Assembly: GCF_002157855.1 (NCBI RefSeq) | Contig: NZ_CP020880.1 | Location: 1,736,001-1,800,000 of the forward strand | Direction of reading: 5' to 3' | Source of the DNA: Sutcliffiella horikoshii | GTDB lineage: Bacteria; Bacillota; Bacilli; Bacillales; Bacillaceae_I | DNA: 64,000 nt | In this document: piece after piece, positions 1 through 64,000 of the stretch | How the letters are laid out: each line of letters begins with the position of its first letter | How positions within the stretch are numbered: the stretch's first letter is position 1 | The notes under the pieces: model-generated | Seen by the model: only the letters and a program-made list of their open reading frames with translations | Told to the model about the DNA's origin: nothing | Database searches by the model: none | Made by a program: the position numbers and the translations under genes

Positions 1-630
1 GGTGACGTGGAAGGCATCGACTTTGGTGCTTCCTCAAAAACTTTCTTAAATGGCAATAGCGGAGTTGTATTTGGCGAGTGGGCTGAAATTGAAGTGGCTT
101 TGAAAGAGAACGAAGCGAAAATTGAAGACTTTGTAGTGGAAAACGACCGTCGCAACTCTGCCATTCCTCTACTTGATATGAAAGGTGTAAAAGCTCGTAT
201 CGAGCCAGGCGCAATTATCCGTGATCAAGTGGAAATCGGCGACAATGCTGTCATCATGATGGGAGCTTCCATCAATATCGGATCCGTAGTTGGAGAAGGT
301 ACGATGATTGATATGAATGTTGTACTTGGAGGACGCGCTACAGTCGGTAAAAACTGTCACATCGGTGCGGGAACTGTTCTTGCTGGTGTAATTGAGCCAC
401 CTTCTGCTAAGCCGGTTGTCATCGAAGACGATGTAGTAATTGGAGCAAATGCAGTAGTACTAGAAGGCGTTACTGTAGGAAAAGGTGCAGTTGTAGCAGC
501 TGGAGCCATCGTTATTGATGATGTGGCACCATATACAGTGGTAGCTGGAACACCTGCAAGAAAAATTAAAGATATTGATGAAAAAACGAAGTCCAAAACG
601 GAAATTAAACAAGAACTTCGTCAATTATAA
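1..630 (+). CDS. dapH: 2,3,4,5-tetrahydropyridine-2,6-dicarboxylate N-acetyltransferase (5'-truncated)
   Basis: The protein is the C-terminal ~210 residues of DapH (usual length about 236). The reading frame is open through base 1, so the start lies outside the window; the in-frame GTG at 7 is not the true start. It shows the left-handed beta-helix acyltransferase pattern of imperfect hexapeptide repeats ([64 protein letters not shown]) ending in the usual [10 protein letters not shown]. The family transfers acetyl from acetyl-CoA to tetrahydrodipicolinate in the acetylated DAP/lysine branch. The next gene, dapL, removes that acetyl group, which fixes the pathway. A terminator separates the two genes, so dapL may have extra regulation. 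Confidence 0.95.
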
Positions 631-649
631 TAAAGAAGAAAAGAAAAAA

Positions 650-680
650 GGCGTGGGTGCTTAACTCCACGTCTTTTTCT
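650..680 (+). terminator. Terminator after dapH
   Basis: Stem CGTGG/CCACG with loop, followed by TCTTTTTCT. It lies in the 69-bp gap before dapL and may allow partial read-through. Confidence 0.6.
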
Positions 681-699
681 TAGAAAGAGAGGAACTGTC

Positions 700-1830
700 G
701 TGTCTAACTTAATCAATCCCTTTATACAGATAAGAAGAGACCTGCATCAAATGCCTGAAAAGGGATTTCAAGAAACGAAAACACAAGGATATTTGCTTCG
801 TTATATACATAACCTCCCTCAGGACCATATAGAAATTAAAACTTGGGAAACTGGGATTTTTGTAAGAGTTCACGGAACCAATCCGACAAAAACAATTGGT
901 TACAGAGCGGACATAGATGGATTGCCTATCACGGAGGAAACAGATCTGTCTTTTCATTCTTTACATGAAGGAATGATGCATGCATGCGGACATGATATGC
1001 ATATGAGTATTGCCCTGGGAATCCTGACTCATTTTTCTCAGAATCCTGCATCTGATAACATCCTGTTTATGTTTCAACCAGCTGAAGAGGGCCCTGGTGG
1101 TGCGTTGCCGATGATTCAATCAGAAATCTTCAAAGCCTGGAAACCGGATATGATCGTTGCCCTCCATATCGCCCCTGAATATCCAGTCGGTACGATTGCT
1201 ACAAAGCAGGGGCTTCTTTTTGCCAACACTTCGGAGTTATTCATCGATCTTAAAGGCCGTGGAGGTCATGCAGCGTACCCACATCAGACAAATGATATGG
1301 TAGTTGCTGCATGTTCGCTGGTAACACAGTTACAAACGGTTATTGCCCGTAATGTAGATCCACTCGATAGCGCGGTTATTACAATTGGGAAAATTACAGG
1401 TGGTACCGTCCAAAATATCATAGCGGAGCGTGCGCGGCTGGAGGGGACAATTCGTACCCTATCCGTTGAAAGTATGAAAAAAGTGAAAGAGCGGATAGAA
1501 GCACTTGTTCATGGCGTGGAAGTGGGATACAACTGCCAAACAACTATCGATTACGGCAGCATGTATCATCAGGTGGATAATGATCCTACACTTACAGAAG
1601 AGTTCATGCAATATGTATCGGAAAACACCAATGTTCGTGTAGTGGAATGTAAAGAGGCGATGACGGGTGAGGATTATGGGTACATGATTGAAAACATTCC
1701 TGGGTTCATGTTCTGGCTTGGAGCGGAATCGCCATATGGACTGCATCATTCAAAATTGAACCCGAACGAAGATGCTATCGGTGTAGCGATTAGTACCATC
1801 ATTTCTTATTTCAATTTCAAAGCGAACTGA
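700..1830 (+). CDS. dapL: N-acetyldiaminopimelate deacetylase
   Basis: The 376-aa protein belongs to the M20D metallopeptidase/amidohydrolase family. Visible metal-site motifs are HACGHDMH (about residues 94-101), the PAEEGPGG acid motif (about 127-134) and the C-terminal [10 protein letters not shown] dimerisation domain with [10 protein letters not shown] lies mid-protein. The family hydrolyses N-acetyl-L,L-2,6-diaminopimelate to DAP and acetate. Synteny directly after dapH separates it from generic M20D hippurate-hydrolase paralogues. Translation starts at GTG 700, preceded by AGAGAGG at 7-12 bp spacing. The length matches B. subtilis YkuR (about 374). Confidence 0.93.
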
Positions 1831-1877
1831 CATATTTATTTTCGTCCCTTGTATAATTTGGCGCTTGAAAGCCAAAT
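1827..1877 (+). promoter_or_regulatory. Putative sigma-A promoter and inverted repeat before ykuS
   Basis: A CTGACA-like -35 at 1827-1832 overlaps the dapL stop. TATAAT is at 1852-1857 (19-bp gap). An inverted repeat ATTTGGC/GCCAAAT (about 1856-1877) covers the start region and could be an operator or a 5' stem. Confidence 0.45.
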
Positions 1878-1901
1878 TAACAAAGAGGAGGTGGATTACA
1901 T

Positions 1902-2147
1902 ATGCCAAAAATCGGTGTAGAACAATCCTTAACAGATGTTCAACAAGCGTTGCAACAAAAAGGTTACGATGTTGTTCAATTAACGAATGAAAACGACGCA
2001 AAAGGCTGTGACTGCTGCGTTGTAACGGGAATCGACAATAATGTAATGGGTATCTCCAATAGTGTCACTGCTGGTTCTGTAATTGAAGCTAGCGGAATGA
2101 CAGCTGATCAGATTTGCCAACAGGTGGAAAGCAGAATAAACCATTAA
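1902..2147 (+). CDS. ykuS: UPF0180 family protein YkuS
   Basis: The 81-aa small soluble protein matches the UPF0180/YkuS family in length and in the pattern of an N-terminal [26 protein letters not shown] followed by a [16 protein letters not shown] core, which looks like a small alpha/beta fold. The adjacent cysteines (GCDCCVV, about residues 32-37) are conspicuous; no function is established. A strong AGGAGG precedes ATG 1902. It has its own promoter-like sequence and a clear terminator, so it is probably monocistronic. Confidence 0.85.
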
Positions 2148-2149
2148 AA

Positions 2150-2176
2150 AAAGAGCCGTGATGGCTCTTTTTTTTG
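2150..2176 (+). terminator. Terminator after ykuS
   Basis: Stem AAAGAGCC/GGCTCTTT followed by eight T residues. Confidence 0.9.
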
Positions 2177-2187
2177 GTGGAGAAACG

Positions 2188-2312
2188 GTTGATTTCCGTT
2201 CCAGGCGCTTCGCTTGCCTGCGGGCGGTCCGTGAGCCTCCTCGGCTTCGCCTGTGGGGTCTCACCTGTCCCTTCCTCCCGCGGGCGTCTGCGCGCCTTCC
2301 ACTCCAATCAAC
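2188..2312 (-). repeat. Palindromic intergenic element, subtype A (copy 1)
   Basis: 125 bp bounded by GTTGATT and AATCAAC, GC-rich relative to its surroundings, with the shared core GTGAG...CTCAC. It sits 12 bp after the ykuS terminator, between convergent ykuS and ykuT. The right flank AAGGTAGTTTCATT resembles the flank of other A copies. Strand is given in the orientation of subtype B. Confidence 0.9.
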
Positions 2313-2339
2313 AAGGTAGTTTCATTTGCTTTAAGTAGT

Positions 2340-3179
2340 TTAATCCTTTTTCTCAATATAGACTTGATGTGGAAACGGGATTTCGATACCGTTTGCATCA
2401 AGTGCTTCTTTAAGGGTTTTGCGTAACTTACGTTCTACAGCCCATTGTTGCATGTTTTCGGTTTTCGCGATGATGCGGATGACCACATCAGAAGCACCAA
2501 GGCCTTGAACACCAATTACATTTGGACCTTCAATAATGGATTCATCTTCTGCTGCAATCTGTTCACAAACGCGTTGCATCACTTCGATTGCTTGGTCGAT
2601 ATTATCATCATAGGAGATGCCGATATCAATCAACGCTCTCATGTTTCCTCGAGAATGGTTGGTTAAATTCGAAATTTCGCGGTTTGGTACATAATGCAAG
2701 GAACCGTCGAAATCCCTAATTTTTGTGGTGCGGAGCCCAACTTCTTCTACAATTCCTGAAAAACCGGCAGTAGTAACATAATCATCTACATCGACTTGTT
2801 TTTCTAATAGTAGGAAGAAGCCTGTCACAACATCACTGACAATTCCCTGTGCACCGAATCCAATGGCAAGGCCAACAACCCCTGCACCTGCTAAAATAGC
2901 AGTTGTTTCAACGGCAAATACATTTTCAAGTACCATAATGACAAGGAAAAAGATTAAAGCATATGTAAAAATGTTAACTGTTAGCTTCTCAAGGGTTTTT
3001 GCCCTTCCAGGTGAAATCCCCTGTTTTTGTGATGCTCTTGCGAATGCACGAGTAATGATTTTGGATCCTATGGATTTTACAATCGCATAAACGATGAGGA
3101 TCACTATAAGTTTTAGTAAAAGAATACCTAATGCAGTCAGTATTGCGTAGAAATCAATATCTGATAAGTCAAATACCAT
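2340..3179 (-). CDS. ykuT: MscS-family small-conductance mechanosensitive channel
   Basis: The 279-aa membrane protein has about three N-terminal transmembrane helices (residues ~12-36, 65-87, 91-113). The pore-lining helix TM3 carries the Ala/Gly-rich stretch AILAGAGVVGLAIGFGAQGIVSDVVTGFF typical of MscS. The soluble beta/alpha vestibule domain follows (GIVEEVGLRTTKIRDFDGSLHYVPNREI). The family opens under membrane tension to release solutes during hypo-osmotic shock. Length and synteny fit YkuT of B. subtilis. ATG is preceded by AGGAAGGGAG on the minus strand. It converges with ykuS and is divergent from ykuU. Confidence 0.92.
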   Translation of the reverse strand: MVFDLSDIDFYAILTALGILLLKLIVILIVYAIVKSIGSKIITRAFARASQKQGISPGRAKTLEKLTVNIFTYALIFFLVIMVLENVFAVETTAILAGAGVVGLAIGFGAQGIVSDVVTGFFLLLEKQVDVDDYVTTAGFSGIVEEVGLRTTKIRDFDGSLHYVPNREISNLTNHSRGNMRALIDIGISYDDNIDQAIEVMQRVCEQIAAEDESIIEGPNVIGVQGLGASDVVIRIIAKTENMQQWAVERKLRKTLKEALDANGIEIPFPHQVYIEKKD

Positions 3180-3416
3180 ATAACGATTACTCCCTTCCTA
3201 TTAATTTATGTATGCTCTAATAAGGCATTATAAAGGATTCGTTTAGGAAAACCAAATGATTTACAGAAATCGATTGATTAAGCTTATTGTTTTGTTCTTC
3301 AAGGAAAGAATGGTAGTATAAGATGTGAGAAAAAATTCCCATTTATCATCAAGCTTTATATGGGGAATACCAACAAGGTGAAATTTGATAAAGGAACATT
3401 TTATTAAATTCCTTAT

Positions 3417-3520
3417 TTAAATTAATTATCATTTAACATTGACTAAAAATAAAGAGTGGTTTATAATAGTTGATGTTGATTAAAAAACTAAATGAGAAAT
3501 ATTTATTGATTTTCTCATTT
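3417..3520 (+). promoter_or_regulatory. ykuU promoter with palindromes
   Basis: TTGACT (3439-3444), a 17-bp spacer and TATAAT (3462-3467) form a near-consensus sigma-A promoter. Just upstream, an AT-rich imperfect palindrome at 3417-3436 (TTAAATTAATTATCATTTAA) resembles the Fur/PerR box class, as expected for a peroxide gene, but is not a clear match. A second inverted repeat in the leader (AAATGAGAAA/TTTTCTCATTT, about 3489-3520) could form a stem ahead of the ribosome site. The rest of 3180-3416 shows no gene. Confidence 0.6.
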
Positions 3521-3547
3521 GAAATTACAACTTGGAGGGATTTACAA

Positions 3548-4090
3548 ATGGCAGAACGCATGGTAGGTAAACAAGCTCCACGTTTTGAAATGGACGCTGT
3601 ATTACCAAACAAAGAATTTGGAAAAGTAAGCTTAGAAGAAAATATGAAAAACGATAAGTGGACAGTACTTTTCTTCTACCCAATGGATTTCACGTTCGTT
3701 TGCCCGACTGAAATCACTGCAATGTCTGATCGTTACGAAGAGTTCGAAGACTTAGATGCAGAAATCATTGGAGTATCTACAGATACTATCCACACTCACT
3801 TAGCATGGATCAATACAGATCGCAAAGACAATGGTCTAGGCGAATTAAGATATCCTTTAGCTGCTGACACTAACCACGTTGTATCTCGCGACTACGGTGT
3901 TCTTATCGAAGACGAAGGTATCGCATTACGTGGGTTATACATCATCAGCCCTGAAGGCGAACTACAATACCAAACAGTATTCCACAACAACATCGGCCGT
4001 GATGTAGAAGAAACACTTCGTGTACTTCAAGCATTACAAACTGGTGGACTTTGCCCGGCTAACTGGAAGCCTGGACAAGCTACATTATAA
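3548..4090 (+). CDS. ykuU: 2-Cys peroxiredoxin
   Basis: The 180-aa AhpC/TSA-type peroxiredoxin has peroxidatic Cys52 in FYPMDFTFVCPTE and resolving Cys169 in GGLCPANW, so it is a typical 2-Cys enzyme. It reduces H2O2 and alkyl hydroperoxides using thiol donors. An upstream in-frame ATG (3470) lies inside the promoter; ATG 3548 has GGAGG 9 bp ahead and gives the family length, so it is chosen. The adjacent thioredoxin-like ykuV is a plausible reductant partner (inference from synteny). Confidence 0.96.
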   Translation: MAERMVGKQAPRFEMDAVLPNKEFGKVSLEENMKNDKWTVLFFYPMDFTFVCPTEITAMSDRYEEFEDLDAEIIGVSTDTIHTHLAWINTDRKDNGLGELRYPLAADTNHVVSRDYGVLIEDEGIALRGLYIISPEGELQYQTVFHNNIGRDVEETLRVLQALQTGGLCPANWKPGQATL

Positions 4091-4107
4091 TTTGATGCAA
4101 CCTAGAA

Positions 4108-4140
4108 TAAGGTCTAACGTTTTCGTTAGGCCTTTTCTTT
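4108..4140 (+). terminator. Terminator after ykuU
   Basis: Stem GGTCTAACG/CGTTAGGCC with TTTT loop, then TTTTCTTT. Confidence 0.9.
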
Positions 4141-4173
4141 GCACTACATAGATAAAAATAGGAGGTTGTTACG

Positions 4174-4623
4174 ATGAAACTACGTTCCCCAATGCCTGAA
4201 TTGACAGGCGCAACAGAATGGTTGAACGGACAGATGACAAGAGAAGACCTAATTGGAGATAAACCAACTCTCATTCATTTCTGGTCTGTTAGCTGCCATT
4301 TATGCAAAGAAGCGATGCCTCAAGTGAATGAGTTTCGCGACAATTATAAGGATAAGTTGAATGTAATAGCTGTTCATATGCCACGTTCTGAGGACGATTT
4401 GAATCTTGATTCTATTAAGAAAACGGCTAATGAACATGATATCACGCAGCCTATTTTCGTGGACAGTGAACATAAGTTGACAGATGCATTTGAAAATCAG
4501 TATGTTCCAGCATATTATGTATTTGATGCAGAAGGTAATCTTCGTCACTTCCAAGCTGGAGGCAGCGGAATGAAGATGCTAGAAAAACGTGTGAACCGTG
4601 TTTTAGGTGAAATGGAGAAATAA
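4174..4623 (+). CDS. ykuV: Thioredoxin-like thiol-disulfide oxidoreductase
   Basis: The 149-aa TlpA/AhpC-TSA-like thioredoxin-fold protein has an active-site C41-H-L-C44 motif (FWSVSCHLCKEAMP) and a later cis-Pro region (YVPAYYVFDAEGN). No signal peptide is visible, so it is cytosolic. The length matches B. subtilis YkuV (148). It follows the ykuU terminator after 34 bp with its own AGGAGG, and may be transcribed by read-through or from an unseen promoter. Confidence 0.92.
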   Translation: MKLRSPMPELTGATEWLNGQMTREDLIGDKPTLIHFWSVSCHLCKEAMPQVNEFRDNYKDKLNVIAVHMPRSEDDLNLDSIKKTANEHDITQPIFVDSEHKLTDAFENQYVPAYYVFDAEGNLRHFQAGGSGMKMLEKRVNRVLGEMEK

Positions 4624-4634
4624 TATGTTTAGAC

Positions 4635-4667
4635 AAAAGGATTACCTTTATGGGTGATCCTTTTTTT
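4635..4667 (+). terminator. Terminator after ykuV
   Basis: Stem AAAGGAT/ATCCTTT with following T-tract. Confidence 0.85.
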
Positions 4668-4908
4668 GTGTACAGATTCTACTTGCACCTTCACTTTCAT
4701 ATACTCTAAAGTTGTTCACTTATCTCCGACTAAAGACGTAGAAAACATCCGTCTTCCTGTCACTTACCAAGTCTTAAGTAACCTAATAAAATAATAGTAT
4801 AAATAATTTAAATTTTTCCAAAAAAGACTGGATAAATATTTCGAAACTCGATATATTAGATACTATCTTATATTTTCCAGCATGAGTTAACAAAGGGAGG
4901 GAATACAT

Positions 4909-6663
4909 GTGGAGACTTTTAAGAAGCTTAAAGAGTTTTATTGGCCTTATCGCAAAAATTTCTATATTTCATTGATATTTTTGCTTTTAGTAACGGTCAT
5001 CACTGTCATCTATCCTGTTATTTTACAGGTGACCATTGATGAAGTTATTGAAAAACAACAATTCCAATACGTACCATATATTGCACTTGGATTCATTGGA
5101 ATCATGGCATTAAAGGGGTTATTTACGTATTTCAATCAGTTCCTAGGTGACCTATTTGGGATCCGATCGGTTTATCGCTTAAGAAATGAACTTTACGAAA
5201 AACTGCAATTCCTGCCGTTTCGTTATTATGATAATGCGAAGACTGGGGATTTGATGTCAAGATTGACAGCAGATGTAGAAGGATTCAGGTTTTTCTTATC
5301 ATTTGGATTTGCCGAATTGATACGGTTCGTGTTGTTAGTGACCATCAGTTTAGGTTTGATGTTCTATTATTCAGTAGCATTAACTTTTGTCACATTGCTG
5401 GCTATGCCTTTTCTGGCATTTGTCACGTACCGTTTCGATAAAAGAGTTCATCCTGCATTCCGAGGAATCCGTAAGTCATTTGGAAAACTGAATACGAATG
5501 TACAAGAGAACATCAGCGGAATCAATACAGTCAAATCATTATCTCGTGAAGATCACCAAATCAATAAGTTCAATGATTCTAATGTGGACTACAAGGATAA
5601 ATATATTTCGACTTCAAATGTTTGGGCTAAGTTTTTCCCGCTGATGGAGTTCATCGGTAATGCCTGTGTGGTGGGTCTTCTTGCTTTTGGTGGTTATCTG
5701 GTAATCAATGGTCAACTATCGGAAGGTGCACTTGTAGCTTTCTTTAGTCTAGTCTGGTATATTGTTTGGCCGATTGCAAACTTAGGATTTGTTATCAATC
5801 AGTTCTCACAAGCAAAAGCTTCAGGAGAACGGCTACTGGAGATTTTAGAAGCAGAAGAGGACATTCAAGATTCACCGGATGCAAAAGATGTACCAAATCT
5901 TAATGGGCATGTAACGTTTGAAGATGTGACATTCAGTTATCCAAATGAGGATAAAACCGCTCTTGAAAATGTTTCGTTTGACGCGCCTCCAGGAAAGCAG
6001 ATTGGATTAATCGGTGCGACAGGTTCTGGGAAAACAAGTATCACACAGCTTATCACAAGATTTTATGAGCCGCAGTCCGGGCGTATTTTAATTGATGGGG
6101 AAGAAGTAAATAAATACTCGTTGTACTCACTTCGAAACCAAATCGGATTTGTGCTTCAGGAATCCTTCTTATTTTCTTCTTCTATTAAATCCAATATTGC
6201 TTACGGACGACCGAATGCTTCCATGGAAGAAATCGTTCGAGCTGCTAAAATGGCGCAGGCGCATGATTTTATCATGGAACTTCCTGATGGCTATGATACG
6301 ATGCTTGGAGAACGTGGAATGGGGCTTTCTGGCGGTCAGAAACAACGTATTGCGATTGCTCGTGCGTTGATTCTTGATCCGAGTATCTTAGTGTTGGATG
6401 ATGCAACAAGTGCGGTAGATATGCAAACTGAGTTTAATATACAAAGAGAATTAAAGGCCGCATTGGCCGGCAGAACAACATTTATCATTGCGCACCGTAT
6501 CTCCTCACTTAAACACGCGGATGAGATTCTCGTGTTAGAGGAAGGTAAAGTAGTGGAACGCGGGACACATGACGAGCTTGTCCAAAAGAACGGGGCATAT
6601 CGACGAATCTATGATATCCAATACAAGGACCAAAAAACGGTTTTGGAAGCTCAGACTAACTGA
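4909..6663 (+). CDS. yknU: ABC exporter half-transporter (degenerate Walker B subunit)
   Basis: The 584-aa fused exporter has six transmembrane helices in residues ~15-310 and a C-terminal nucleotide-binding domain. Walker A is GATGSGKT (~370), the signature is a canonical LSGGQ (~475), and Walker B reads ILVLDD, with Asp in place of the catalytic Glu. Such asymmetry is typical of heterodimeric exporters, and the second subunit follows 16 bp downstream. Synteny after ykuV and an N-terminus with FYWPYRK suggest YknU; the substrate is unknown. The start is GTG 4909 with GGGAGGG; an ATG two bases earlier is out of frame. Confidence 0.88.
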   Translation: METFKKLKEFYWPYRKNFYISLIFLLLVTVITVIYPVILQVTIDEVIEKQQFQYVPYIALGFIGIMALKGLFTYFNQFLGDLFGIRSVYRLRNELYEKLQFLPFRYYDNAKTGDLMSRLTADVEGFRFFLSFGFAELIRFVLLVTISLGLMFYYSVALTFVTLLAMPFLAFVTYRFDKRVHPAFRGIRKSFGKLNTNVQENISGINTVKSLSREDHQINKFNDSNVDYKDKYISTSNVWAKFFPLMEFIGNACVVGLLAFGGYLVINGQLSEGALVAFFSLVWYIVWPIANLGFVINQFSQAKASGERLLEILEAEEDIQDSPDAKDVPNLNGHVTFEDVTFSYPNEDKTALENVSFDAPPGKQIGLIGATGSGKTSITQLITRFYEPQSGRILIDGEEVNKYSLYSLRNQIGFVLQESFLFSSSIKSNIAYGRPNASMEEIVRAAKMAQAHDFIMELPDGYDTMLGERGMGLSGGQKQRIAIARALILDPSILVLDDATSAVDMQTEFNIQRELKAALAGRTTFIIAHRISSLKHADEILVLEEGKVVERGTHDELVQKNGAYRRIYDIQYKDQKTVLEAQTN

Positions 6664-6679
6664 AGGCAGGTGAAACAGA

Positions 6680-8527
6680 ATGCGAAAAAAACAGAAAATT
6701 GAATTGAACGATAATGTCAAAAAAAGATTCTATTATTCTACTGATAATGCGATAGAGAAGCCTTTTAACTGGCAACAGATGTGGCGGCTCTTCTCTTATA
6801 TGAAACCTTATTCGAAAACCTTGCTGCCATTAGCAGTTATTACAATGTTAATAGCAACAGCTGTAAGGCTAGCGATTCCAATCATCATTGGTAAATATTT
6901 ATATGATGTTGCCATTAAGCAAAAAGACATGGATATGCTTGTCCAACTAGCAGTGATTGTATCTGTTTTATATGTCATTTCCTATGTAGCGAACGCATTG
7001 AGGATACGATGGATGAACATGCTTGGACAGAATGTCATTTATGATTTAAGGAAACACCTTTTCACACATGTACAAGGACTGTCCCACCGCTTTTTCGATC
7101 AACGGTCGGCGGGGTCCATCCTTGTTAGAATCATGAATGATATTAACTCCCTGCAAGAATTGTTTACAAACGGTGTTATCAACTTGCTTATGGACTTTAT
7201 CTTGTTAATTGGTATCGTAGTGATCCTCTTTTCATTAAGTCCAGAATTGGCTACAGCAATTTTAATCATCTTACCGATCATGTTCTTCATTTCCACAAGC
7301 TTGCGCAGGAAAATAAGAAGAGCGTGGCAGGATGTACGTATAAAGCAATCCATGCTAAATTCTCATTTAAATGAAAGCATTCAAGGAGTTCGTGTTACGC
7401 AATCCTTTACGCAAGAAAGAGAGAACATGGGATTCTTTGACCGTATTAATACGGAAAACTTTGAGTCTTGGAAAAATGCAACCAGGCAGAATGCCATTTT
7501 CCGTCCATTCGTAGAGATGACAAATGCTGTTGGTACAGCCATCCTTATTTGGTACGGGGCCTACCTTATTCAACAAAGTCTGACTGGTGGCACAAGTACT
7601 TTAACTGTCGGTATTTTCATTTCCTTTGCTTTTTACTTGGGGATGTTCTGGGAACCAATTTCTAGATTAGGACAGTTATATAATATGCTGCTTGTTGGTA
7701 TGGCTTCTTCTGAACGTATCTTTGAATTTTTAGATGAAAAGCCGATTGTGGATGAGAAAGACAACGCCATTCAATTGGATTCCATTCGCGGAGAAATCGA
7801 GTTTAAGGATGTAGAGTTCTCCTATGACAGCAAACGTACGGCTTTGAACAGCATTTCATTAAAAATGGAGGCAGGTCAAACAGTGGCATTGGTTGGTCAT
7901 ACGGGTTCTGGTAAAACGACGATTGCCAACTTGATTTCCCGTTTCTATGATGCAACAGGAGGAGTAGTGAAGATCGACGGACACAATATCCGTGACATCT
8001 CTCTTCAAAGCCTTCGTTCTCAAATTAGTGTTGTCTTGCAGGATACCTTCATTTTCTCAGGAACCATTAATGATAATATCCGCTTTGGTAGACCTACTGC
8101 TACTGACGAAGAAGTAAAAGCAGCTGCTGAGGCAGTTGGTGCGAACGAGTTTATTGAACGGCTAAAGAATGGATATGAAACAGAAGTAGAGGAGAGAGGT
8201 AATGTCCTTTCTGTCGGGGAAAGACAATTGATCTCCTTTGCACGTGCTTTGTTAGCAGATCCTAGCATCATCATTTTAGATGAAGCAACTGCAAGCATCG
8301 ATACGGAGACAGAAGTGAAGATCCAGACTGCTCTTAAACAGCTTTTGAAAGGTCGTACAGCGATCATTATCGCTCACCGTCTATCTACTATTCGTGAAGC
8401 AGATAACATCATTGTCCTTGATCATGGGAATATCATGGAGCAAGGCAATCATGATAAACTGATGGAGCATGGTGGTATTTATTATCACTTGGTAAAAGCG
8501 CAGTTTACAATGCAGGATGTAAGCTGA
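6680..8527 (+). CDS. yknV: ABC exporter half-transporter (catalytic Walker B subunit)
   Basis: This 615-aa partner of the preceding gene has an extended charged N-terminus, six transmembrane helices (~40-330) and an NBD. Walker A is GHTGSGKTT and Walker B ILDEATAS has the catalytic Glu, but the signature is LSVGE rather than LSGGQ. Combined with yknU (good LSGGQ, poor Walker B), only one of the two ATP sites should be hydrolytically competent. This follows from known heterodimeric exporters and the residues seen. Start ATG 6680 has GGCAGGTG upstream. It is co-transcribed with yknU and ends at a terminator. Confidence 0.88.
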   Translation: MRKKQKIELNDNVKKRFYYSTDNAIEKPFNWQQMWRLFSYMKPYSKTLLPLAVITMLIATAVRLAIPIIIGKYLYDVAIKQKDMDMLVQLAVIVSVLYVISYVANALRIRWMNMLGQNVIYDLRKHLFTHVQGLSHRFFDQRSAGSILVRIMNDINSLQELFTNGVINLLMDFILLIGIVVILFSLSPELATAILIILPIMFFISTSLRRKIRRAWQDVRIKQSMLNSHLNESIQGVRVTQSFTQERENMGFFDRINTENFESWKNATRQNAIFRPFVEMTNAVGTAILIWYGAYLIQQSLTGGTSTLTVGIFISFAFYLGMFWEPISRLGQLYNMLLVGMASSERIFEFLDEKPIVDEKDNAIQLDSIRGEIEFKDVEFSYDSKRTALNSISLKMEAGQTVALVGHTGSGKTTIANLISRFYDATGGVVKIDGHNIRDISLQSLRSQISVVLQDTFIFSGTINDNIRFGRPTATDEEVKAAAEAVGANEFIERLKNGYETEVEERGNVLSVGERQLISFARALLADPSIIILDEATASIDTETEVKIQTALKQLLKGRTAIIIAHRLSTIREADNIIVLDHGNIMEQGNHDKLMEHGGIYYHLVKAQFTMQDVS

Positions 8528-8534
8528 GAATAAG

Positions 8535-8568
8535 AAAAGACATCGGTTCTTGGGACCGGTGTCTTTTT
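8535..8568 (+). terminator. Terminator after yknV
   Basis: Stem AAAAGACATCGGT/ACCGGTGTCTTTTT. Confidence 0.92.
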
Positions 8569-8635
8569 GCGTTTTGTGAGAAATGTATGATATTGCTTAA
8601 TAGCCGGCACCAAAATGCTCAAAATGGGAATTAGT

Positions 8636-8719
8636 CAATAAACGGGGGGAATTATACAATAAAGTGGTTAAAGTATGCAATAAACCTCTCCAATTATACA
8701 ATAAATCACTTCAAATTAA
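8636..8719. repeat. Phased direct-repeat array 1 (CAATAAA, 21-bp period)
   Basis: Four CAATAAA cores begin at 8636, 8657, 8678 and 8699, exactly 21 bp apart. They are usually preceded by ATTATA and have otherwise non-conserved spacers. It lies 65 bp past the yknV terminator in a 310-bp gene-free stretch. No promoter or gene was seen in the rest of this gap. Confidence 0.8.
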
Positions 8720-8834
8720 CTATAATCCATATATTTACACAAAGGCTTTCGGGATTCTGGAATTATATGTAATGAAAGTGCCTTTTAAATGAGTTTAATG
8801 CAATAACCAGAGGACGTCGCTATAGATATTTTGA

Positions 8835-8924
8835 TCAATGATACTCAATCTTTTCAGTAATATAGCAAGCAGCCAGAAAAATAGGGGCAAGGACAGCAAT
8901 CAGGAAGACAATATTGATATCCAT
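8835..8924 (-). CDS. 29-aa single-pass membrane peptide downstream of the XRE gene
   Basis: A short unlisted ORF begins 4 bp after the stop of the XRE regulator and has AAGGAG ending 8 bp before its ATG (8924). The predicted peptide is MDINIVFLIAVLAPIFLAAC plus a short charged tail (YITEKIEYH): one hydrophobic helix, a Cys near its end and a polar C-terminus. The good ribosome site, tight coupling and clean membrane-peptide composition support translation. Function unknown; it may work with, or be controlled by, the regulator (inference). Confidence 0.6.
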   Translation of the reverse strand: MDINIVFLIAVLAPIFLAACYITEKIEYH

Positions 8925-8928
8925 CTGT

Positions 8929-9396
8929 TCATTCTCCTTTCATTTGTACTGATAACTCATTCAATCTCTCTAACGCATCCTCTTTATCAAAAGAGCTGTA
9001 CCACCGGAAGTCCATTTCATCAAGAATTCTATAATGTTGACTGATGACATTTTGCTGTAAGCGGAATGCCCCATGCATCTTTATCTCTTTCCACCAGACT
9101 TTGCCACCCATAGTCTTATCCTTAGGTGCATCAATCTTCTCGTGTGCAATAGTTTCCAAAACCTCTAGGGGATCAGCACCAAGTACTGAGGATAATACTT
9201 GGCTTTCACGGAATAACGCACATGTTGCAGCACAGACAGTCCAGCCGGCTGTAGTGCGGCCCTTTTCTATTTGTACTAGTGTCTTTTTGGAAATACCCAA
9301 AACTTCCGCCATTCTGTCTTGTGTGTAGTTATGTTCGGTTCGAATGAGTTTGAGTTTATTTGATATTAGAATGATAGCTTCGTCTTGATTCATCAT
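8929..9396 (-). CDS. XRE-family helix-turn-helix transcriptional regulator
   Basis: The 155-aa protein has an N-terminal Cro/C1-type HTH (residues ~8-50: LIRTEHNYTQDRMAEVLGISKKTLVQIEKGR). A C-terminal region of about 90 residues contains MGGKVWWKEIKMHGAFRLQQNVISQHYRILDEMDFRWYSSFDKEDAL and is not recognised as a known ligand domain. The gene is divergent from ktrC (gap 171 bp) and followed by a 29-aa membrane peptide ORF. It may control its own operon or ktrC (inference). The target is unknown. Confidence 0.8.
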   Translation of the reverse strand: MMNQDEAIILISNKLKLIRTEHNYTQDRMAEVLGISKKTLVQIEKGRTTAGWTVCAATCALFRESQVLSSVLGADPLEVLETIAHEKIDAPKDKTMGGKVWWKEIKMHGAFRLQQNVISQHYRILDEMDFRWYSSFDKEDALERLNELSVQMKGE

Positions 9397-9567
9397 AGGG
9401 TGCCGAATGCTCCTTTTTATATTATATGTGTAATTTTACACTTTAATAGAGGTGGAATCAATAATTTTCTGAAAATATTTAAGTGCGCTATCATTTTAAA
9501 ATCAAGAAAATTGTTGATTATGGTACAATAGTATCTATACATATCAGAGTAAATGGGGGAAACAGCC

Positions 9568-10233
9568 TTGAAGAAAAAAGAGTTTGCCGTTATTGGATTG
9601 GGACGATTTGGTGGAAGCATGGTACAGGCATTGAGTGATGAGGGAGTAGAGGTTCTTGCGATTGATAACGATGAAGAGAAAGTAAACCAGTTTGCTAATA
9701 TAGCGTCACATGCAGTGGTTGGTGATACGACGGATGAGGCTGTGTTAAAAAGTATCGGAATCCGTAATTTTGATCATGTAATCGTTGCCATTGGTGATAA
9801 TATTCAAGCAAGTATTTTGACAACCTTGATCTTGAAAGAACTCGGAGTTAAACATATTACGGTTAAGGCGACCAATGATTATCATGAAAAGGTATTGAGC
9901 CGAATTGGTGCAGATCAAGTAGTACATCCTGAGCGTGATATGGGAAGACGTATTGCCCATAATATCGTTTCAAATAACGTTCTCGATTATCTGGAGCTTT
10001 CGGATGAGCATAGTATCGTGGAGATTGTTGCTAGCAGGCGTTTGGATGGAAACACGCTGATTGATTTGGATATTCGTGCTAAATACGGAATTAACATTGT
10101 TGCGATTAAGCGTGGGAGAGATATTATTGTCTCACCTCAGGCGACTGATGCAATCAGGCAAGGGGATATTCTGATTGTTATCGGTGCGGATACAGATATT
10201 ACGCGTTTTGAGAAGAATGTGGTGGAGGAATAA
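9568..10233 (+). CDS. ktrC: Ktr potassium uptake gating subunit KtrC
   Basis: The 221-aa RCK protein has an N-terminal Rossmann/TrkA-N domain with nucleotide-binding GLGRFGGS (~9-17) and acid D at the end of beta-2 (LAIDND), followed by a TrkA-C/RCK_C domain (~135-221) that in Bacillus binds c-di-AMP. It gates the KtrD membrane subunit for K+ uptake; no ktrD is nearby, as in B. subtilis. An in-frame ATG at 9553 lies inside the ribosome site; TTG 9568 with TGGGGGA 7 bp upstream gives the family length of 221 and is preferred. A TACAAT -10 lies at 9524-9529. Confidence 0.93.
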   Translation: MKKKEFAVIGLGRFGGSMVQALSDEGVEVLAIDNDEEKVNQFANIASHAVVGDTTDEAVLKSIGIRNFDHVIVAIGDNIQASILTTLILKELGVKHITVKATNDYHEKVLSRIGADQVVHPERDMGRRIAHNIVSNNVLDYLELSDEHSIVEIVASRRLDGNTLIDLDIRAKYGINIVAIKRGRDIIVSPQATDAIRQGDILIVIGADTDITRFEKNVVEE

Positions 10234-10241
10234 GAGTAATG

Positions 10242-10278
10242 GGAACCAGTGAGGGGAGGAGACCTTGCTGGTTTTTTA
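10242..10278 (+). terminator. Terminator after ktrC
   Basis: AACCAG ... CTGGTT followed by TTTTACTTTT. Confidence 0.8.
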
Positions 10279-10315
10279 CTTTTGTTATTGGTGAATGTTT
10301 TTCGATTTCCGAAAT

Positions 10316-10439
10316 GTTACAATAACCCATAAAAAAGTCACAACACCATTTGAAAAAGTCACAATAACCACGTGAAAAGTCACAATGAACCTCCGATATG
10401 TTACAATCACCTCCAATACGTCGCAAAAGCGCACCATCG
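10316..10439. repeat. Phased direct-repeat array 2 (GTYACAA, 21-bp period)
   Basis: GTTACAA or GTCACAA cores begin at 10316, 10337, 10358, 10379 and 10400 (exact 21-bp steps), with a weaker GTCGCAA at 10420. Spacers of 14 bp are A-rich but not conserved. The array lies between convergent ktrC and rnjA. Minus-strand ORFs over it show heptad-like peptide repeats purely because 21 bp is seven codons; I do not count them as genes. Confidence 0.82.
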
Positions 10440-10493
10440 GGTTTAAGGGATCCCTAAAATTAACCCAATACGGTCCCTGAATTATAAAATACA

Positions 10494-10536
10494 ACAAAAA
10501 AACTCCCCCAAACCACAAAAGTCAGGGGGAGTTTCA
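10494..10536 (-). terminator. Terminator after rnjA
   Basis: Perfect AACTCCCCC/GGGGGAGTT stem; on the minus strand it is followed by a run of T residues. Confidence 0.9.
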
Positions 10537-10553
10537 ACTATTTCACCTTACAA

Positions 10554-12221
10554 TTAAACTTCCATGATGATAGGAAGGATCATTGGACGGCGTTTTGTTT
10601 TTTCGTATAAGAATGGAGCTAGTGTGTCTGTAATTTCATTCTTGATTTCAGACCATTGTGTTGTGCGGCGTTCCATGATTTTATTCAGATGCTTGGAAAT
10701 CAAGGACTGTGCGTCATTAATCAAGTCACCAGATTCTCTCATATAAACGAAGCCGCGTGAGATGATGTCTGGGCCAGAAGCAATGCGGAAGTCTTTCATG
10801 TTAATGCTTACTACCACAACCACTAGACCTTCTTCAGAAAGGATGCGTCGGTCACGAAGAACGATGTTTCCGATATCACCAATACCATTTCCGTCAATGT
10901 ACACATTACCGGATGGGATTTTACCAGCTACAGAAGCCTCATCTTCGCTAAGCGCAAGAACTTCGCCGTTGTCCATGATAAAGCAGTTTTCTTCAGGTAC
11001 TCCACAATCGATCGCAAGCTGTTTGTGCGTAATTTGCATGCGGTACTCACCGTGAATAGGCATGAAGTATTTTGGTTTGATCAAGCGAAGCATGAGCTTT
11101 TGTTCTTGCTGTCCGCCATGACCAGAAGTATGGATGTCGCTTAATGAACCGTGGATAACATCAGCACCTGCACGGAACAACATGTTGATGGTACGGTTTA
11201 CGCTTAAAGTGTTTCCTGGGATAGGAGAAGATGAGAATACAACCGTGTCTCCAGGAATGATTTGAATCTGGCGGTGAGTACCGTTGGCGATTCTTGAAAG
11301 AGCAGCCATTGGTTCACCTTGGCTTCCGGTACAAAGGATAGTGACTTTGTTTGCCGGCATGCGGTTAATTTGGTTCGTTTCGATAAATGTATCTTTAGGT
11401 GCTTGGATATAACCAAGTTCTTGACCGATATTAATTGCTGCTTCCATGCTGCGCCCGAAGACAGCGACTTTTCTGCCGTGAGCTACAGCAGCTTCCACTA
11501 CCTGTTGCAGACGGTGGATGTTAGATGCGAATGTAGCGAAAATCACACGACCATCTACTTTGCGGAAGATGTCCTGGATGCTCTCTCCAACGCGGCGCTC
11601 TGACATAGTGAAGTCAGGGATTTCACTGTTTGTGCTGTCAGATAATAGGCAAAGAACACCTTCTTTTCCGATCTCGGCCATTTTCGTTAAGTTTGCTGGC
11701 TCTCCTACTGGAGTGAAATCAAACTTAAAGTCCCCAGTATGAACGATATTCCCTTGAGGTGTTTTTACAACAACTCCGTAAGAATCTGGGATACTGTGAG
11801 TAGTGCGGAAGAATGTTACCGAAGTTTTACGGAACTTAATGATATCATCTTCTTGGATTTCAATTAGCTTTGCTTTACGAAGAAGACCATGCTCTTCTAA
11901 TTTGTTTTTGATGAGGCCAAGAGCAAGCTTGCCGCCATAAACCGGAATGTCTACTTCACGAAGCAGGTAAGGAATTCCGCCAATGTGGTCTTCGTGTCCG
12001 TGAGTGACGAAAAGGCCTTTAATTTTCTCTTGGTTTTTTACTAAATACGTATAATCTGGAATCACGTAATCGATTCCTAGTAGTTCGTCTTCAGGGAATT
12101 TGATACCGGCATCTATTAAGATGATTTCATCTTGAAATTGGACTGCATAGGTGTTTTTCCCGATCTCACCTAGCCCGCCTAGAGCGAAAACCGCTGCTTG
12201 ATTGTTTTTTACAAATTTCAT
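10554..12221 (-). CDS. rnjA: Ribonuclease J1
   Basis: The 555-aa metallo-beta-lactamase/beta-CASP nuclease carries HGHEDHIGG (zinc ligands H74, H76, D78, H79), the downstream HTGDFKFD, and the C-terminal MPIHGEYRM. Length and sequence type match RNase J1, which has 5'-3' exonuclease and endonuclease activity in mRNA decay and 16S maturation. It lies 6 bp after rpoY on the minus strand, as in B. subtilis ykqC-ykzG. ATG 12221 is assigned on conservation of the [21 protein letters not shown] start. Confidence 0.97.
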
Positions 12222-12227
12222 TGTCTA

Positions 12228-12437
12228 TCAGATCTCCAATACTTTAAAGTTTTCGGCTTGCTTTTCATACTCATAGAAATCTCCTGAAACAGGCTGTATA
12301 AATTCTATGTTATATGGCTTGTCCTTTAATTTTCTACGGACTTCAAACACTGCAGATGCTTCCACAAAAAGAGATTCCGTCTTTTCTCTCACTGGTGCTT
12401 CAGCTACATCTTCTTGATAATACACTTTAAATAACAT
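12228..12437 (-). CDS. rpoY: RNA polymerase epsilon subunit
   Basis: The 69-aa protein matches the DUF1447/RpoY family ([27 protein letters not shown]...[18 protein letters not shown]). Epsilon binds core RNA polymerase near the secondary channel. It is the first gene of the rpoY-rnjA pair, with AAGGAGAGAT ahead of the ATG. A leader of unknown length lies upstream. Confidence 0.95.
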
Positions 12438-12838
12438 TGCTATCTCTCCTTAAAAAAATCTTCTAGCCCTTCGCCTCTCCTTAGGCAGTAAGGGAAGGAA
12501 CCAGTATATATAGTTATTTTATGTAAGGGAAAAAGGCGGAAGTGTCCGTCGACCCACTATCTTGCGTCAAGCTACAATGCTTTTTTCCTTACAAAAAGAC
12601 AACGCGAATTTTAATAATGCTTCCTAGTAATATCCATATAGCATAACCGGTCATTGGCCAAAAAGCCATTATTACCCTATATTATATACGATACATCATG
12701 AAATTTCATGTTTTTCCCTAAAAGAAGTGCTTTTCTATTTTCTCCAATAGAAAAGGATTAAAAACAGAGGGAGACAAATTCATGGATAAATAATATGTAA
12801 GAGTCCTCCAATAAAGAAGGACTCATTAATAGCAAGGA
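12438..12838. other. Gene-free leader region upstream of rpoY
   Basis: About 400 bp with no supported ORF. A distant inverted repeat TGTAAGGGAAAAA ... TTTTTTCCTTACA spans about 12515-12592. On the minus strand TATAAT occurs at 12686-12681 without a good -35. A further hairpin GAGTCCT/AGGACTC lies at 12801-12824 and may terminate the small minus-strand ORF that follows. Confidence 0.5.
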
Positions 12839-12910
12839 CTAGGCAATTGTTTTTCGTTTAAGAATATTGTTCATTCTACGCAGTATTTTTTTTCTTAGCC
12901 TTCTTAGCAT
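12839..12910 (-). CDS. 23-aa strongly basic peptide ORF
   Basis: A minus-strand ORF encodes MLRRLRKKILRRMNNILKRK followed by TIA, so 11 of 23 residues are Arg/Lys, in an amphipathic helical pattern. A near-perfect CAAGGAG lies 11 bp before the ATG (12910), and a hairpin follows the stop. It is too short for ordinary gene calls. No family is recognised; it could be a nucleic-acid- or membrane-binding peptide (inference). The remaining 12911-13228 holds only the promoter region of the next gene. Confidence 0.5.
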   Translation of the reverse strand: MLRRLRKKILRRMNNILKRKTIA

Positions 12911-13228
12911 AAGCGTTTCACTCCTTGTACTTAAGGTACGTTCTGTTTGTTAGTAGTTAATATGCGTCAAACAGAGTAAATAGTTGCTGGTAAATATACG
13001 AAATTTGAGTACATGAGGAAATGGCTTTCACTTCTGAACAATATACGTAGAGTTTAGTATGGTTATCATCAGAGTAACATATAAATGGTCTATTGGGAAT
13101 AAGACCTTTGGTTGTCTTTTATTACATCTGTATTGAGGATCAAATTATCATTGACAGCAAACGTTTTCTTCGTGTAGGTTAAAATAAATATTTATTTCGT
13201 TACCCTAAAAGTTAAGGTGGTAAGTTGG

Positions 13229-14134
13229 ATGAAACGACTCTATGCAGCATTATTTACATTAAGTTTGATTTGGGGCATGTCCTTTTTATTTATAAAGTTG
13301 CTTGTAGTGGATTTAGGCGTCTGGGGAGTTGTTTTTTGGCGGTGTATGTTTGGGGCTGGTACGCTTTTAATCTTGCTTCTTATTCAGAACAAATTAAAGT
13401 TACTTCGGAACCTCCCACTATTTCCTATTGTTTTGATAGCAATATTAAATAATGCCCTTCCTTGGGCGCTTATTGCAGTTAGTGAAACGTCGATCAGCAG
13501 TAGTCTGGCTTCGGTTGTCAATGCTACGACACCGATTTGGACAATCTTGATTGGCTTTTCCATCTTTTCAAGTAAGATGGAGAAAATGCAATGGATTGGT
13601 GTCAGTGTCGGGTTTCTTGGGATTATCGTTTTACTGGAATTGAACATTCTACAATTGTTTCAGGATAATCTTCTCGGAGTAGGTACGATGTTGGGAGCAA
13701 CCATTTGTTATGGTTTCGGTGCTCACCTTAGCAAGAGACATTTACAGAACACCCCGATCACTGTTATATCGTTTAGTACGTTAGCAGTAGCTGGACTCTT
13801 GTCTGGGATTATGATGGCATTTGTGCAACCATCAGGATTTTTAGCAGTAGGAAGTGTTTCCATTGTTGTATCTTTGATTGGTTTAGGGGTCTTTGGATCG
13901 GGTGTTGCGTATCTCCTTTATTATTACATGGTAAAGGAAGGGAGTGCGGAGTTTGCTTCTCTTGTTACGTATATTGTGCCGATAACAGCGATGTTATGGG
14001 GAAGCCTATTATTGGAAGAAAAAATAACCCCTCACATGCTTTTCGGTTTGATTCTAATCTTTAGTGGTGTATATTTATCTTCGTATAAAACTAAGGCAAA
14101 AAAACAAAAAGTGATAAAAAATGTCACAGTCTAA
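13229..14134 (+). CDS. EamA/DMT-family transporter
   Basis: The ~301-aa polytopic protein has ten predicted transmembrane helices in two EamA repeats (first ~5-140, second ~150-290). The first repeat starts LYAALFTLSLIWGMSFLFIKLL and ends ISSSLASVVNATTPIWTILIG; the second ends SLLLEEKITPHMLFGLILIFSGVYLS. Such proteins export small metabolites or take up amino acids or sugars; the substrate cannot be told. A GTG at 13217 overlaps the AAGGTGG ribosome site, so ATG 13229 (8 bp spacing) is chosen. TTGACA is at 13151-13156 with a weak -10. It lies 19 bp upstream of the HAD gene, so the two are probably one operon. Confidence 0.87.
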   Translation: MKRLYAALFTLSLIWGMSFLFIKLLVVDLGVWGVVFWRCMFGAGTLLILLLIQNKLKLLRNLPLFPIVLIAILNNALPWALIAVSETSISSSLASVVNATTPIWTILIGFSIFSSKMEKMQWIGVSVGFLGIIVLLELNILQLFQDNLLGVGTMLGATICYGFGAHLSKRHLQNTPITVISFSTLAVAGLLSGIMMAFVQPSGFLAVGSVSIVVSLIGLGVFGSGVAYLLYYYMVKEGSAEFASLVTYIVPITAMLWGSLLLEEKITPHMLFGLILIFSGVYLSSYKTKAKKQKVIKNVTV

Positions 14135-14153
14135 AGAAGTAAGGTGATTAAAG

Positions 14154-14942
14154 ATGGAAAAGAAAATAGTGTTTTTTGATATAGACGGGACTCTTTTGAA
14201 TCATGATAAAGAACTACCTGCCTCTACGAAAATGGCAATAAAAGAATTGAAAGAACAAGGAGTTTATGTAGCAATCGCTACAGGAAGGGCTCCGTTTATG
14301 TTTGCGGACCTACGCAAAGAATTGGAGATAGATACTTTTGTGAGCTTTAACGGCCAATATGTCGTTTTTGAAGGAGAAGTTATATACAAAAACCCGCTAA
14401 ATGTAGAAAAATTGCATTTGCTACGTGAAAATTCCGAAAAAGTGTCACATCCATTAGTGTATTTAAATCATGAAACTATGAAGGCGAATGTTGAAAATCA
14501 TCCGTTTATTAATGAAAGTATGGGAAGCCTGAAGTTTGTCCATCCGGAATATGGTCCAAGCTTTCTTGATGAGACGGAAATTTTTCAGGCATTATTGTTC
14601 ATAGAGGATGAACACCAGCAAAGTTATGTGAAGGCATATGAAGATTTTGATTTCATCCGCTGGCATCAATATTCTACCGATATTCTTCCAAAAGGCGGCT
14701 CTAAAGCAATCGGTATTCAAAGGATGCTAGAAAGATTGCCATTTAAGAAAGAGAACGTATTCGCTTTTGGAGATGGATTAAATGATATTGAAATGATTGA
14801 TTTTGTCGGAACAGGGGTGGCGATGGGGAATGCGCATCCTGAGTTATTGAAAGTGGCCAACCATGTTACTAAAGATGTAGGGGAAGATGGAATTCTTCAT
14901 GGGCTCGAGCAAGTTGGATTACTAAAACAGAAAATCCGTTAA
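14154..14942 (+). CDS. ykrA: Cof-type HAD phosphatase YkrA
   Basis: The 262-aa HAD-superfamily protein has motif I FFDIDGTLL (nucleophile D10, acid D12), motif II ATGRAP (~40-45), the Cof cap domain (~85-190) and motif III/IV FGDGLNDIEMI (~207-217). Cof-type enzymes dephosphorylate sugar phosphates and nucleotides; the substrate is not predictable. Synteny beside deformylase and size match B. subtilis YkrA (257). It is probably co-transcribed with the DMT transporter. Confidence 0.92.
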   Translation: MEKKIVFFDIDGTLLNHDKELPASTKMAIKELKEQGVYVAIATGRAPFMFADLRKELEIDTFVSFNGQYVVFEGEVIYKNPLNVEKLHLLRENSEKVSHPLVYLNHETMKANVENHPFINESMGSLKFVHPEYGPSFLDETEIFQALLFIEDEHQQSYVKAYEDFDFIRWHQYSTDILPKGGSKAIGIQRMLERLPFKKENVFAFGDGLNDIEMIDFVGTGVAMGNAHPELLKVANHVTKDVGEDGILHGLEQVGLLKQKIR

Positions 14943-14947
14943 GCGTT

Positions 14948-14990
14948 AAGAAGAAAGCCTGATCGAATGTCGATCAGGCTTTCTTAAATA
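14948..14990 (+). terminator. Terminator after ykrA
   Basis: Perfect 15-bp stem AAGAAAGCCTGATCG/CGATCAGGCTTTCTT with a 5-nt loop. Confidence 0.93.
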
Positions 14991-15008
14991 TAAAAATAAT
15001 AATAATCG

Positions 15009-15133
15009 GTTGATTTCCATTCCAGGCGCTTCGCTTGCCTGCGGGCGGTCCATGAGCCTCCTCGACTTCGTCTGCGACGTCTCACCTGTCCCTTCCTCCC
15101 GCGGGTGTCTGGGCGCCTTCAACTACAATCAAC
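15009..15133 (-). repeat. Palindromic intergenic element, subtype A (copy 2)
   Basis: 125 bp from GTTGATT to AATCAAC, between convergent ykrA and defB, 19 bp past the ykrA terminator. The flank AAGATGACTTCA is shared with copy at 44084. Several point changes distinguish it (for example TTCCATTCC and GTGTCTGG). Confidence 0.9.
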
Positions 15134-15171
15134 AAGATGACTTCATATACTTATGTTTTTAGATTGAAAAA

Positions 15172-15726
15172 TCATCTCTCTATCGGTATTGCTCCTTCTG
15201 GAGGTTGAAATGGGTTATCTTGGTTTATGTGGTCATAGAACATGACGCCGTTTAAGTGGTCGATTTCATGTTGAAATACAATGGCCACTAATCCTTTCAA
15301 GCGCAGTTTAATTTCTTCGCCCTGCAAGGTGGTGGCTTTGACCGTTACGCGAGCATATCTCGGTACAAGTCCGGGGACGTCCCTATCTACAGATAGACAA
15401 CCTTCACCCGAGGTAAGAAAACTTTTTTCAACAGAATGGCTAACGATCCTAGGGTTAAAAAGTGCGTAGCTATGTAGTGTTCCGCTTTCGTCTCTAATAT
15501 GAATGGCAATCATCTTTTTAGGAACATTAATTTGGGGAGCTGCCAGCCCGACTCCAGGACGTAAATTATATTGTTGAGAAATATCAGGGTTTTGACTGTT
15601 TTGAAGGTACTCCATCATCTTTTGCAGAGTAATGGAATCTTCCTGAGAAGGGGGAAGGGATACGTCGCTTGCCACTACACGTAATGTGGGATGCCCTTCT
15701 TTTATGATGTCTTTCGCTGTAAGCAT
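15172..15726 (-). CDS. defB: Peptide deformylase
   Basis: The 184-aa enzyme shows the three deformylase motifs: GVGLAAPQI (58-66), EGCLSVD (metal ligand C110) and QHEIDHLNG (H153, E154, H157). It removes the formyl group from nascent N-terminal fMet. The large Gram-positive (type 2) form has the insertion between motifs seen here. Synteny with ykrA and ykyA matches ykrB/defB. It is on the minus strand, convergent with ykrA. Confidence 0.96.
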   Translation of the reverse strand: MLTAKDIIKEGHPTLRVVASDVSLPPSQEDSITLQKMMEYLQNSQNPDISQQYNLRPGVGLAAPQINVPKKMIAIHIRDESGTLHSYALFNPRIVSHSVEKSFLTSGEGCLSVDRDVPGLVPRYARVTVKATTLQGEEIKLRLKGLVAIVFQHEIDHLNGVMFYDHINQDNPFQPPEGAIPIER

Positions 15727-15943
15727 GATTTCACTCCTATCTAATATACTTCTATACTATACTCCAAAGTAGCTTATAAATGGTAGCTGTAATCTATCTC
15801 ATTATATACTACCAAAAGCGGTATGTTACGTGAAACAATTCGTTTTGCCTTATTTAATTTTATGTGTAACATATGAATTTAATATTGTAAAAATTAGCAA
15901 TAAAATTTATAGTTAAATAGAAGATATGTTAGGGGGATTTAAA

Positions 15944-16609
15944 TTGCGTTTTTGGAAAAGGACTGTATATACGGGTACTCTGGCTTTTTCCCTAGTACTG
16001 GCAGGTTGTGTTAATGGAGAATCAGCTGAACAAGAAATATTTCAAACATTAGAAGAAGTAGTAGAACTTGAAGCCAGCTTTGAAGAGCAACAAGGACCTT
16101 TATTGGAATTAGAAAAAGAGGAATCTGCTATTTATGAAGAAATTCTTACCCTTGGGATGAAAGAGTTCGATCAAATTGTTAAACTTTCTCAAGAAGGGCT
16201 TGCTTTAGTGGAACAAAAAGAAGCTGCCATGAAAAATGAAAAAGAGAGCATAGAAGCAGCAAGGAGTCAATTTGAAGAGGTGAAAACTTCTATCGAATCC
16301 TTAGAAGATGAAGAGTTGAAAAAAGAGGCACAAGCGTTATATCAGCTAATGGAACAACGTTATGAAGCCTACATGACTTTATCAAATCATTATATGAAGT
16401 CAATGGAAGACGAAAAAGAAATGTACGAGTTATTCCAAACGGAAGATTTGACATTGGAGCAACTCCAAGTCCAGATAAATGATTTAAATGAGAAGTATGA
16501 AAAAATCAATGAAGCAAACAAATCGTTCAATGACCTTACCGACCAGTATAATAAAGCTAAATTGGATTTTTACAAAAAAGCGGGACTTAACGTCAGCTAT
16601 GATAATTAA
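15944..16609 (+). CDS. ykyA: YkyA family lipoprotein
   Basis: The ~221-aa protein has a signal peptide with lipobox LAGC at about residue 22 (TGTLAFSLVLAGCVNG), then a long, mostly alpha-helical Glu/Lys/Gln-rich coiled coil. It matches YkyA-type putative cell-wall-binding lipoproteins found between deformylase and pdhA in Bacillus. ATG 15926 lies within the AGGGGG site, so TTG 15944 is the better start. Function is unknown; it should be anchored on the outer face of the membrane. Confidence 0.88.
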   Translation: MRFWKRTVYTGTLAFSLVLAGCVNGESAEQEIFQTLEEVVELEASFEEQQGPLLELEKEESAIYEEILTLGMKEFDQIVKLSQEGLALVEQKEAAMKNEKESIEAARSQFEEVKTSIESLEDEELKKEAQALYQLMEQRYEAYMTLSNHYMKSMEDEKEMYELFQTEDLTLEQLQVQINDLNEKYEKINEANKSFNDLTDQYNKAKLDFYKKAGLNVSYDN

Positions 16610-16613
16610 GTTT

Positions 16614-16653
16614 AAAAAAGACACGTTGGAGCTAGCCTCCCCGGGTCTTTTTT
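16614..16653 (+). terminator. Terminator after ykyA
   Basis: AAAAAAGAC ... GGGTCTTTTTT with the internal pair GGAG/CTCC. Confidence 0.85.
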
Positions 16654-17119
16654 GTTGTAGAAATATGTTTTATTCTTATCTCAAAATAGTCAATGTTTCG
16701 TTAATGGTTAAGATTGAGTTATATCGGGAATGGGATTTATAGCGTTTTTTATTATTATGACATAACATGAAGTTGACCTGTTCTGCATTGTGATACAGTT
16801 TTAAAAGTTGTATTAGTACAGTTAAGGGTTCAGAATAAACTTTTTACTTTTTTTGGTTTTAAAAAGCAATGCAAGCAAAGAGATTGACGGGATTGCAAAC
16901 TGTGTTGTAAACTTGACCTTGGTGAAAAGTTGTATTAATATTTTCTTCGGAAAGATTAATACAGTATAAATTTTAGTGTTTATCATGCGTATTGCTGAAG
17001 ACACGAAAAGAGGAAAGATACGTTTTTGCATCACAAACAGAAAAATGTCTTTTAAAACACGTTTTTGGGTAACCTATTTTTGTATGTAATGATGTATTAA
17101 ATAGTTCTCTTAATAGAAA
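16654..17119 (+). promoter_or_regulatory. Long pdhA leader/promoter region
   Basis: About 480 bp without a supported gene. A 13-bp direct repeat AAAAGTTGTATTA occurs at 16803 and 16925. The second copy starts a hairpin (GTATTAAT/ATTAATAC, 16932-16962) with a TTCG-type loop, followed by ACAGTATAAA. These could be operator or leader elements for pdh control. No clean -35/-10 pair was assigned. Confidence 0.4.
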
Positions 17120-17135
17120 GGAAGAGGTGACGTAG

Positions 17136-18251
<1,116 letters not shown>

Positions 18252-18254
18252 GCC

Positions 18255-19232
18255 ATGGCGCAAATGACAATGATTCAAGCGATCACTGATGCGTTACGCA
18301 CAGAATTGAAAAATGACGAAAACGTCTTACTTTTCGGTGAAGACGTTGGTCAAAACGGTGGGGTTTTCCGTGCAACTGAAGGCCTTCAAGCTGAGTTCGG
18401 GGAAGATCGCGTGTTTGATACACCACTTGCAGAATCAGGAATCGGTGGACTTGCTGTTGGCTTCGGTGTAACCGGCTTCCGTCCTGTAATGGAAATCCAA
18501 TTCTTCGGTTTCGTATACGAAGTAATGGACTCTGTTAGTGGACAACTTGCTCGTATGCGTTACCGTACTGGTGGCCGTTGGTCTGCACCAGTTACTATCC
18601 GCTCTCCATTCGGTGGAGGAGTTCACACTCCTGAACTTCATGCAGACAGCTTAGAAGGACTTATGGCGCAACAACCAGGTCTTAAAGTAGTTATCCCTGC
18701 AACACCTTATGACGCAAAAGGTCTTTTAATTTCTGCAATCCGCGATAACGATCCTGTTATTTTCTTGGAGCACATGAAATTATACCGTTCTTTCCGTCAA
18801 GAGGTACCTGAAGAAGAGTACACAATTGAGATCGGGAAAGCTGATGTTAAACGTGAAGGTTCCGACATTACAATGGTTACTTATGGAGCAATGGTACATG
18901 AGTGCTTAAAAGCAGCTGATCAACTTGAAAAAGACGGAGTATCCGCTGAAGTAATCGACTTGCGTACTATCAGCCCATTGGATATCGAGACAATCATTGC
19001 ATCTGTTGAAAAAACAGGCCGTGCAATTGTTGTCCAAGAAGCACAAAAACAAGCTGGTATCGGAGCTAACATCGTAGCAGAAATCAACGACCGTGCGATT
19101 CTTAGTCTAGAAGCACCGGTATTACGTGTTGCTGCACCTGATACGGTATTCCCATTCTCTCAAGCAGAGAGCGTATGGTTGCCAAATCATAAAGATGTTC
19201 TAGAAACAGCGAAAAAAGTTCTGAACTTCTAA
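18255..19232 (+). CDS. pdhB: Pyruvate dehydrogenase E1 beta subunit
   Basis: The 325-aa transketolase-like E1-beta ([41 protein letters not shown]) contributes to the ThDP site ([12 protein letters not shown]) and E2 binding through its C-terminal domain. It follows pdhA by 3 bp. The gap to pdhC is unusually long at 267 bp and holds a palindromic element, so pdhC-pdhD may be differently expressed. Confidence 0.98.
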
Positions 19233-19353
19233 TATATAACCAGTTCTTCAACAGAGCTACCATACGGAAGTCCATTCTTCGCCTAGCCAAGAGTGGGCTC
19301 TCCATTTTATACAAAAGTAAGCAAAAGAAGGCTATCTCGTTATATTTATATCA

Positions 19354-19450
19354 CTGTAGATTGGAGTGCAAGGTGTGAGACCCCCGAGCGTTGTGAGGAG
19401 GCTCAAGCACCGTCCCGCGGAAAGCGAACACCTGGAACGGAAATCTACAG
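19354..19450 (+). repeat. Palindromic element, subtype B, shortened (within pdh operon)
   Basis: 97 bp bounded by CTGTAGATT and AATCTACAG, a perfect 9-bp terminal stem. The second arm pair AGGTGT/ACACCT replaces the AAATGGC/GCCATTT of other B copies. It lacks the CTCCTGCGGGG segment. It is the only copy placed between two genes of one operon (pdhB-pdhC). Confidence 0.88.
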
Positions 19451-19499
19451 AGGGTAACAGATTCCTTATAAAGCTATCTATCATAGGAGGTTGAATACT

Positions 19500-20864
19500 G
19501 TGGCATTCGAATTTAAACTGCCAGATATCGGTGAAGGTATCCATGAAGGTGAAATCGTAAAGTGGTTCGTAAAACCAGGTGACGAAATCGAAGAAGATGA
19601 CGTACTTTGTGAAGTACAAAACGATAAAGCAGTCGTAGAAATTCCATCTCCTGTTAAAGGGAAAGTAACGGAATTAAAAGTGGAAGAAGGTACTGTCTGT
19701 ACTGTTGGACAAACCATCATCACACTAGACGCACCAGGTTATGAAGACCTTAAATTTAAAGGTGACGACCACGGAAGCGACGATGAAAAAGCAGAAGAAA
19801 AAACAGAAGGACAAGTTCAAGCAACAGCTGAGGCTGGTCAAGATGTGAAAAAAGAAGAAGCGCCTAAAGAAGAGCCAAAAGCTGAAACTGGCGCTGGTAC
19901 TCAAGAGCAAGTAGAAGTAGATCCAAACAGACGTGTTATCGCAATGCCTTCTGTACGCAAATATGCTCGTGAAAAAGGCGTAGAAATTCGTCAAGTAGCT
20001 GGTTCCGGCGACAATGGCCGTGTTCTTAAGAGTGATATAGATGCATTCTTAAGCGGAGGAAGCGCTAAAGCAGAAGAAACTACTACTGAAGCGGCTCCTG
20101 CAGCTAAAGAAGAAACAAAAACAGAAGCAAAACAAGAAAAACAAGCAATTCCTGCTGGTCAATACCCAGAGACTCGTGAGAAAATGAGTGGTATGCGTCG
20201 TGCAATCGCTAAAGCGATGGTTAACTCCAAGCACACTGCACCTCACGTAACATTAATGGATGAGATCGATGTGACAGAACTTGTTGCTCACCGCAAGAAA
20301 TTCAAATCAGTTGCAGCAGACAAAGGTATTAAGTTAACATTCTTACCATACGTAGTTAAAGCACTTACATCTGCGTTACGCGAGTACCCTGTACTTAATA
20401 CATCTCTAGATGATGCAACAGATGAGATTGTTCACAAGCACTATTTCAACATTGGAATCGCTGCTGATACAGAAAAAGGCTTATTAGTTCCTGTAGTGAA
20501 AGATGCGGACAGAAAGTCTATCTTCTCTATCTCCAACGAAATCAATGAACTTGCTGGAAAAGCACGTGACGGTAAATTGGCATCAGATGAAATGAAAGGT
20601 GCATCTTGCACAATCACAAACATCGGATCTGCTGGTGGACAGTGGTTCACACCGGTTATTAACCATCCAGAGGTTGCGATTCTAGGTATCGGCCGTATCG
20701 CAGAAAAACCTGTAGTGAAAGACGGAGAAATTGTAGTGGCTCCAGTTCTAGCATTATCACTAAGCTTTGACCATCGTATGATTGATGGCGCTACTGCTCA
20801 AAATGCGCTTAACCATATCAAGCGTCTATTGAACGATCCACAATTATTGTTAATGGAGGGTTAA
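19500..20864 (+). CDS. pdhC: Dihydrolipoamide acetyltransferase (PDH E2)
   Basis: The ~454-aa E2 has one lipoyl domain (residues 3-77, lipoyl Lys43 in QNDKAVVE), a Glu/Lys/Ala-rich linker, a peripheral subunit-binding domain (~130-165, [19 protein letters not shown]), a second Ala-rich linker and the catalytic core with [10 protein letters not shown]. It transfers acetyl from lipoamide to CoA. TTG 19491 abuts AGGAGG; GTG 19500 with 9-bp spacing is the likely start. pdhD follows after 3 bp. Confidence 0.98.
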
Positions 20865-20867
20865 TAA

Positions 20868-22280
20868 ATGGTAGTAGGAGATTTCGCAATTGATGTAGAT
20901 ACGCTTGTCATCGGTTCGGGCCCTGGCGGATATGTTGCTGCAATCCGCGCGGCTCAACTGGGACAAAAAGTAACAATCGTAGAAAAGAACACACTTGGTG
21001 GAGTATGTCTAAACGTTGGATGTATCCCTTCCAAAGCGTTAATTTCTGCAGGTCACCGCTTTGAAACAGCTCAACATTCTGAAGACATGGGAATCAAAGC
21101 TGAGAACGTAACAGTTGATTTCTCTAAAGTTCAAGAATGGAAAGCAGGAGTTGTGAAGAAATTGACTGGCGGAGTAGAAGGTCTACTTAAGGGGAATAAA
21201 GTAGACATCGTTTCTGGGGAAGCATACTTCGTAGACGGTAACACAGTTCGTATAATGGACGAAAACTCTGCGCAAACATACAAGTTTAATAACTGTATCA
21301 TTGCAACAGGTTCTCGCCCAATTGAAATTCCGACTTTTAAGTACTCCAAACGTGTTCTTGATTCTACAGGTGCATTGGCACTTAAAGACATTCCAAAGAA
21401 ACTAGTTGTTATCGGTGGAGGTTACATCGGTACGGAGCTAGGTACAGCTTATGCAAACTTTGGAACAGAAGTTGTTATTGTTGAAGCGGCAGATGAGATC
21501 TTGGCTGGATTTGAAAAGCAAATGAGCTCTCTTGTAAAGCGTAACCTGAAGAAAAAAGGAAACGTAGAAATCTTCACAAAAGCAATGGCTAAAGGTGTAG
21601 AAGAAACAGAAGATGGTGTGAAAGTAACGATTGAAGTAAAAGGCGAAGAGCAAACAATCGACGCTGATTACGTATTGGTTACTGTTGGTCGCCGTCCTAA
21701 CACAGATGAGCTTGGCCTTGAGCAAGTTGGTGTGGAAATGACAGATCGTGGCGTTGTCAAAATTGACAAGCAGTGCCGCACTAGCGTTTCTAACATCTAT
21801 GCTATCGGTGATATCGTTGATGGACCACCGCTTGCACATAAAGCTTCTTACGAAGGTAAGATTGCTGCAGAAGCAATTGCTGGTGAGCCTGCTGAGATCG
21901 ACTACTTAGGTATTCCTGCAGTAGTATTCTCTGAACCAGAACTTGCATCTGTCGGTTACACAGAAGCACAAGCAAAAGAAGAAGGAATTGAAGTGACAGC
22001 TGCTAAGTTCCCATTTGCTGCGAACGGCCGTGCATTGGCATTGAACGCAACAGACGGATTCTTAAAGCTTGTAACTCGTAAAGAAGATGGATTAATCATT
22101 GGTGCTCAAATTGCCGGTTCTAGCGCATCTGACATGATCGCTGAACTTGGTCTTGCAATCGAAGCTGGTATGACAGCGGAAGATATCGCTATGACTATCC
22201 ACGCGCATCCAACATTGGGAGAAATCACAATGGAAGCTGCAGAAGTGGCAATGGGAAGCCCTATTCATATCGTGAAATAA
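20868..22280 (+). CDS. pdhD: Dihydrolipoamide dehydrogenase (E3)
   Basis: The 470-aa flavoprotein has an FAD-binding [10 protein letters not shown], the redox-active disulfide [13 protein letters not shown], a NAD-binding GGGYIGTE, and the C-terminal dimer-interface catalytic HAHPTLGE. It reoxidises dihydrolipoamide with NAD+ in PDH and probably other 2-oxoacid complexes. Last gene of the pdh cluster; a terminator follows. Confidence 0.98.
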
Positions 22281-22289
22281 TGGACCAAC

Positions 22290-22328
22290 CTAAAGAGCCT
22301 CCGCAAATGTGGAGGCTCTTAATTTTAT
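22290..22328 (+). terminator. Terminator after pdhD
   Basis: Stem AAAGAGCCTCC/GGAGGCTCTT, then AATTTTATTTT. Confidence 0.9.
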
Positions 22329-22357
22329 TTTAAACACAAAAAAAGGAATCCCTCCGG

Positions 22358-22762
22358 CTAATAGGTGGAATTCCCAGCTTGATTTAAGGCTTGTTCAATG
22401 GAAACAACGATATCTTTTTTAGGCTTTGAGCCTTCTATTTGTGTTACTACTTCATTGTCATGAACCACAATTAATGAAGGGGTTGCCTTTACATTGAACT
22501 GCTTATATAATAATTTTTCATTTTCAGAATGAACTACTTTTAAATTTGCAACTTCATCTGGAAATGAATTTTTCAAATCAATGATCGCATCATAATATGT
22601 ACTCTCATCCTGTAAATTAGATTCGTCCGTAAAGAAAACGAGTGTCCGAGAATCATCAGGAAATTGAATGTGAGTTATCGATTGATTTTCTTGACAGGAA
22701 GATAAAATGAAAAAAGACAACGTGAAAAAAATAACAGCGCCTCTAATCATGGCAATCCTCAC
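22358..22762 (-). CDS. Thioredoxin-fold lipoprotein without CxxC
   Basis: The 134-aa protein has a signal peptide and lipobox ILSSC (about residue 23), then a thioredoxin-like fold with a conserved cis-Pro region (QFNVKATPSLIVVHDNEVV). The position of the usual redox motif (VFFTDESN) has no cysteines, so it should not be a classical disulfide enzyme; it may be a binding or chaperone relative. It is convergent with pdhD. No symbol is assigned. Confidence 0.75.
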   Translation of the reverse strand: MRIAMIRGAVIFFTLSFFILSSCQENQSITHIQFPDDSRTLVFFTDESNLQDESTYYDAIIDLKNSFPDEVANLKVVHSENEKLLYKQFNVKATPSLIVVHDNEVVTQIEGSKPKKDIVVSIEQALNQAGNSTY

Positions 22763-22976
22763 TTTCTATTAACAACATATATAATAATGAATAGTTACTT
22801 TTTTGTTCTGCTATTTGGTGCTATTCTACCATTAAATTTTATATAAACAGGCCTTGTCACGTAAATGTTACATAATTGAAAAATAGATAGCTCCTTTCTG
22901 GCATAATAATTATAAAGGTTTTTAATCATGATAAATCGGTTACATAAATAGAAATATGCAGTAAGGAGCTGCTTTT

Positions 22977-23225
22977 ATGAAAAATTATGTGGTATTTTTA
23001 ATACAAAATATTTTTTGGGGGACATATAGTCTGATAGAATGGTTTTCGGTTCGGGATAAAATGCAGGCCAAAATTATTTTATTAGGTATATTTATCTATC
23101 TCTGTTATACACTTGCCATGTCAATAATTCATAAAAAGAAGCATGCGGCATTGACAACTGCCATTAGTTTTATTTTCTATTTTAGTTTTCAGAGTCTATT
23201 TTACTATTTTGTTTTTGGTGGTTGA
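22977..23225 (+). CDS. Small integral membrane protein, unknown
   Basis: The 82-aa protein has three hydrophobic segments (~1-22, 27-48, 54-80), a Lys/His-rich loop (HKKKHAAL) and many aromatic residues. GTAAGGAG ends 8 bp before ATG 22977. I do not recognise a family. It stands alone between a divergent lipoprotein gene and the polysaccharide deacetylase. Confidence 0.65.
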   Translation: MKNYVVFLIQNIFWGTYSLIEWFSVRDKMQAKIILLGIFIYLCYTLAMSIIHKKKHAALTTAISFIFYFSFQSLFYYFVFGG

Positions 23226-23321
23226 ATTATCTTACTAAGATTTAATAACTGGAAAAAGATTGCCTTCATATAGTAATTGCTAGTATGATTAAAGGTGAAA
23301 CTTACGTATGGAGGAAAGAAT

Positions 23322-24260
23322 ATGAAAAAATGGATACTATCAGCATCATTATTGCTCCTCCTTGTAGCTTGCGGGCAAAATGGACAAGTTGAAAATGAAC
23401 AAAATTCCTCTTCAGAAAATCAGGCGGAAGAAAATGATTCTGTGGTGGAAGAGGATGAAAAAGAAAAAGATGTCCCTGTATCAAATACAGAAGACCCGAA
23501 AAAAGAACCTGAGGAAGAAGAAGTAGCTGACTCCGAGGAAGATCAGAATGAAAAAGAAAAAGAAGACTCTGGTAACGAGGACCAAGTACAAGAACCTTCT
23601 CCTGAAGAACCCCAATATGTCGTAAATCCTACCACTTCTGCTTTAGAACCAATAGGTGATGCAAACTCCGAGGTGGTTCTATTGACAATAGATGACGCTC
23701 CTGATTGGTATGCATTAGAAATGGCTACGACTTTGAAAGAACTTGGCGTAAAAGCTATCTTCTTTGTAAATGGTCACTTCCTTGAAACGGAGGAAGAGCA
23801 GGGGGTACTAAAGACCATTTATGAGATGGGTTTTCCGATTGGTAATCATACGATGACACATAAGTCATTAAGACAGCTTACGGAAGAAGAACAGTATGAA
23901 GAAATAGTATTGCTCAGTGACCGGGTAGAAGAAATCACAGGTGAACGCCCACGCTTTTTCCGTGCTCCGTTTGGCACTAATACAGATTATGCCTTAGAAC
24001 TTGTAAAGCAAGAGGGCATGATTGCTATGAATTGGACATACGGTTATGATTGGGAAACAGACTACATGGATGCAGAAGCACTTGCAGATATTATGGTTAA
24101 TACGGAATTTCTGAACAGCGGAGCCAATCTGTTAATGCATGACCGTGAATGGACCAAAGATGCGTTAAGCGATATAGTAAAAGGGCTTCAAGGCAAGGGA
24201 TATGAGATACTTGACCCAGACTTGATTGGGACTGAAGATGATAGCGTAGAAACGGAATAA
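23322..24260 (+). CDS. Polysaccharide deacetylase family lipoprotein
   Basis: The 312-aa protein starts with a signal peptide and lipobox LVAC, then about 85 residues of very acidic Glu/Asp/Ser-rich linker. The NodB domain (~120-300) shows LLTIDDAPDW (motif 1, Ala where the common form has Gly), GNHTMTHKSL (metal His pair), RFFRAPFGT and a late MHDREW. Such enzymes de-N-acetylate peptidoglycan or other glycans outside the cell. ATG 23322 follows GGAGGAAAG; the ATG at 23295 is upstream of that site. Confidence 0.88.
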   Translation: MKKWILSASLLLLLVACGQNGQVENEQNSSSENQAEENDSVVEEDEKEKDVPVSNTEDPKKEPEEEEVADSEEDQNEKEKEDSGNEDQVQEPSPEEPQYVVNPTTSALEPIGDANSEVVLLTIDDAPDWYALEMATTLKELGVKAIFFVNGHFLETEEEQGVLKTIYEMGFPIGNHTMTHKSLRQLTEEEQYEEIVLLSDRVEEITGERPRFFRAPFGTNTDYALELVKQEGMIAMNWTYGYDWETDYMDAEALADIMVNTEFLNSGANLLMHDREWTKDALSDIVKGLQGKGYEILDPDLIGTEDDSVETE

Positions 24261-24263
24261 ATG

Positions 24264-24298
24264 AATAACCCCCACTCCTTTGGGAGCGGGGGTTATTT
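24264..24298 (+). terminator. Terminator after deacetylase gene
   Basis: Stem AATAACCCCCACTCC pairing with GAGCGGGGGTTATT. Confidence 0.92.
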
Positions 24299-24322
24299 GT
24301 GACAATGAAAGTATGTAAAACC

Positions 24323-24446
24323 ATTGATTTCCGTTCCAGGCGCTTCGCTTGCCTGCGGGCGGTCCGTGAGCCTCCTCACAATGCTTCAGGGGTCTCACCT
24401 GTCCCTTCCTCCCGCGGGCGTCTGCGCGCCTTCCACTTCAATCAAT
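24323..24446 (-). repeat. Palindromic intergenic element, subtype A (copy 3)
   Basis: 124 bp bounded by ATTGATT/AATCAAT; both ends differ from the usual GTTGATT/AATCAAC by a matched pair of changes. It lies between convergent genes, 25 bp past a terminator. Confidence 0.9.
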
Positions 24447-24471
24447 AAGAGGACCTCATACCTCCAATGAT

Positions 24472-24897
24472 TCAACGTTTATAGTAGTACATAATGCTGC
24501 CGGTAAATAGTTTAAGCTCAGCCTCTAGCTTTTTTGCAAGAAACTTACATAGTTCGTTAGCCTTTGCTTTATCTCCGTGGGTACTTTGGTCGTGCAACGT
24601 AACTTGTATGTAGGAGAGTGGTTCAGTCTCGTCTAAGGTGGCTTGCTGTGTGCCAACTCCTATAAGAATCATTTTGTACCGATCCTCCGTACCTTTTAAA
24701 TAAAACCACTGGCCTTTGCCTTCAGGTTTTTCTTTTAATTCGTATGGGAAGGCTGCCTGGCTGTATTCCCATCCTAATTGTTTTCCAGTTTTAGATGTTA
24801 TGTCTTTATAGTAGTTTAATAACTCTTTTACATGTTCAACGGTAAGCGTTTTCTCTTTTGATTTGGGAACTAAATTAATGTAAGCGCTACTGGCCAT
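24472..24897 (-). CDS. DUF1885 family protein
   Basis: The 141-aa soluble protein (MASSAYINLVPKSKEKTLTV...TSKTGKQLGWEYSQAAFPYEL...WFYLKGTEDRYKMILIGVG) resembles the Bacillus DUF1885 family, whose role is unknown. A GTG nine bases upstream overlaps the ribosome site, so ATG 24897 is preferred. It is on the minus strand, convergent with the deacetylase, and no terminator is seen beyond the A-type repeat. Confidence 0.75.
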   Translation of the reverse strand: MASSAYINLVPKSKEKTLTVEHVKELLNYYKDITSKTGKQLGWEYSQAAFPYELKEKPEGKGQWFYLKGTEDRYKMILIGVGTQQATLDETEPLSYIQVTLHDQSTHGDKAKANELCKFLAKKLEAELKLFTGSIMYYYKR

Positions 24898-25049
24898 CAA
24901 ATTCACTCCTAAGATTACTATTCCATTATATATATTCTAGCATTAGAGGAAATCGGCTGACAATCACTAAGTGAAAATTCTTGCAAATCAAGCATTTCGT
25001 AAGTTATAATAATATTCTGAATAACCAAAAAATAAAAAGGAGGTACCTT

Positions 25050-25349
25050 ATGAACTTATTTGACAAGCTTTATGATAACAATGAGAATGTTCCTGTTCGC
25101 TTTGTTGGCTTTACGACTAAAGATGTTAGATATGATTTTGGTATCGTGTACACGAATATGTTTTTTGGTAAGCCCCTTGTCATCTGTATGCAAACCGGCC
25201 GTTCTACCCTCCTCGACCCTAAAGACATTACTGACCTTAACCACCTTCAGCATGTATTCCGAATTGATTCACAACAGGAAGCAGAAGACCTTGCAGAGTT
25301 TTTTACTGAGGCGATACCTGCAAGTCCGTTTCAAGAGCAATATGAATAA
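25050..25349 (+). CDS. DUF3055 family protein
   Basis: The 99-aa protein (MNLFDKLYDNNENVPVRFVGF...RYDFGIVYTNMFFGKPLVICMQTGRSTLL...FRIDSQQEAEDLAEFF) matches the DUF3055 family of Firmicutes. It is soluble and probably SH3/beta-rich; function unknown. AAAGGAGGT precedes ATG 25050; the frame opens further upstream without a ribosome site. It ends at a strong terminator. Confidence 0.82.
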   Translation: MNLFDKLYDNNENVPVRFVGFTTKDVRYDFGIVYTNMFFGKPLVICMQTGRSTLLDPKDITDLNHLQHVFRIDSQQEAEDLAEFFTEAIPASPFQEQYE

Positions 25350-25364
25350 AAGCTAATCTCCTTC

Positions 25365-25402
25365 GAGGCCAATGTCCTGTTTTTAGGGCATTGGCCTATT
25401 TC
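25365..25402 (+). terminator. Terminator after DUF3055 gene
   Basis: Stem AGGCCAATG/CATTGGCCT followed by ATTTCATT. Confidence 0.8.
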
Positions 25403-25428
25403 ATTAAAATAAGAAAGTTTGTAATTCA

Positions 25429-25555
25429 GTTGATTTCCGTTTCAGGCGCTTCGCTTGCCTGCGGGCGGTCCGTGAGCCTCCTCAGGCTTCGCCTTCCGGG
25501 GTCTCACCTGTCCCTTCCTCCCGCGGGCGTCTGCGCGCCTTCCACTCCAATCAAC
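25429..25555 (-). repeat. Palindromic element, subtype A (pair 1)
   Basis: 127 bp, GTTGATT to AATCAAC. The A half of a composite with the B copy 87 bp to its right. Confidence 0.9.
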
Positions 25556-25642
25556 TAGGGGTTTTTACATACCAAAAGATTCAAGAAGAATATCTTAACG
25601 AGTTAGTTGGATTAGCATAAACGTTTTTTAACGAAGTTTCTA

Positions 25643-25768
25643 GCTGTGGATTGGAGCAAATGGCAAAGACTCCTGCGGGGGGTAACGGTTGATTGAGACC
25701 CCGCAACGAAGTGAGGAGGCTCAATCACCGTCCCGCGGAAAGCGAAGCCATTTGCGGAAAGGAACAGC
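25643..25768 (+). repeat. Palindromic element, subtype B (pair 1)
   Basis: 126 bp bounded by GCTGT/ACAGC. Inner arms GCAAATGGC/GCCATTTGC pair perfectly (9 bp), and TTGATTGAG/CTCAATCA pair around the core. The core TGAGACCCCGCA and GAGGAGGCTCA are shared with subtype A read on the other strand. Confidence 0.9.
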
Positions 25769-25792
25769 GGTGATAAACCAAGTTTTATAAGA

Positions 25793-25818
25793 CTGGGCGG
25801 TTTATGCCCATTTTTATG
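25793..25818 (+). terminator. Terminator-like hairpin after pair 1
   Basis: GGGC ... GCCC followed by ATTTTTAT, about 25 bp beyond the B element; similar hairpins follow other B copies. Confidence 0.65.
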
Positions 25819-25834
25819 TGGTGGCAAATTTAAA

Positions 25835-25911
25835 TGTGTTATACAATTTAATCATTGACATAACACATTAGAGCCTTTATGATGTAAGTAAGACAACATA
25901 AAGCGCTTTCA
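25835..25911 (+). promoter_or_regulatory. SR1 promoter with CcpN-like and cre-like sites
   Basis: TTGACA (25855-25860), a 17-bp gap and TATGAT (25878-25883) form a strong sigma-A promoter. TGTGTTATACA at 25835-25845 fits the CcpN consensus TRTGHYATAYW exactly. A second near-match lies on the minus strand at 25860-25870, overlapping the -35. AAAGCGCTTTCA at 25900-25911 resembles a CcpA cre site just after the start. In B. subtilis, SR1 is repressed by CcpN and, more weakly, by CcpA under sugar. Confidence 0.8.
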
Positions 25912-25962
25912 TTAAAAGGCAGCTTTGCAAAAAAATTTCTTTTAGGAAAGAGGTTGAAGGGT

Positions 25963-26088
25963 ATGGGTACAATCATTTGTCAAACTTGTAACAGCGCGGT
26001 GGATCACTTTGAGGATGAAAAAGTTACGACTTATTATGCAAAATGTCCAGATTGTCAGTGCTCTGAAAAAAGCGAAGATTTAGCCTAG
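25963..26088 (+). CDS. sr1P: GapA-binding peptide SR1P
   Basis: This 41-aa peptide (MGTIICQTCNSAVDHFEDEK... with C-terminal YYAKCPDCQCS) matches SR1P. It has the four-cysteine pattern CxxC ... CxxC plus an extra Cys, suggesting metal binding. AGGTTGAAGGG precedes ATG 25963. In B. subtilis SR1P binds glyceraldehyde-3-phosphate dehydrogenase GapA, promotes its RNase J1 interaction and stabilises gapA mRNA; rnjA is also in this window. Too short for standard ORF cut-offs. Confidence 0.9.
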   Translation: MGTIICQTCNSAVDHFEDEKVTTYYAKCPDCQCSEKSEDLA

Positions 26089-26103
26089 AATTATATATTA
26101 ATA

Positions 26104-26150
26104 GAAAGAGCAGGTCCCCGGGGTAGGAGGGGACCTGCTCTTTGTTCATT
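26104..26150. terminator. Bidirectional terminator sr1/speA
   Basis: 15-bp stem AAAGAGCAGGTCCCC/GGGGACCTGCTCTTT between convergent sr1 and speA, with TTTGTTCATTTT on the plus side. Confidence 0.9.
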
Positions 26151-27632
26151 TTATCGAATTGCTTTGTGTTCCTTAATTACTCTTAAGGTTTTCAATTCAT
26201 GATCTTCGGGACCTTGTACTGGCAGTCCTACTTCTAACGTTCTTGTAATGTAGGACAAGTTTTCTTCTGTTATGATCTCACCAGGAGTGAAAATTGGAAT
26301 GCCTGGAGGATACACCATGATAAACTCTGCGATAATACGGCCGGCAGATTTTTCAAACGGAACAACTTCCGTTTCAGAGTAGAAGGCATCGCGTGGTGCA
26401 ATCGCTAACACCGGAATGTCGGGAAGAAGAACCTTTACTTTTTCACCGGAATCTCCAGCCTGTTGATGAAACTCTGCTGATAACTCTTTAAGGGCTTCTA
26501 ATAACGTTCCAGTCTCCACCTCTGAGTCTCCAGGTGTGATAATACAAAGAATGTTATAGAGGTCAGAAAGCTCCACTTCGATGTTATATTTTTGACGAAG
26601 CCATTTCTCGACATCATACCCTGTAAGGTTTAATTTCTTTACAGAAATAATCAACTTCGTCGGGTCATAGTCAAAGGTTGCTTTTCTGCCTAAGATTTCA
26701 GGTCCTACACAATGTAAATGCTCAATTTCATTAATAGCATCCCGTGTTTGGTTGGCAAGTTGGATCGTCTTTTCTATAAGCAAGTGTCCTTCGGTGGCAA
26801 GTCGTTTCCTTGCAACATCCAACGAAGCCAATAGTAGGTAAGAGGTGGATGTAGTGGTTAACATACTTAAAATGCTTTGAATGCGATTTACATTCACCAA
26901 TCCTTCTCGTACATTCAATATAGAGCTTTGTGTCATAGAGCCTCCAAGCTTATGGACACTTGTCGCAGCCATGTCAGCTCCGGCCTGCATAGCGGATAAA
27001 GGAAGTTCCTCATGGAAATGGATATGAACACCGTGCGCTTCATCCACAAGAACAGGGACGTTAAAAGAATGAGCAATTTCAACAATCTGGCTTAAATCAG
27101 CTGAAAAGCCAAAATAAGTTGGGTTAATGACAAGAACACCCTTTGCGTCAGGATGTTGCTGAAGCGCCTTTTCCACAGAGTCTGTCGTGATCCCGTGAGA
27201 GATTCCTAAGTCTTTGTCCACTTCTGGGTGGATAAAGATTGGAACTGCTCCTGAAAAAACAATGGCAGACATGACAGATTTATGAACATTCCTTGGTACG
27301 ATGATTTTCTCTCCAGGCCCGCATACAGCCATTACCATTGTCATGATGGCTCCACTTGTACCTTGTACGGAGAAAAATGTATGGTCAGCTCCAAAAGCTT
27401 TTGCTGCAAGGTCTTGGGCTTCTTTAATCATCCCCTTAGGCTGATGGAGATCATCAAGGGGTCCAATATTGATTAGATCTATGGAAAGAGCATTTTCACC
27501 GATGAATTCACGGAATTCTGGATCGATCCCAGCTCCTTTTTTATGTCCGGGAATATGGAATTGAACCGGGTTCCCTTTTGCATGATTTAAAAGTCCAGTA
27601 AATAATGGCGTGTCGTTTTGAGAATATGTCAA
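26151..27632 (-). CDS. speA: Arginine decarboxylase (Orn/Lys/Arg decarboxylase family)
   Basis: The 493-aa fold-type I PLP enzyme has FHIPGHKKGAG near the N-terminus, VDEAHGVH (PLP Asp) and SVHKLGGS with the Schiff-base Lys228, followed by the C-terminal Orn/Lys/Arg decarboxylase domain (YPPGIPIFTPGE). Length and position next to sr1 match B. subtilis SpeA, which makes agmatine for polyamine synthesis. Lysine decarboxylase activity cannot be excluded from sequence alone. Confidence 0.94.
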   Translation of the reverse strand: MTYSQNDTPLFTGLLNHAKGNPVQFHIPGHKKGAGIDPEFREFIGENALSIDLINIGPLDDLHQPKGMIKEAQDLAAKAFGADHTFFSVQGTSGAIMTMVMAVCGPGEKIIVPRNVHKSVMSAIVFSGAVPIFIHPEVDKDLGISHGITTDSVEKALQQHPDAKGVLVINPTYFGFSADLSQIVEIAHSFNVPVLVDEAHGVHIHFHEELPLSAMQAGADMAATSVHKLGGSMTQSSILNVREGLVNVNRIQSILSMLTTTSTSYLLLASLDVARKRLATEGHLLIEKTIQLANQTRDAINEIEHLHCVGPEILGRKATFDYDPTKLIISVKKLNLTGYDVEKWLRQKYNIEVELSDLYNILCIITPGDSEVETGTLLEALKELSAEFHQQAGDSGEKVKVLLPDIPVLAIAPRDAFYSETEVVPFEKSAGRIIAEFIMVYPPGIPIFTPGEIITEENLSYITRTLEVGLPVQGPEDHELKTLRVIKEHKAIR

Positions 27633-27817
27633 CTTACTTATGCACCTCTTTAATTTAGCTTAGTTTCGGTTTCGTTTATCTTAACGCATCGAATTACGCA
27701 GAACAAACATTCACATAAAACAAATGAAATTATAGCATTTATCCTCTTCATTGCATAGCAGGAATTTGCCACATTATAAAGAAACATATAAAGAGAGATA
27801 GAAAGGGGAAGATGATC

Positions 27818-28777
27818 ATGAAATGGGAAACAAGAATAACCAAACTTTTAAATATAAAATATCCAATTATCCAAGGTGGACTTGCTTATTTAGCATACGC
27901 TGACCTGGCTGCCGCGGTTTCGAATGCAGGAGGTTTAGGGCAAATAACGGCAATGAGTTTGGAAAGTCCAGAATTATTAAGAGAAGAGATTCGAAAGGTT
28001 AGAAGGATGACGGATAAGCCTTTTGGTGTGAACTATGCAATTGGCCAACATGGAAGACCTTTTGAGCATATGTTGGATATTGCTTTGGAAGAAGAGGTTC
28101 CGGTCATCTCCATGACAGGGGGAAACCCTGCACCGATTTTCAAAAGGCTAGAGGGCTCAGTTTGCAAAAAGTTAGTTCTGGTAGCAGCTCGCAGACAAGC
28201 AGAAAAAGCGGAAGAGCTAGGTGCTGATGCCGTCATGGTCGTAGGACAGGAAGGAGGAGGTCATCTAGGCAAAAATGACCTAGGTACCATGGTATTAGTT
28301 CCAAAAGTAGTAGACGCCTTAAAGATACCTGTCATCGCTTCAGGAGGCATTGGTGATGGGCGCGGGATGATGGCTGCATTGGCACTTGGTGCAGAAGGGA
28401 TAGAAATGGGAACAAGATTTATCGCAACCAAGGAGTGCCTGCATGCTCATCCTATTTACAAAGAAAGGCTGGTAAGCGGAACCGAGAATGATACGGTAGT
28501 CATCAAAAGAAGTCTTGGTGCCCCTGCAAGGGCCATTCAAAATACTTGGACGGAACAAATATTAAAGATAGAACAGGAAGCAAAAGGGTATGAAGGATTG
28601 AAAGACTTCATTAGTGGTACTGCGAACAAGCGGTATATCTATGATGGCAAAACAGATTCAGGTTATGCATGGGCAGGGCAGGTAATGGGGTTGATCGAGG
28701 ATGTGCCAAGTGTGGATCAGCTTTTGTCTAGAATGGTGAAGGAAGCGGAAAATATTAGAGAGAAGTGGACAAACTAG
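27818..28777 (+). CDS. Nitronate monooxygenase / FMN enoyl-reductase-like protein
   Basis: The ~319-aa FMN-dependent TIM-barrel protein of the NPD/FabK family has PIIQGGLAYLAYADLAAAVSNAGGLGQI at the N-terminus, a GQEGGGHLG loop with the conserved His, and phosphate-binding IASGGIGDGRGMMAALALGAEGIEMGTRF. Whether it oxidises nitronates or acts on other substrates cannot be settled. ATG 27812 is too close to AAGGGG; ATG 27818 has 9-bp spacing. It is divergent from speA. Confidence 0.87.
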   Translation: MKWETRITKLLNIKYPIIQGGLAYLAYADLAAAVSNAGGLGQITAMSLESPELLREEIRKVRRMTDKPFGVNYAIGQHGRPFEHMLDIALEEEVPVISMTGGNPAPIFKRLEGSVCKKLVLVAARRQAEKAEELGADAVMVVGQEGGGHLGKNDLGTMVLVPKVVDALKIPVIASGGIGDGRGMMAALALGAEGIEMGTRFIATKECLHAHPIYKERLVSGTENDTVVIKRSLGAPARAIQNTWTEQILKIEQEAKGYEGLKDFISGTANKRYIYDGKTDSGYAWAGQVMGLIEDVPSVDQLLSRMVKEAENIREKWTN

Positions 28778-28831
28778 AGAATGAAAATGATATACTTTAC
28801 TTTTCCACTATACATATTTTGAGGTGAAGTT

Positions 28832-29107
28832 ATGGATTTCTCTTATCCCATTTCCTATGATTGGTCTACAGATGAAATTGTAGATGTTATTGCACTATAT
28901 GAAGCGGTTGAGCTCACTTACAGCAAAGGCGTGGAGCGTGACCAGCTTTTATCCTTATATCGCCGGTTTAAAGAGATCGTGCCAGGCAAGGCGGAAGAAC
29001 GAAACCTTGCAAACGAGTATGAGGAACTTAGTGGTTTCTCTGTTTATCGTACGATAAAAAAAGCAAAAGACATGAATCCAGGCGAACAGGTGAAGATGTC
29101 GAAGTGA
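28832..29107 (+). CDS. yktA: UPF0223 family protein YktA
   Basis: The 91-aa mostly helical protein (FSYPISYDWSTDEIVDVIALYEAVELTYSKGVERDQLLSLYRRFKEIVPGKAEE) matches UPF0223/YktA. No function is known. TGAGGTGAAG precedes ATG. Synteny with yktB follows B. subtilis. Confidence 0.92.
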   Translation: MDFSYPISYDWSTDEIVDVIALYEAVELTYSKGVERDQLLSLYRRFKEIVPGKAEERNLANEYEELSGFSVYRTIKKAKDMNPGEQVKMSK

Positions 29108-29110
29108 TAC

Positions 29111-29150
29111 GAAAAAATCTCAGAACCTAGATGGTTCTGAGATTTTTTTG
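29111..29150. terminator. Bidirectional terminator yktA/yktB
   Basis: AAAAAATCTCAGAACC pairing GGTTCTGAGATTTTTTT between convergent genes. Confidence 0.93.
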
Positions 29151-29151
29151 T

Positions 29152-29799
29152 TTATGCTTCCACCGTCTGTTTTGTCATCTGATAAAGCCCTTTTACTGTC
29201 TGGATAGCTTCCTCGATGCGCGCAACGGTTTCATCTCCCGTAAGCTTGATTGCCTCTTCTTTAGGTATTTGTATGCCGCAAAGTATTTCTGCTTTTTTTA
29301 CGTTGATCAGTCGTTCAAATAGCTCTTTGTGGGTTTCCTCCGTCAAATCAGATTGGCGGATAACTTCTGGTTTCGTGTGATCTTTGGACCAGACAAATTC
29401 AGAAGGAATCTGCTCGCGAATGGACGATACATTTTTAAGTAATATCTCACCAAAAGCTTCTTTCATCGGTGCTTCATAGATAACGGCAAACCAGACAAAT
29501 ACATGTGTCTCCCACAAGCCGATCTGGAAATGTGGTAACATCTTGTATCCGCGTGCATTGTTTGCAAAGGCAACCCAGGAATCTTTTGGAGGGTTCTTGG
29601 TTCTTCTTGCATGTTTGGCAACATGATAGTGCATTTCATCACCAGTCATGGCAGTTAGTGAGGGAGAGAAATATTGGCCAAGCTGTTCAAACTTTGGCTG
29701 TATTTGAGATTTTAGAGTTTCCATTCTATCTTCAAGTCCATCTATTGTAAATACTTCAAAATCTTCTTTTTTAAATCCGTTGAAATTTTCGTTTGTCAT
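29152..29799 (-). CDS. yktB: UPF0637 family protein YktB
   Basis: The 215-aa soluble protein (MTNENFNGFKKEDFEVFTIDGLEDRMETLKSQIQPKFEQLG...HVAKHARRTKNPPKDSWVAFANNARGYKMLPHFQIGLWETHVFVWF) matches UPF0637/YktB in length and motifs. Function is unknown. It is convergent with yktA. Confidence 0.92.
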   Translation of the reverse strand: MTNENFNGFKKEDFEVFTIDGLEDRMETLKSQIQPKFEQLGQYFSPSLTAMTGDEMHYHVAKHARRTKNPPKDSWVAFANNARGYKMLPHFQIGLWETHVFVWFAVIYEAPMKEAFGEILLKNVSSIREQIPSEFVWSKDHTKPEVIRQSDLTEETHKELFERLINVKKAEILCGIQIPKEEAIKLTGDETVARIEEAIQTVKGLYQMTKQTVEA

Positions 29800-29905
29800 G
29801 TAGTCGCCCCGTTTCTAAAACTTTGCTTTTTTTATAATCCTCATTTTAGCATAGCCAATTTTTCCTGCCAAAAGATTAGATTTTCAACCTCTTCCTTTCT
29901 TTTTA

Positions 29906-29928
29906 GGTAACTGCACATTTTAGTTACC
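29906..29928. promoter_or_regulatory. Inverted repeat upstream of ykzI/yktB
   Basis: GGTAACT and AGTTACC separated by 9 bp, in the divergent region between yktB and ykzI; a candidate operator or small hairpin. Confidence 0.35.
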
Positions 29929-30014
29929 ATCTTTCATTCCCTTCATATGATATAGCAACCATTAGAAAATTAAATCCTTTGGACCGAGAAACTTTATAGA
30001 AGGAGGGAATAACC

Positions 30015-30203
30015 GTGAAACAAGTGGCGACACCTTGGAAAAAGAAAAAAGAGGAAAATCAGCGCGCGGTCTTACGAATGGAAATCGACTATGAACTGGC
30101 AGTTTTATTCGAAGCAATACAAGAGAGTGATAAGGAAAAAATGAAAAAAACGAAATCTAAATTAGAGCAATTAAGAAAAGAAATGTTAAGTCTAGAGGTT
30201 TAG
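30015..30203 (+). CDS. ykzI: Small coiled-coil protein YkzI-like
   Basis: The 62-aa very charged helical protein (Lys/Glu-rich; IDYELAVLFEAIQESDKEKMKKTKSKLEQLRKEML) begins at GTG 30015 with AAGGAGGG 8 bp upstream. Position between yktB and yktC matches B. subtilis ykzI; function unknown. A terminator follows. Confidence 0.78.
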   Translation: MKQVATPWKKKKEENQRAVLRMEIDYELAVLFEAIQESDKEKMKKTKSKLEQLRKEMLSLEV

Positions 30204-30218
30204 TGGCATAGGCTACTT

Positions 30219-30247
30219 AGACGAACCTGTATGAGGTTCGTTTTTCT
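30219..30247 (+). terminator. Terminator after ykzI
   Basis: CGAACC ... GGTTCG followed by TTTTTCTG. Confidence 0.88.
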
Positions 30248-30363
30248 GTGTGACCTATTACTTGATTTTACTCATTCGTTTAAGTAAGCTAAAACATACA
30301 TAATTTGTTTAATCGTTATAGAATAGCTGCAATGACAAGGTTAACAGAAGGGCAGGAGAACAC

Positions 30364-31161
30364 ATGAATTGGACTGAAATTGATGAGAATGCAAAAAAAT
30401 GGACGAGAGAAGCGGGAGAACGTATTCGAACTTCTTTCAGCAAAGAATTGATGATACATACAAAATCCTCTCCTGATGATCTGGTGACTAATATTGACCA
30501 GGAAACGGAACAATTTTTTATAGAACGAATTAGAAAAACTTATCCAGAACACCAAATTCTTGGTGAAGAAGGATTTGGTGATGAATTGGACAAACTTGAT
30601 GGAACGGTTTGGATTATCGACCCTATTGATGGAACGATGAACTTTGTCCATCAGCAACGTAATTTTGCTATCTCCGTTGCTGTATATGAATATGGCGTGG
30701 GAAAGATTGGGCTGATTTATGATGTGGTTCATGACGAGCTATACCATGCAAAAGTAGGGGAAGGAGCTTATTTGAACGATACGAAACTGCCACAGTTGGA
30801 AGAGGTGGCAGTAGAGAAAGCGGTTATCGGTTTAAATGCCACATGGATCACGGAAAATAAGCGTATCGACCCCACTATTCTGGCCCCGCTTGTGAGGAAA
30901 GTAAGAGGTACAAGATCTTATGGGTCGGCAGCGCTTGAAATGGCCTATGTAGCAACAGGGCGCATTGATGCATATATTACGTTGAGACTTTCCCCTTGGG
31001 ATTTTGCAGCGGGACTAATACTTGTAAACGAGCTCGGTGGTAAAGTGACCACACTCCATGGTGAACCGCTTAATATGCTTGGACAAAACAGTGTCTTTGT
31101 AAGTAAACCGGGTTTACATGAAGTGATTAGCAAGGATTACTTGTATAAATTGAAGAAATAA
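30364..31161 (+). CDS. yktC: Inositol monophosphatase family protein
   Basis: The 265-aa Mg-dependent phosphatase of the IMPase superfamily has GEEGFGDE (metal Glu), WIIDPIDGTMNFVH (motif A) and SPWDFAAGLILVNELGG (motif B). It may hydrolyse inositol monophosphate or related sugar phosphates (SuhB/YktC type). AGGAGAACAC precedes ATG 30364. It is monocistronic, ending at a strong terminator. Confidence 0.93.
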   Translation: MNWTEIDENAKKWTREAGERIRTSFSKELMIHTKSSPDDLVTNIDQETEQFFIERIRKTYPEHQILGEEGFGDELDKLDGTVWIIDPIDGTMNFVHQQRNFAISVAVYEYGVGKIGLIYDVVHDELYHAKVGEGAYLNDTKLPQLEEVAVEKAVIGLNATWITENKRIDPTILAPLVRKVRGTRSYGSAALEMAYVATGRIDAYITLRLSPWDFAAGLILVNELGGKVTTLHGEPLNMLGQNSVFVSKPGLHEVISKDYLYKLKK

Positions 31162-31164
31162 ATG

Positions 31165-31203
31165 TAACCCACGGTCGTGAATAGACCGTGGGTTTCATTT
31201 ATT
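31165..31203. terminator. Terminator after yktC
   Basis: AACCCACGGTC/GACCGTGGGTT stem then TTCATTTATTTTT; convergent with ylaF. Confidence 0.9.
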
Positions 31204-31234
31204 TTTAAATTATAGTAGGAACATTTTGTCAATT

Positions 31235-31420
31235 TTATAATTGTCCGTTTTCACGCATTTTTCTTTTTGTTTTGAATCCAAGTCCCATGACCACACCGAA
31301 TAAAACAAACGCTCCAATGATTCCAAGCGTGTTTCTCTCACCGATTGCGATTCCGACCATGCCTAAAGAAACCGCTGCCAAAACCGCATAAAGCATGAAA
31401 ATCCACTTAATATCCTTCAT
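31235..31420 (-). CDS. ylaF: DUF5325 membrane protein YlaF
   Basis: The 61-aa protein has two transmembrane helices (~5-25, 29-50) and a basic C-terminus (KTKRKMRENGQL). Size and position before typA match B. subtilis YlaF. Function unknown. AAAGGAGTT precedes the start. Confidence 0.88.
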   Translation of the reverse strand: MKDIKWIFMLYAVLAAVSLGMVGIAIGERNTLGIIGAFVLFGVVMGLGFKTKRKMRENGQL

Positions 31421-31548
31421 AAAATCAACTCCTTTGGTTAACGCTAATTACATATAACATATATTTTACATAAGTCTCTTTCTCTTTTCTACCATGTTTG
31501 TGGTATAATACTAAAGTTGTTAAGTTGTAAAATTAGGGAGATGAAATA

Positions 31549-33384
31549 GTGAACATCCGCAATGATATTAGAAACATCGCAATTATCGCTCACGTAGACC
31601 ATGGTAAAACAACGTTAGTGGACAAATTGCTACATCAAGCTGGGACGTTTAGAACGAACGAGCAGGTAGCAGAACGTGCCATGGACTCCAATGATTTAGA
31701 AAGAGAACGTGGGATTACTATATTAGCTAAAAATACGGCAATAAACTATAAAGATACGCGCATTAACATCATGGACACACCTGGACATGCCGACTTTGGT
31801 GGAGAAGTGGAACGTATTATGAAAATGGTTGATGGTGTACTTTTAGTAGTAGATGCTTATGAAGGCTGTATGCCTCAGACGCGCTTTGTATTGAAAAAAG
31901 CGTTAGAGCAGAACCTGACACCAATCGTAGTTGTTAACAAAATTGACCGTGACTTTGCTCGTCCAACTGAAGTTGTTGACGAAGTAATTGACTTGTTCAT
32001 CGAGTTAGGTGCAAACGAAGAACAACTTGAATTCCCAGTTGTATATGCATCTGCGATCAACGGTACAGCTAGTACAAATCCTGAAAAACAAGATGAAAAC
32101 ATGGAAGCGATCTATGAGTCCATAGTTGAACACATCCCAGCTCCAGTTGATAACAGTGCCGAGCCGCTTCAATTCCAAGTAGCGCTTCTTGACTACAATG
32201 ACTATGTAGGTCGTATCGGGGTTGGACGTATCTTCCGTGGGACGATGAAAGTTGGCCAACAAGTTGCTCTAATGAAGCTTGATGGTTCTGTAAAACAATT
32301 CCGTGTAAGCAAGCTATTTGGTTTCATCGGTCTTAAGCGTGTGGAAATTGAAGAAGCAAAAGCTGGGGACCTTGTAGCAGTTTCCGGAATGGAAGACATC
32401 AACGTAGGAGAAACAGTTTGTCCGGTTGATCAACAAGATGCACTTCCTGTTCTTCGTATTGACGAGCCAACTCTTCAAATGACTTTCTTGGTAAACAACA
32501 GTCCGTTTGCAGGTAAAGAAGGTAAATTTGTTACTTCTCGTAAAATTGAAGAGCGTTTGAATGCACAGTTGGAGACTGATGTAAGCTTGCGTGTAGATCC
32601 AACCGATTCTCCGGATGCGTGGGTTGTTTCAGGGCGTGGAGAGCTTCATTTATCCATTCTTATTGAGAATATGCGCCGTGAAGGTTTCGAGCTTCAAGTG
32701 TCTAAACCTGAAGTAATCATCAGAAATATCGATGGTAAGAAATCCGAGCCGGTTGAGCGTGTGCAAATTGACGTACCTGAAGATTACACTGGTGCAATCA
32801 TGGAATCCATTGGAGCTCGTAAAGGTGAAATGGTTGACATGATCAATAATGGTAATGGTCAAGTTCGTTTGATTTTCATGGTACCTTCTCGTGGATTGAT
32901 CGGTTATACAACTGAATTCCTTTCCCTTACTCGCGGATACGGAATCATCAACCACACATTTGACAGCTACCAGCCAATGGCAGCAGGTCAAGTAGGTGGA
33001 CGTCGCCAAGGTGTTCTTGTTTCTATGGAATCAGGCAAAGCATCTACTTATGGTATCATGGGTATTGAAGACCGCGGCGTTATCTTCGTTGAGCCTGGAA
33101 CAGAGGTTTACGAAGGAATGATCGTTGGAGAGCATAACCGTGAGAACGACCTTGTTGTTAACGTTTGTAAGATGAAGCAGGCTACTAACGTGCGTTCTGC
33201 GACTAAAGATCAAACAGTTAGTATGAAAAAGCCTCGCCTTATGACATTAGAGGAGTCTTTAGAATACTTGAACGACGATGAGTACTGTGAAATTACTCCA
33301 CAATCCATCCGTTTACGTAAAAAGCTTCTTGATAAAAACGAACGTGAAAGAGCAGCGAAAAAGAAAAAGTTCGCTGAAGCATAA
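31549..33384 (+). CDS. typA: Translational GTPase TypA/BipA
   Basis: The 611-aa ribosome-binding GTPase has G1 [10 protein letters not shown] (~15-24), switch I RERGITI, G3 DTPGHADF, G4 NKID, then EF-G-like domains II, III, V and the BipA-specific C-terminal domain ([18 protein letters not shown]). It assists ribosome assembly and stress or cold adaptation. Translation starts at GTG 31549 with AGGGAGATG. Codon bias is strong. ylaH follows in the same direction. Confidence 0.97.
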
Positions 33385-33482
33385 AAAATTAGAAATGGGG
33401 ATGCAGGGGTGCTTGAAAGAGGACCTTTGTCATCCCTTTTTCTAAATCTCTATCTAAAACTGTTAGAAATGGGGAAAAGGCA

Positions 33483-33797
33483 ATGGATGTAACACAAAGG
33501 TTATCCTTTTTTGCTAGTCTATTCCGTGTGGATGAAAGTCCTGATCTAGGAATGTGGCTTTTGTATTTTACCATTTTAGGATTGTCCATTTTAGTTTATA
33601 AGCTTGGATTCGCATTGAAGCTGCCTGTTTTAAAGTCAGTGGTTATTTATACCTTCCTTGCTTTAGGAAGCACAGTGCTTACGTTTCTTGGAATCTTTCT
33701 TCCTGTTGGAGAAGGTTTGGTAGTGGCAGCTTTAATATTGATTATCTATAAGATTCGACTTCACCGTTCAAAGCAAGCGGAAAGCACAGAATCATAG
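33483..33797 (+). CDS. ylaH: YlaH-like membrane protein
   Basis: The 104-aa protein has three hydrophobic helices (~22-40, 45-66, 70-92) and a short basic/acidic C-terminus. It matches YlaH by size, motifs ([30 protein letters not shown]) and synteny. Function unknown. The next gene follows after 11 bp. Confidence 0.88.
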
Positions 33798-33808
33798 GGG
33801 GTCAGTAG

Positions 33809-34093
33809 ATGAGGTCTTTACAAGACACGCTTTATAATTGGCTGACCATTAAGGTGGTAGCAGAAGCAAGACCGGAAGATAAATCCGCGCACGATACAAT
33901 GAAGTTGTTTGAAGGAATTCTCTTAGAAGATCATAAACTCTCAAACATTGTAGTATCTAAAGAGGAGCCAATGTATTACGTGGAATATGAAAAGGACGAA
34001 GAACGGCACAAAGTAAGATTTCCAATTGAATTAATCGACGTGATGCTCGAACAAATTCAAAACGAGCCTGATAAGTACCATAATTATGAATAA
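33809..34093 (+). CDS. Hypothetical soluble protein downstream of ylaH
   Basis: The 94-aa acidic protein (MRSLQDTLYNWLTIKVVAEARPEDKSAHDTMKLFEGILLEDHKLSNI...PIELIDVMLEQIQNEPDKYHNYE) has no recognised domain. AGGGGGTC precedes ATG, 11 bp after ylaH, so it is likely co-transcribed. Similar small proteins occur here in related Bacillaceae, to my recollection, but no function is known. Confidence 0.75.
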   Translation: MRSLQDTLYNWLTIKVVAEARPEDKSAHDTMKLFEGILLEDHKLSNIVVSKEEPMYYVEYEKDEERHKVRFPIELIDVMLEQIQNEPDKYHNYE

Positions 34094-34098
34094 AATAG

Positions 34099-34160
34099 AA
34101 AAAGGATAGCTCCTTCTTGAGTGATTATGATTGTCACTTCCGAGGGATCTATCCTTTTTG
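34099..34160. terminator. Bidirectional terminator
   Basis: AAAAAGGATAG ... CTATCCTTTTT with a long internal structured loop, between convergent genes; it overlaps the last codons of the minus-strand membrane gene. Confidence 0.8.
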
Positions 34161-34580
34161 CTTATTTTTATAAAATATAGGGAGAAATACAGCAAAGGCC
34201 AAGTGCCCGATCGACCATAATAGTATCGCAATTACATCCGTTGGTGCCGGGGTTTCTTTTATAGCCAGTATCGTCAATGGAAAATATAAAAGAATAGTAG
34301 GAAAAGTGATACCTATAGCGAGCAGGTATTGTCTTCTTTTATCAAATAAGTGGAAATGCTCCACAATATAAGAAAACATAATACCGATTAGCACAGCAAC
34401 AATCAAGTGAAGGGAGAATTCGGCCAGTTCGGATAGGTTTGCATTATTTAAACCTGGGATAAAATCGACATTCAATAAAAGCACATATATCTTTTTTCCC
34501 GAGAGGATTTCAAGGGCTTTAATAAACAAACCCATCAAGATCCCGCTTATCAAACCAGTAAAAGCGCCTCTTCGTATCAA
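34149..34580 (-). CDS. YqhR-like/unknown four-helix membrane protein
   Basis: The 143-aa protein has four hydrophobic helices (~6-24, 52-72, 84-104, 114-135). An extracellular-type loop contains LLNVDFIPGLNNANL. It loosely resembles YqhR-type membrane proteins but this is not certain. It follows ylaI by 3 bp on the minus strand, so it is translationally linked to that gene. Confidence 0.7.
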   Translation of the reverse strand: MIRRGAFTGLISGILMGLFIKALEILSGKKIYVLLLNVDFIPGLNNANLSELAEFSLHLIVAVLIGIMFSYIVEHFHLFDKRRQYLLAIGITFPTILLYFPLTILAIKETPAPTDVIAILLWSIGHLAFAVFLPIFYKNKQKG

Positions 34581-34583
34581 GTT

Positions 34584-34784
34584 CTACCACTCATCCTGAT
34601 TTTGTTTTTGTTCATATAGCTTAAAATTCCCTGTAGCTTTTCTCTCGTTGGTTCTTTTTTCAATTCTTTCACTGCATTCGTCGCACATATATGTATGAAT
34701 TGGTCGGTTGCGAAGCCTTTTCGCAACTAACGTTTCGTCATCGATGCTTTCAATTTTATCACAAATTACACACTTGACTCTCAT
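34584..34784 (-). CDS. ylaI: DUF2197 zinc-ribbon-like protein YlaI
   Basis: The 66-aa protein has two CxxC pairs (VKCVICDKI and YMCDECSERI), a likely zinc knuckle, and a polar C-terminus. It matches YlaI/DUF2197. Function unknown. First gene of a two-gene minus-strand unit. Confidence 0.9.
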   Translation of the reverse strand: MRVKCVICDKIESIDDETLVAKRLRNRPIHTYMCDECSERIEKRTNERKATGNFKLYEQKQNQDEW

Positions 34785-34948
34785 GGCACACCTCTTTATT
34801 CAATCTTACTCATTAGTATAGCATAAAGGGTGAAAATTAAGAATTAATTGCTAACAGGGGTGTTGAATGTATAACATAATGGTGCTGTTTCTTTCTATGG
34901 AAATGGTGATATGGTAAGATTAATAAAAATATTGTAGGGGGATGGACC

Positions 34949-35407
34949 ATGCCTAACCTTGTAGAAAATGTTCTTGTAGAACCACTTATAGAAGCATTGC
35001 AAAAAGAAACTCTTGTGACAATCAGTACTGTGGATTATGAAACAGGTGGTCCGAATGTGAGTGCAATCTCCTGGCTATTTGCTCCAAATGAGAAGACTAT
35101 TTTACTTGCTGTTAATGCGGAGTCTCGCATTGTGAAGAATGTGTCCCATAATAGCGAATTAGTGGTTAACCTGATGGCCAATGATTCGGTTTACTCCATT
35201 CATACGGAAGCAACTGTTAAAGTAGAGAGAATGGATAATGTCCCATTAAAATTGGCGTTGTTGCATCTTGATGTAAAAGTAGTAAGGGATGTCATGTTTT
35301 ATGGAGCGAAAATAAGTGTAGAGCCGAAATTCGAGAAGACCTATGATGTAGAAGCTGCTAAGAAATTAGACCATCAGGTAATGACGGCGGTCCGTAGGTA
35401 TAGCTAA
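34949..35407 (+). CDS. ylaL: Pyridoxamine 5'-phosphate oxidase-like protein YlaL
   Basis: The 152-aa protein resembles FMN-binding split-barrel PNPOx-like proteins (ETLVTISTVDYETGGPNVSAISWLFAPNEKTILLAVNAESRIVKNVSHNSELVVNLM). It matches YlaL in size and position; no substrate is known. AGGGGGATGG precedes ATG 34949. A terminator and composite repeat pair 2 follow. Confidence 0.87.
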   Translation: MPNLVENVLVEPLIEALQKETLVTISTVDYETGGPNVSAISWLFAPNEKTILLAVNAESRIVKNVSHNSELVVNLMANDSVYSIHTEATVKVERMDNVPLKLALLHLDVKVVRDVMFYGAKISVEPKFEKTYDVEAAKKLDHQVMTAVRRYS

Positions 35408-35420
35408 GAGCAGTGATTGG

Positions 35421-35449
35421 GGAACCAGGTGTATGCCTGGTTTTTTTGA
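35421..35449 (+). terminator. Terminator after ylaL
   Basis: AACCAGG/CCTGGTT with TTTTTTT. Confidence 0.92.
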
Positions 35450-35470
35450 TGAAAGTAAGTATAAATTCCG

Positions 35471-35595
35471 GTTGATTTCCGTTCCAGGGGCTTCGCTTGC
35501 CTGCGGGCGGTCCGTGAGCTTCCTCGGGTTCGCCTTCCTGGGTCTCACCTGTCCCTTCCCCCGCGGGCGTCTGCGCGCCTTCCACTCCATTCAAG
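35471..35595 (-). repeat. Palindromic element, subtype A (pair 2, degenerate end)
   Basis: 125 bp starting GTTGATT; the right end reads ATTCAAG instead of AATCAAC, so the terminal stem is damaged. 88 bp from the B partner. Confidence 0.87.
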
Positions 35596-35683
35596 AAGGT
35601 GGCTTCATTCATCGAAGGGTTTATGAAATGGTATCTAACCGAGAGAACTGAATAAGCACCTATGTATATTTTACGTAATTTTA

Positions 35684-35820
35684 GCTGTGGATTGGAGCAA
35701 ATGGTGGAGTCTCCAGCGGGGAGCGGGGGAGTAACGGTAGCTTGAGACCCCCCACAGCGCAGCGAGGAGGCTCAAGCACCGTCCCGCGGAAAGCGAAGGC
35801 CATTTGCGGAAAGGAACAGC
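35684..35820 (+). repeat. Palindromic element, subtype B (pair 2)
   Basis: 137 bp, GCTGT to ACAGC, with inner arms CAAATGG/CCATTTG and GCTTGAG/CTCAAGC. It has a small GGGGA-type insertion relative to pair 1. Confidence 0.88.
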
Positions 35821-35859
35821 TGCGATAACCCAATACCCTTGTGGTTTATGATAGTAGTG

Positions 35860-35887
35860 ACCGGGCTTCCTTCGGCCGGTTTTTCTT
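35860..35887 (+). terminator. Terminator-like hairpin after pair 2
   Basis: CCGG ... CCGG self-complementary arms followed by TTTTTC, about 40 bp after the B element. Confidence 0.6.
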
Positions 35888-35930
35888 GAAGTGGGAGGGG
35901 GCGAGGGTAATATTGTTGGACCGAGTCGAT

Positions 35931-36050
35931 TTCTTGATATAATCTGTTTTTTCTTGATATATCACAAAAATTCTTGATATATCTCCAGAATTCTTGATAT
36001 ATCCGGAAATTTATTGATATATTGTTTTTTTTCTTGATATCCCCTCACCC
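35931..36050. repeat. Phased direct-repeat array 3 (TTCTTGATAT, 20-bp period)
   Basis: TTCTTGATAT cores begin at 35931, 35951, 35971, 35991 and 36031, with TTATTGATAT at 36011: six copies in exact 20-bp register. The 10-bp spacers vary apart from a frequent leading AT. It lies between pair 2 and the terminator of ylaJ. Confidence 0.88.
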
Positions 36051-36065
36051 GCAGTGCCTGCAGTG

Positions 36066-36113
36066 CATAAAAAACTGCCCCGAAGTGGAAGTTAATCCAC
36101 GTCGGGACAGCTA
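36066..36113 (-). terminator. Terminator after ylaJ
   Basis: Minus-strand stem GTCCCGACGTGG pairing CCACTTCGGGGC, then TTTTTT. Confidence 0.9.
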
Positions 36114-36135
36114 ACAACGTAATTTTAGCAAATCT

Positions 36136-36765
36136 CTAGTCCTGTTTTACTTCCTTGTATCGTTTTTCGTCTTTTTGGTTATTGGATTGATTCTGTTGTT
36201 TCTGTTCCAGTTGTTTTTCCTGATCTTTTGGAAGTTTCGAGTTATTTTGCTCCGTTGGGTTAGGAGCTACCGGTTCTTTTAGATCAATCGGAATTTCAGG
36301 CATTACCCTTCCAACAATCTCCGCCAACTCTTCCATCACACCTGTTACAGGTCGTCCGTTTTGAATGTCTCGTCCCATTTCCTGCAAGCGAACAAAGGAG
36401 TCTGCATCTGCAAGGATGATAGCCGTAGCCCCATATGGGTCATTCTTCAAACTCTCTGCCACAGAATATTTAATGGTGCTTACTCTTTCACGGTCTAGGT
36501 CAGAGTTTACATCAATCCCTACCACCGCGTATGGACCAAGCACAACAGCAGTTGCATCATTTACATTTGGAACTCTTGTAGCAAGTTCCACCAGATGAGC
36601 GGAAACTTCCTGCCCTGTTTTTCTATCCACCTGCACATCTGCAGAATCTTTTACATGAATAATACGAGAGTTTTCATTCTCGCTTGAGATATTTCTTGGT
36701 TGATTGTTCATACAACCTGTAAGAGACAATGTTACGATTGCGGTCACTAATAAATATCTTTTCAC
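36136..36765 (-). CDS. ylaJ: YhcN/YlaJ family sporulation lipoprotein
   Basis: The 209-aa protein has a signal peptide and lipobox SLTGC (~residue 18), then a YhcN/YlaJ domain (VPNVNDATAVVLGPYAVVGIDVNSDLDRERVSTIKYSVAESL) and a Gln/Lys-rich low-complexity tail (~165-209). Family members are found in spore membranes and affect germination. AGGAGTGAAATAG precedes the ATG. It is divergent from ylaK. Confidence 0.9.
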   Translation of the reverse strand: MKRYLLVTAIVTLSLTGCMNNQPRNISSENENSRIIHVKDSADVQVDRKTGQEVSAHLVELATRVPNVNDATAVVLGPYAVVGIDVNSDLDRERVSTIKYSVAESLKNDPYGATAIILADADSFVRLQEMGRDIQNGRPVTGVMEELAEIVGRVMPEIPIDLKEPVAPNPTEQNNSKLPKDQEKQLEQKQQNQSNNQKDEKRYKEVKQD

Positions 36766-36992
36766 CTATTTCACTCCTTCTTTCGGATGATTCCATTTTC
36801 ATCTGTCTTGATTTTATTGTTTATTTGTTCTTCTATCTTTATTCATTCCGACATATATTTTAACAACGGTCCGTCCCTCTTTTATGGTCAAGTAGTAACA
36901 CACTAATTGTATTGGGGCCATATAATGTATGGGAGGATGCCTTGATTCACTCCAGAAAGACAATAGAAGGGCTGAGAGTAGGAGGCGGCAGG

Positions 36993-38321
36993 TTGGGTAA
37001 AATTTATGTATTAGATACGAACGTACTGTTACAGGATCCATATGCAATCTATTCATTTGCAGATAATGAGGTGGTTATTCCTGCGGTGGTATTGGAAGAA
37101 GTGGATTCGAAAAAAAGATATATGGATGAAATAGGAAGGAATGCCAGACAAGTTTCCAAATTAATTGATTCCTTAAGAGCTACAGGAAAGCTTCATGAAA
37201 AAATACCTCTGCATAATGGTGGAGCGCTTCGGATTGAACTGAACCATAGAAGTTTCCATCAGCTGCAGGAAATTTTCGTGGAGAAGACAAATGATAATAG
37301 GATTCTTGCAGTCGCGAAAAATCTTTCATTGGAAGAGCAGACAAAAGAGGCTGGGCGGACCGTCATATTGGTGAGTAAGGATGCATTAGTACGCGTGAAG
37401 GCCGATGCAATAGGGTTGATTTCTGAGGACTTTTTAAATGACCGTGTCGTGGAAGTGGATCATATTTACAAAGGATTCCTCGAGATTTATGTTCCGACAG
37501 ATACTCTTAACGCTTTTTATGTAAAAGGGGAAATCAGTGCCGCAGAATTAGCGAATCACCCGTTTTATGCCAATCAGTTTGTGATTATGAAAGATGCATT
37601 GGGCGGTTCGGCTTCAGCCGTTGGTATTATTGACTCGACCGGGAAGAAAGTGAAAAAACTCGTTTTTGATCAAGATCATATATGGGGAATTAGGCCGCGT
37701 AATGTACAACAAACGATGGCGTTTGAAATGCTTTTACGGTCGGATATTCCACTTGTTACGCTGACGGGTAAGGCAGGAACGGGGAAAACTCTCCTGGCGT
37801 TAGCTGCAGGACTTATGCAGACAGAGGACTTGAACCGTTATAAAAAACTGCTAGTGGCACGTCCAATTGTACCTGTTGGTAAAGATATCGGCTTCCTTCC
37901 AGGTGAAAAAGAGGAGAAGCTAAGACCGTGGATGCAACCGATCTATGACAATCTGGAATATTTATTCAATACAAAAAAACCGGGAGAACTTGACGCTATT
38001 CTTGCTGGGATGGGGTCTATTGAAGTGGAAGCATTGACCTATATAAGGGGTAGAAGTATTCCGGAGCAGTTCATTATTATTGATGAAGCGCAGAACCTTA
38101 CAAAGCATGAGGTGAAAACCATTTTAACGAGGGTAGGGGAGCGGAGTAAAATTGTTCTGATGGGTGATCCGGAGCAAATTGATCATCCTTACCTGGATGA
38201 GTACAATAATGGTTTGACTTATGTGGTGGAGCGGTTTAAGGATCAGAAGTTAGCTGGTCATGTGAAGCTTGTCAAAGGGGAACGTTCGATGCTTGCAAAG
38301 CTTGCTGCAGACTTGCTATAA
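36993..38321 (+). CDS. ylaK: PIN-PhoH family ATPase YlaK
   Basis: The ~443-aa protein joins an N-terminal PIN-like nuclease domain (YVLDTNVLLQDP, with later acidic residues EEVDSKK and DNRILAV) to a C-terminal PhoH ATPase (Walker A GKAGTGKTLLALA, Walker B FIIIDEAQN). This PhoH2-type fusion is linked to RNA unwinding or cleavage. Upstream in-frame ATG 36912 lacks a ribosome site; TTG 36993 preceded by AGGAGGCGG gives the family start MGKIYVLDTN. A strong terminator follows. Confidence 0.92.
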   Translation: MGKIYVLDTNVLLQDPYAIYSFADNEVVIPAVVLEEVDSKKRYMDEIGRNARQVSKLIDSLRATGKLHEKIPLHNGGALRIELNHRSFHQLQEIFVEKTNDNRILAVAKNLSLEEQTKEAGRTVILVSKDALVRVKADAIGLISEDFLNDRVVEVDHIYKGFLEIYVPTDTLNAFYVKGEISAAELANHPFYANQFVIMKDALGGSASAVGIIDSTGKKVKKLVFDQDHIWGIRPRNVQQTMAFEMLLRSDIPLVTLTGKAGTGKTLLALAAGLMQTEDLNRYKKLLVARPIVPVGKDIGFLPGEKEEKLRPWMQPIYDNLEYLFNTKKPGELDAILAGMGSIEVEALTYIRGRSIPEQFIIIDEAQNLTKHEVKTILTRVGERSKIVLMGDPEQIDHPYLDEYNNGLTYVVERFKDQKLAGHVKLVKGERSMLAKLAADLL

Positions 38322-38345
38322 AGCATAGACCAGCTGTTGATTTCC

Positions 38346-38391
38346 ACAAAAAAAGTACCGCCGTAACTTTTGTCACGGCGGTACTTTTGGG
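38346..38391. terminator. Bidirectional terminator ylaK / 38401 gene
   Basis: AAAAGTACCGCCGT pairing ACGGCGGTACTTTT between convergent genes. Confidence 0.93.
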
Positions 38392-38400
38392 GAGTCCCTT

Positions 38401-38901
38401 TTATTTTACGATGATTTTATGTACTCCTGTAAGAGGTTCTGAATGATTGGAGCCATCCTCAAAATAAATGTGGACAGGTCCGTTTTCTTTTAGTGGTTTG
38501 CCGTTTTTAGAAAAAGCAAGAATGATTTCCTGTGCAGTAGGGATGTCAACCTCAAGTTCCGCATCTGCTCCTACAAATACCACTTTAGTGGAGTCGGGTT
38601 GTGGTTCTGCATTGTGCAAGAATGGACCGAATTTAATGCCAAATGTACCATTCAACAGTTTTTCTTTTTCGAATTTACGTTCTGATTTCAAAGTTGGTGG
38701 GTAAATGGCACCTTCTCTGATCTCACGCTCCCAATGTTTCGAAACTGCTTTTGTATATTCCTCAAGCTCATCTGTTTTCTCGCGTTTTTGTTCTGTGAAA
38801 TATGTATCCAAATCAATTCTGCGATCGTCGAAAATCCAGACACCTGGATCGAGTGTAATCGAGAAATTAACTTTTCCTTCTATTCTGATGATATTTTCCA
38901 T
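38401..38901 (-). CDS. Hypothetical soluble protein
   Basis: The 166-aa protein (MENIIRIEGKVNFSITLDPGVWIFDDRRIDLDTYF...NAEPQPDSTKVVFVGADAELEVDIPTAQEIILAFSKNGKPL...VHIYFEDGSNHSEPLTGVHKIIVK) has no signal peptide or known motif. Predicted beta-strands at both ends flank a charged helical middle. AGGGGGACAAC precedes ATG. Divergent from glsA and convergent with ylaK. I do not recognise its family. Confidence 0.75.
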   Translation of the reverse strand: MENIIRIEGKVNFSITLDPGVWIFDDRRIDLDTYFTEQKREKTDELEEYTKAVSKHWEREIREGAIYPPTLKSERKFEKEKLLNGTFGIKFGPFLHNAEPQPDSTKVVFVGADAELEVDIPTAQEIILAFSKNGKPLKENGPVHIYFEDGSNHSEPLTGVHKIIVK

Positions 38902-39014
38902 GTTGTCCCCCTAAATTGTAATCCTTTTCATTATTATATAACTTGTATGTTTTTTTGTCATGTAATCGGGGAATCTATTGGTAGATTCACGTCGGATATT
39001 AAGGGGTGTCGCAA

Positions 39015-39944
39015 TTGGCATGTAAAAGTGAGGATGTTTTAAAGTCATTAGTGGAAGAGGCAAGGAAGGTAGCAAATGAAGGAAAAGTGGCAAACTACAT
39101 ACCTGCATTACAAAAGGAAAACCCGGAGCATTTGTCATGTGCCATTGTTTACCCAAATGGTAACTGTGTATCAGCAGGGGATATAAAGAGGCGATTTACG
39201 CTGCAAAGCATTTCAAAAATTATCAACCTTGCACTTGTTCTCATGGATTATGGACCTGAACATGTTTTTCATAGAGTAGGGATGGAGCCAACGGGTGACC
39301 CATTCAACTCGATTATTAAATTAGAGACATCCTCAAAAGCCAAGCCACTCAACCCAATGATAAATGCTGGCGCACTTGCCGTCACTTCCATGATGAAGGG
39401 CAGTAATGCCGAAGACAAAGTAGAATATATATTAGATTTTGTCAGGAAGCTTACAAATGAACCTAACATCGATTATTGTGAGGAAGTCGCCATCTCGGAA
39501 TTTACTACATCTTTTCTAAACAGGTCTCTCTGTTTTTATATGAAGGGTGACGGAGTAATACACGGGAATGTAGAAGAGATTATGGAAGTATATACGAAAC
39601 ATTGCGCTATAAGACTGAATTGTCTTCAATTGGCACGGATGGGTGCTGTTTTTGCAATGGATGGTATTAATCCATTGACGAACGAACGTGTGATGCCAAA
39701 GGAAGTTGCTCGTATTTGTAAAACATTCATGGTTACCTGTGGAATGTACAATGCATCAGGCGAATTTGCCATAAAAATTGGTATTCCGGCAAAAAGCGGT
39801 GTATCAGGGGGAATTATGGGTTCTGTGCCAGGACGGATGGGGATAGGAATATTCGGCCCTCCATTAAATGAAGTGGGGAACAGCCATACTGGCCTAAAAT
39901 TACTAGAATTACTACAGGATAAATATGATTTAAGCATGTTTTAA
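39015..39944 (+). CDS. glsA: Glutaminase
   Basis: The ~309-aa enzyme is a serine-dependent beta-lactamase-like glutaminase with the SxxK motif QSISK (S65, K68), NPMINAGAL and GGIMGSVPGRMGIGIFGPPL. It converts glutamine to glutamate and ammonia. GTG 39006 abuts AAGGGG; TTG 39015 at 9-bp spacing yields 309 residues, the length of B. subtilis GlsA2 (YlaM), whose position it shares. It sits upstream of ylaN with a separate start region. Confidence 0.93.
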   Translation: MACKSEDVLKSLVEEARKVANEGKVANYIPALQKENPEHLSCAIVYPNGNCVSAGDIKRRFTLQSISKIINLALVLMDYGPEHVFHRVGMEPTGDPFNSIIKLETSSKAKPLNPMINAGALAVTSMMKGSNAEDKVEYILDFVRKLTNEPNIDYCEEVAISEFTTSFLNRSLCFYMKGDGVIHGNVEEIMEVYTKHCAIRLNCLQLARMGAVFAMDGINPLTNERVMPKEVARICKTFMVTCGMYNASGEFAIKIGIPAKSGVSGGIMGSVPGRMGIGIFGPPLNEVGNSHTGLKLLELLQDKYDLSMF

Positions 39945-40048
39945 TATTGAGTTATAGTAAATGCGCGGATCCTCCTTGCAATTTTTTAAAAATAACGATA
40001 AAATTTATAGATAAGATAGGCAATTGTACGTAAACGGAGGGATCGATA

Positions 40049-40330
40049 TTGGCATCAGATATCGTGGTCGATCATCGTGATAAAGCTATTACGCTTTTAA
40101 AAGCTGATTCAGATAAAATTTTGAAGCTGATTCAAGTCCAAATGGACAACTTGACCATGCCTCAATGTCCATTATATGAAGAAGTGTTGGACACGCAGAT
40201 GTTCGGGCTTTCTCGAGAAATGGATTTTGCGGTTCGCCTTGGCTTAATTTCCGAAAAAGAAGGGAAAGACATCCTTTCTAAATTGGAAAAAGAACTTTCC
40301 GCACTATACGAAGCATGGGAAAGAAATTAA
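40049..40330 (+). CDS. ylaN: UPF0358 iron-homeostasis protein YlaN
   Basis: The 93-aa helical protein ([62 protein letters not shown]) matches UPF0358/YlaN. In B. subtilis and S. aureus it is linked to iron homeostasis and Fur. It starts at TTG 40049 with GGAGG 8 bp upstream. In B. subtilis ftsW follows, but here a terminator and then pyc follow. Confidence 0.95.
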
Positions 40331-40333
40331 TAC

Positions 40334-40379
40334 TAATAACGCTCAATCATGCGATAGTTGCTGATTGAGCGTTTTTATT
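40334..40379 (+). terminator. Terminator after ylaN
   Basis: AACGCTCAATCA pairing TGATTGAGCGTTTTTATT. Confidence 0.93.
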
Positions 40380-40554
40380 ACATTTGACTTAGAACAGAGG
40401 AAAAATCAGCATTAATCTCATTTTTTCTACATAATTAGTAAGGATTACATCGAAAAAGAGGAAAGTTATCGAAAAATAATGTATAATGGCTTTTATAATT
40501 GATAAAATATTCTAAACTTTTCCACGCGAGAAGTAGCTACTAGGGGGAGACAAT

Positions 40555-43500
40555 ATGACGAGAAAAATAAACAAGGTTCTTGTTGCGAACCGCGGCGAGA
40601 TTGCAATTCGTGTTTTTCGAGCTTGTACAGAACTGAACATTCGCACAGTTGCTATTTACTCAAATGAGGATATCGGCTCATTCCATCGCTATAAAGCAGA
40701 TGAAGCATATCTTGTAGGGGAAGGTAAAAAACCAATTGATGCATACCTTGATATTGATGGCATCATTGAAATTGCAAAAGCAAATGATGTAGATGCGATT
40801 CATCCTGGTTATGGTTTTCTATCGGAGAACATTCATTTTGCTAGAAAATGTGAAGAAGAAGGCATTATATTTATTGGGCCAACATCTAAACATTTGGATA
40901 TGTTCGGGGATAAGGTGAAGGCGAGAACACAAGCTCAGCTTGCCAATATTCCTGTCATTCCGGGTACAGATGGTCCTGTACATTCATTAGATGAAGTGAT
41001 GGACTTTGCTGCAACTTACGGCTACCCATTGATGATCAAGGCGGCACTTGGCGGCGGCGGGCGTGGCATGCGTATCGTTCGAAGCAAATCCGAATTGCGT
41101 GAGTCGTTTGATCGTGCAAAATCAGAGGCAAAAGCAGCTTTTGGCAACGATGATGTGTATGTTGAAAAACTAATTGAAAATCCAAAACATATTGAAGTAC
41201 AGATCCTTGGTGATCAACATGGAGAAATTATTCACCTGTTTGAACGTGATTGTTCCATTCAAAGACGTCACCAGAAAGTGGTGGAAATTGCCCCGAGTGT
41301 TTCTCTTACTGATGATCTGCGTGATCGAATTTGCAACGCAGCAGTAGAGTTAATGGAAAATGTGGATTATATTAATGCTGGTACAGTGGAGTTTCTAGTT
41401 GCTGGAGATGAATTCTACTTTATTGAAGTAAATCCGCGAGTTCAAGTAGAGCATACTATTACTGAAATGGTGACTGGTGTGGACATCGTTCAGTCCCAAA
41501 TCATGATTGCAGAAGGACATGCCTTACATAGCAGCAAACTTGGTATTCCGAAGCAAGAAGACATTAGAGTTCACGGGTTTGCTATCCAGTCCCGTGTAAC
41601 AACGGAAGATCCGCTAAATGGATTCATGCCGGATACTGGAAAGATTATGGCATACCGTTCTGGTGGAGGATTTGGTGTCCGCCTGGATGCAGGAAACGGT
41701 TACCAGGGAGCAGTCATTACACCTTATTATGATTCATTGCTTGTTAAACTCTCTACATGGGCATTAACATTCGAACAGGCAGCATCCAAAATGGAACGAA
41801 ATCTTAAGGAATTCCGTATTCGTGGTATCAAAACAAATATCCCGTTCCTAGAAAACGTCGTAAAGCACCCGAATTTCATGAACGGGCAATATGATACTTC
41901 CTTTATTGATACAACGCCTGAACTTTTTGTCTTTCCAAAACGTAAAGACCGTGGAACAAAAATGCTTACCTATATTGGGAATGTAACAGTAAACGGTTTC
42001 CCAGGTGTGGAAAAAAGGAAAAAACCTATCTTCACGAATCCTAGAATGCCGGAAGTCAGCCACATCGAGGAAGTTCCAAGCGGTACCAAGCAAATATTGG
42101 ACGAGCGAGGAGCAGATGGGTTAGTCAATTGGGTGACAGAGCAGAAGGAAGTGTTATTAACAGACACGACCTTTAGAGATGCCCATCAGTCCTTATTGGC
42201 CACACGACTACGTACAAATGATTTAAAACAGATTGCAGAACCAACAGCCAAGTTGCTGCCAAATCTTTTCTCCATGGAGATGTGGGGCGGAGCAACATTT
42301 GATGTTGCATATAGATTCTTAAGTGAAAATCCTTGGGATCGACTATTGACATTGCGCGAACAGGCACCAAATGTTCTTTTCCAAATGTTACTTAGAGCTT
42401 CCAACGCGGTAGGATATAAAAACTATCCAGACAACCTAATAAAAGAATTCGTAGAGAAATCTGCTTATGCAGGAATTGATGTCTTCCGTATTTTTGATAG
42501 CTTGAACTGGGTCAAAGGGATGACCTTGGCAATTGATGCGGTCCGAGACTCCGGAAAACTGGCAGAGGCGGCAATCTGCTACACTGGGGATATTAATGAC
42601 CCAAGCAGAACGAAATATGATTTGCAATATTATTGTGATATGGCAAAAGAACTGGAAAGAAGCGGTGCTCACATTCTTGCAATCAAGGATATGGCGGGGC
42701 TATTAAAGCCACAATCAGCTTATCGTTTAATTTCAACGTTGAAAGAAACTGTCGACATTCCAATTCACCTTCATACACATGATACTAGTGGGAATGGAAT
42801 CTATATGTATGCAAAAGCAATTGAAGCAGGCGTTGATATTGTAGACGTGGCCATTAGTTCTATGGCAGGGCTGACTTCTCAGCCAAGTGCCAATTCCCTG
42901 TATTATGCACTTGAAGAAACGGATCGCAAACCGGATGTATCTGTAAAAGCTCTAGAACAGCTTTCACATTACTGGGAGGATGTACGTAAATACTACAGTG
43001 ATTTTGAAAGCGGCATGAACAGCCCACACTCCGAGGTATATATGCATGAAATGCCTGGAGGACAATATAGTAATCTTCAACAACAAGCAAAAGCAGTAGG
43101 ACTTGGAGCTCGTTGGGAAGAAGTAAAACAAATGTACCGTCGCGTAAACGATATGTTTGGTGATATTGTAAAAGTAACACCTTCCTCTAAGGTTGTAGGA
43201 GATATGGCGTTATTCATGGTTCAAAACAACTTATCTGAACAAGATGTGTTGGAAAAAGGAGAAACGATCGATTTTCCTGATTCTGTTATTGAATTGTTCG
43301 AAGGATATTTAGGTCAGCCTCATGGAGGATTCCCTGAAGAATTACAAAGAGTCATTCTAAAAGGAAAATCACCTATTACAGTTCGTCCAGGCGAGCTATT
43401 AGATGATGTCGACTTTGAAGAGATTCGCAAGAAATTATTTGAAACATTGAATCGACAAGTAACAAGCCATGAGATGATTGCTTATGCTCTTTATCCAAAA

Positions 43501-43998
43501 GTGTTCTTGGATTACCAAAAGAAATATGAACAATATGGAAATGTATCTGTATTGGATACACCGACGTTCTTCTTTGGTATGAGGCTGGGAGAAGAAATTC
43601 AAGTGGAAATTGAGCAAGGGAAGACATTAATGGTCAAACTTGTTTCCATTGGGGAACCACAGAAGGATGGAACAAGGGTTGTGTACTTTGAATTAAACGG
43701 ACAACCTCGTGAAGTGAACATTAAAGATGAAAGTGTTAAATCAGATGTAGTGACAAAACCTAAAATGGATGCCACAAACCCTACACATATCGGTGCAACC
43801 ATGCCAGGAACAGTTATCAAGGTATTGGTGGAAAAAGGGGAGAAAGTTTCCAAAGGAGATCACTTGATGATCACAGAAGCGATGAAAATGGAAACGACCG
43901 TTCAAGCTCCATTCAGCGGTACAGTGAAACAAATTCATGTGGCAGCTGGAGAGGGAATTGCAACTGGAGACTTATTGATTGAAGTAGATAAAGTTTAA
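40555..43998 (+). CDS. pyc: Pyruvate carboxylase
   Basis: The 1147-aa single-chain anaplerotic enzyme has biotin carboxylase (ATP loop GGGGRGMR, ~residues 1-455), carboxyltransferase (TTFRDAHQSLLATR, ~530-800, metal HTHDTSG), an allosteric PC domain and a C-terminal biotin carrier with EAMKMETTV (biotinyl Lys1111). It makes oxaloacetate from pyruvate, competing with the PDH encoded upstream. AGGGGGAG precedes ATG. No riboswitch is apparent in the 175-bp leader. Confidence 0.98.
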   Translation: MTRKINKVLVANRGEIAIRVFRACTELNIRTVAIYSNEDIGSFHRYKADEAYLVGEGKKPIDAYLDIDGIIEIAKANDVDAIHPGYGFLSENIHFARKCEEEGIIFIGPTSKHLDMFGDKVKARTQAQLANIPVIPGTDGPVHSLDEVMDFAATYGYPLMIKAALGGGGRGMRIVRSKSELRESFDRAKSEAKAAFGNDDVYVEKLIENPKHIEVQILGDQHGEIIHLFERDCSIQRRHQKVVEIAPSVSLTDDLRDRICNAAVELMENVDYINAGTVEFLVAGDEFYFIEVNPRVQVEHTITEMVTGVDIVQSQIMIAEGHALHSSKLGIPKQEDIRVHGFAIQSRVTTEDPLNGFMPDTGKIMAYRSGGGFGVRLDAGNGYQGAVITPYYDSLLVKLSTWALTFEQAASKMERNLKEFRIRGIKTNIPFLENVVKHPNFMNGQYDTSFIDTTPELFVFPKRKDRGTKMLTYIGNVTVNGFPGVEKRKKPIFTNPRMPEVSHIEEVPSGTKQILDERGADGLVNWVTEQKEVLLTDTTFRDAHQSLLATRLRTNDLKQIAEPTAKLLPNLFSMEMWGGATFDVAYRFLSENPWDRLLTLREQAPNVLFQMLLRASNAVGYKNYPDNLIKEFVEKSAYAGIDVFRIFDSLNWVKGMTLAIDAVRDSGKLAEAAICYTGDINDPSRTKYDLQYYCDMAKELERSGAHILAIKDMAGLLKPQSAYRLISTLKETVDIPIHLHTHDTSGNGIYMYAKAIEAGVDIVDVAISSMAGLTSQPSANSLYYALEETDRKPDVSVKALEQLSHYWEDVRKYYSDFESGMNSPHSEVYMHEMPGGQYSNLQQQAKAVGLGARWEEVKQMYRRVNDMFGDIVKVTPSSKVVGDMALFMVQNNLSEQDVLEKGETIDFPDSVIELFEGYLGQPHGGFPEELQRVILKGKSPITVRPGELLDDVDFEEIRKKLFETLNRQVTSHEMIAYALYPKVFLDYQKKYEQYGNVSVLDTPTFFFGMRLGEEIQVEIEQGKTLMVKLVSIGEPQKDGTRVVYFELNGQPREVNIKDESVKSDVVTKPKMDATNPTHIGATMPGTVIKVLVEKGEKVSKGDHLMITEAMKMETTVQAPFSGTVKQIHVAAGEGIATGDLLIEVDKV

Positions 43999-44012
43999 AT
44001 AACATTTATTAT

Positions 44013-44060
44013 GAAAAGAACCTGAGAGTGATAGACATCATTCTTGGGTTCTTTTTTTAA
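44013..44060 (+). terminator. Terminator after pyc
   Basis: AAAGAACC ... GGGTTCTTTTTTT with imperfect inner pairing. Confidence 0.88.
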
Positions 44061-44083
44061 AGGATTAGAGAGTTTAAAATACT

Positions 44084-44207
44084 GTTGATTTCCGTTCCAG
44101 GCGCTTCGCTTGCCTGCGGGCGGTCCGTGAGCCTCCTCACAACGCTTCAGGGGTCTCACCTGTCCCTTCCTCCCGCGGGCGTCTTCGCGCCTTCCACTCC
44201 AATCAAC
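44084..44207 (-). repeat. Palindromic element, subtype A (pair 3)
   Basis: 124 bp, GTTGATT to AATCAAC, starting 24 bp after the pyc terminator; 95 bp from the B partner. Confidence 0.9.
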
Positions 44208-44302
44208 AAGATGACTTCACTCGACTTAAGAGTTACTAGCGAGGTATGGTTTTTACCTGAGTTAACTGTAAAAGCAATAACGTTTTGTTCTAATATTCTA
44301 GA

Positions 44303-44430
44303 GCTGGTGATTGGAGCAAAAGGCGAAGACTCCTTAGGGAGATAGCGCTAGGTGGAGACCCCGCAGGCAAAGCCGAAGGAGGCTCTCGTCAGCCCCTAGG
44401 AAAGCGAAGCCATTTGCGGAAATCAACAGC
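44303..44430 (+). repeat. Palindromic element, subtype B (pair 3, divergent)
   Basis: 128 bp. Its right end reads AATCAACAGC, combining the A-type AATCAAC with the B-type ACAGC. The inner region (CCTTAGGGAGAT, CTCGTCAGCCCC) is the most diverged of the B copies. A weak GC-rich hairpin and T-run follow at 44455-44480. Confidence 0.82.
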
Positions 44431-44561
44431 GGAGCATAACCAAATAACTAAAAAGGTCGGTCGGTTTTGCCCGTTTTTTCTAATGGTATTTGAATTTTAA
44501 CCCATCAAAACTTTCTTTCATTTAACTATGTACCTATAATGGTGTCTGAGGTGACTAACTT

Positions 44562-45983
44562 ATGACTTTATCAATTATGTGGTTCCGCAGAGATTTTCGT
44601 TTGCAGGACAATGCTGCCTTATACCACGCGGTAAAGGAAACACAACATAGAAATGAGCCTTTACTGCTTGTATACCATTTAGATCCGGTTTTCACCACAA
44701 ATGATACACCAAATCACCGCTTTTTCTTTGCTGCGTTGGATCGATTTATTAAACGGTGTGAAAAGCAAGGTATATATATTCATTTAGTGGAGGGAACTTG
44801 GCAAGAAGCGTTCAATCGAATTTTGGAACATTTCCCTGAAGTGACATCATTATACTATAACCAAGATGAAGTGGGAGCTGGTCAAAAGCGAGATAAAGAG
44901 GTAGATAAGTTCTTTATTAAAAGAGGAATTCGGGTTTCTTCCTATATCGACTACACTATCCACGGTGCTAATGAAGTGAAAAAGCCAGACAATTCCATCT
45001 ACAAAGTTTTTACTCCCTATTTTAAGAAGTGGATGGCTCAGCCTAAAAGGGATCCTTATATCTTAACAAAAGAAGACCTGACTATAGATAATATCAAAAA
45101 TGATGCATTGTATTCTAAGGGGCAAAATGTTTTATCAAATCTTATTAAGGTATCAGATCAAGATTTAATTCCGCATGAGGAAGCTGCATTGGAAGTATTA
45201 AACTTATTCTTGAAAAAGAAAATTGATGAATATGATCGGTTTAGGGACATCCCTTCAGCTGAAGCGACTTCAAGGTTATCTGTCCATTTAAGGACAGGAA
45301 CTATTTCAGCCAGGACAGTCTTGTACCATATTCAAGAAAAGCAACAAACATCTTATAGTACAGGAATGGATACATTTATAAAAGAACTGGCATGGCGAGA
45401 CTTTTACAATATGATTTTTCATTACTACCCTGAGAGTAAAACAAAAGAAATCGATGATAAGTATCAGAAGCTCAAATGGAATGATAATCAAGATCTATTA
45501 GATCTATGGAAAAAAGGAAAAACCGGATTTCCCATTGTAGATGCTGGAATGAGGCAATTGGCCGAAGAAGGGTGGATGCATAACCGAATTAGAATGATTA
45601 ACGCTTCCTTCCTCACTAAAGATTTTTTGATGGATTGGAGATTGGGGGAGAGGTATTTTGAACAGATGTTACATGATTATGATGAAGCATCCAATATTGG
45701 AGGCTGGCAATGGGCAGCATCTGTAGGGACGGATGCAGTGCCGTATTTCCGTGTTTTCAATCCTATTACACAATCAATCAGATTCGATACTAAAGGGGAG
45801 TATATAAAAAAATACCTTCCAGAGCTAGTGGGAGTTTCCGAAAAAAACATTCATGAGCCTTGGAAAATGGATGACCATGAACAAGAGAAAGCAGGATGTG
45901 TGATTGGCAAAGATTATCCGCGACCAGTGGTAGATCATGCTCTACAAAGAAAAAAGGCAATTCAGATGTTTAAGGAATTATAG
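44562..45983 (+). CDS. phr: Deoxyribodipyrimidine photolyase
   Basis: The 473-aa cryptochrome/photolyase family protein has an N-terminal alpha/beta antenna domain (LSIMWFRRDFRLQDNAAL) and a FAD-binding helical domain (ATSRLSVHLRTGTISARTV; ELAWRDFYNMI; GFPIVDAGMRQL; EEGWMHNRIRMINASFLTKDFLMDWRLGERYFEQMLHDYDEASNIGGWQWAASVGTDAVPYFRVFNP). It repairs cyclobutane pyrimidine dimers with light. Its place between pyc and ctaA is not that of B. subtilis 168, so it may be an insertion. The ribosome site is modest (TGAGGTGA). Confidence 0.95.
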   Translation: MTLSIMWFRRDFRLQDNAALYHAVKETQHRNEPLLLVYHLDPVFTTNDTPNHRFFFAALDRFIKRCEKQGIYIHLVEGTWQEAFNRILEHFPEVTSLYYNQDEVGAGQKRDKEVDKFFIKRGIRVSSYIDYTIHGANEVKKPDNSIYKVFTPYFKKWMAQPKRDPYILTKEDLTIDNIKNDALYSKGQNVLSNLIKVSDQDLIPHEEAALEVLNLFLKKKIDEYDRFRDIPSAEATSRLSVHLRTGTISARTVLYHIQEKQQTSYSTGMDTFIKELAWRDFYNMIFHYYPESKTKEIDDKYQKLKWNDNQDLLDLWKKGKTGFPIVDAGMRQLAEEGWMHNRIRMINASFLTKDFLMDWRLGERYFEQMLHDYDEASNIGGWQWAASVGTDAVPYFRVFNPITQSIRFDTKGEYIKKYLPELVGVSEKNIHEPWKMDDHEQEKAGCVIGKDYPRPVVDHALQRKKAIQMFKEL

Positions 45984-45987
45984 GGAC

Positions 45988-46029
45988 TATAAAAAACGAG
46001 TGGGCAATGTGAGCCCACTCGTTTTTTAT
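45988..46029. terminator. Bidirectional terminator phr/ctaA
   Basis: AAAAAACGAGTGGGC pairing GCCCACTCGTTTTTT; it covers the end of ctaA. Confidence 0.93.
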
Positions 46030-46964
46030 ATAGATTTAGTTGTTTGGTTGCTTAGTTTAACCTGATTAGTTTTATTTCTAGTTACTAGCATTAAGAAGTA
46101 GCTCAATACTCCAAATAAACAAGAGATAATTAAAGCGTGTAAAAGTGCTACAAAGATATTTAAGTTGGTTAGCACAACTAATGCTCCGGTTGTAGCTTGG
46201 GAAAGTACTAGAATGGAGCAAATGATCCAGCCAATTTTTATAACAGGCTGATGCTTGTATTTCTTAAAAGCAAGAATCGTGACATATACAATCCACACGA
46301 CAATTAGTCCGGCCGCAGCTCGGTGTCCCATTTGAATCCATTCATGCATTTGGGTGGGAATCCCCAGTCCGTTCCGTGTACAGCTTGGCCAACTTGGGCA
46401 TGCTAAGCTTGCGCCAACATGTCTAACTAATGCGCCACTATATACCACCAGATAGCAGTAAACAATAATACCGATAATGTGAAACGACATCCGTCGGTCT
46501 ACTATCAGCGTTTCAGCATCAAACTTCTTATCTACTTCAAAAATGAGCAGTGTAAGAAGGAAGACGGAGGCAAATGAAATGAGGGAAATCCCAAAATGAA
46601 GTGCCAGTACTGCAGATGATTGTCCCCACATAACAGCAGCAGCTCCAATTAGAGCTTGTAAGATTAATACCATAAAGGATAACAGGGCCAAAAATTTTGT
46701 CTCTCGCTTATGGCCAATTGCTTTCCAAGCCCAAACTGCTAGAGTAAGAACCATAAGAGCGGCTAATCCTGAAACAATACGGTGACTTAACTCAACAATT
46801 AGAGCAAAGTCAATATTGCTTGGAATTAGTTCGCCATGACATAGGGGCCAAGATCTTCCACACCCCATTCCAGAACCGGTTTTTGTAACAAGTGCTCCCC
46901 CGATCAGAACAAAAAGCATGACAATGGACGTGCAAACGGCGAACCATTTTAACAATTTATACAC
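46026..46964 (-). CDS. ctaA: Heme A synthase
   Basis: The ~312-aa membrane protein has eight transmembrane helices and two CtaA repeats with conserved His residues ([34 protein letters not shown]) and paired Cys motifs ([23 protein letters not shown]). It oxidises heme O to heme A for the cta oxidase. The open frame reaches 47048, but family alignment and AAGG at 8 bp support GTG 46964; GTG 46973 is the alternative. Divergent from ctaB as in B. subtilis. Confidence 0.94.
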
Positions 46965-47039
46965 TCGATTCACCTTCTCAGAAAGAATTTGTATCTCCCT
47001 TATATAAAAAAAGAAACAGAAATGGTAAAATAATAAACG

Positions 47040-47455
47040 TCCTCCCAATACTACACAATCTTACGGTAATTGACAATATCCTCAAGCAGTTAACAAGGAG
47101 GAAATTATTATCGTGAAAAAGGTTGAATAATGGGGTGGAGTTTGCTAGTAATATATAAGGGAAGTTTGTATTTAGCTTCTTCATTAGAGTGAAGAACTTC
47201 GACAAATCCTATTATATACCGTTTTATTACGCACGGGTTGCAATCTCTCTAGGTGACACAAATTAGTCATATTTTCTTCAAATATAATTCACAAAGTATT
47301 TAGCAAATGTGATTTAATATACAGAGAGAATGTTGCCAAGCACTTGTTGCTCGATATGTGGATAAAACCCGTATTATAGTGTGGTAGTGAAAACGCATTC
47401 ACATGCTCATTTGTACTTTCAAATGATTGCATTAAGGTTCAAAGGAGGAATATAA
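47040..47455 (+). promoter_or_regulatory. ctaA-ctaB divergent region
   Basis: About 410 bp without a regular gene. AAGGAGG at 47095-47101 precedes a 5-codon frame from GTG 47113, whose TAA overlaps the ATG (47130) of a 20-codon hydrophobic frame ending at 47192. TTGACA lies near 47070. AT-rich sequence from 47255 to 47330 may bind a respiratory regulator such as ResD; no box was assigned. No terminator was found. Confidence 0.4.
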
Positions 47456-48397
47456 ATGGCAAATTTGAGGACTTTGGACCAAGCGCCTGCTTCATTATCA
47501 GATGAACGTCCTCAAGGTATGGAAGTTGCTCCTTCAAAATGGAAAGACTTCTTAGCGCTAATTAAAATTGGAATTGTAAATTCCAATTTCATCACTACGT
47601 TTACCGGCCTCTGGTTAGCTATATATTTTACCCAGACAGATGGTTTTATCGCTAATTTGGATATTGTTCTTTTAACTATGATAGGATCTTCACTGGTAGT
47701 TGCAGGTTCCTGTAGTTTAAATAACTATATTGACAGAGATATTGATCATCTCATGTCTCGAACCAAAAACCGCCCTACCGTAACCGGAAGAATGAATCCA
47801 AAAGGAGCGCTTTATCTTGGTTTGTTCCTTACAGCAGTAGGAACCATCATCCTAGCTTTTACAACGATTACAGCAGCTGTAATCGGACTTATCGGGGCTT
47901 TCACCTATGTGGTTTTATATACAATGTGGTCAAAAAGGAGAAATACGCTTAACACTGTAATAGGAAGTGTGTCGGGTGCGGTGCCTCCGCTTATCGGATG
48001 GGCTGCAGTTGACCCGGGACTATCGTTGATTGCCTGGATATTATTTTTCATCATGTTTGTATGGCAAATACCACATTTCCTTGCCATCGCCATCCGAAGG
48101 TGCGAGGAATACCGAAATGCAGGCATTCCAATGCTTCCTGTTGTTCATGGCTTTGATATAACAAGAAGACAAATGCTTGTATGGGTTGCCTGTTTATTGC
48201 CGCTACCTTTTTGGTTGTTTGACCTTGGAGCGGGATTAATCGTACTTGCGACTCTGTTGAATTTAGGCTGGCTTGCGCTGAGCATAGCCGGTTTCAGGAT
48301 GAAGGATGGAATGAAATGGGCAACATTAATGTTTGTCTATTCATTAAATTATCTAACTATCTTATTTGTTTCCATGATCATCGTGACCATCTTTTAA
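47456..48397 (+). CDS. ctaB: Protoheme IX farnesyltransferase (heme O synthase)
   Basis: The 313-aa UbiA-type prenyltransferase has about nine transmembrane helices and the Asp-rich [19 protein letters not shown] (motif 1) and second motif around [19 protein letters not shown]. It adds a farnesyl group to heme B. The soluble N-terminal ~30 residues are normal. AAGGAGGAAT precedes ATG. It ends with a moderate terminator before ctaC. Confidence 0.97.
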
Positions 48398-48432
48398 GAT
48401 CAAGGAATATATTTGTACAACAAGAAGAGAGC

Positions 48433-48473
48433 ACGACAGCTATTGCTTATAAAGGGTAGCTGTCTGTTTTCAC
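48433..48473 (+). terminator. Terminator-like hairpin after ctaB
   Basis: GACAGCTA pairing TAGCTGTC, then TGTTTTC. The remaining gap to ctaC (48474-48692) shows no gene and probably holds the ctaC promoter. Confidence 0.7.
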
Positions 48474-48692
48474 GCACAACACCTCAAAATTTAAGGGTGA
48501 AATTACATAACCTGTGGTATAGTAAACAATGGGTGCGAAATTTGTCCTTTTGAGGTAAAAAGTGTATAGCTGGTATGGTGAAAACCGATTGGCTCTATAA
48601 TTTGTGATTAGATTCTTTCTCTAAGCTTTGAAGGAATTTATCAATACATTCTACTTCACTCACTAAATATGAAAGAGGGGTTTGATTAGGCT

Positions 48693-49754
48693 ATGAAGAA
48701 ATGGCTACCTAATTGGCGTATAGTATCACTTTTCAGTGTAATGGCGCTATTCTTAGCAGGCTGTGGTAAACCGTTCTTATCTACACTTCAGCCAGTAGGT
48801 GAAGTGGCAGATATGCAAAAATCACTGATTTTGTTAAGCTCAGCAATTATGATTCTTGTAGTAGTTGTGGTTTCTATTATCTTCGTTTACGTTGTGGTGA
48901 AATTCCGCCAGCGTAAAGGCGATAAAGAAATAATTCCAAAGCAAGTGGAAGGAAGCCACAAGCTTGAAATCACCTGGACTGTTATTCCGATTTTATTACT
49001 TTTAATCTTAGCAGTTCCAACTGTATCTTACACTTTCAACCTAGCTGATGTCAGCGAAATGGATAAGGAAGAGTCTGATGCACTTGTAGTAAACGTTACT
49101 GCACATTTGTACTGGTGGGAGTTTGAATACCCAGAGTATGGAGTTGTAACAAGTCAAGACCTTTACGTACCGACAGATGAGAATGTTTACTTCAACTTGG
49201 AAGCAAGTCAAGTAAAGCACTCATTCTGGATTCCTTCTGCGGGAGGGAAAATGGATACAAACACGGACAACGTTAACCGTTTCTGGTTGAACTTCGATTC
49301 AGAGCGCGTTGGTCAAGCTGAAAACCTATTCCACGGTAAATGTGCCGAGTTGTGTGGGCCTTCCCATGCATTGATGGATTTCAAAGTGAAAACCATGCCT
49401 CGTGAAGATTTTGATCAGTGGATTGAAAACATGCAAGGCAAAGAGCATGCTGCAGATACTGATCTTGCGCAAGCTGGTGAAGAAATCTTCAACCAAAGCT
49501 GTATCACATGTCACGCGGTTGGTGCAGATGCACAAGCTGATGCTGGGGTTGCACCTAACTTAACAAACTTCGGAGACCGTACTAAAATTGCAGGTATATT
49601 AGACCATTCTCCAGCAAATCTGGAAAAATGGTTGAAAAATCCTGAAGAAGTTAAACCAGCAAACTTGATGACAAATACTTACGGTAACTTAAATCAAGAA
49701 GAGGTTGACGCTCTTGTTGAATATTTAATGTCATTAAAAGTGGACGAAGAATAG
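48693..49754 (+). CDS. ctaC: Cytochrome c oxidase subunit II (caa3-type)
   Basis: The 353-aa lipoprotein-like subunit has a signal peptide with lipobox FLAGC (C24), two transmembrane helices (~43-67, 92-112), a cupredoxin domain with CuA ligands (VKHSFWIP and HGKCAELCGPSHALM) and a C-terminal cytochrome c domain with heme motif CITCH and axial Met in PANLMTNTY. The fused cytochrome c defines caa3 oxidase. It starts the ctaCDEF cluster; AAAGAGGGG precedes ATG. Confidence 0.98.
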   Translation: MKKWLPNWRIVSLFSVMALFLAGCGKPFLSTLQPVGEVADMQKSLILLSSAIMILVVVVVSIIFVYVVVKFRQRKGDKEIIPKQVEGSHKLEITWTVIPILLLLILAVPTVSYTFNLADVSEMDKEESDALVVNVTAHLYWWEFEYPEYGVVTSQDLYVPTDENVYFNLEASQVKHSFWIPSAGGKMDTNTDNVNRFWLNFDSERVGQAENLFHGKCAELCGPSHALMDFKVKTMPREDFDQWIENMQGKEHAADTDLAQAGEEIFNQSCITCHAVGADAQADAGVAPNLTNFGDRTKIAGILDHSPANLEKWLKNPEEVKPANLMTNTYGNLNQEEVDALVEYLMSLKVDEE

Positions 49755-49779
49755 ATTTTACAGAAAGGGAGGTTACATT

Positions 49780-51651
49780 GTGAGTACGTTAGCACAGAAA
49801 AAAGGCTTTGGCGCAACAGTATGGGATTACCTGACAACAGTAGACCATAAGAAAATCGCCATCCTTTACCTTATTGCCGGCGGTTTCTTCTTTATCGTCG
49901 GTGGCTTGGAAGCGATGTTTATTCGTATCCAGCTGGCAGTACCAAATAATGATTTTTTAGCTGCAGGCCTTTATAATGAAATACTTACTATGCACGGAAC
50001 AACAATGATTTTCCTGGCAGCTATGCCATTATTGTTTGCGTTTATGAACGCAGCTGTTCCTTTACAAATCGGTGCACGTGACGTTGCATTCCCATTCATC
50101 AACGCACTAGGTTTTTGGTTGTTCTTCTTCGGAGGAGTATTCCTGAACATGAGTTGGTTCTTAGGTGGAGCACCTGATGCTGGTTGGACTTCTTATGCAT
50201 CGCTTTCAATGGCATCTGATGGCCATGGGATTGACTTTTATGCGTTAGGACTTCAAATATCGGGTATTGGTACACTAATTGGTGGTATTAACTTCCTTGT
50301 TACAATCATCAACATGCGTGCACCTGGTATGACTTATATGCGTATGCCATTATTCACATGGTCTACGTTTGTAGCATCTGCTTTAATTCTTTTTGCTTTC
50401 CCTCCATTAACTGTAGGGTTGGCATTAATGATGTTTGACCGCCTATTCGGAACAGCTTTCTTTGATCCGAACCTCGGTGGTAACACAGTAATCTGGGAGC
50501 ATTTATTCTGGATTTTCGGACATCCTGAAGTTTACATCTTAATCTTACCGGCATTCGGTATTTTCTCTGATGTATTCTCTACTTTCTCTAAGAAACGTCT
50601 GTTCGGATACTCTTCCATGGTATTTGCAACAGTATTAATCGGTTTCTTAGGATTCATGGTATGGGCTCACCATATGTTCACAACAGGTCTTGGACCGATT
50701 GCGAACGCAATCTTTGCGGTGGCAACTATGGCAATTGCCGTACCAACTGGTATTAAAATCTTTAACTGGATGTTCACAATGTGGGGCGGACAGTTACAAA
50801 TCAATACAGCAATGCTTTGGTCAGTAGCATTTATTCCTACTTTCGTACTTGGTGGGGTAACAGGGGTAATGCTAGCTTCAGCTGCAGCTGACTATCAGTA
50901 CCACGATTCTTATTTTGTAGTAGCTCACTTCCACTACGTAATCGTAGGTGGGGTAGTGTTTGGTCTATTCGCTGGACTTCACTACTGGTGGCCGAAGATT
51001 TTCGGTAAAATTCTAGATGAGACTCTAGGAAAGATTACTTTCTGGTTATTCTTTATTGGTTTCCATTTAACATTCTTTATCCAACATTTCCTTGGACTAA
51101 TGGGGATGCCACGTCGTGTATTCACATTCGGTAAGGATTTAGGTTGGGAACTTGGAAACTTAGTTAGTTCCATTGGTGCTATTTTCATGGCACTTGCAAC
51201 AGTTGTCTTATTCATTAATATCGTAAAGACTGCTTTAAGCAAGCAGACGGTAGCTGGCGATGCTTGGGGCTATGGCCGTACATTAGAATGGTCCATTCCT
51301 TCACCACCACCAGAGCACAACTTTACGCAAACACCACTTGTTCGTGGACTTGATCCGTTATGGGTTGAGAAGATGGAAGGTAAAAAAGGCATGACGCCTG
51401 CAGAACCAATCGGAGACATTCATATGCCAAACGGTTCTATTCTTCCGTTCATTATTTCATTAGGTTTATTTATCGCAGCATTTGGTGTTATGTATAGAGC
51501 TGATTATTCATGGGGTCTTCCATTGATGATCATTGGTCTATTAGTAACATTTGGTGCCATGTTCTTCCGTTCTATAATTGACGATCATGGATATCATATT
51601 CATAAAGAAGATCTTCTTGCTGAAGATGATGACAAGGGGGCGAAGCTATAA
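49780..51651 (+). CDS. ctaD: Cytochrome c oxidase subunit I
   Basis: The 623-aa subunit has about 14 transmembrane helices, heme ligands (LTMHGTTM; VAHFHYVIVGG), the CuB/cross-linked His-Tyr motif FGHPEVYI and HH pair (WAHHMF). It carries out O2 reduction and proton pumping. GTG 49780 follows GGGAGG. The stop overlaps the ctaE start (TAATG), so the two are translationally coupled. Confidence 0.98.
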   Translation: MSTLAQKKGFGATVWDYLTTVDHKKIAILYLIAGGFFFIVGGLEAMFIRIQLAVPNNDFLAAGLYNEILTMHGTTMIFLAAMPLLFAFMNAAVPLQIGARDVAFPFINALGFWLFFFGGVFLNMSWFLGGAPDAGWTSYASLSMASDGHGIDFYALGLQISGIGTLIGGINFLVTIINMRAPGMTYMRMPLFTWSTFVASALILFAFPPLTVGLALMMFDRLFGTAFFDPNLGGNTVIWEHLFWIFGHPEVYILILPAFGIFSDVFSTFSKKRLFGYSSMVFATVLIGFLGFMVWAHHMFTTGLGPIANAIFAVATMAIAVPTGIKIFNWMFTMWGGQLQINTAMLWSVAFIPTFVLGGVTGVMLASAAADYQYHDSYFVVAHFHYVIVGGVVFGLFAGLHYWWPKIFGKILDETLGKITFWLFFIGFHLTFFIQHFLGLMGMPRRVFTFGKDLGWELGNLVSSIGAIFMALATVVLFINIVKTALSKQTVAGDAWGYGRTLEWSIPSPPPEHNFTQTPLVRGLDPLWVEKMEGKKGMTPAEPIGDIHMPNGSILPFIISLGLFIAAFGVMYRADYSWGLPLMIIGLLVTFGAMFFRSIIDDHGYHIHKEDLLAEDDDKGAKL

Positions 51652-52274
51652 TGCATACAGAAGAAAAATTCACAGCAGAAACTTTCCCAGCTTCGCCTGA
51701 AAAGGCGACCCTTGAAGGCAAAAACAAGTTTTTAGGCTTCTGGCTTTTCCTAGGTGGAGAGACCGTACTTTTTGCTTCATTGTTTGCAACTTATTTAGCT
51801 TTAAGTGGACCTGATTCTATTGTTTCTGGTCCGGACCAAAAAGAATTATTTGATTTAGCACTGGTCTTTGCTGCTACGATGATTCTTTTAACAAGTTCTT
51901 TAACAAGTGTGTACGCAATGTACCACATGAAAAACTTCAACTTCAAAAAGATGCAATTGTGGATGGGTATCACATGGCTTCTTGGATTATCTTTCTTAAT
52001 CTTAGAGATCTATGAGTTCAATCATTATATCCATTTAGGCCATACAATTACTAGTAGTGCATTTGGTTCTGCATTCTACGTATTAGTTGGTACTCACGGT
52101 GCCCACGTATTCTTTGGTTTACTTTGGATTGGAACTCTTTTAATCCGTAACATGAGACGTGGTTTGGATCTATACAATGCTCCTAAGTTCTATGTAGCAT
52201 CTCTATACTGGCACTTTATCGACGTTGTATGGTTATTCATCTTTACTGTTGTATATTTAATGGGATTGGTGTGA
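51651..52274 (+). CDS. ctaE: Cytochrome c oxidase subunit III
   Basis: The 207-aa subunit III has five transmembrane helices, with FLGFWLFLGGETVLFASLFATYLAL at the start, GTHGAHVFFGLLW and SLYWHFIDVVWLFIFTVVYL at the end. It starts within the ctaD stop codon, and ctaF follows after 6 bp. Confidence 0.97.
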   Translation: MHTEEKFTAETFPASPEKATLEGKNKFLGFWLFLGGETVLFASLFATYLALSGPDSIVSGPDQKELFDLALVFAATMILLTSSLTSVYAMYHMKNFNFKKMQLWMGITWLLGLSFLILEIYEFNHYIHLGHTITSSAFGSAFYVLVGTHGAHVFFGLLWIGTLLIRNMRRGLDLYNAPKFYVASLYWHFIDVVWLFIFTVVYLMGLV

Positions 52275-52280
52275 TGACTG

Positions 52281-52613
52281 ATGGCAAATACTCAATCAAA
52301 TACAGGTAACCCAAAAGTAGACTTAGAATTCCGTCGCAAAAAGAATAAGGAAGAAATGAAATACCAGGTTGTATCCTTCGTATTGATGATTTTCCTTACT
52401 CTACTTGCATTCCTTGCAGTAGGAGCAGAGATGTCCAAGTACTTTATCGTACCGTTCATCATCTTGATGGCAATCGTACAGTGTATTTTCCAACTTTACT
52501 ATTTCATGCATATGAACCATAAAGGGCATGAAACTCCAGCATTATTCTTATATTCTGGATTGGCAGTTGGATTAATTACAATCTTGGCATTTACTACTAT
52601 CATCTGGTGGTAA
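52281..52613 (+). CDS. ctaF: Cytochrome c oxidase subunit IVB
   Basis: The 110-aa small subunit has three transmembrane helices (~28-50, 54-76, 84-108) after a charged N-terminus (DLEFRRKKNKEEMKYQ). MQLYYFMHMNHKGHE-type loop (FQLYYFMHMNHKGHE) is typical of Bacillus CtaF. Last gene before a strong terminator. Confidence 0.95.
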   Translation: MANTQSNTGNPKVDLEFRRKKNKEEMKYQVVSFVLMIFLTLLAFLAVGAEMSKYFIVPFIILMAIVQCIFQLYYFMHMNHKGHETPALFLYSGLAVGLITILAFTTIIWW

Positions 52614-52617
52614 AACA

Positions 52618-52658
52618 AAACAAAAAGGCAGCCCTTAGTGGCTGTCTTTTTGTTTTTT
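52618..52658 (+). terminator. Terminator after ctaF
   Basis: AAAAAGGCAGCC pairing GGCTGTCTTTTTG, then TTTTTT. Confidence 0.93.
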
Positions 52659-52689
52659 AGGAAATTATAAAATAGATGATGACACCGGA

Positions 52690-52820
52690 ATGAGGACCTC
52701 GATGACGAGAATTCAGGAAAAGAGAAGTCCTCATCGCTCGTATGAAGACATCAGTTACGGGAAATCAGGGGGAGAGAAGACCTCATCGCTCGTATGAAGA
52801 CATCAGTTACGGGAAATCAG
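52690..52820. repeat. 52-bp tandem repeat array, left part
   Basis: One degenerate and two good units left of the IS. TCATCGCTCG anchors start at 52731 and 52783 (52 bp). Each unit contains GTCCTCAT or GACCTCAT and ATGAAGAC arms flanking CGCTCGT, a potential hairpin. The period is not a multiple of three, so the array is not a coding repeat. Confidence 0.9.
52813..52820. repeat. IS target-site duplication, left
   Basis: GAAATCAG, 8 bp, repeated at 54319-54326. Confidence 0.92.
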
Positions 52821-54318
52821 AGTCAAGTCCATATTAATGTGTAAAAATAGTTACAATGAGATCTAATGCTAAATGTGTTATGGGGTTATGTTTTCAGGTC
52901 TTGTTCTTCTTAAAGGTTTAGGGTGTATTCTTTACCCCCTAGGGGGTAAAATTTTCCCTTTTTATGGCCCAGTCACTGTAAGCGCTTTTTTATTAACAAA
53001 CATTAATGTGACAGTTCACATAATTCCGTTTAGGGAATTAAAAAACTATTTTACTTAGATATGGTGTATATACTTTGACTTACTCCATTCTTCCTCCATT
53101 TTCATCAGTACAGATCCAATTATACGTATTGCAGATTGATCGTTCGGGAAAATTTGAATTACCCTTTCTCTTCTCCTTATTTCCCTATTTACTCTTTCTA
53201 GCATATTGGTTGTACGTAAGTGTTTGTGAAGCTCAGCTTTTTGAGAATGAAACTGCATTGCATCTTCAAAGCCAGCATCCAACGTTTCAATTACCTTAGT
53301 AAACCCTTTTACTTCGTAATACTTCTCAATAAAGTCGCGCTTCAGTTCTCGGCTCAATTTAATGTTGGATGTTCTAAAGATTTCCTTGAGTTCTGTTTTT
53401 GCTTCTGAAGAGTTTTTCTTAGGAAAGGAGTCCATTATATTCCTAAGAAAATGAACACAACACCTTTGCCAAGAGGTTCCTAAAAAGGATTCTTTTATAG
53501 CAGCCACTAACCCTGCATGTGCATCAGAAATCACCATCTTAGGTGATTGTATCCCTCTTGATTTTAGGTGATCAAAGAAATTAGACCAACTTTCTTCTGA
53601 TTCCCCATGGGTAACCCTTAACCCAATAATCTCTCTATGTCCTTCTTCGTTTACACCGCAAGCTATAAGTACTCCTTTTGAAACAACCCTATCGTTCTCA
53701 CGAACTTTAATATACATGGCATCAACATATATGTATGGATAATAAAGGGTGTTTAGTGGGCGGTTTCTCCACTCATTAACTATTGGATCCAATGATTTAG
53801 TGAGGTTAGATACTAGTGATTTAGATACACCTTTTCCACACAGTTCTTCTACAATCTTGGTAACTTTACGAGTTGAGACTCCATTTACAACCATCTCAAT
53901 CATAGAAAGAATTAGAGCTTGTTCGCATCGCTCATACTTTTGGAATACAGAAGTTGAAAATTCACCATCACGAGTTCGGGGAACCTTTAATGTGAGTGAG
54001 CCAGTGCCGGTAATTAATTCTCGTTCATAGTAGCCATTCCGATATCCTCTGCGGTCATCCGTTCTCTCGTGAGAGAGAGCATTAATATATTCGTCCCTTT
54101 CTTTCTCCATAAGCGAATTCAATACAAGGGCTAAAGATGCTTTTACCGGGGATCCTAAAGAGCTTTTTTCTACCTCGGCTTTAAGTTGTTCCAAATTTAT
54201 AGTAATATTAATGTTGGTCATTATCATTGCCTCCGTGTGTGATTGTTTTTCGTCGAACACATTGTAACACGGACATTGATAATGGCCTTTCTTTTTACAC
54301 AATTATATAGACTTAATC
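52821..54318 (-). mobile_element. IS256-family insertion sequence
   Basis: 1498-bp element containing one transposase gene. Terminal inverted repeats of about 27 bp begin AGTCAAGTCCATATTAAT on the left and, read inward on the minus strand, GATTAAGTCTATATAATT on the right, both running into GTGTAAAAA. It is flanked by GAAATCAG duplications. Removing the element plus one duplication restores an exact 52-bp register in the host tandem array, which confirms the ends. Confidence 0.95.
53055..54221 (-). CDS. IS256-family transposase
   Basis: The ~388-aa mutator-type DDE transposase has first acidic residue in YIYVDAMYIKVREN, second in MVISDAHAGLVAAI, the SWQRCCVHFLRN region, and a C-terminal TTNMLERVNREIRRRERVIQIFPN containing the Glu. 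The open frame reaches 54302, but ATG 54221 has GGAGG at 8 bp and gives the family length. The frame is intact, so the element may be active. Confidence 0.96.
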   Translation of the reverse strand: MTNINITINLEQLKAEVEKSSLGSPVKASLALVLNSLMEKERDEYINALSHERTDDRRGYRNGYYERELITGTGSLTLKVPRTRDGEFSTSVFQKYERCEQALILSMIEMVVNGVSTRKVTKIVEELCGKGVSKSLVSNLTKSLDPIVNEWRNRPLNTLYYPYIYVDAMYIKVRENDRVVSKGVLIACGVNEEGHREIIGLRVTHGESEESWSNFFDHLKSRGIQSPKMVISDAHAGLVAAIKESFLGTSWQRCCVHFLRNIMDSFPKKNSSEAKTELKEIFRTSNIKLSRELKRDFIEKYYEVKGFTKVIETLDAGFEDAMQFHSQKAELHKHLRTTNMLERVNREIRRRERVIQIFPNDQSAIRIIGSVLMKMEEEWSKSKYIHHI

Positions 54319-54560
54319 GAAATCAGGGGGAGAGAAGACCTCATCGCTCGTATGAAGACATCAGTTATGGGAATTCAGGAGAAGAGAAGTCCTCATCGCT
54401 CGTATGAAGACATCAGTGACGGGAAATCAGGGGGAGAGAAGTTCTCATCGCTCGTATGAAGACATCAGTTACGGGAAATCAGGGGGAGAGAAGTTCTCAT
54501 CGCCCGTACGAAACCTCAGTGATGGGAATTCAGGAGGAGAGAAGTCCTCATCGCCAATTT
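54319..54560. repeat. 52-bp tandem repeat array, right part
   Basis: Units with TCATCG anchors at 54341, 54393, 54445 and 54497 (exact 52-bp steps), with a degraded last unit at 54548. The first 8 bases are the right-hand target duplication. Units drift gradually from left to right. The 180 bp after the array (54561-54743) holds no gene; ACGTCC/GGACGT arms occur at about 54663-54708. Confidence 0.9.
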
Positions 54561-54743
54561 AAAGCCCTTAGTGATAAAGGATTTTATTGAAATAATCAAA
54601 TAGGAGCGCTAAGGGAAGATCCGGCCAAGGTCAATATTTCAAAACTATGCGAAAACCGAGAAAACGTCCCAAGAGATTATGATTTTGGAACGTGGTTTTA
54701 GGACGTGCTAGCGATTTTGTTCTTTAGTATAAGGATAGTACTG

Positions 54744-54867
54744 TTGATTTCCGTTCCAGGCGCTTCGCTTGCCTGCGGGCGGTCCGTGAGCCTCCTCGGC
54801 TTCGCCTGCGGGGTCTCACCTGTCCCTTCCTCCCGCGGGCGTCTGCGCGCCTTCCACTCCAATCAAC
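54744..54867 (-). repeat. Palindromic element, subtype A (pair 4)
   Basis: 124 bp, GTTGATT to AATCAAC; a clean consensus-like copy. 93 bp from its B partner. Confidence 0.92.
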
Positions 54868-54960
54868 AAGGTTAATTCGTTCACATTAGATCCTATATAT
54901 AAATAGGCAATTACCTGAGTTTCCTGTAATAGTGATTACACCTCTTTTACCTAATTTATA

Positions 54961-55069
54961 GCAGTGGATTGGAGCAAATGGCGGAGACTCCAGCGGGGGA
55001 GTAACGGTAGGTTGAGACCCTTAAAGCGTTGTGAGGAGGCTCAAGCACCGTCCCGCGGAAAGGAATAGC
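54961..55069 (+). repeat. Palindromic element, subtype B (pair 4, shortened)
   Basis: 109 bp. It has the left arm CAAATGGCGGAGACTCC and the core, but the right-hand GCGAAGCCATTTGCGG segment is deleted, so the second stem cannot form. No terminator hairpin follows. Confidence 0.85.
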
Positions 55070-55250
55070 GGCGATAGACCGACCACATATAGTTCATTTA
55101 AAATAGGAACATTGTCTAATTCATGACACTTTCTGTTAATCAGGGGTATCCTTTTTGTATCACATTGAACGAGCTTGGTCTTGTATAGTATAATATGGTT
55201 ATGCATAGTGAGACAGATTTAAGTCTCGATTAAATTGAGGTGACAGCATA

Positions 55251-56159
55251 ATGATTGGCAACTTGGATATGTTTGGATTCCAAGCTTTATGGAGTCCGTT
55301 TTTATTAATTTTCACCATTCTTACCATAGTATTATATTTGTATATAACAGGTAAAGGTAGACACCGCTTCAAGGACTCTGAGGAAATATCAAATAAGCAA
55401 CGAACATTTTTCCTCATCAGTATGATACTGTTTTACCTTGTAAAAGGATCTCCAGTTGATTTGTTATCTCATTTGATGTTAAGTGCACATATGACGCAAA
55501 TGGCGATATTATACTTGGTTATTCCGCCTATTTTACTGATGGGTATGCCTGCATGGGTTCTTAGAAAAATCATACATCTTCCGTTAGTAAAGCCGGTGTT
55601 CCGCTTTTTCTCAAAACCTCTTATTGCATTATTCGTTTTTAACGTATTGTTCTCTCTTTACCATATTCCAGTCGTATTTGATACGATAAAGGTTGATATG
55701 GTATATCATACAGCTTATACATCTGTTATGTTCTTAGGTGCGTTTATCATGTGGTGGCCACTGGTTAATCCACTTCCTGAAGAACAACGACTATCGGGCA
55801 TCAAGAAGATTGGTTATATCATGGCGGACGGTATGTTATTGACACCTGCTTGTGCCTTGATTATTTTCGCAGATCAGCCTTTATACTCAACGTATTCTGA
55901 AATGACGGCATGGTTGGCAGCACTTGCCTTGTGTGTACCGGCAGGAACCTTAAGTGGTCTTGATCTTGGTGGACCAGAGTTGTTCAATGCTTTACCATTG
56001 GTAGAAGATCAACAACTCGGCGGTGTTATCATGAAAATCATCCAAGAAATCATGTACGGCAGTATTTTAGCCTATGTATTCTTTGGCTGGGCAAAACGTG
56101 AACGAGAAAAAGACGAAATTGACCTAAACAAAGCCATGCACCCCAAAATGGTCGAGTAA
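55251..56159 (+). CDS. ctaG: Cytochrome c oxidase assembly factor CtaG
   Basis: The 302-aa membrane protein has about seven transmembrane helices and matches Bacillus CtaG (caa3_CtaG family): His-containing LSAHMTQMAILYLVIPPILLMGMPAWVLR and NVLFSLYHIPVVFD. It is needed for maturation of the caa3 oxidase, probably CuB delivery. TGAGGTGACAGC precedes ATG. It is separated from ctaF by 2.6 kb of repeats and the IS. Confidence 0.95.
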   Translation: MIGNLDMFGFQALWSPFLLIFTILTIVLYLYITGKGRHRFKDSEEISNKQRTFFLISMILFYLVKGSPVDLLSHLMLSAHMTQMAILYLVIPPILLMGMPAWVLRKIIHLPLVKPVFRFFSKPLIALFVFNVLFSLYHIPVVFDTIKVDMVYHTAYTSVMFLGAFIMWWPLVNPLPEEQRLSGIKKIGYIMADGMLLTPACALIIFADQPLYSTYSEMTAWLAALALCVPAGTLSGLDLGGPELFNALPLVEDQQLGGVIMKIIQEIMYGSILAYVFFGWAKREREKDEIDLNKAMHPKMVE

Positions 56160-56161
56160 AG

Positions 56162-56197
56162 GAAAAAACAGCAACACTATATGGTTGCTGTTTTTCT
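56162..56197 (+). terminator. Terminator after ctaG
   Basis: AAAACAGCAAC pairing GTTGCTGTTTTTC. Confidence 0.92.
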
Positions 56198-56300
56198 ATG
56201 TAGCATTATTACAAAATAATGAACATTTTATAATCATGTTGATTGATCGTGAAATGTTTCCTAAAATAAAGATGGAATAGAAGTACGAGAGGAGAACAAG

Positions 56301-56768
56301 ATGGATCACTCAATCCCAATTATGCCTACAATAAGTACATTCTTTATTGTACTGAGCGCCATATTTGTCGCGATAGGCTGGTACTTAATTAGCAAACGCA
56401 AAATTGAAGCACATAAAAAAGCCATGTTTTTTGCAGCTATCTTCGCCATTATTTTCTTTGTCATCTACGCATCAAGAACAATTTTTGTCGGCAATACCAG
56501 CTTTGGAGGACCTGATGACATAAAAGTGTATTATACAATCTTTTTACTTTTCCATATCACCCTTGCTACAATCGGGGCTGTCATGGGAATCATCACCCTA
56601 TGGACAGGCTACAAAAATAAGCTGGATAAGCATAGAAAACTTGGCCCGATAACCAGTATCATCTGGTTTTCTACCGCCATTACAGGCGTTGCAGTCTATA
56701 TGCTTTTATATGTAATTTATCAAGGCGGCGAAACAACTTCTGTTTTCAAAGCAATATTAGGCCTATAA
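56301..56768 (+). CDS. ctaM: DUF420 cytochrome oxidase maturation protein CtaM
   Basis: The 155-aa protein has four transmembrane helices and matches DUF420 (ISTFFIVLSAIFVAIGWYLISKRKIEAHKKAMFFAAIFA; YTIFLLFHITLATIGAVMGIITLW; HRKLGPITSIIWFSTAITGVAVYMLLYVIY). In S. aureus CtaM is needed for heme-copper oxidase function. Location after ctaG agrees. Confidence 0.9.
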   Translation: MDHSIPIMPTISTFFIVLSAIFVAIGWYLISKRKIEAHKKAMFFAAIFAIIFFVIYASRTIFVGNTSFGGPDDIKVYYTIFLLFHITLATIGAVMGIITLWTGYKNKLDKHRKLGPITSIIWFSTAITGVAVYMLLYVIYQGGETTSVFKAILGL

Positions 56769-56771
56769 GAA

Positions 56772-56815
56772 ACAAAAAGGTGGTTGGACTATTGTCCAAC
56801 CACCTTTTTGTTTAC
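56772..56815. terminator. Bidirectional terminator ctaM / AI-2E permease
   Basis: AAAAAGGTGGTTGGAC pairing GTCCAACCACCTTTTT. Confidence 0.95.
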
Positions 56816-56818
56816 GTG

Positions 56819-57877
56819 TTATATTTTAAAATTCATTTTAATAATACCTGCTTCGCGGGCAGAATTAAATGCAATCAATAATAAAGGTCCTACGATGAAT
56901 CCCAGTATACCAAGGAGTTTTAAACCTAAATACATGGCAATCAAAGTTGCTAGAGGAGAAAGTCCGATATGACTTCCCATAACTTTTGGTTCAACAGTCC
57001 TTCTGATGATTAAAAGAACAATGGCCAAAATGGACAATTGTGTACCAAGACCAATATCACCGGTTATAAAATGAAAAATTGCCCATGGTCCCAAGATAAC
57101 GATGGAACCAATAATAGGGATAAAATCAATTACCCAGATGATGAAAGACATTAATAATGCTACTTCAGGTGCAATAAATAACAATCCAATCAAGCTTGCG
57201 AAAAATATAATAACGCTGACAAGGAATTGTGCTTTAAAGAAACCGAATATTACATAAGATAATCTAGAGCTCATAAATTTAACCTTGGCTGCCGTTTCTT
57301 CTTTTAAATGTGAATATAGACCTGCCTTTAAGCGAGGCATATCAATTAAAAACAAGAATAGGGCAATCAGGTAGACAAGAAAACTCACCAAATAATTTGG
57401 TATGTTTGTGAAGATATTCTTAACATTTTGTATATTAAACAAGTCCGTTAAATATATTCTCAAATCATAAAGAAATTTGTCCACTTGCAAGCTAATTTCA
57501 GTCACAAACTCTGGTGGAAGATCTTCAGAAGCATTATTCATATCTAATTGGAAATCACGCCATACCCTATTAACTTCGTTTATGTAAGAAGGGGCATTTT
57601 CGACCAAGTTGATGCCTTCTGTAATTACTTTCGTTGTGAGGAAATATCCTATAATCCCGATACTTGTCAGGAATAAAAGAAATACAATGAAAACAGAAAG
57701 GTTTCGTTTCAGCTTTGCTCTCGCTTGTAAAAGCCTAACCAGAGGTTCAAGAAACAATGCAGTAATCAAAGCAATGATGATGGGAACCGATACCGGCAAT
57801 ATAAAAAATGCAATTACTGCTATTACAGCAATAATGATTAGTATAAAAAGTGTTCGAATACTAAACAGTGTTGACAA
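56819..57877 (-). CDS. AI-2E family (UPF0118) transporter
   Basis: The ~352-aa protein has about seven to eight transmembrane helices, a large central soluble region (~65-150) and the family end motif GSHIGLSPLATLIAMYLGLKLLGILGFIVGPLLLI. Relatives include YtvI and Na+(Li+)/H+ antiporter-like UPF0118 proteins; the substrate is unknown. The frame opens at 57901, but TTG 57877 with AAAGGAG 7 bp upstream is preferred. It is convergent with ctaM. Confidence 0.87.
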   Translation of the reverse strand: MSTLFSIRTLFILIIIAVIAVIAFFILPVSVPIIIALITALFLEPLVRLLQARAKLKRNLSVFIVFLLFLTSIGIIGYFLTTKVITEGINLVENAPSYINEVNRVWRDFQLDMNNASEDLPPEFVTEISLQVDKFLYDLRIYLTDLFNIQNVKNIFTNIPNYLVSFLVYLIALFLFLIDMPRLKAGLYSHLKEETAAKVKFMSSRLSYVIFGFFKAQFLVSVIIFFASLIGLLFIAPEVALLMSFIIWVIDFIPIIGSIVILGPWAIFHFITGDIGLGTQLSILAIVLLIIRRTVEPKVMGSHIGLSPLATLIAMYLGLKLLGILGFIVGPLLLIAFNSAREAGIIKMNFKI

Positions 57878-58088
57878 TGGATGTCTCCTTTCTAATACCA
57901 TACTCCTATATTAATTATAGTATGGATTTTATTGAAATAACAGTATGTAGGAAAATAAATATGTGAACGGTTTTTATTTATACATTCTTTTCATTGTAGA
58001 AGGGAAAAAGTAAACAAAAGTTAAACAAGCACAGCTTTAGCACAATGGCATACAATAATAAAACCCCTCAGGAGAAAAGGAGGTCTAC

Positions 58089-58433
58089 ATGATGTTGGTA
58101 CTGAAAAAAGGACAGGAAGAGAGGAGTAATATGCTCCTGCAAACGGTTATCGCTATCTGCATATCAGATACTGGTGATTTTAAACTTCTTCCACCACGGT
58201 CGGTGGGAAGATTGTATTCAATTTTAATTAGAGACGAAATAAATCGTGCACTGATCCATTATGATGATGAAAATAACCTTAGCATTGACCTTTTTGTTGC
58301 CATTGTATACAACAAATGTATTCCGCAAAAATGCAAGGAACTTCAACAATTAATAAAAAATGAAATTGAAATCATTACAGGACAAACGGTATCGGCAATT
58401 CACATTTATGTAGACGCAATTTGTGTAAAGTAA
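58089..58433 (+). CDS. Asp23-like small protein
   Basis: The 113-114-aa protein resembles Asp23/Gls24 envelope-stress proteins by its beta-alpha pattern and the end IKNEIEIITGQTVSAIHIYVDAICV, but is divergent (LSIDLFVAIVYNKCIPQKCKELQQ). ATG 58089 and ATG 58092 are both possible after AAAAGGAGGT. It occupies the ylbA region, but I cannot confirm that identity. Confidence 0.68.
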   Translation: MMLVLKKGQEERSNMLLQTVIAICISDTGDFKLLPPRSVGRLYSILIRDEINRALIHYDDENNLSIDLFVAIVYNKCIPQKCKELQQLIKNEIEIITGQTVSAIHIYVDAICVK

Positions 58434-58439
58434 ATGTCA

Positions 58440-58488
58440 TAAGAAAAAGGTGAAGCTAGGCCTATATGCCAGCGATTCACCTTCAAGA
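58440..58488 (-). terminator. Terminator after yugN-like gene
   Basis: Minus-strand AAGGTGAA ... TTCACCTT followed by TTTCTTATG; it may act for both convergent genes. Confidence 0.75.
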
Positions 58489-58496
58489 ATGTTGCG

Positions 58497-58853
58497 TTAT
58501 TTTATAGCATCCATACGTTCTTTAGCTTGTTTTAATAAAGAGGTCGAAGTGGATACGATATTTGATGGGAATGTTTCGCCTTCTCCATACTCCACGCCAT
58601 GTGGATAGTAATGTTTACCTAATAGAGGTGTCAATAAGTTGATGATAGCATGAGATCCGCCAATATCACCTTCTACAGCATAACCTTGTACACGAAGGTA
58701 GAAAATGCCTTCTTTTGTTTCAAATTTACGGTCATAGGTTACTCGCTCATAATCCCACTGACCAGCAAGGTCAAAGCCTAAATCCTCCATAATGTCTGTC
58801 AAACGGGATAATTCCACTCTTTCATTTTCAAAGCCTGTATTTTCAATTCTCAT
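58497..58853 (-). CDS. yugN: YugN-like family protein
   Basis: The 118-aa soluble protein (MRIENTGFENERVELSRLTDIMEDLGFDLAGQWDYERVTYDRKF...GIFYLRVQGYAVEGDIGGSHAIINLLTPLLGKHYYPHGVEYGEGE) matches the YugN family. Function unknown. AAAAGGAGTG precedes ATG. This is not the gene place in B. subtilis 168, so the symbol is by family only. Confidence 0.83.
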   Translation of the reverse strand: MRIENTGFENERVELSRLTDIMEDLGFDLAGQWDYERVTYDRKFETKEGIFYLRVQGYAVEGDIGGSHAIINLLTPLLGKHYYPHGVEYGEGETFPSNIVSTSTSLLKQAKERMDAIK

Positions 58854-58916
58854 GTATGTACACTCCTTTTTCTATCTCTGTGAAACCAAATAAAGTATGC
58901 TCCCTGTTAATAATAG

Positions 58917-59069
58917 TACGAAAGCGGTCAACTTTCAATAAGAGGTTCTCAATCTAGCCGTAGTCCAGCTAAGTTTTTTGGAAAAATTCATGATTTTGTA
59001 GAAAATGGTGAACCTAAAGATGTAGAAGATGATACCTTTATCCTCTTCCAAATGGTTGACTGCTATGTA
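58917..59069 (+). pseudogene. Possible gene remnant upstream of ylbB
   Basis: An open plus-strand frame of about 50 codons without a start reads ...QSSRSPAKFFGKIHDFVENG then EPKDVEDDTFILFQMVDCYV, stopping at TGA 59068-59070. It looks protein-like but has no ribosome site, so it may be the tail of a lost gene or chance. Confidence 0.25.
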
Positions 59070-59092
59070 TGAAATATAACGGAGGTAGAAAT

Positions 59093-59506
59093 ATGCAAAC
59101 AGTGAGAGATGTTATGACAACGAATGTAGATTTTTGCACGCCATTGGATAATGTTTTTGAAGTGGCTACCAAAATGAAAGACCTAGATGTAGGAGCTATT
59201 CCTATTGTGGAAAACGGTGAGCTTTTAGGAATGATTACAGATAGGGATTTAGTTGTTCGGGGGATTGCAGAAAAACATCCAGGTTCTAATCCTGTTACGA
59301 ATGTAATGAGCGACCATTTAGTAACCATTGGTCCAGATACGTCTATAGCAGAGGCTTCTCATCTTATGTCTGAACATCAAGTCCGAAGATTGCCTGTAGT
59401 GGAAAACGGACATCTTGTTGGGATAGTATCCCTTGGTGATTTGGCAGTAAGGGATTACTCAGATGATCAAGCAGGAGATGCGCTTAGCGATATTTCAGAA
59501 AAATAA
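59093..59506 (+). CDS. ylbB: CBS-domain protein YlbB
   Basis: The 137-aa protein has two CBS domains (residues ~5-60 and 72-125; motifs VGAIPIVENGELLGMITDRDLV and VRRLPVVENGHLVGIVSLGDLA). CBS pairs bind adenine nucleotides such as AMP or ATP. GGAGGTAG precedes ATG 59093; the upstream in-frame ATG 59069 has none. No hairpin terminator directly follows; the composite pair 5 carries the next one. Confidence 0.92.
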   Translation: MQTVRDVMTTNVDFCTPLDNVFEVATKMKDLDVGAIPIVENGELLGMITDRDLVVRGIAEKHPGSNPVTNVMSDHLVTIGPDTSIAEASHLMSEHQVRRLPVVENGHLVGIVSLGDLAVRDYSDDQAGDALSDISEK

Positions 59507-59531
59507 CCTTGTTTAGAAAGCATAATATACT

Positions 59532-59658
59532 GTTGATTTCCGTTCCAGGCGCTTCGCTTGCCTGCGGGCGGTCCGTGAGCCTCCTCAAGCTTCGCCTTCC
59601 GGGGTCTCACCTGTCCCTTCCCCCCGCTGGCGTCTGCGCGCCTTCCACTACAATCAAC
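59532..59658 (-). repeat. Palindromic element, subtype A (pair 5)
   Basis: 127 bp, GTTGATT to AATCAAC; 88 bp from its B partner. The intervening spacer is clearly homologous to that of pair 1 (shared TACCAAAAGATT, TATCTTAACGA, TTAGTTGG, ATAAACGTTT). Confidence 0.92.
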
Positions 59659-59746
59659 AAGGTAATTTCACTTACCAAAAGATTAAAGAAAGGTATCTTA
59701 ACGAATTAGTTGGGTTAGGATAAACGTTTATTTAACTTAATTTCTA

Positions 59747-59872
59747 GCTGTGGAATGGAGCCAATGGCGTAGACTCCTGCGGGGGGTAACGGTTGATTGA
59801 GACCCCGCAACGAAGTGAGGAGGCTCAAACATCGTCCCGCGGAAAGCGAAGCCATTTGCGGAATGGAACAGC
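59747..59872 (+). repeat. Palindromic element, subtype B (pair 5)
   Basis: 126 bp, GCTGT to ACAGC, near-identical to the pair 1 B copy through TTGATTGAGACCCCGCAACG. The left arm reads CCAATGGC, weakening the second stem. Confidence 0.9.
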
Positions 59873-59903
59873 GGCGAAAAAGCAATAACCAAAGTGTTCA
59901 GGA

Positions 59904-59935
59904 AGGCCGGTTGTTTTTAACCGGTCTTTTTAAAT
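59904..59935 (+). terminator. Terminator hairpin after pair 5
   Basis: CCGGTT/AACCGG with TCTTTTT, about 33 bp past the B element; it is the first terminator after ylbB. Confidence 0.85.
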
Positions 59936-60069
59936 GTGAAAACAAAAGTATTCATTCTACTTTTATAGGGTATAGATAGAATAAATCTACCAATGTCTAC
60001 TAAAACATAAAAACGTGAATGAAAGTGAATCTAGTAAATATAATGATAGAAAGGGAGGGAAAAAGAGAA

Positions 60070-61131
60070 ATGAGGGGTTTATTCTTCTTGCTATTCATTG
60101 CATTTTGTTTATATTTATTTGTAAATGTGGAACCACATGAATTGGAACAGCTTATAAAAGAGCCACCACTCACTGGCCAAATCGCTCCTGAGAAAAGGCA
60201 ATCTGAAGAACAGGCTTTTGTACAATCTGAAGTACAAATGGGGGAAGATATTGACGGATTAGCATCTTTCATGGGGGAAGAATCCCAAATCTTACTGGAC
60301 AAGTTAGGTGAACCAGTGAGGAAGGATTTGTCCTCTTATGATTACGAATGGTGGGTTTATAATGAGAATCTGGAGAATTACATGCAATTTGGAGTAAGTG
60401 AGGGAAAGATCGTCACTATCTTTACAACTGGCAGTGAAAGTAAAGACGACCTGTTTGAAGTAGGGCAGTCTTACGAAATTCTGAATAATAAATTTAAGTT
60501 TACGGATAGTATAACGGTTTCCCATCAAGAAGGGTCTTATCGCTTTCAGTTAAAGCAAGAAGAGTTAGCAACAAGACCTCTTATTAAAGTGGAAGATTTC
60601 TATGTGCAGTTATACTTCGACGATTTTGAACAAACACTTTCAAGTATTCGTTATATAGATAGCTCGACACTGATAAAGCAAAGACCTTATGAACTTGTTT
60701 ATAGAGGTCCTTTAGTGGAACCGAAGGAATTGAGTGAGGATAATTGGGCAAGGGTCGAGGAAGGGGACGCAAGACAGATCATCGACTTTACGAATATTAT
60801 TAGACATCGCTTTGGTCTTTCACCAGTAGAATGGGACGAAGAAACAGCTGGGGTTGCATACTTACATAGTAAGGATATGAGGGAGGAAGACTATTTTTCC
60901 CATACATCTCCCACAAAAGGAACCTTGACGGATAGATTAACAGTAGGGGAAGTTCCATTTCGTTTAGCGGGTGAAAATATCGCAGCAAAATATGTGGACG
61001 GAGTTGCTGCGGTTGAAGGCTGGTTAAATAGCGAAGGGCACAGGAATACGCTGTTAAATCCAAGATTCACTCATCTTGGTGTAGGAGTGAAAGAAAAATA
61101 TTACACTCAGAATTTTATTGAAACCTGGTAG
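60070..61131 (+). CDS. ylbC: CAP-domain protein YlbC
   Basis: The ~353-aa protein has an N-terminal transmembrane/signal helix (LFFLLFIAFCLYLFV), a middle CAP-associated region (~60-210) with SQILLDKLGEPVRKDLSSYDYEWWVYN, and a C-terminal CAP/SCP domain (~245-353) with HSKDMREEDYFSHTSP, RLAGENIAAKY and NSEGHRNTLLNPRFTHLGVGV. It matches YlbC. ATG 60070 has AAGGGAGGG 10 bp ahead; ATG 60019 lacks a site. Confidence 0.9.
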   Translation: MRGLFFLLFIAFCLYLFVNVEPHELEQLIKEPPLTGQIAPEKRQSEEQAFVQSEVQMGEDIDGLASFMGEESQILLDKLGEPVRKDLSSYDYEWWVYNENLENYMQFGVSEGKIVTIFTTGSESKDDLFEVGQSYEILNNKFKFTDSITVSHQEGSYRFQLKQEELATRPLIKVEDFYVQLYFDDFEQTLSSIRYIDSSTLIKQRPYELVYRGPLVEPKELSEDNWARVEEGDARQIIDFTNIIRHRFGLSPVEWDEETAGVAYLHSKDMREEDYFSHTSPTKGTLTDRLTVGEVPFRLAGENIAAKYVDGVAAVEGWLNSEGHRNTLLNPRFTHLGVGVKEKYYTQNFIETW

Positions 61132-61136
61132 AAAAG

Positions 61137-61178
61137 CAAAAAAGACAGTCATAGACTTTATGGCTGTCCTTTTTTGTT
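61137..61178. terminator. Terminator after ylbC
   Basis: AAAGACAG(T)CATAG pairing TGGCTGTCCTTTTTT; between convergent genes. Confidence 0.85.
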
Positions 61179-61529
61179 CATTAAGGTTATTTCCCCTGCG
61201 AGAAATAGTTCCCCATCCCATCTTCCAACGATTTGCAATACATCCCCATTAGTATAGGGGGGATGGTGACATTCGGTAATATATGGCTGCTTATACACTA
61301 CTGTTGTTATTCCCGTATGATTTTGTATGCGACAAGTGGTTTCAAGTATATACATTTTGTGATAAAACCGCTTTTTTTCTGTATGTAAGGAAAGTATCGT
61401 CCCTTCTACTCTAGCTTCAGAAGGTACCATTGAAACATTCTTCCACCGTTCTTTCTGTTTTTTTGCCTCTTTAATTGTAATCCAATAAAAATAACCAATA
61501 AGAATAGGAATAACGATGGCAGTAACCAT
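61158..61529 (-). CDS. Hypothetical membrane-anchored protein
   Basis: The 123-aa protein has an N-terminal transmembrane helix (MVTAIVIPILIGYFYWITI) and a basic then beta-rich domain (ARVEGTILSLHTEKKRFYHKMYILETTCRI...GDVLQIVGRWDGELFLAGEITL), perhaps an OB/NfeD-like fold. It starts 14 bp after the thioesterase stop and is probably co-transcribed with it. No family is recognised. Confidence 0.72.
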   Translation of the reverse strand: MVTAIVIPILIGYFYWITIKEAKKQKERWKNVSMVPSEARVEGTILSLHTEKKRFYHKMYILETTCRIQNHTGITTVVYKQPYITECHHPPYTNGDVLQIVGRWDGELFLAGEITLMNKKGQP

Positions 61530-61543
61530 TCTATCCTTCCTCT

Positions 61544-62029
61544 CTAGATTCTTTTAGGAATTACAAAGAAACTGCCTGTAGCATGGGCAATCAGTACACC
61601 GTCACTTCGGTAAACTTTGCCTTCCATGACCAATAATTTTGAACCTTTGTGAATCACAGAAGCCACACAAGTAAAATGATCTCCTACGCCTTTTGCAACG
61701 TAATTTACTTTCATTTCAGTTGTAACTGCAGCTTTGTCATCAGGAATTAATTTGAAAGCAAGAGTCCCCATTGCAGAATCCAGCAATGTGGCTGTTAAAC
61801 CTCCATGTAAAATATCTAAAGAGTTCTGTAACAATTCAGTATTTGGTATGGTCATGGTTAATGTATCCGGCTCTTGAAACTCGCTGTTGATTTCCATAAG
61901 TGCGCCGATATGTGTGCCGTTTGAACCATTTCTTTTGCGCTCAAGGCTCTTTAAATATAAGGAAGCAACCTGTTGTTCCTCCTCAGTAGCGTCTGTTAAA
62001 AAGGCATTCCACTGTTGCTTGATATCCAT
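61544..62029 (-). CDS. PaaI-like hotdog-fold thioesterase
   Basis: The 161-aa hotdog protein contains NSLDILHGGLTATLLDSAMGTLAFKL, the PaaI-type HGG and DSA active-site region, and ending MEGKVYRSDGVLIAHATGSFFV. It likely hydrolyses acyl-CoA thioesters; the acyl substrate is unknown. AGAAGGACAG precedes ATG. Divergent from ylbD. Confidence 0.88.
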   Translation of the reverse strand: MDIKQQWNAFLTDATEEEQQVASLYLKSLERKRNGSNGTHIGALMEINSEFQEPDTLTMTIPNTELLQNSLDILHGGLTATLLDSAMGTLAFKLIPDDKAAVTTEMKVNYVAKGVGDHFTCVASVIHKGSKLLVMEGKVYRSDGVLIAHATGSFFVIPKRI

Positions 62030-62165
62030 AACTCTGTCCTTCTTTCTCGAAAAGTCTACCTACATCTTAACAAGGGTGGGCAAGGAAGAAAAGAAAAATA
62101 GGCGAACGCTTTTACTTTTTCGAAATAAAATAAACTAGGCATATTAACGAGAGAGGGGTGAGAGA

Positions 62166-62567
62166 ATGGCAACCAAACAAAAACATCCTAGCATTGAAAA
62201 GTTCAAAGAATTTGTAAAAAAACATCCAAAGCTTTCTCAAGAAGTTAAAAGCAAGAAAAAGACATGGCAGGAACTATTTGAAGAATGGTACTTATTAGGG
62301 GAAGAGGACGAAAGTTGGAAAAGTTTCCGTGATGAGGAGACACAAGAAGGTACAACAGAAAAAACAACCAAATCCACTGATGTTATTCCTCAACTGCTGC
62401 AATCAATAAAAAAAATGGATATGAACCAGATGCAATACCATCTGACAAATGTCAATTCTGCTATAGGGAATATTCAGCAGTTAATTTCACAGTTCATTCC
62501 GAATTCAACAAAAGGCAGTTCCCCGACTCAGGGTGTGAAAAATCCTTTTTCGTTTCGAAAAGATTAG
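62166..62567 (+). CDS. ylbD: Spore-coat-region protein YlbD
   Basis: The 133-aa protein (KHPSIEKFKEFVKKHPKLSQEVKSKKKTWQELFEEWYLLGEEDESW...LLQSIKKMDMNQMQYHLTNVNSAIGNIQQLISQF) matches the YlbD family of spore coat-associated proteins. It is charged and helical. GAGAGGGGTGAG precedes ATG. ylbE follows at once. Confidence 0.9.
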   Translation: MATKQKHPSIEKFKEFVKKHPKLSQEVKSKKKTWQELFEEWYLLGEEDESWKSFRDEETQEGTTEKTTKSTDVIPQLLQSIKKMDMNQMQYHLTNVNSAIGNIQQLISQFIPNSTKGSSPTQGVKNPFSFRKD

Positions 62568-62582
62568 GAATGGATGAGACAT

Positions 62583-62822
62583 ATGAGAAAAGACGTCTAT
62601 GAGTATATCCAAAAAAAGAAAACGTTAAAAAGCTACTTAAGAGAACAGCCGATTTGGTATCGAACCTTAACTAGAAACCCAGAAAAGCTCAATGATTTTG
62701 AGTTGTCTTCCATGCACTATTATAAACAGACTATCCCCCATAAAGTGGAGAAATTCCAAAACTCTGTTCAAATGGCTTCCATGATGGTTCATATGTTTCA
62801 GACAATGAAGAACATGGACTAA
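62583..62822 (+). CDS. ylbE: YlbE-like protein
   Basis: The 79-aa protein (MRKDVYEYIQKKKTLKSYLREQPIWYRTLTRNPEKLNDFELSSMHYYKQTIPHKVEKF) matches YlbE. ATG 62574 is possible, but ATG 62583 matches the family start. It is in an operon with ylbD. Function unknown. Confidence 0.9.
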   Translation: MRKDVYEYIQKKKTLKSYLREQPIWYRTLTRNPEKLNDFELSSMHYYKQTIPHKVEKFQNSVQMASMMVHMFQTMKNMD

Positions 62823-62832
62823 ACTCCACATC

Positions 62833-62866
62833 AAGCGCACCGCTTTTTAGCGGGCGTTTTTTTTTC
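62833..62866 (+). terminator. Terminator after ylbE
   Basis: GCGC-CCGCT/AGCGGGCG-type stem with TTTTTTTTT. Confidence 0.88.
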
Positions 62867-62934
62867 TTATTCGAATAGAATATATACTCCTTTCTCACAC
62901 TATAGAAAAAGCTATGAGAGAAAGGAGCAAAAAA

Positions 62935-63360
62935 ATGAAGAAATCAATGATAATAATAATATGCCTCGTCACACTCGCGCTTGGAGGTTGTAAAGAAGAG
63001 CAGCAAAAGCCTGAAAGCGAAGGTGTATCAGGGGGAGAAGTGATGGAGGTCCTTTCCACACATACAACGTCAGATAAGAAAGACATCTCCATGACCATTC
63101 ATCATACAGTCAAAGGTCAGGACATCTATTTAGAATGTATTATTACTCCAAATTTCGAATTTAAAGAGAGCAGAGAGACTAAAAAACAAGGGGAAGGCCA
63201 AGTAGTTGTGTACCTGGATAATAAAAAATGGGGCAACTTCGCTAAAGGGGCATTCATTCTTAAAGACGTACCAAGAGGTAAACATAACTTAACGGTCAAA
63301 TTGCTGCATAATGACTTGACGGAATATGGAATCGAACAGACAATCCAAGTAGAAATTTAA
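62935..63360 (+). CDS. Small beta-rich lipoprotein
   Basis: The 141-aa protein has a signal peptide with lipobox ALGGC (~residue 19), a short polar linker and a probable immunoglobulin-like domain (VYLDNKKWGNFAKGAFILKDVPRGKHNLTVKLLHNDLTEYGIEQTIQVEI). AAAGGAGC precedes ATG 62935; the ATG at 62914 lies upstream. No function is known. Confidence 0.8.
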   Translation: MKKSMIIIICLVTLALGGCKEEQQKPESEGVSGGEVMEVLSTHTTSDKKDISMTIHHTVKGQDIYLECIITPNFEFKESRETKKQGEGQVVVYLDNKKWGNFAKGAFILKDVPRGKHNLTVKLLHNDLTEYGIEQTIQVEI

Positions 63361-63424
63361 TCCCCCCTTAGGGTATTATACATCTCTAGAAAAACATGGT
63401 ATGATGGATTTGGAGGTGTATACG

Positions 63425-63877
63425 ATGATGATTGCTACTTTTGAGCATGTTCAAATGGTTGAAAAAGCGGAAGAATTAGCGAAAATGATCTGGCAGTCCG
63501 AACTTGCGGAAGATTATCATCGCTGTTTAAATAATTTACAACATGACGAAGAAGCACAGAAGCTTATCCGTGCATTCGATTCTATAAAAGAAAAATATGA
63601 GGAAGTTCAACGTTTCGGGAAATATCATCCCGATTACCGTAAAGTAACCCTCGAAACTCGTGAGTTGAAACGTAAAGTGGATCTCCACGAAACCATTCAC
63701 GCTTTTAAACAAGCGGAAGATGCCATTCAAAAAACACTGGATGAAATAAGTGTGATGATAGGGCAGGCCGTATCGACAAATGTCAAGGTTCCAACAGGAA
63801 ACCCATTCTTCGATTCCATGTCAAGCTGCGGTGGCGGCTGCGGCTCAGGCGGCGGCTGTGGATGTAAAGCAAGCTAA
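63425..63877 (+). CDS. ylbF: RicF (YlbF) regulator of RNase Y activity and development
   Basis: The ~150-aa YlbF/YmcA-family helical protein (AEELAKMIWQSE...YEEVQRFGKYHPDYRKVTLETRELKRKVDL) ends in the Cys-rich tail SSCGGGCGSGGGCGCKAS. With RicA (YmcA) and RicT (YaaT) it forms an Fe-S-carrying complex affecting competence, sporulation, biofilm and RNase Y-dependent mRNA processing. ATG 63425 (or 63428) follows GGAGGTG. Confidence 0.95.
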   Translation: MMIATFEHVQMVEKAEELAKMIWQSELAEDYHRCLNNLQHDEEAQKLIRAFDSIKEKYEEVQRFGKYHPDYRKVTLETRELKRKVDLHETIHAFKQAEDAIQKTLDEISVMIGQAVSTNVKVPTGNPFFDSMSSCGGGCGSGGGCGCKAS

Positions 63878-63883
63878 ACCCAA

Positions 63884-63918
63884 CAAGAAGCTGCAAAAAC
63901 TGCAGCTTCTTTTTTGAA
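63884..63918 (+). terminator. Terminator after ylbF
   Basis: AGAAGCTGCA pairing TGCAGCTTCT, then TTTTTT. Confidence 0.95.
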
Positions 63919-63932
63919 TAAGAAAATTTATA

Positions 63933-64000
63933 GCTGTTGATTGGAGCAAATGGCGAAGACTCCTGAGGGAGATAGCGGTAGCTTGAGACCCCGCAGGCTT
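63933..64000 (+). repeat. Palindromic element, subtype B (cut by window end)
   Basis: Starts GCTGTTGATT 15 bp after the ylbF terminator and runs through the core TTGAGACCCCGCAGGC to the last base. No A copy precedes it. Confidence 0.88.

Follow-up and report, generated by a model that had tools for sequence, protein, structure and literature searches.

Six 10-bp cores in exact 20-bp register beside ylaJ, and their possible role as phased protein sites

Between ylaJ and its convergent ylaL-like neighbour, in a stretch of 64,000 nucleotides from Sutcliffiella horikoshii (the window), a short core is repeated six times at a fixed distance, and the question is what such an array does there. An earlier note had described six 10-bp cores in exact 20-bp register. 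The core starts (35931, 35951, 35971, 35991, 36011 and 36031) and simulations both confirm this; across 50 Markov-simulated windows the maximum in register was one core, never two. Five of the six cores read TTCTTGATAT and the one at 36011 reads TTATTGATAT. The span of 35931-36050 given at the time holds for the array proper up to 36040, and 36041-36050 is C-rich flank (Table 1). The array is, as claimed, the most perfect of the three found in the window, and it does sit between the hairpin of the element called composite pair 2, about 47 bp upstream, and a hairpin on the ylaJ side downstream. The tie to composite pair 2 stands as adjacency at this locus and is local only, other arrays being without that element. 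Positions 35470-35840 hold a GC-rich composite repeat of ~350 bp, of which the genome has 40 or more copies at 78-86% identity; it was rejected as a general partner of the arrays, being a separate repeat that is missing at the others.

Table 1. Positions in the window of the arrays and of the features around the ylaJ-locus array.
Feature	Position	Strand	Basis
Six-core array, TTMTTGATAT cores of 10 bp, period 20 bp, consensus unit TTMTYGATATATCYYRADWW	35931-36040	+	sequence read
Left boundary motif GTCGAT of the ylaJ-locus array	35925-35930	+	family comparison
G-rich flank upstream of the array, family-typical	35891-35908	+	
CC and C-rich right flank, closing the array	36041-36050	+	
Terminator-like hairpin (35861-35875) with T tail (to ~35884), upstream of the array	35861-35884	+	
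Hairpin with T-run, likely ylaJ terminator	about 36069-36111	-	direct reading; scan made no call
PNPOx_N-domain gene (ylaL-like), convergent neighbour	34949-35407	+	
ylaJ (Spore_YhcN_YlaJ lipoprotein), convergent neighbour	36136-36765	-	
Second array type, six GTYACAAT-like cores, steps of 21, 21, 21, 21 and 20 bp	10316-10430	+	core-free scan, relatives
Third array type, 4-5 CAATAAA cores 21 bp apart, flanked by convergent genes	8632-8720	+	core-free scan, relatives

The array is not alone. A pair of cores at 20 bp occurs in nine places in the 4.29 Mb genome, all of them intergenic, and reversed-pattern controls gave zero matches there. Nearly all of these nine arrays have six cores, one has seven and one has two, and the two-core remnant has as its counterpart in the relative G007 an array with all six cores. 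When clustered by their flanks, the Sutcliffiella arrays of 11 species fall into about 15 orthologous loci. Exactly six cores were counted in 46 of 71 parsed arrays, a set that includes two outliers and two opposite-strand artefacts, and the six come either as a single run or in groups of 2+2+2, 3+3 or 2+4 with 21-bp joints between them. Apart from a single step of 19 bp, all measure 20 or 21 bp, and those of 21 bp are mostly found where CC comes after the core. All cores run head to tail across the family. The copy number departs from six in G014 (about 45), G008 (about 14) and G241 (10-16). Among 84,980 species the three-core pattern was confined to the S. horikoshii group and a single Colwellia contig, the latter taken as a chance match; among Bacillales it was found in 8 of 397 genomes, all within the genus. 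A relaxed pattern that allows any dinucleotide (TTCNNGATA) added three further species with other cores, making 11 of the 16 genus members. At one locus (L187, G012:C35, 4145-4637) neighbouring arrays of 6 and 12 cores adjoin trxA, which suggests local expansion through duplication.

The arrays also have a direction. The start of GTCGA lies at -6 relative to the first core in 19 arrays, at -16 in 6 and at -26 in 7, and the motif was never seen downstream of arrays in the family, so that the left boundary is polar. The left flank is G-rich (G 0.37-0.39 vs C 0.10-0.12 from -60 to -20) and the right flank C-rich, and CC usually comes right after the last core (32 of ~60 TTCTTGATAT-type arrays). 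The composition within the arrays is periodic at 10 bp. Furthermore, the resemblance of the spacer to the core at +10 was reached in 158 of 5000 shuffles, a marginal signal that each unit may consist of a strong and a weak half-site. Between loci the end spacers are hardly more alike than the middle ones, 4.8 and 5.1 of 10 positions for the first and penultimate spacers as compared to 4.7, a comparison that gives little sign of similar end units arising through the copying of whole arrays.

To compare divergence, the ylaJ locus was fetched by its protein, which makes the test free of pattern bias. In the seven species compared, divergence is 0.8% at the fixed positions of the core and 27% in the spacers. 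All seven keep the register; its loss in close relatives, which the earlier note had named as a sign against its reading, was thus not seen. Other relatives carry something different at the same place. G014 has about 45 units of TTCCGGATAT/TTCAAGATAT, homogenised as 40-bp units, G008 has about 14 units, mainly TTCATGATA, and G003 has a few degenerate ones, which implies that the locus and the period are older than the core. Six relatives (G004, G011, G015, G009, G002 and G001) have only the shared terminator. Elsewhere in the genus the cores have changed to TTCCGG/TTCAAG or TTCATG, with locus and 20-bp period unchanged.

The same behaviour can be followed at the other two arrays of the window. 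They were found with a core-free scan, which looked for similar 7-, 8- or 10-mers strung together at spacings tried between 13 and 32 bp. Of these, only the 20/21-bp spacing gave arrays in the window; there were three, near 8632, near 10312 and at 35931, each with its own core. The array between the convergent KtrC/TrkA-like and rnjA-like genes is present in 8 of 8 array-clade relatives examined, with an altered core in G003, and G011 has an empty site of 51 bp at this locus. At 8632, G013 shows an identical T-to-A change in four of the four main units, giving TCAAAAAA, with spacers that are largely retained, one of them without a single difference. Simple duplication or gene conversion would have made the spacers in between uniform as well, and the coordinated change of the cores therefore points to a factor that recognises them. 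The window also holds 52-bp tandem repeats at 52721-52820 (~2 copies) and 54319-54554 (4.6 copies), which flank a transposase-like ORF at 53055-54302, IS256-like by eye.

Within the family, a gene pointing at the array has its 3' end roughly 60-140 bp away, and the distance from array to gene starts varies widely. Tandem neighbours run either way relative to the array, and two of the surrounding pairs, ylaL/ylaJ and cyclase/gnd, are convergent. Since the arrays follow 3' ends in both orientations and also stand between convergent genes, they are not ordinary operators, and they are not RNA elements either. In Pfam tests the neighbours proved to be housekeeping and sporulation genes.

The reading we prefer, with a probability of about 0.58, is that the array consists of six phased sites on double-stranded DNA for a putative sequence-specific binding protein with a role at the level of the chromosome. 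It is the conserved cores, the drifting spacers, the 20/21-bp steps, the polar boundary and the coordinated core changes that suggest protein sites on one helical face. Each 20-bp unit would be two helical turns, which lets a protein on one face align head to tail, with TTMTYGATAT as the strong half-site and possibly a weak one 10 bp beyond it. The candidate protein would cover about 110-125 bp, in a nucleoprotein array that starts at the GTCGAT boundary and ends at CC, and it would act through the double strand and not through RNA. Such a complex may serve topology, wrapping, segregation or a transcription boundary rather than the regulation of one gene, and the specificity of the predicted protein would drift between lineages. 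Register, copy number, strand independence, position after genes, conservation and switching of cores, boundaries and wide spread can be read from the letters themselves; protein binding and the chromosome-level role of the complex are what we infer. It counts against the protein-site reading that the search named no binding protein. So do the copy numbers other than six, the marginal signal for the weak half-site and a mildly positive RNA fold test. A Rep_3 initiator (PF01051) was ruled out as the binder, as this domain is absent from the own genome and occurs in 2 of the 16 genus members. The six-copy rule, the phased boundary and the coordinated core switching together make a direct test possible.

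Two other explanations are live, both unlikely and to about the same degree. Positive supercoils build up at gene 3' ends, an array of ~120 bp is near the length wrapped by gyrase, and the BIMEs of Escherichia coli are said to act as topology sites for gyrase or bending proteins. The arrays could likewise be topology sites, at which some 120 bp of DNA, phased at 10/20 bp, is wrapped around gyrase or a bending protein, and their place after gene ends and between convergent genes, their length, their independence of orientation and their 10-bp periodicity are all compatible with this. However, the cores are specific 10-mers that are fixed within a lineage and switch between lineages, and the arrays are patchy whereas gyrase is universal. 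Alternatively, the arrays may be neutral or selfish tandem repeats without cellular function, tolerated after terminators. The patchy distribution, the intergenic placement, and the expansion to about 45 copies in homogenised 40-bp units in G014 would fit, but inert repeats do not account for spacers that diverge when cores do not, for a count of six kept despite differing internal joints, or for coordinated core switches without homogenised spacers.

An operator array, through which a transcription regulator acts on the neighbouring genes, is far less probable. The earlier note spoke of operator iterons, and of this the iteron-like character, with sites probably on one helical face, survives. 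Some arrays in tandem context do lie ~100-125 bp upstream of a start codon, but at least two family loci, ylaL/ylaJ included, are convergent without a downstream promoter, the neighbouring genes have no function in common, and the arrays keep a narrow range of distances to gene ends and a loose one to gene starts. An operator for ylaJ or ylaL was rejected on the convergent geometry and the position in the family. Tandem sigma-A promoters (TTGATA-18-TATATT) were also rejected; the only promoter-like match of the scan was the repeat itself, at chance level with one against 0.9 expected, and other species have CGGATA or ATGATA there. Least probable of all is an element that acts in 3' UTRs as RNA, either through its structure or through a bound protein. 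The arrays do lie near 3' ends and one fold test was mildly positive (z about -2.5, both strands), but either strand can be the transcribed one, the fixed 20/21-bp step fits turns of the DNA helix and Rfam gave no match at the ylaJ-locus array. RNA structure was rejected on the weak folding of both strands and the random orientation. Elsewhere in the window, 25926-26144 matches the Rfam SR1 antisense sRNA (48.8 bits; cut-off 45).

Arrays of the same kind appear outside the genus. In G193, from another family, TTCATGATAA/TTCAGGATAA cores stand at seven loci in 20/21-bp steps, in places with the same G-rich and C-rich flanks as in Sutcliffiella, and G241 carries TTTCCGGATAAT and TTTGTGATAACT in long arrays with a 21-bp step. 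Four GATAA at 20/21-bp spacing were found in 98 of 397 Bacillales genomes and 52 of 135 genera, an upper estimate for this core type since some matches (L290 and L302 among them) overlap with open frames and probably represent intragenic repeats. The reversed control (AATAG at 20/21 bp) gave ~17 genomes, mostly from two genera, g62 and g119, which may have cores of their own. In the examples from the GATAA search the bases before the constant GATAA are lineage-specific. Judged from these matches, the distribution of the array class in Bacillales is wide in the order, yet patchy. It is tempting, though we would put it at clearly less than even odds, to see here a class of chromosomal, satellite-like arrays after genes, phased at 20/21 bp and with several core types per genome, that forms a chromosome-organising nucleoprotein system in which the specificity of the factors co-evolves locus by locus. 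If this is real, cores that are specific to a lineage would offer a rare parallel, in bacteria, to the fast evolution of centromeres and satellites.

The closest likenesses are found on plasmids. Iterons of the RepA/pi/RepE type (Rep_3) are asymmetric direct repeats, head to tail, in several copies about two helical turns apart and on the same face. Their tandem repeats of ~17-22 bp resemble the 20/21-bp arrays, but the latter are chromosomal, dispersed over ~10 loci and without an adjacent rep gene. In the type II plasmid centromeres parC (ParMRC), ParR binds direct repeats cooperatively. The repeats bound by ParR are 20 bp long in pSK41, 11 bp in R1 and 10 bp in pB171 (PMC9426499). Direct repeats of 10 or 20 bp with family-specific sequence and spacing are of the right kind, but parC is one site upstream of parM and the arrays stand at many loci; no parM or parR was found with Pfam among the neighbours examined. 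Membership in either group is unsupported because the partner genes are missing nearby, and plasmid iterons and ParR-type centromeres may instead be regarded as mechanistic analogues. REP/BIME and other extragenic repeats are likewise intergenic, after gene ends and often near terminators, but they are palindromic stem-loops in alternating orientation, unlike the head-to-tail phased and weakly folding cores. CRISPR-like arrays share a constant core alternating with a variable spacer of fixed length, but here the core is 10 bp, the period 20 bp and the spacers conserved between species by descent, and no cas genes were found among the flanking genes examined. A phage or plasmid origin was rejected after searches: viral contigs had zero matches to the three-core pattern, the array of a relative matched no plasmid or phage, and the relaxed pattern gave two single matches, a near-identical 20-bp simple repeat (L232) and a short run (L233).

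A search of the open PMC subset returned nothing on such arrays, which is weak evidence of absence. They resemble iteron-like arrays, as a variant without a published description in that literature, and there is a sizeable chance that the array class itself is new. If real, it adds to the chromosome a widespread layer of sequence, one which annotation pipelines may take for short junk genes. Translated, the arrays give spurious ORFs whose peptides are periodic (ISRK/YQE or RIM.PRF, for example). In G241 several 21-bp arrays of 3 to 16 copies within 13 kb (L269, C3:3266000-3285000) appear as such spurious ORFs, with a peptide period of 7 residues.
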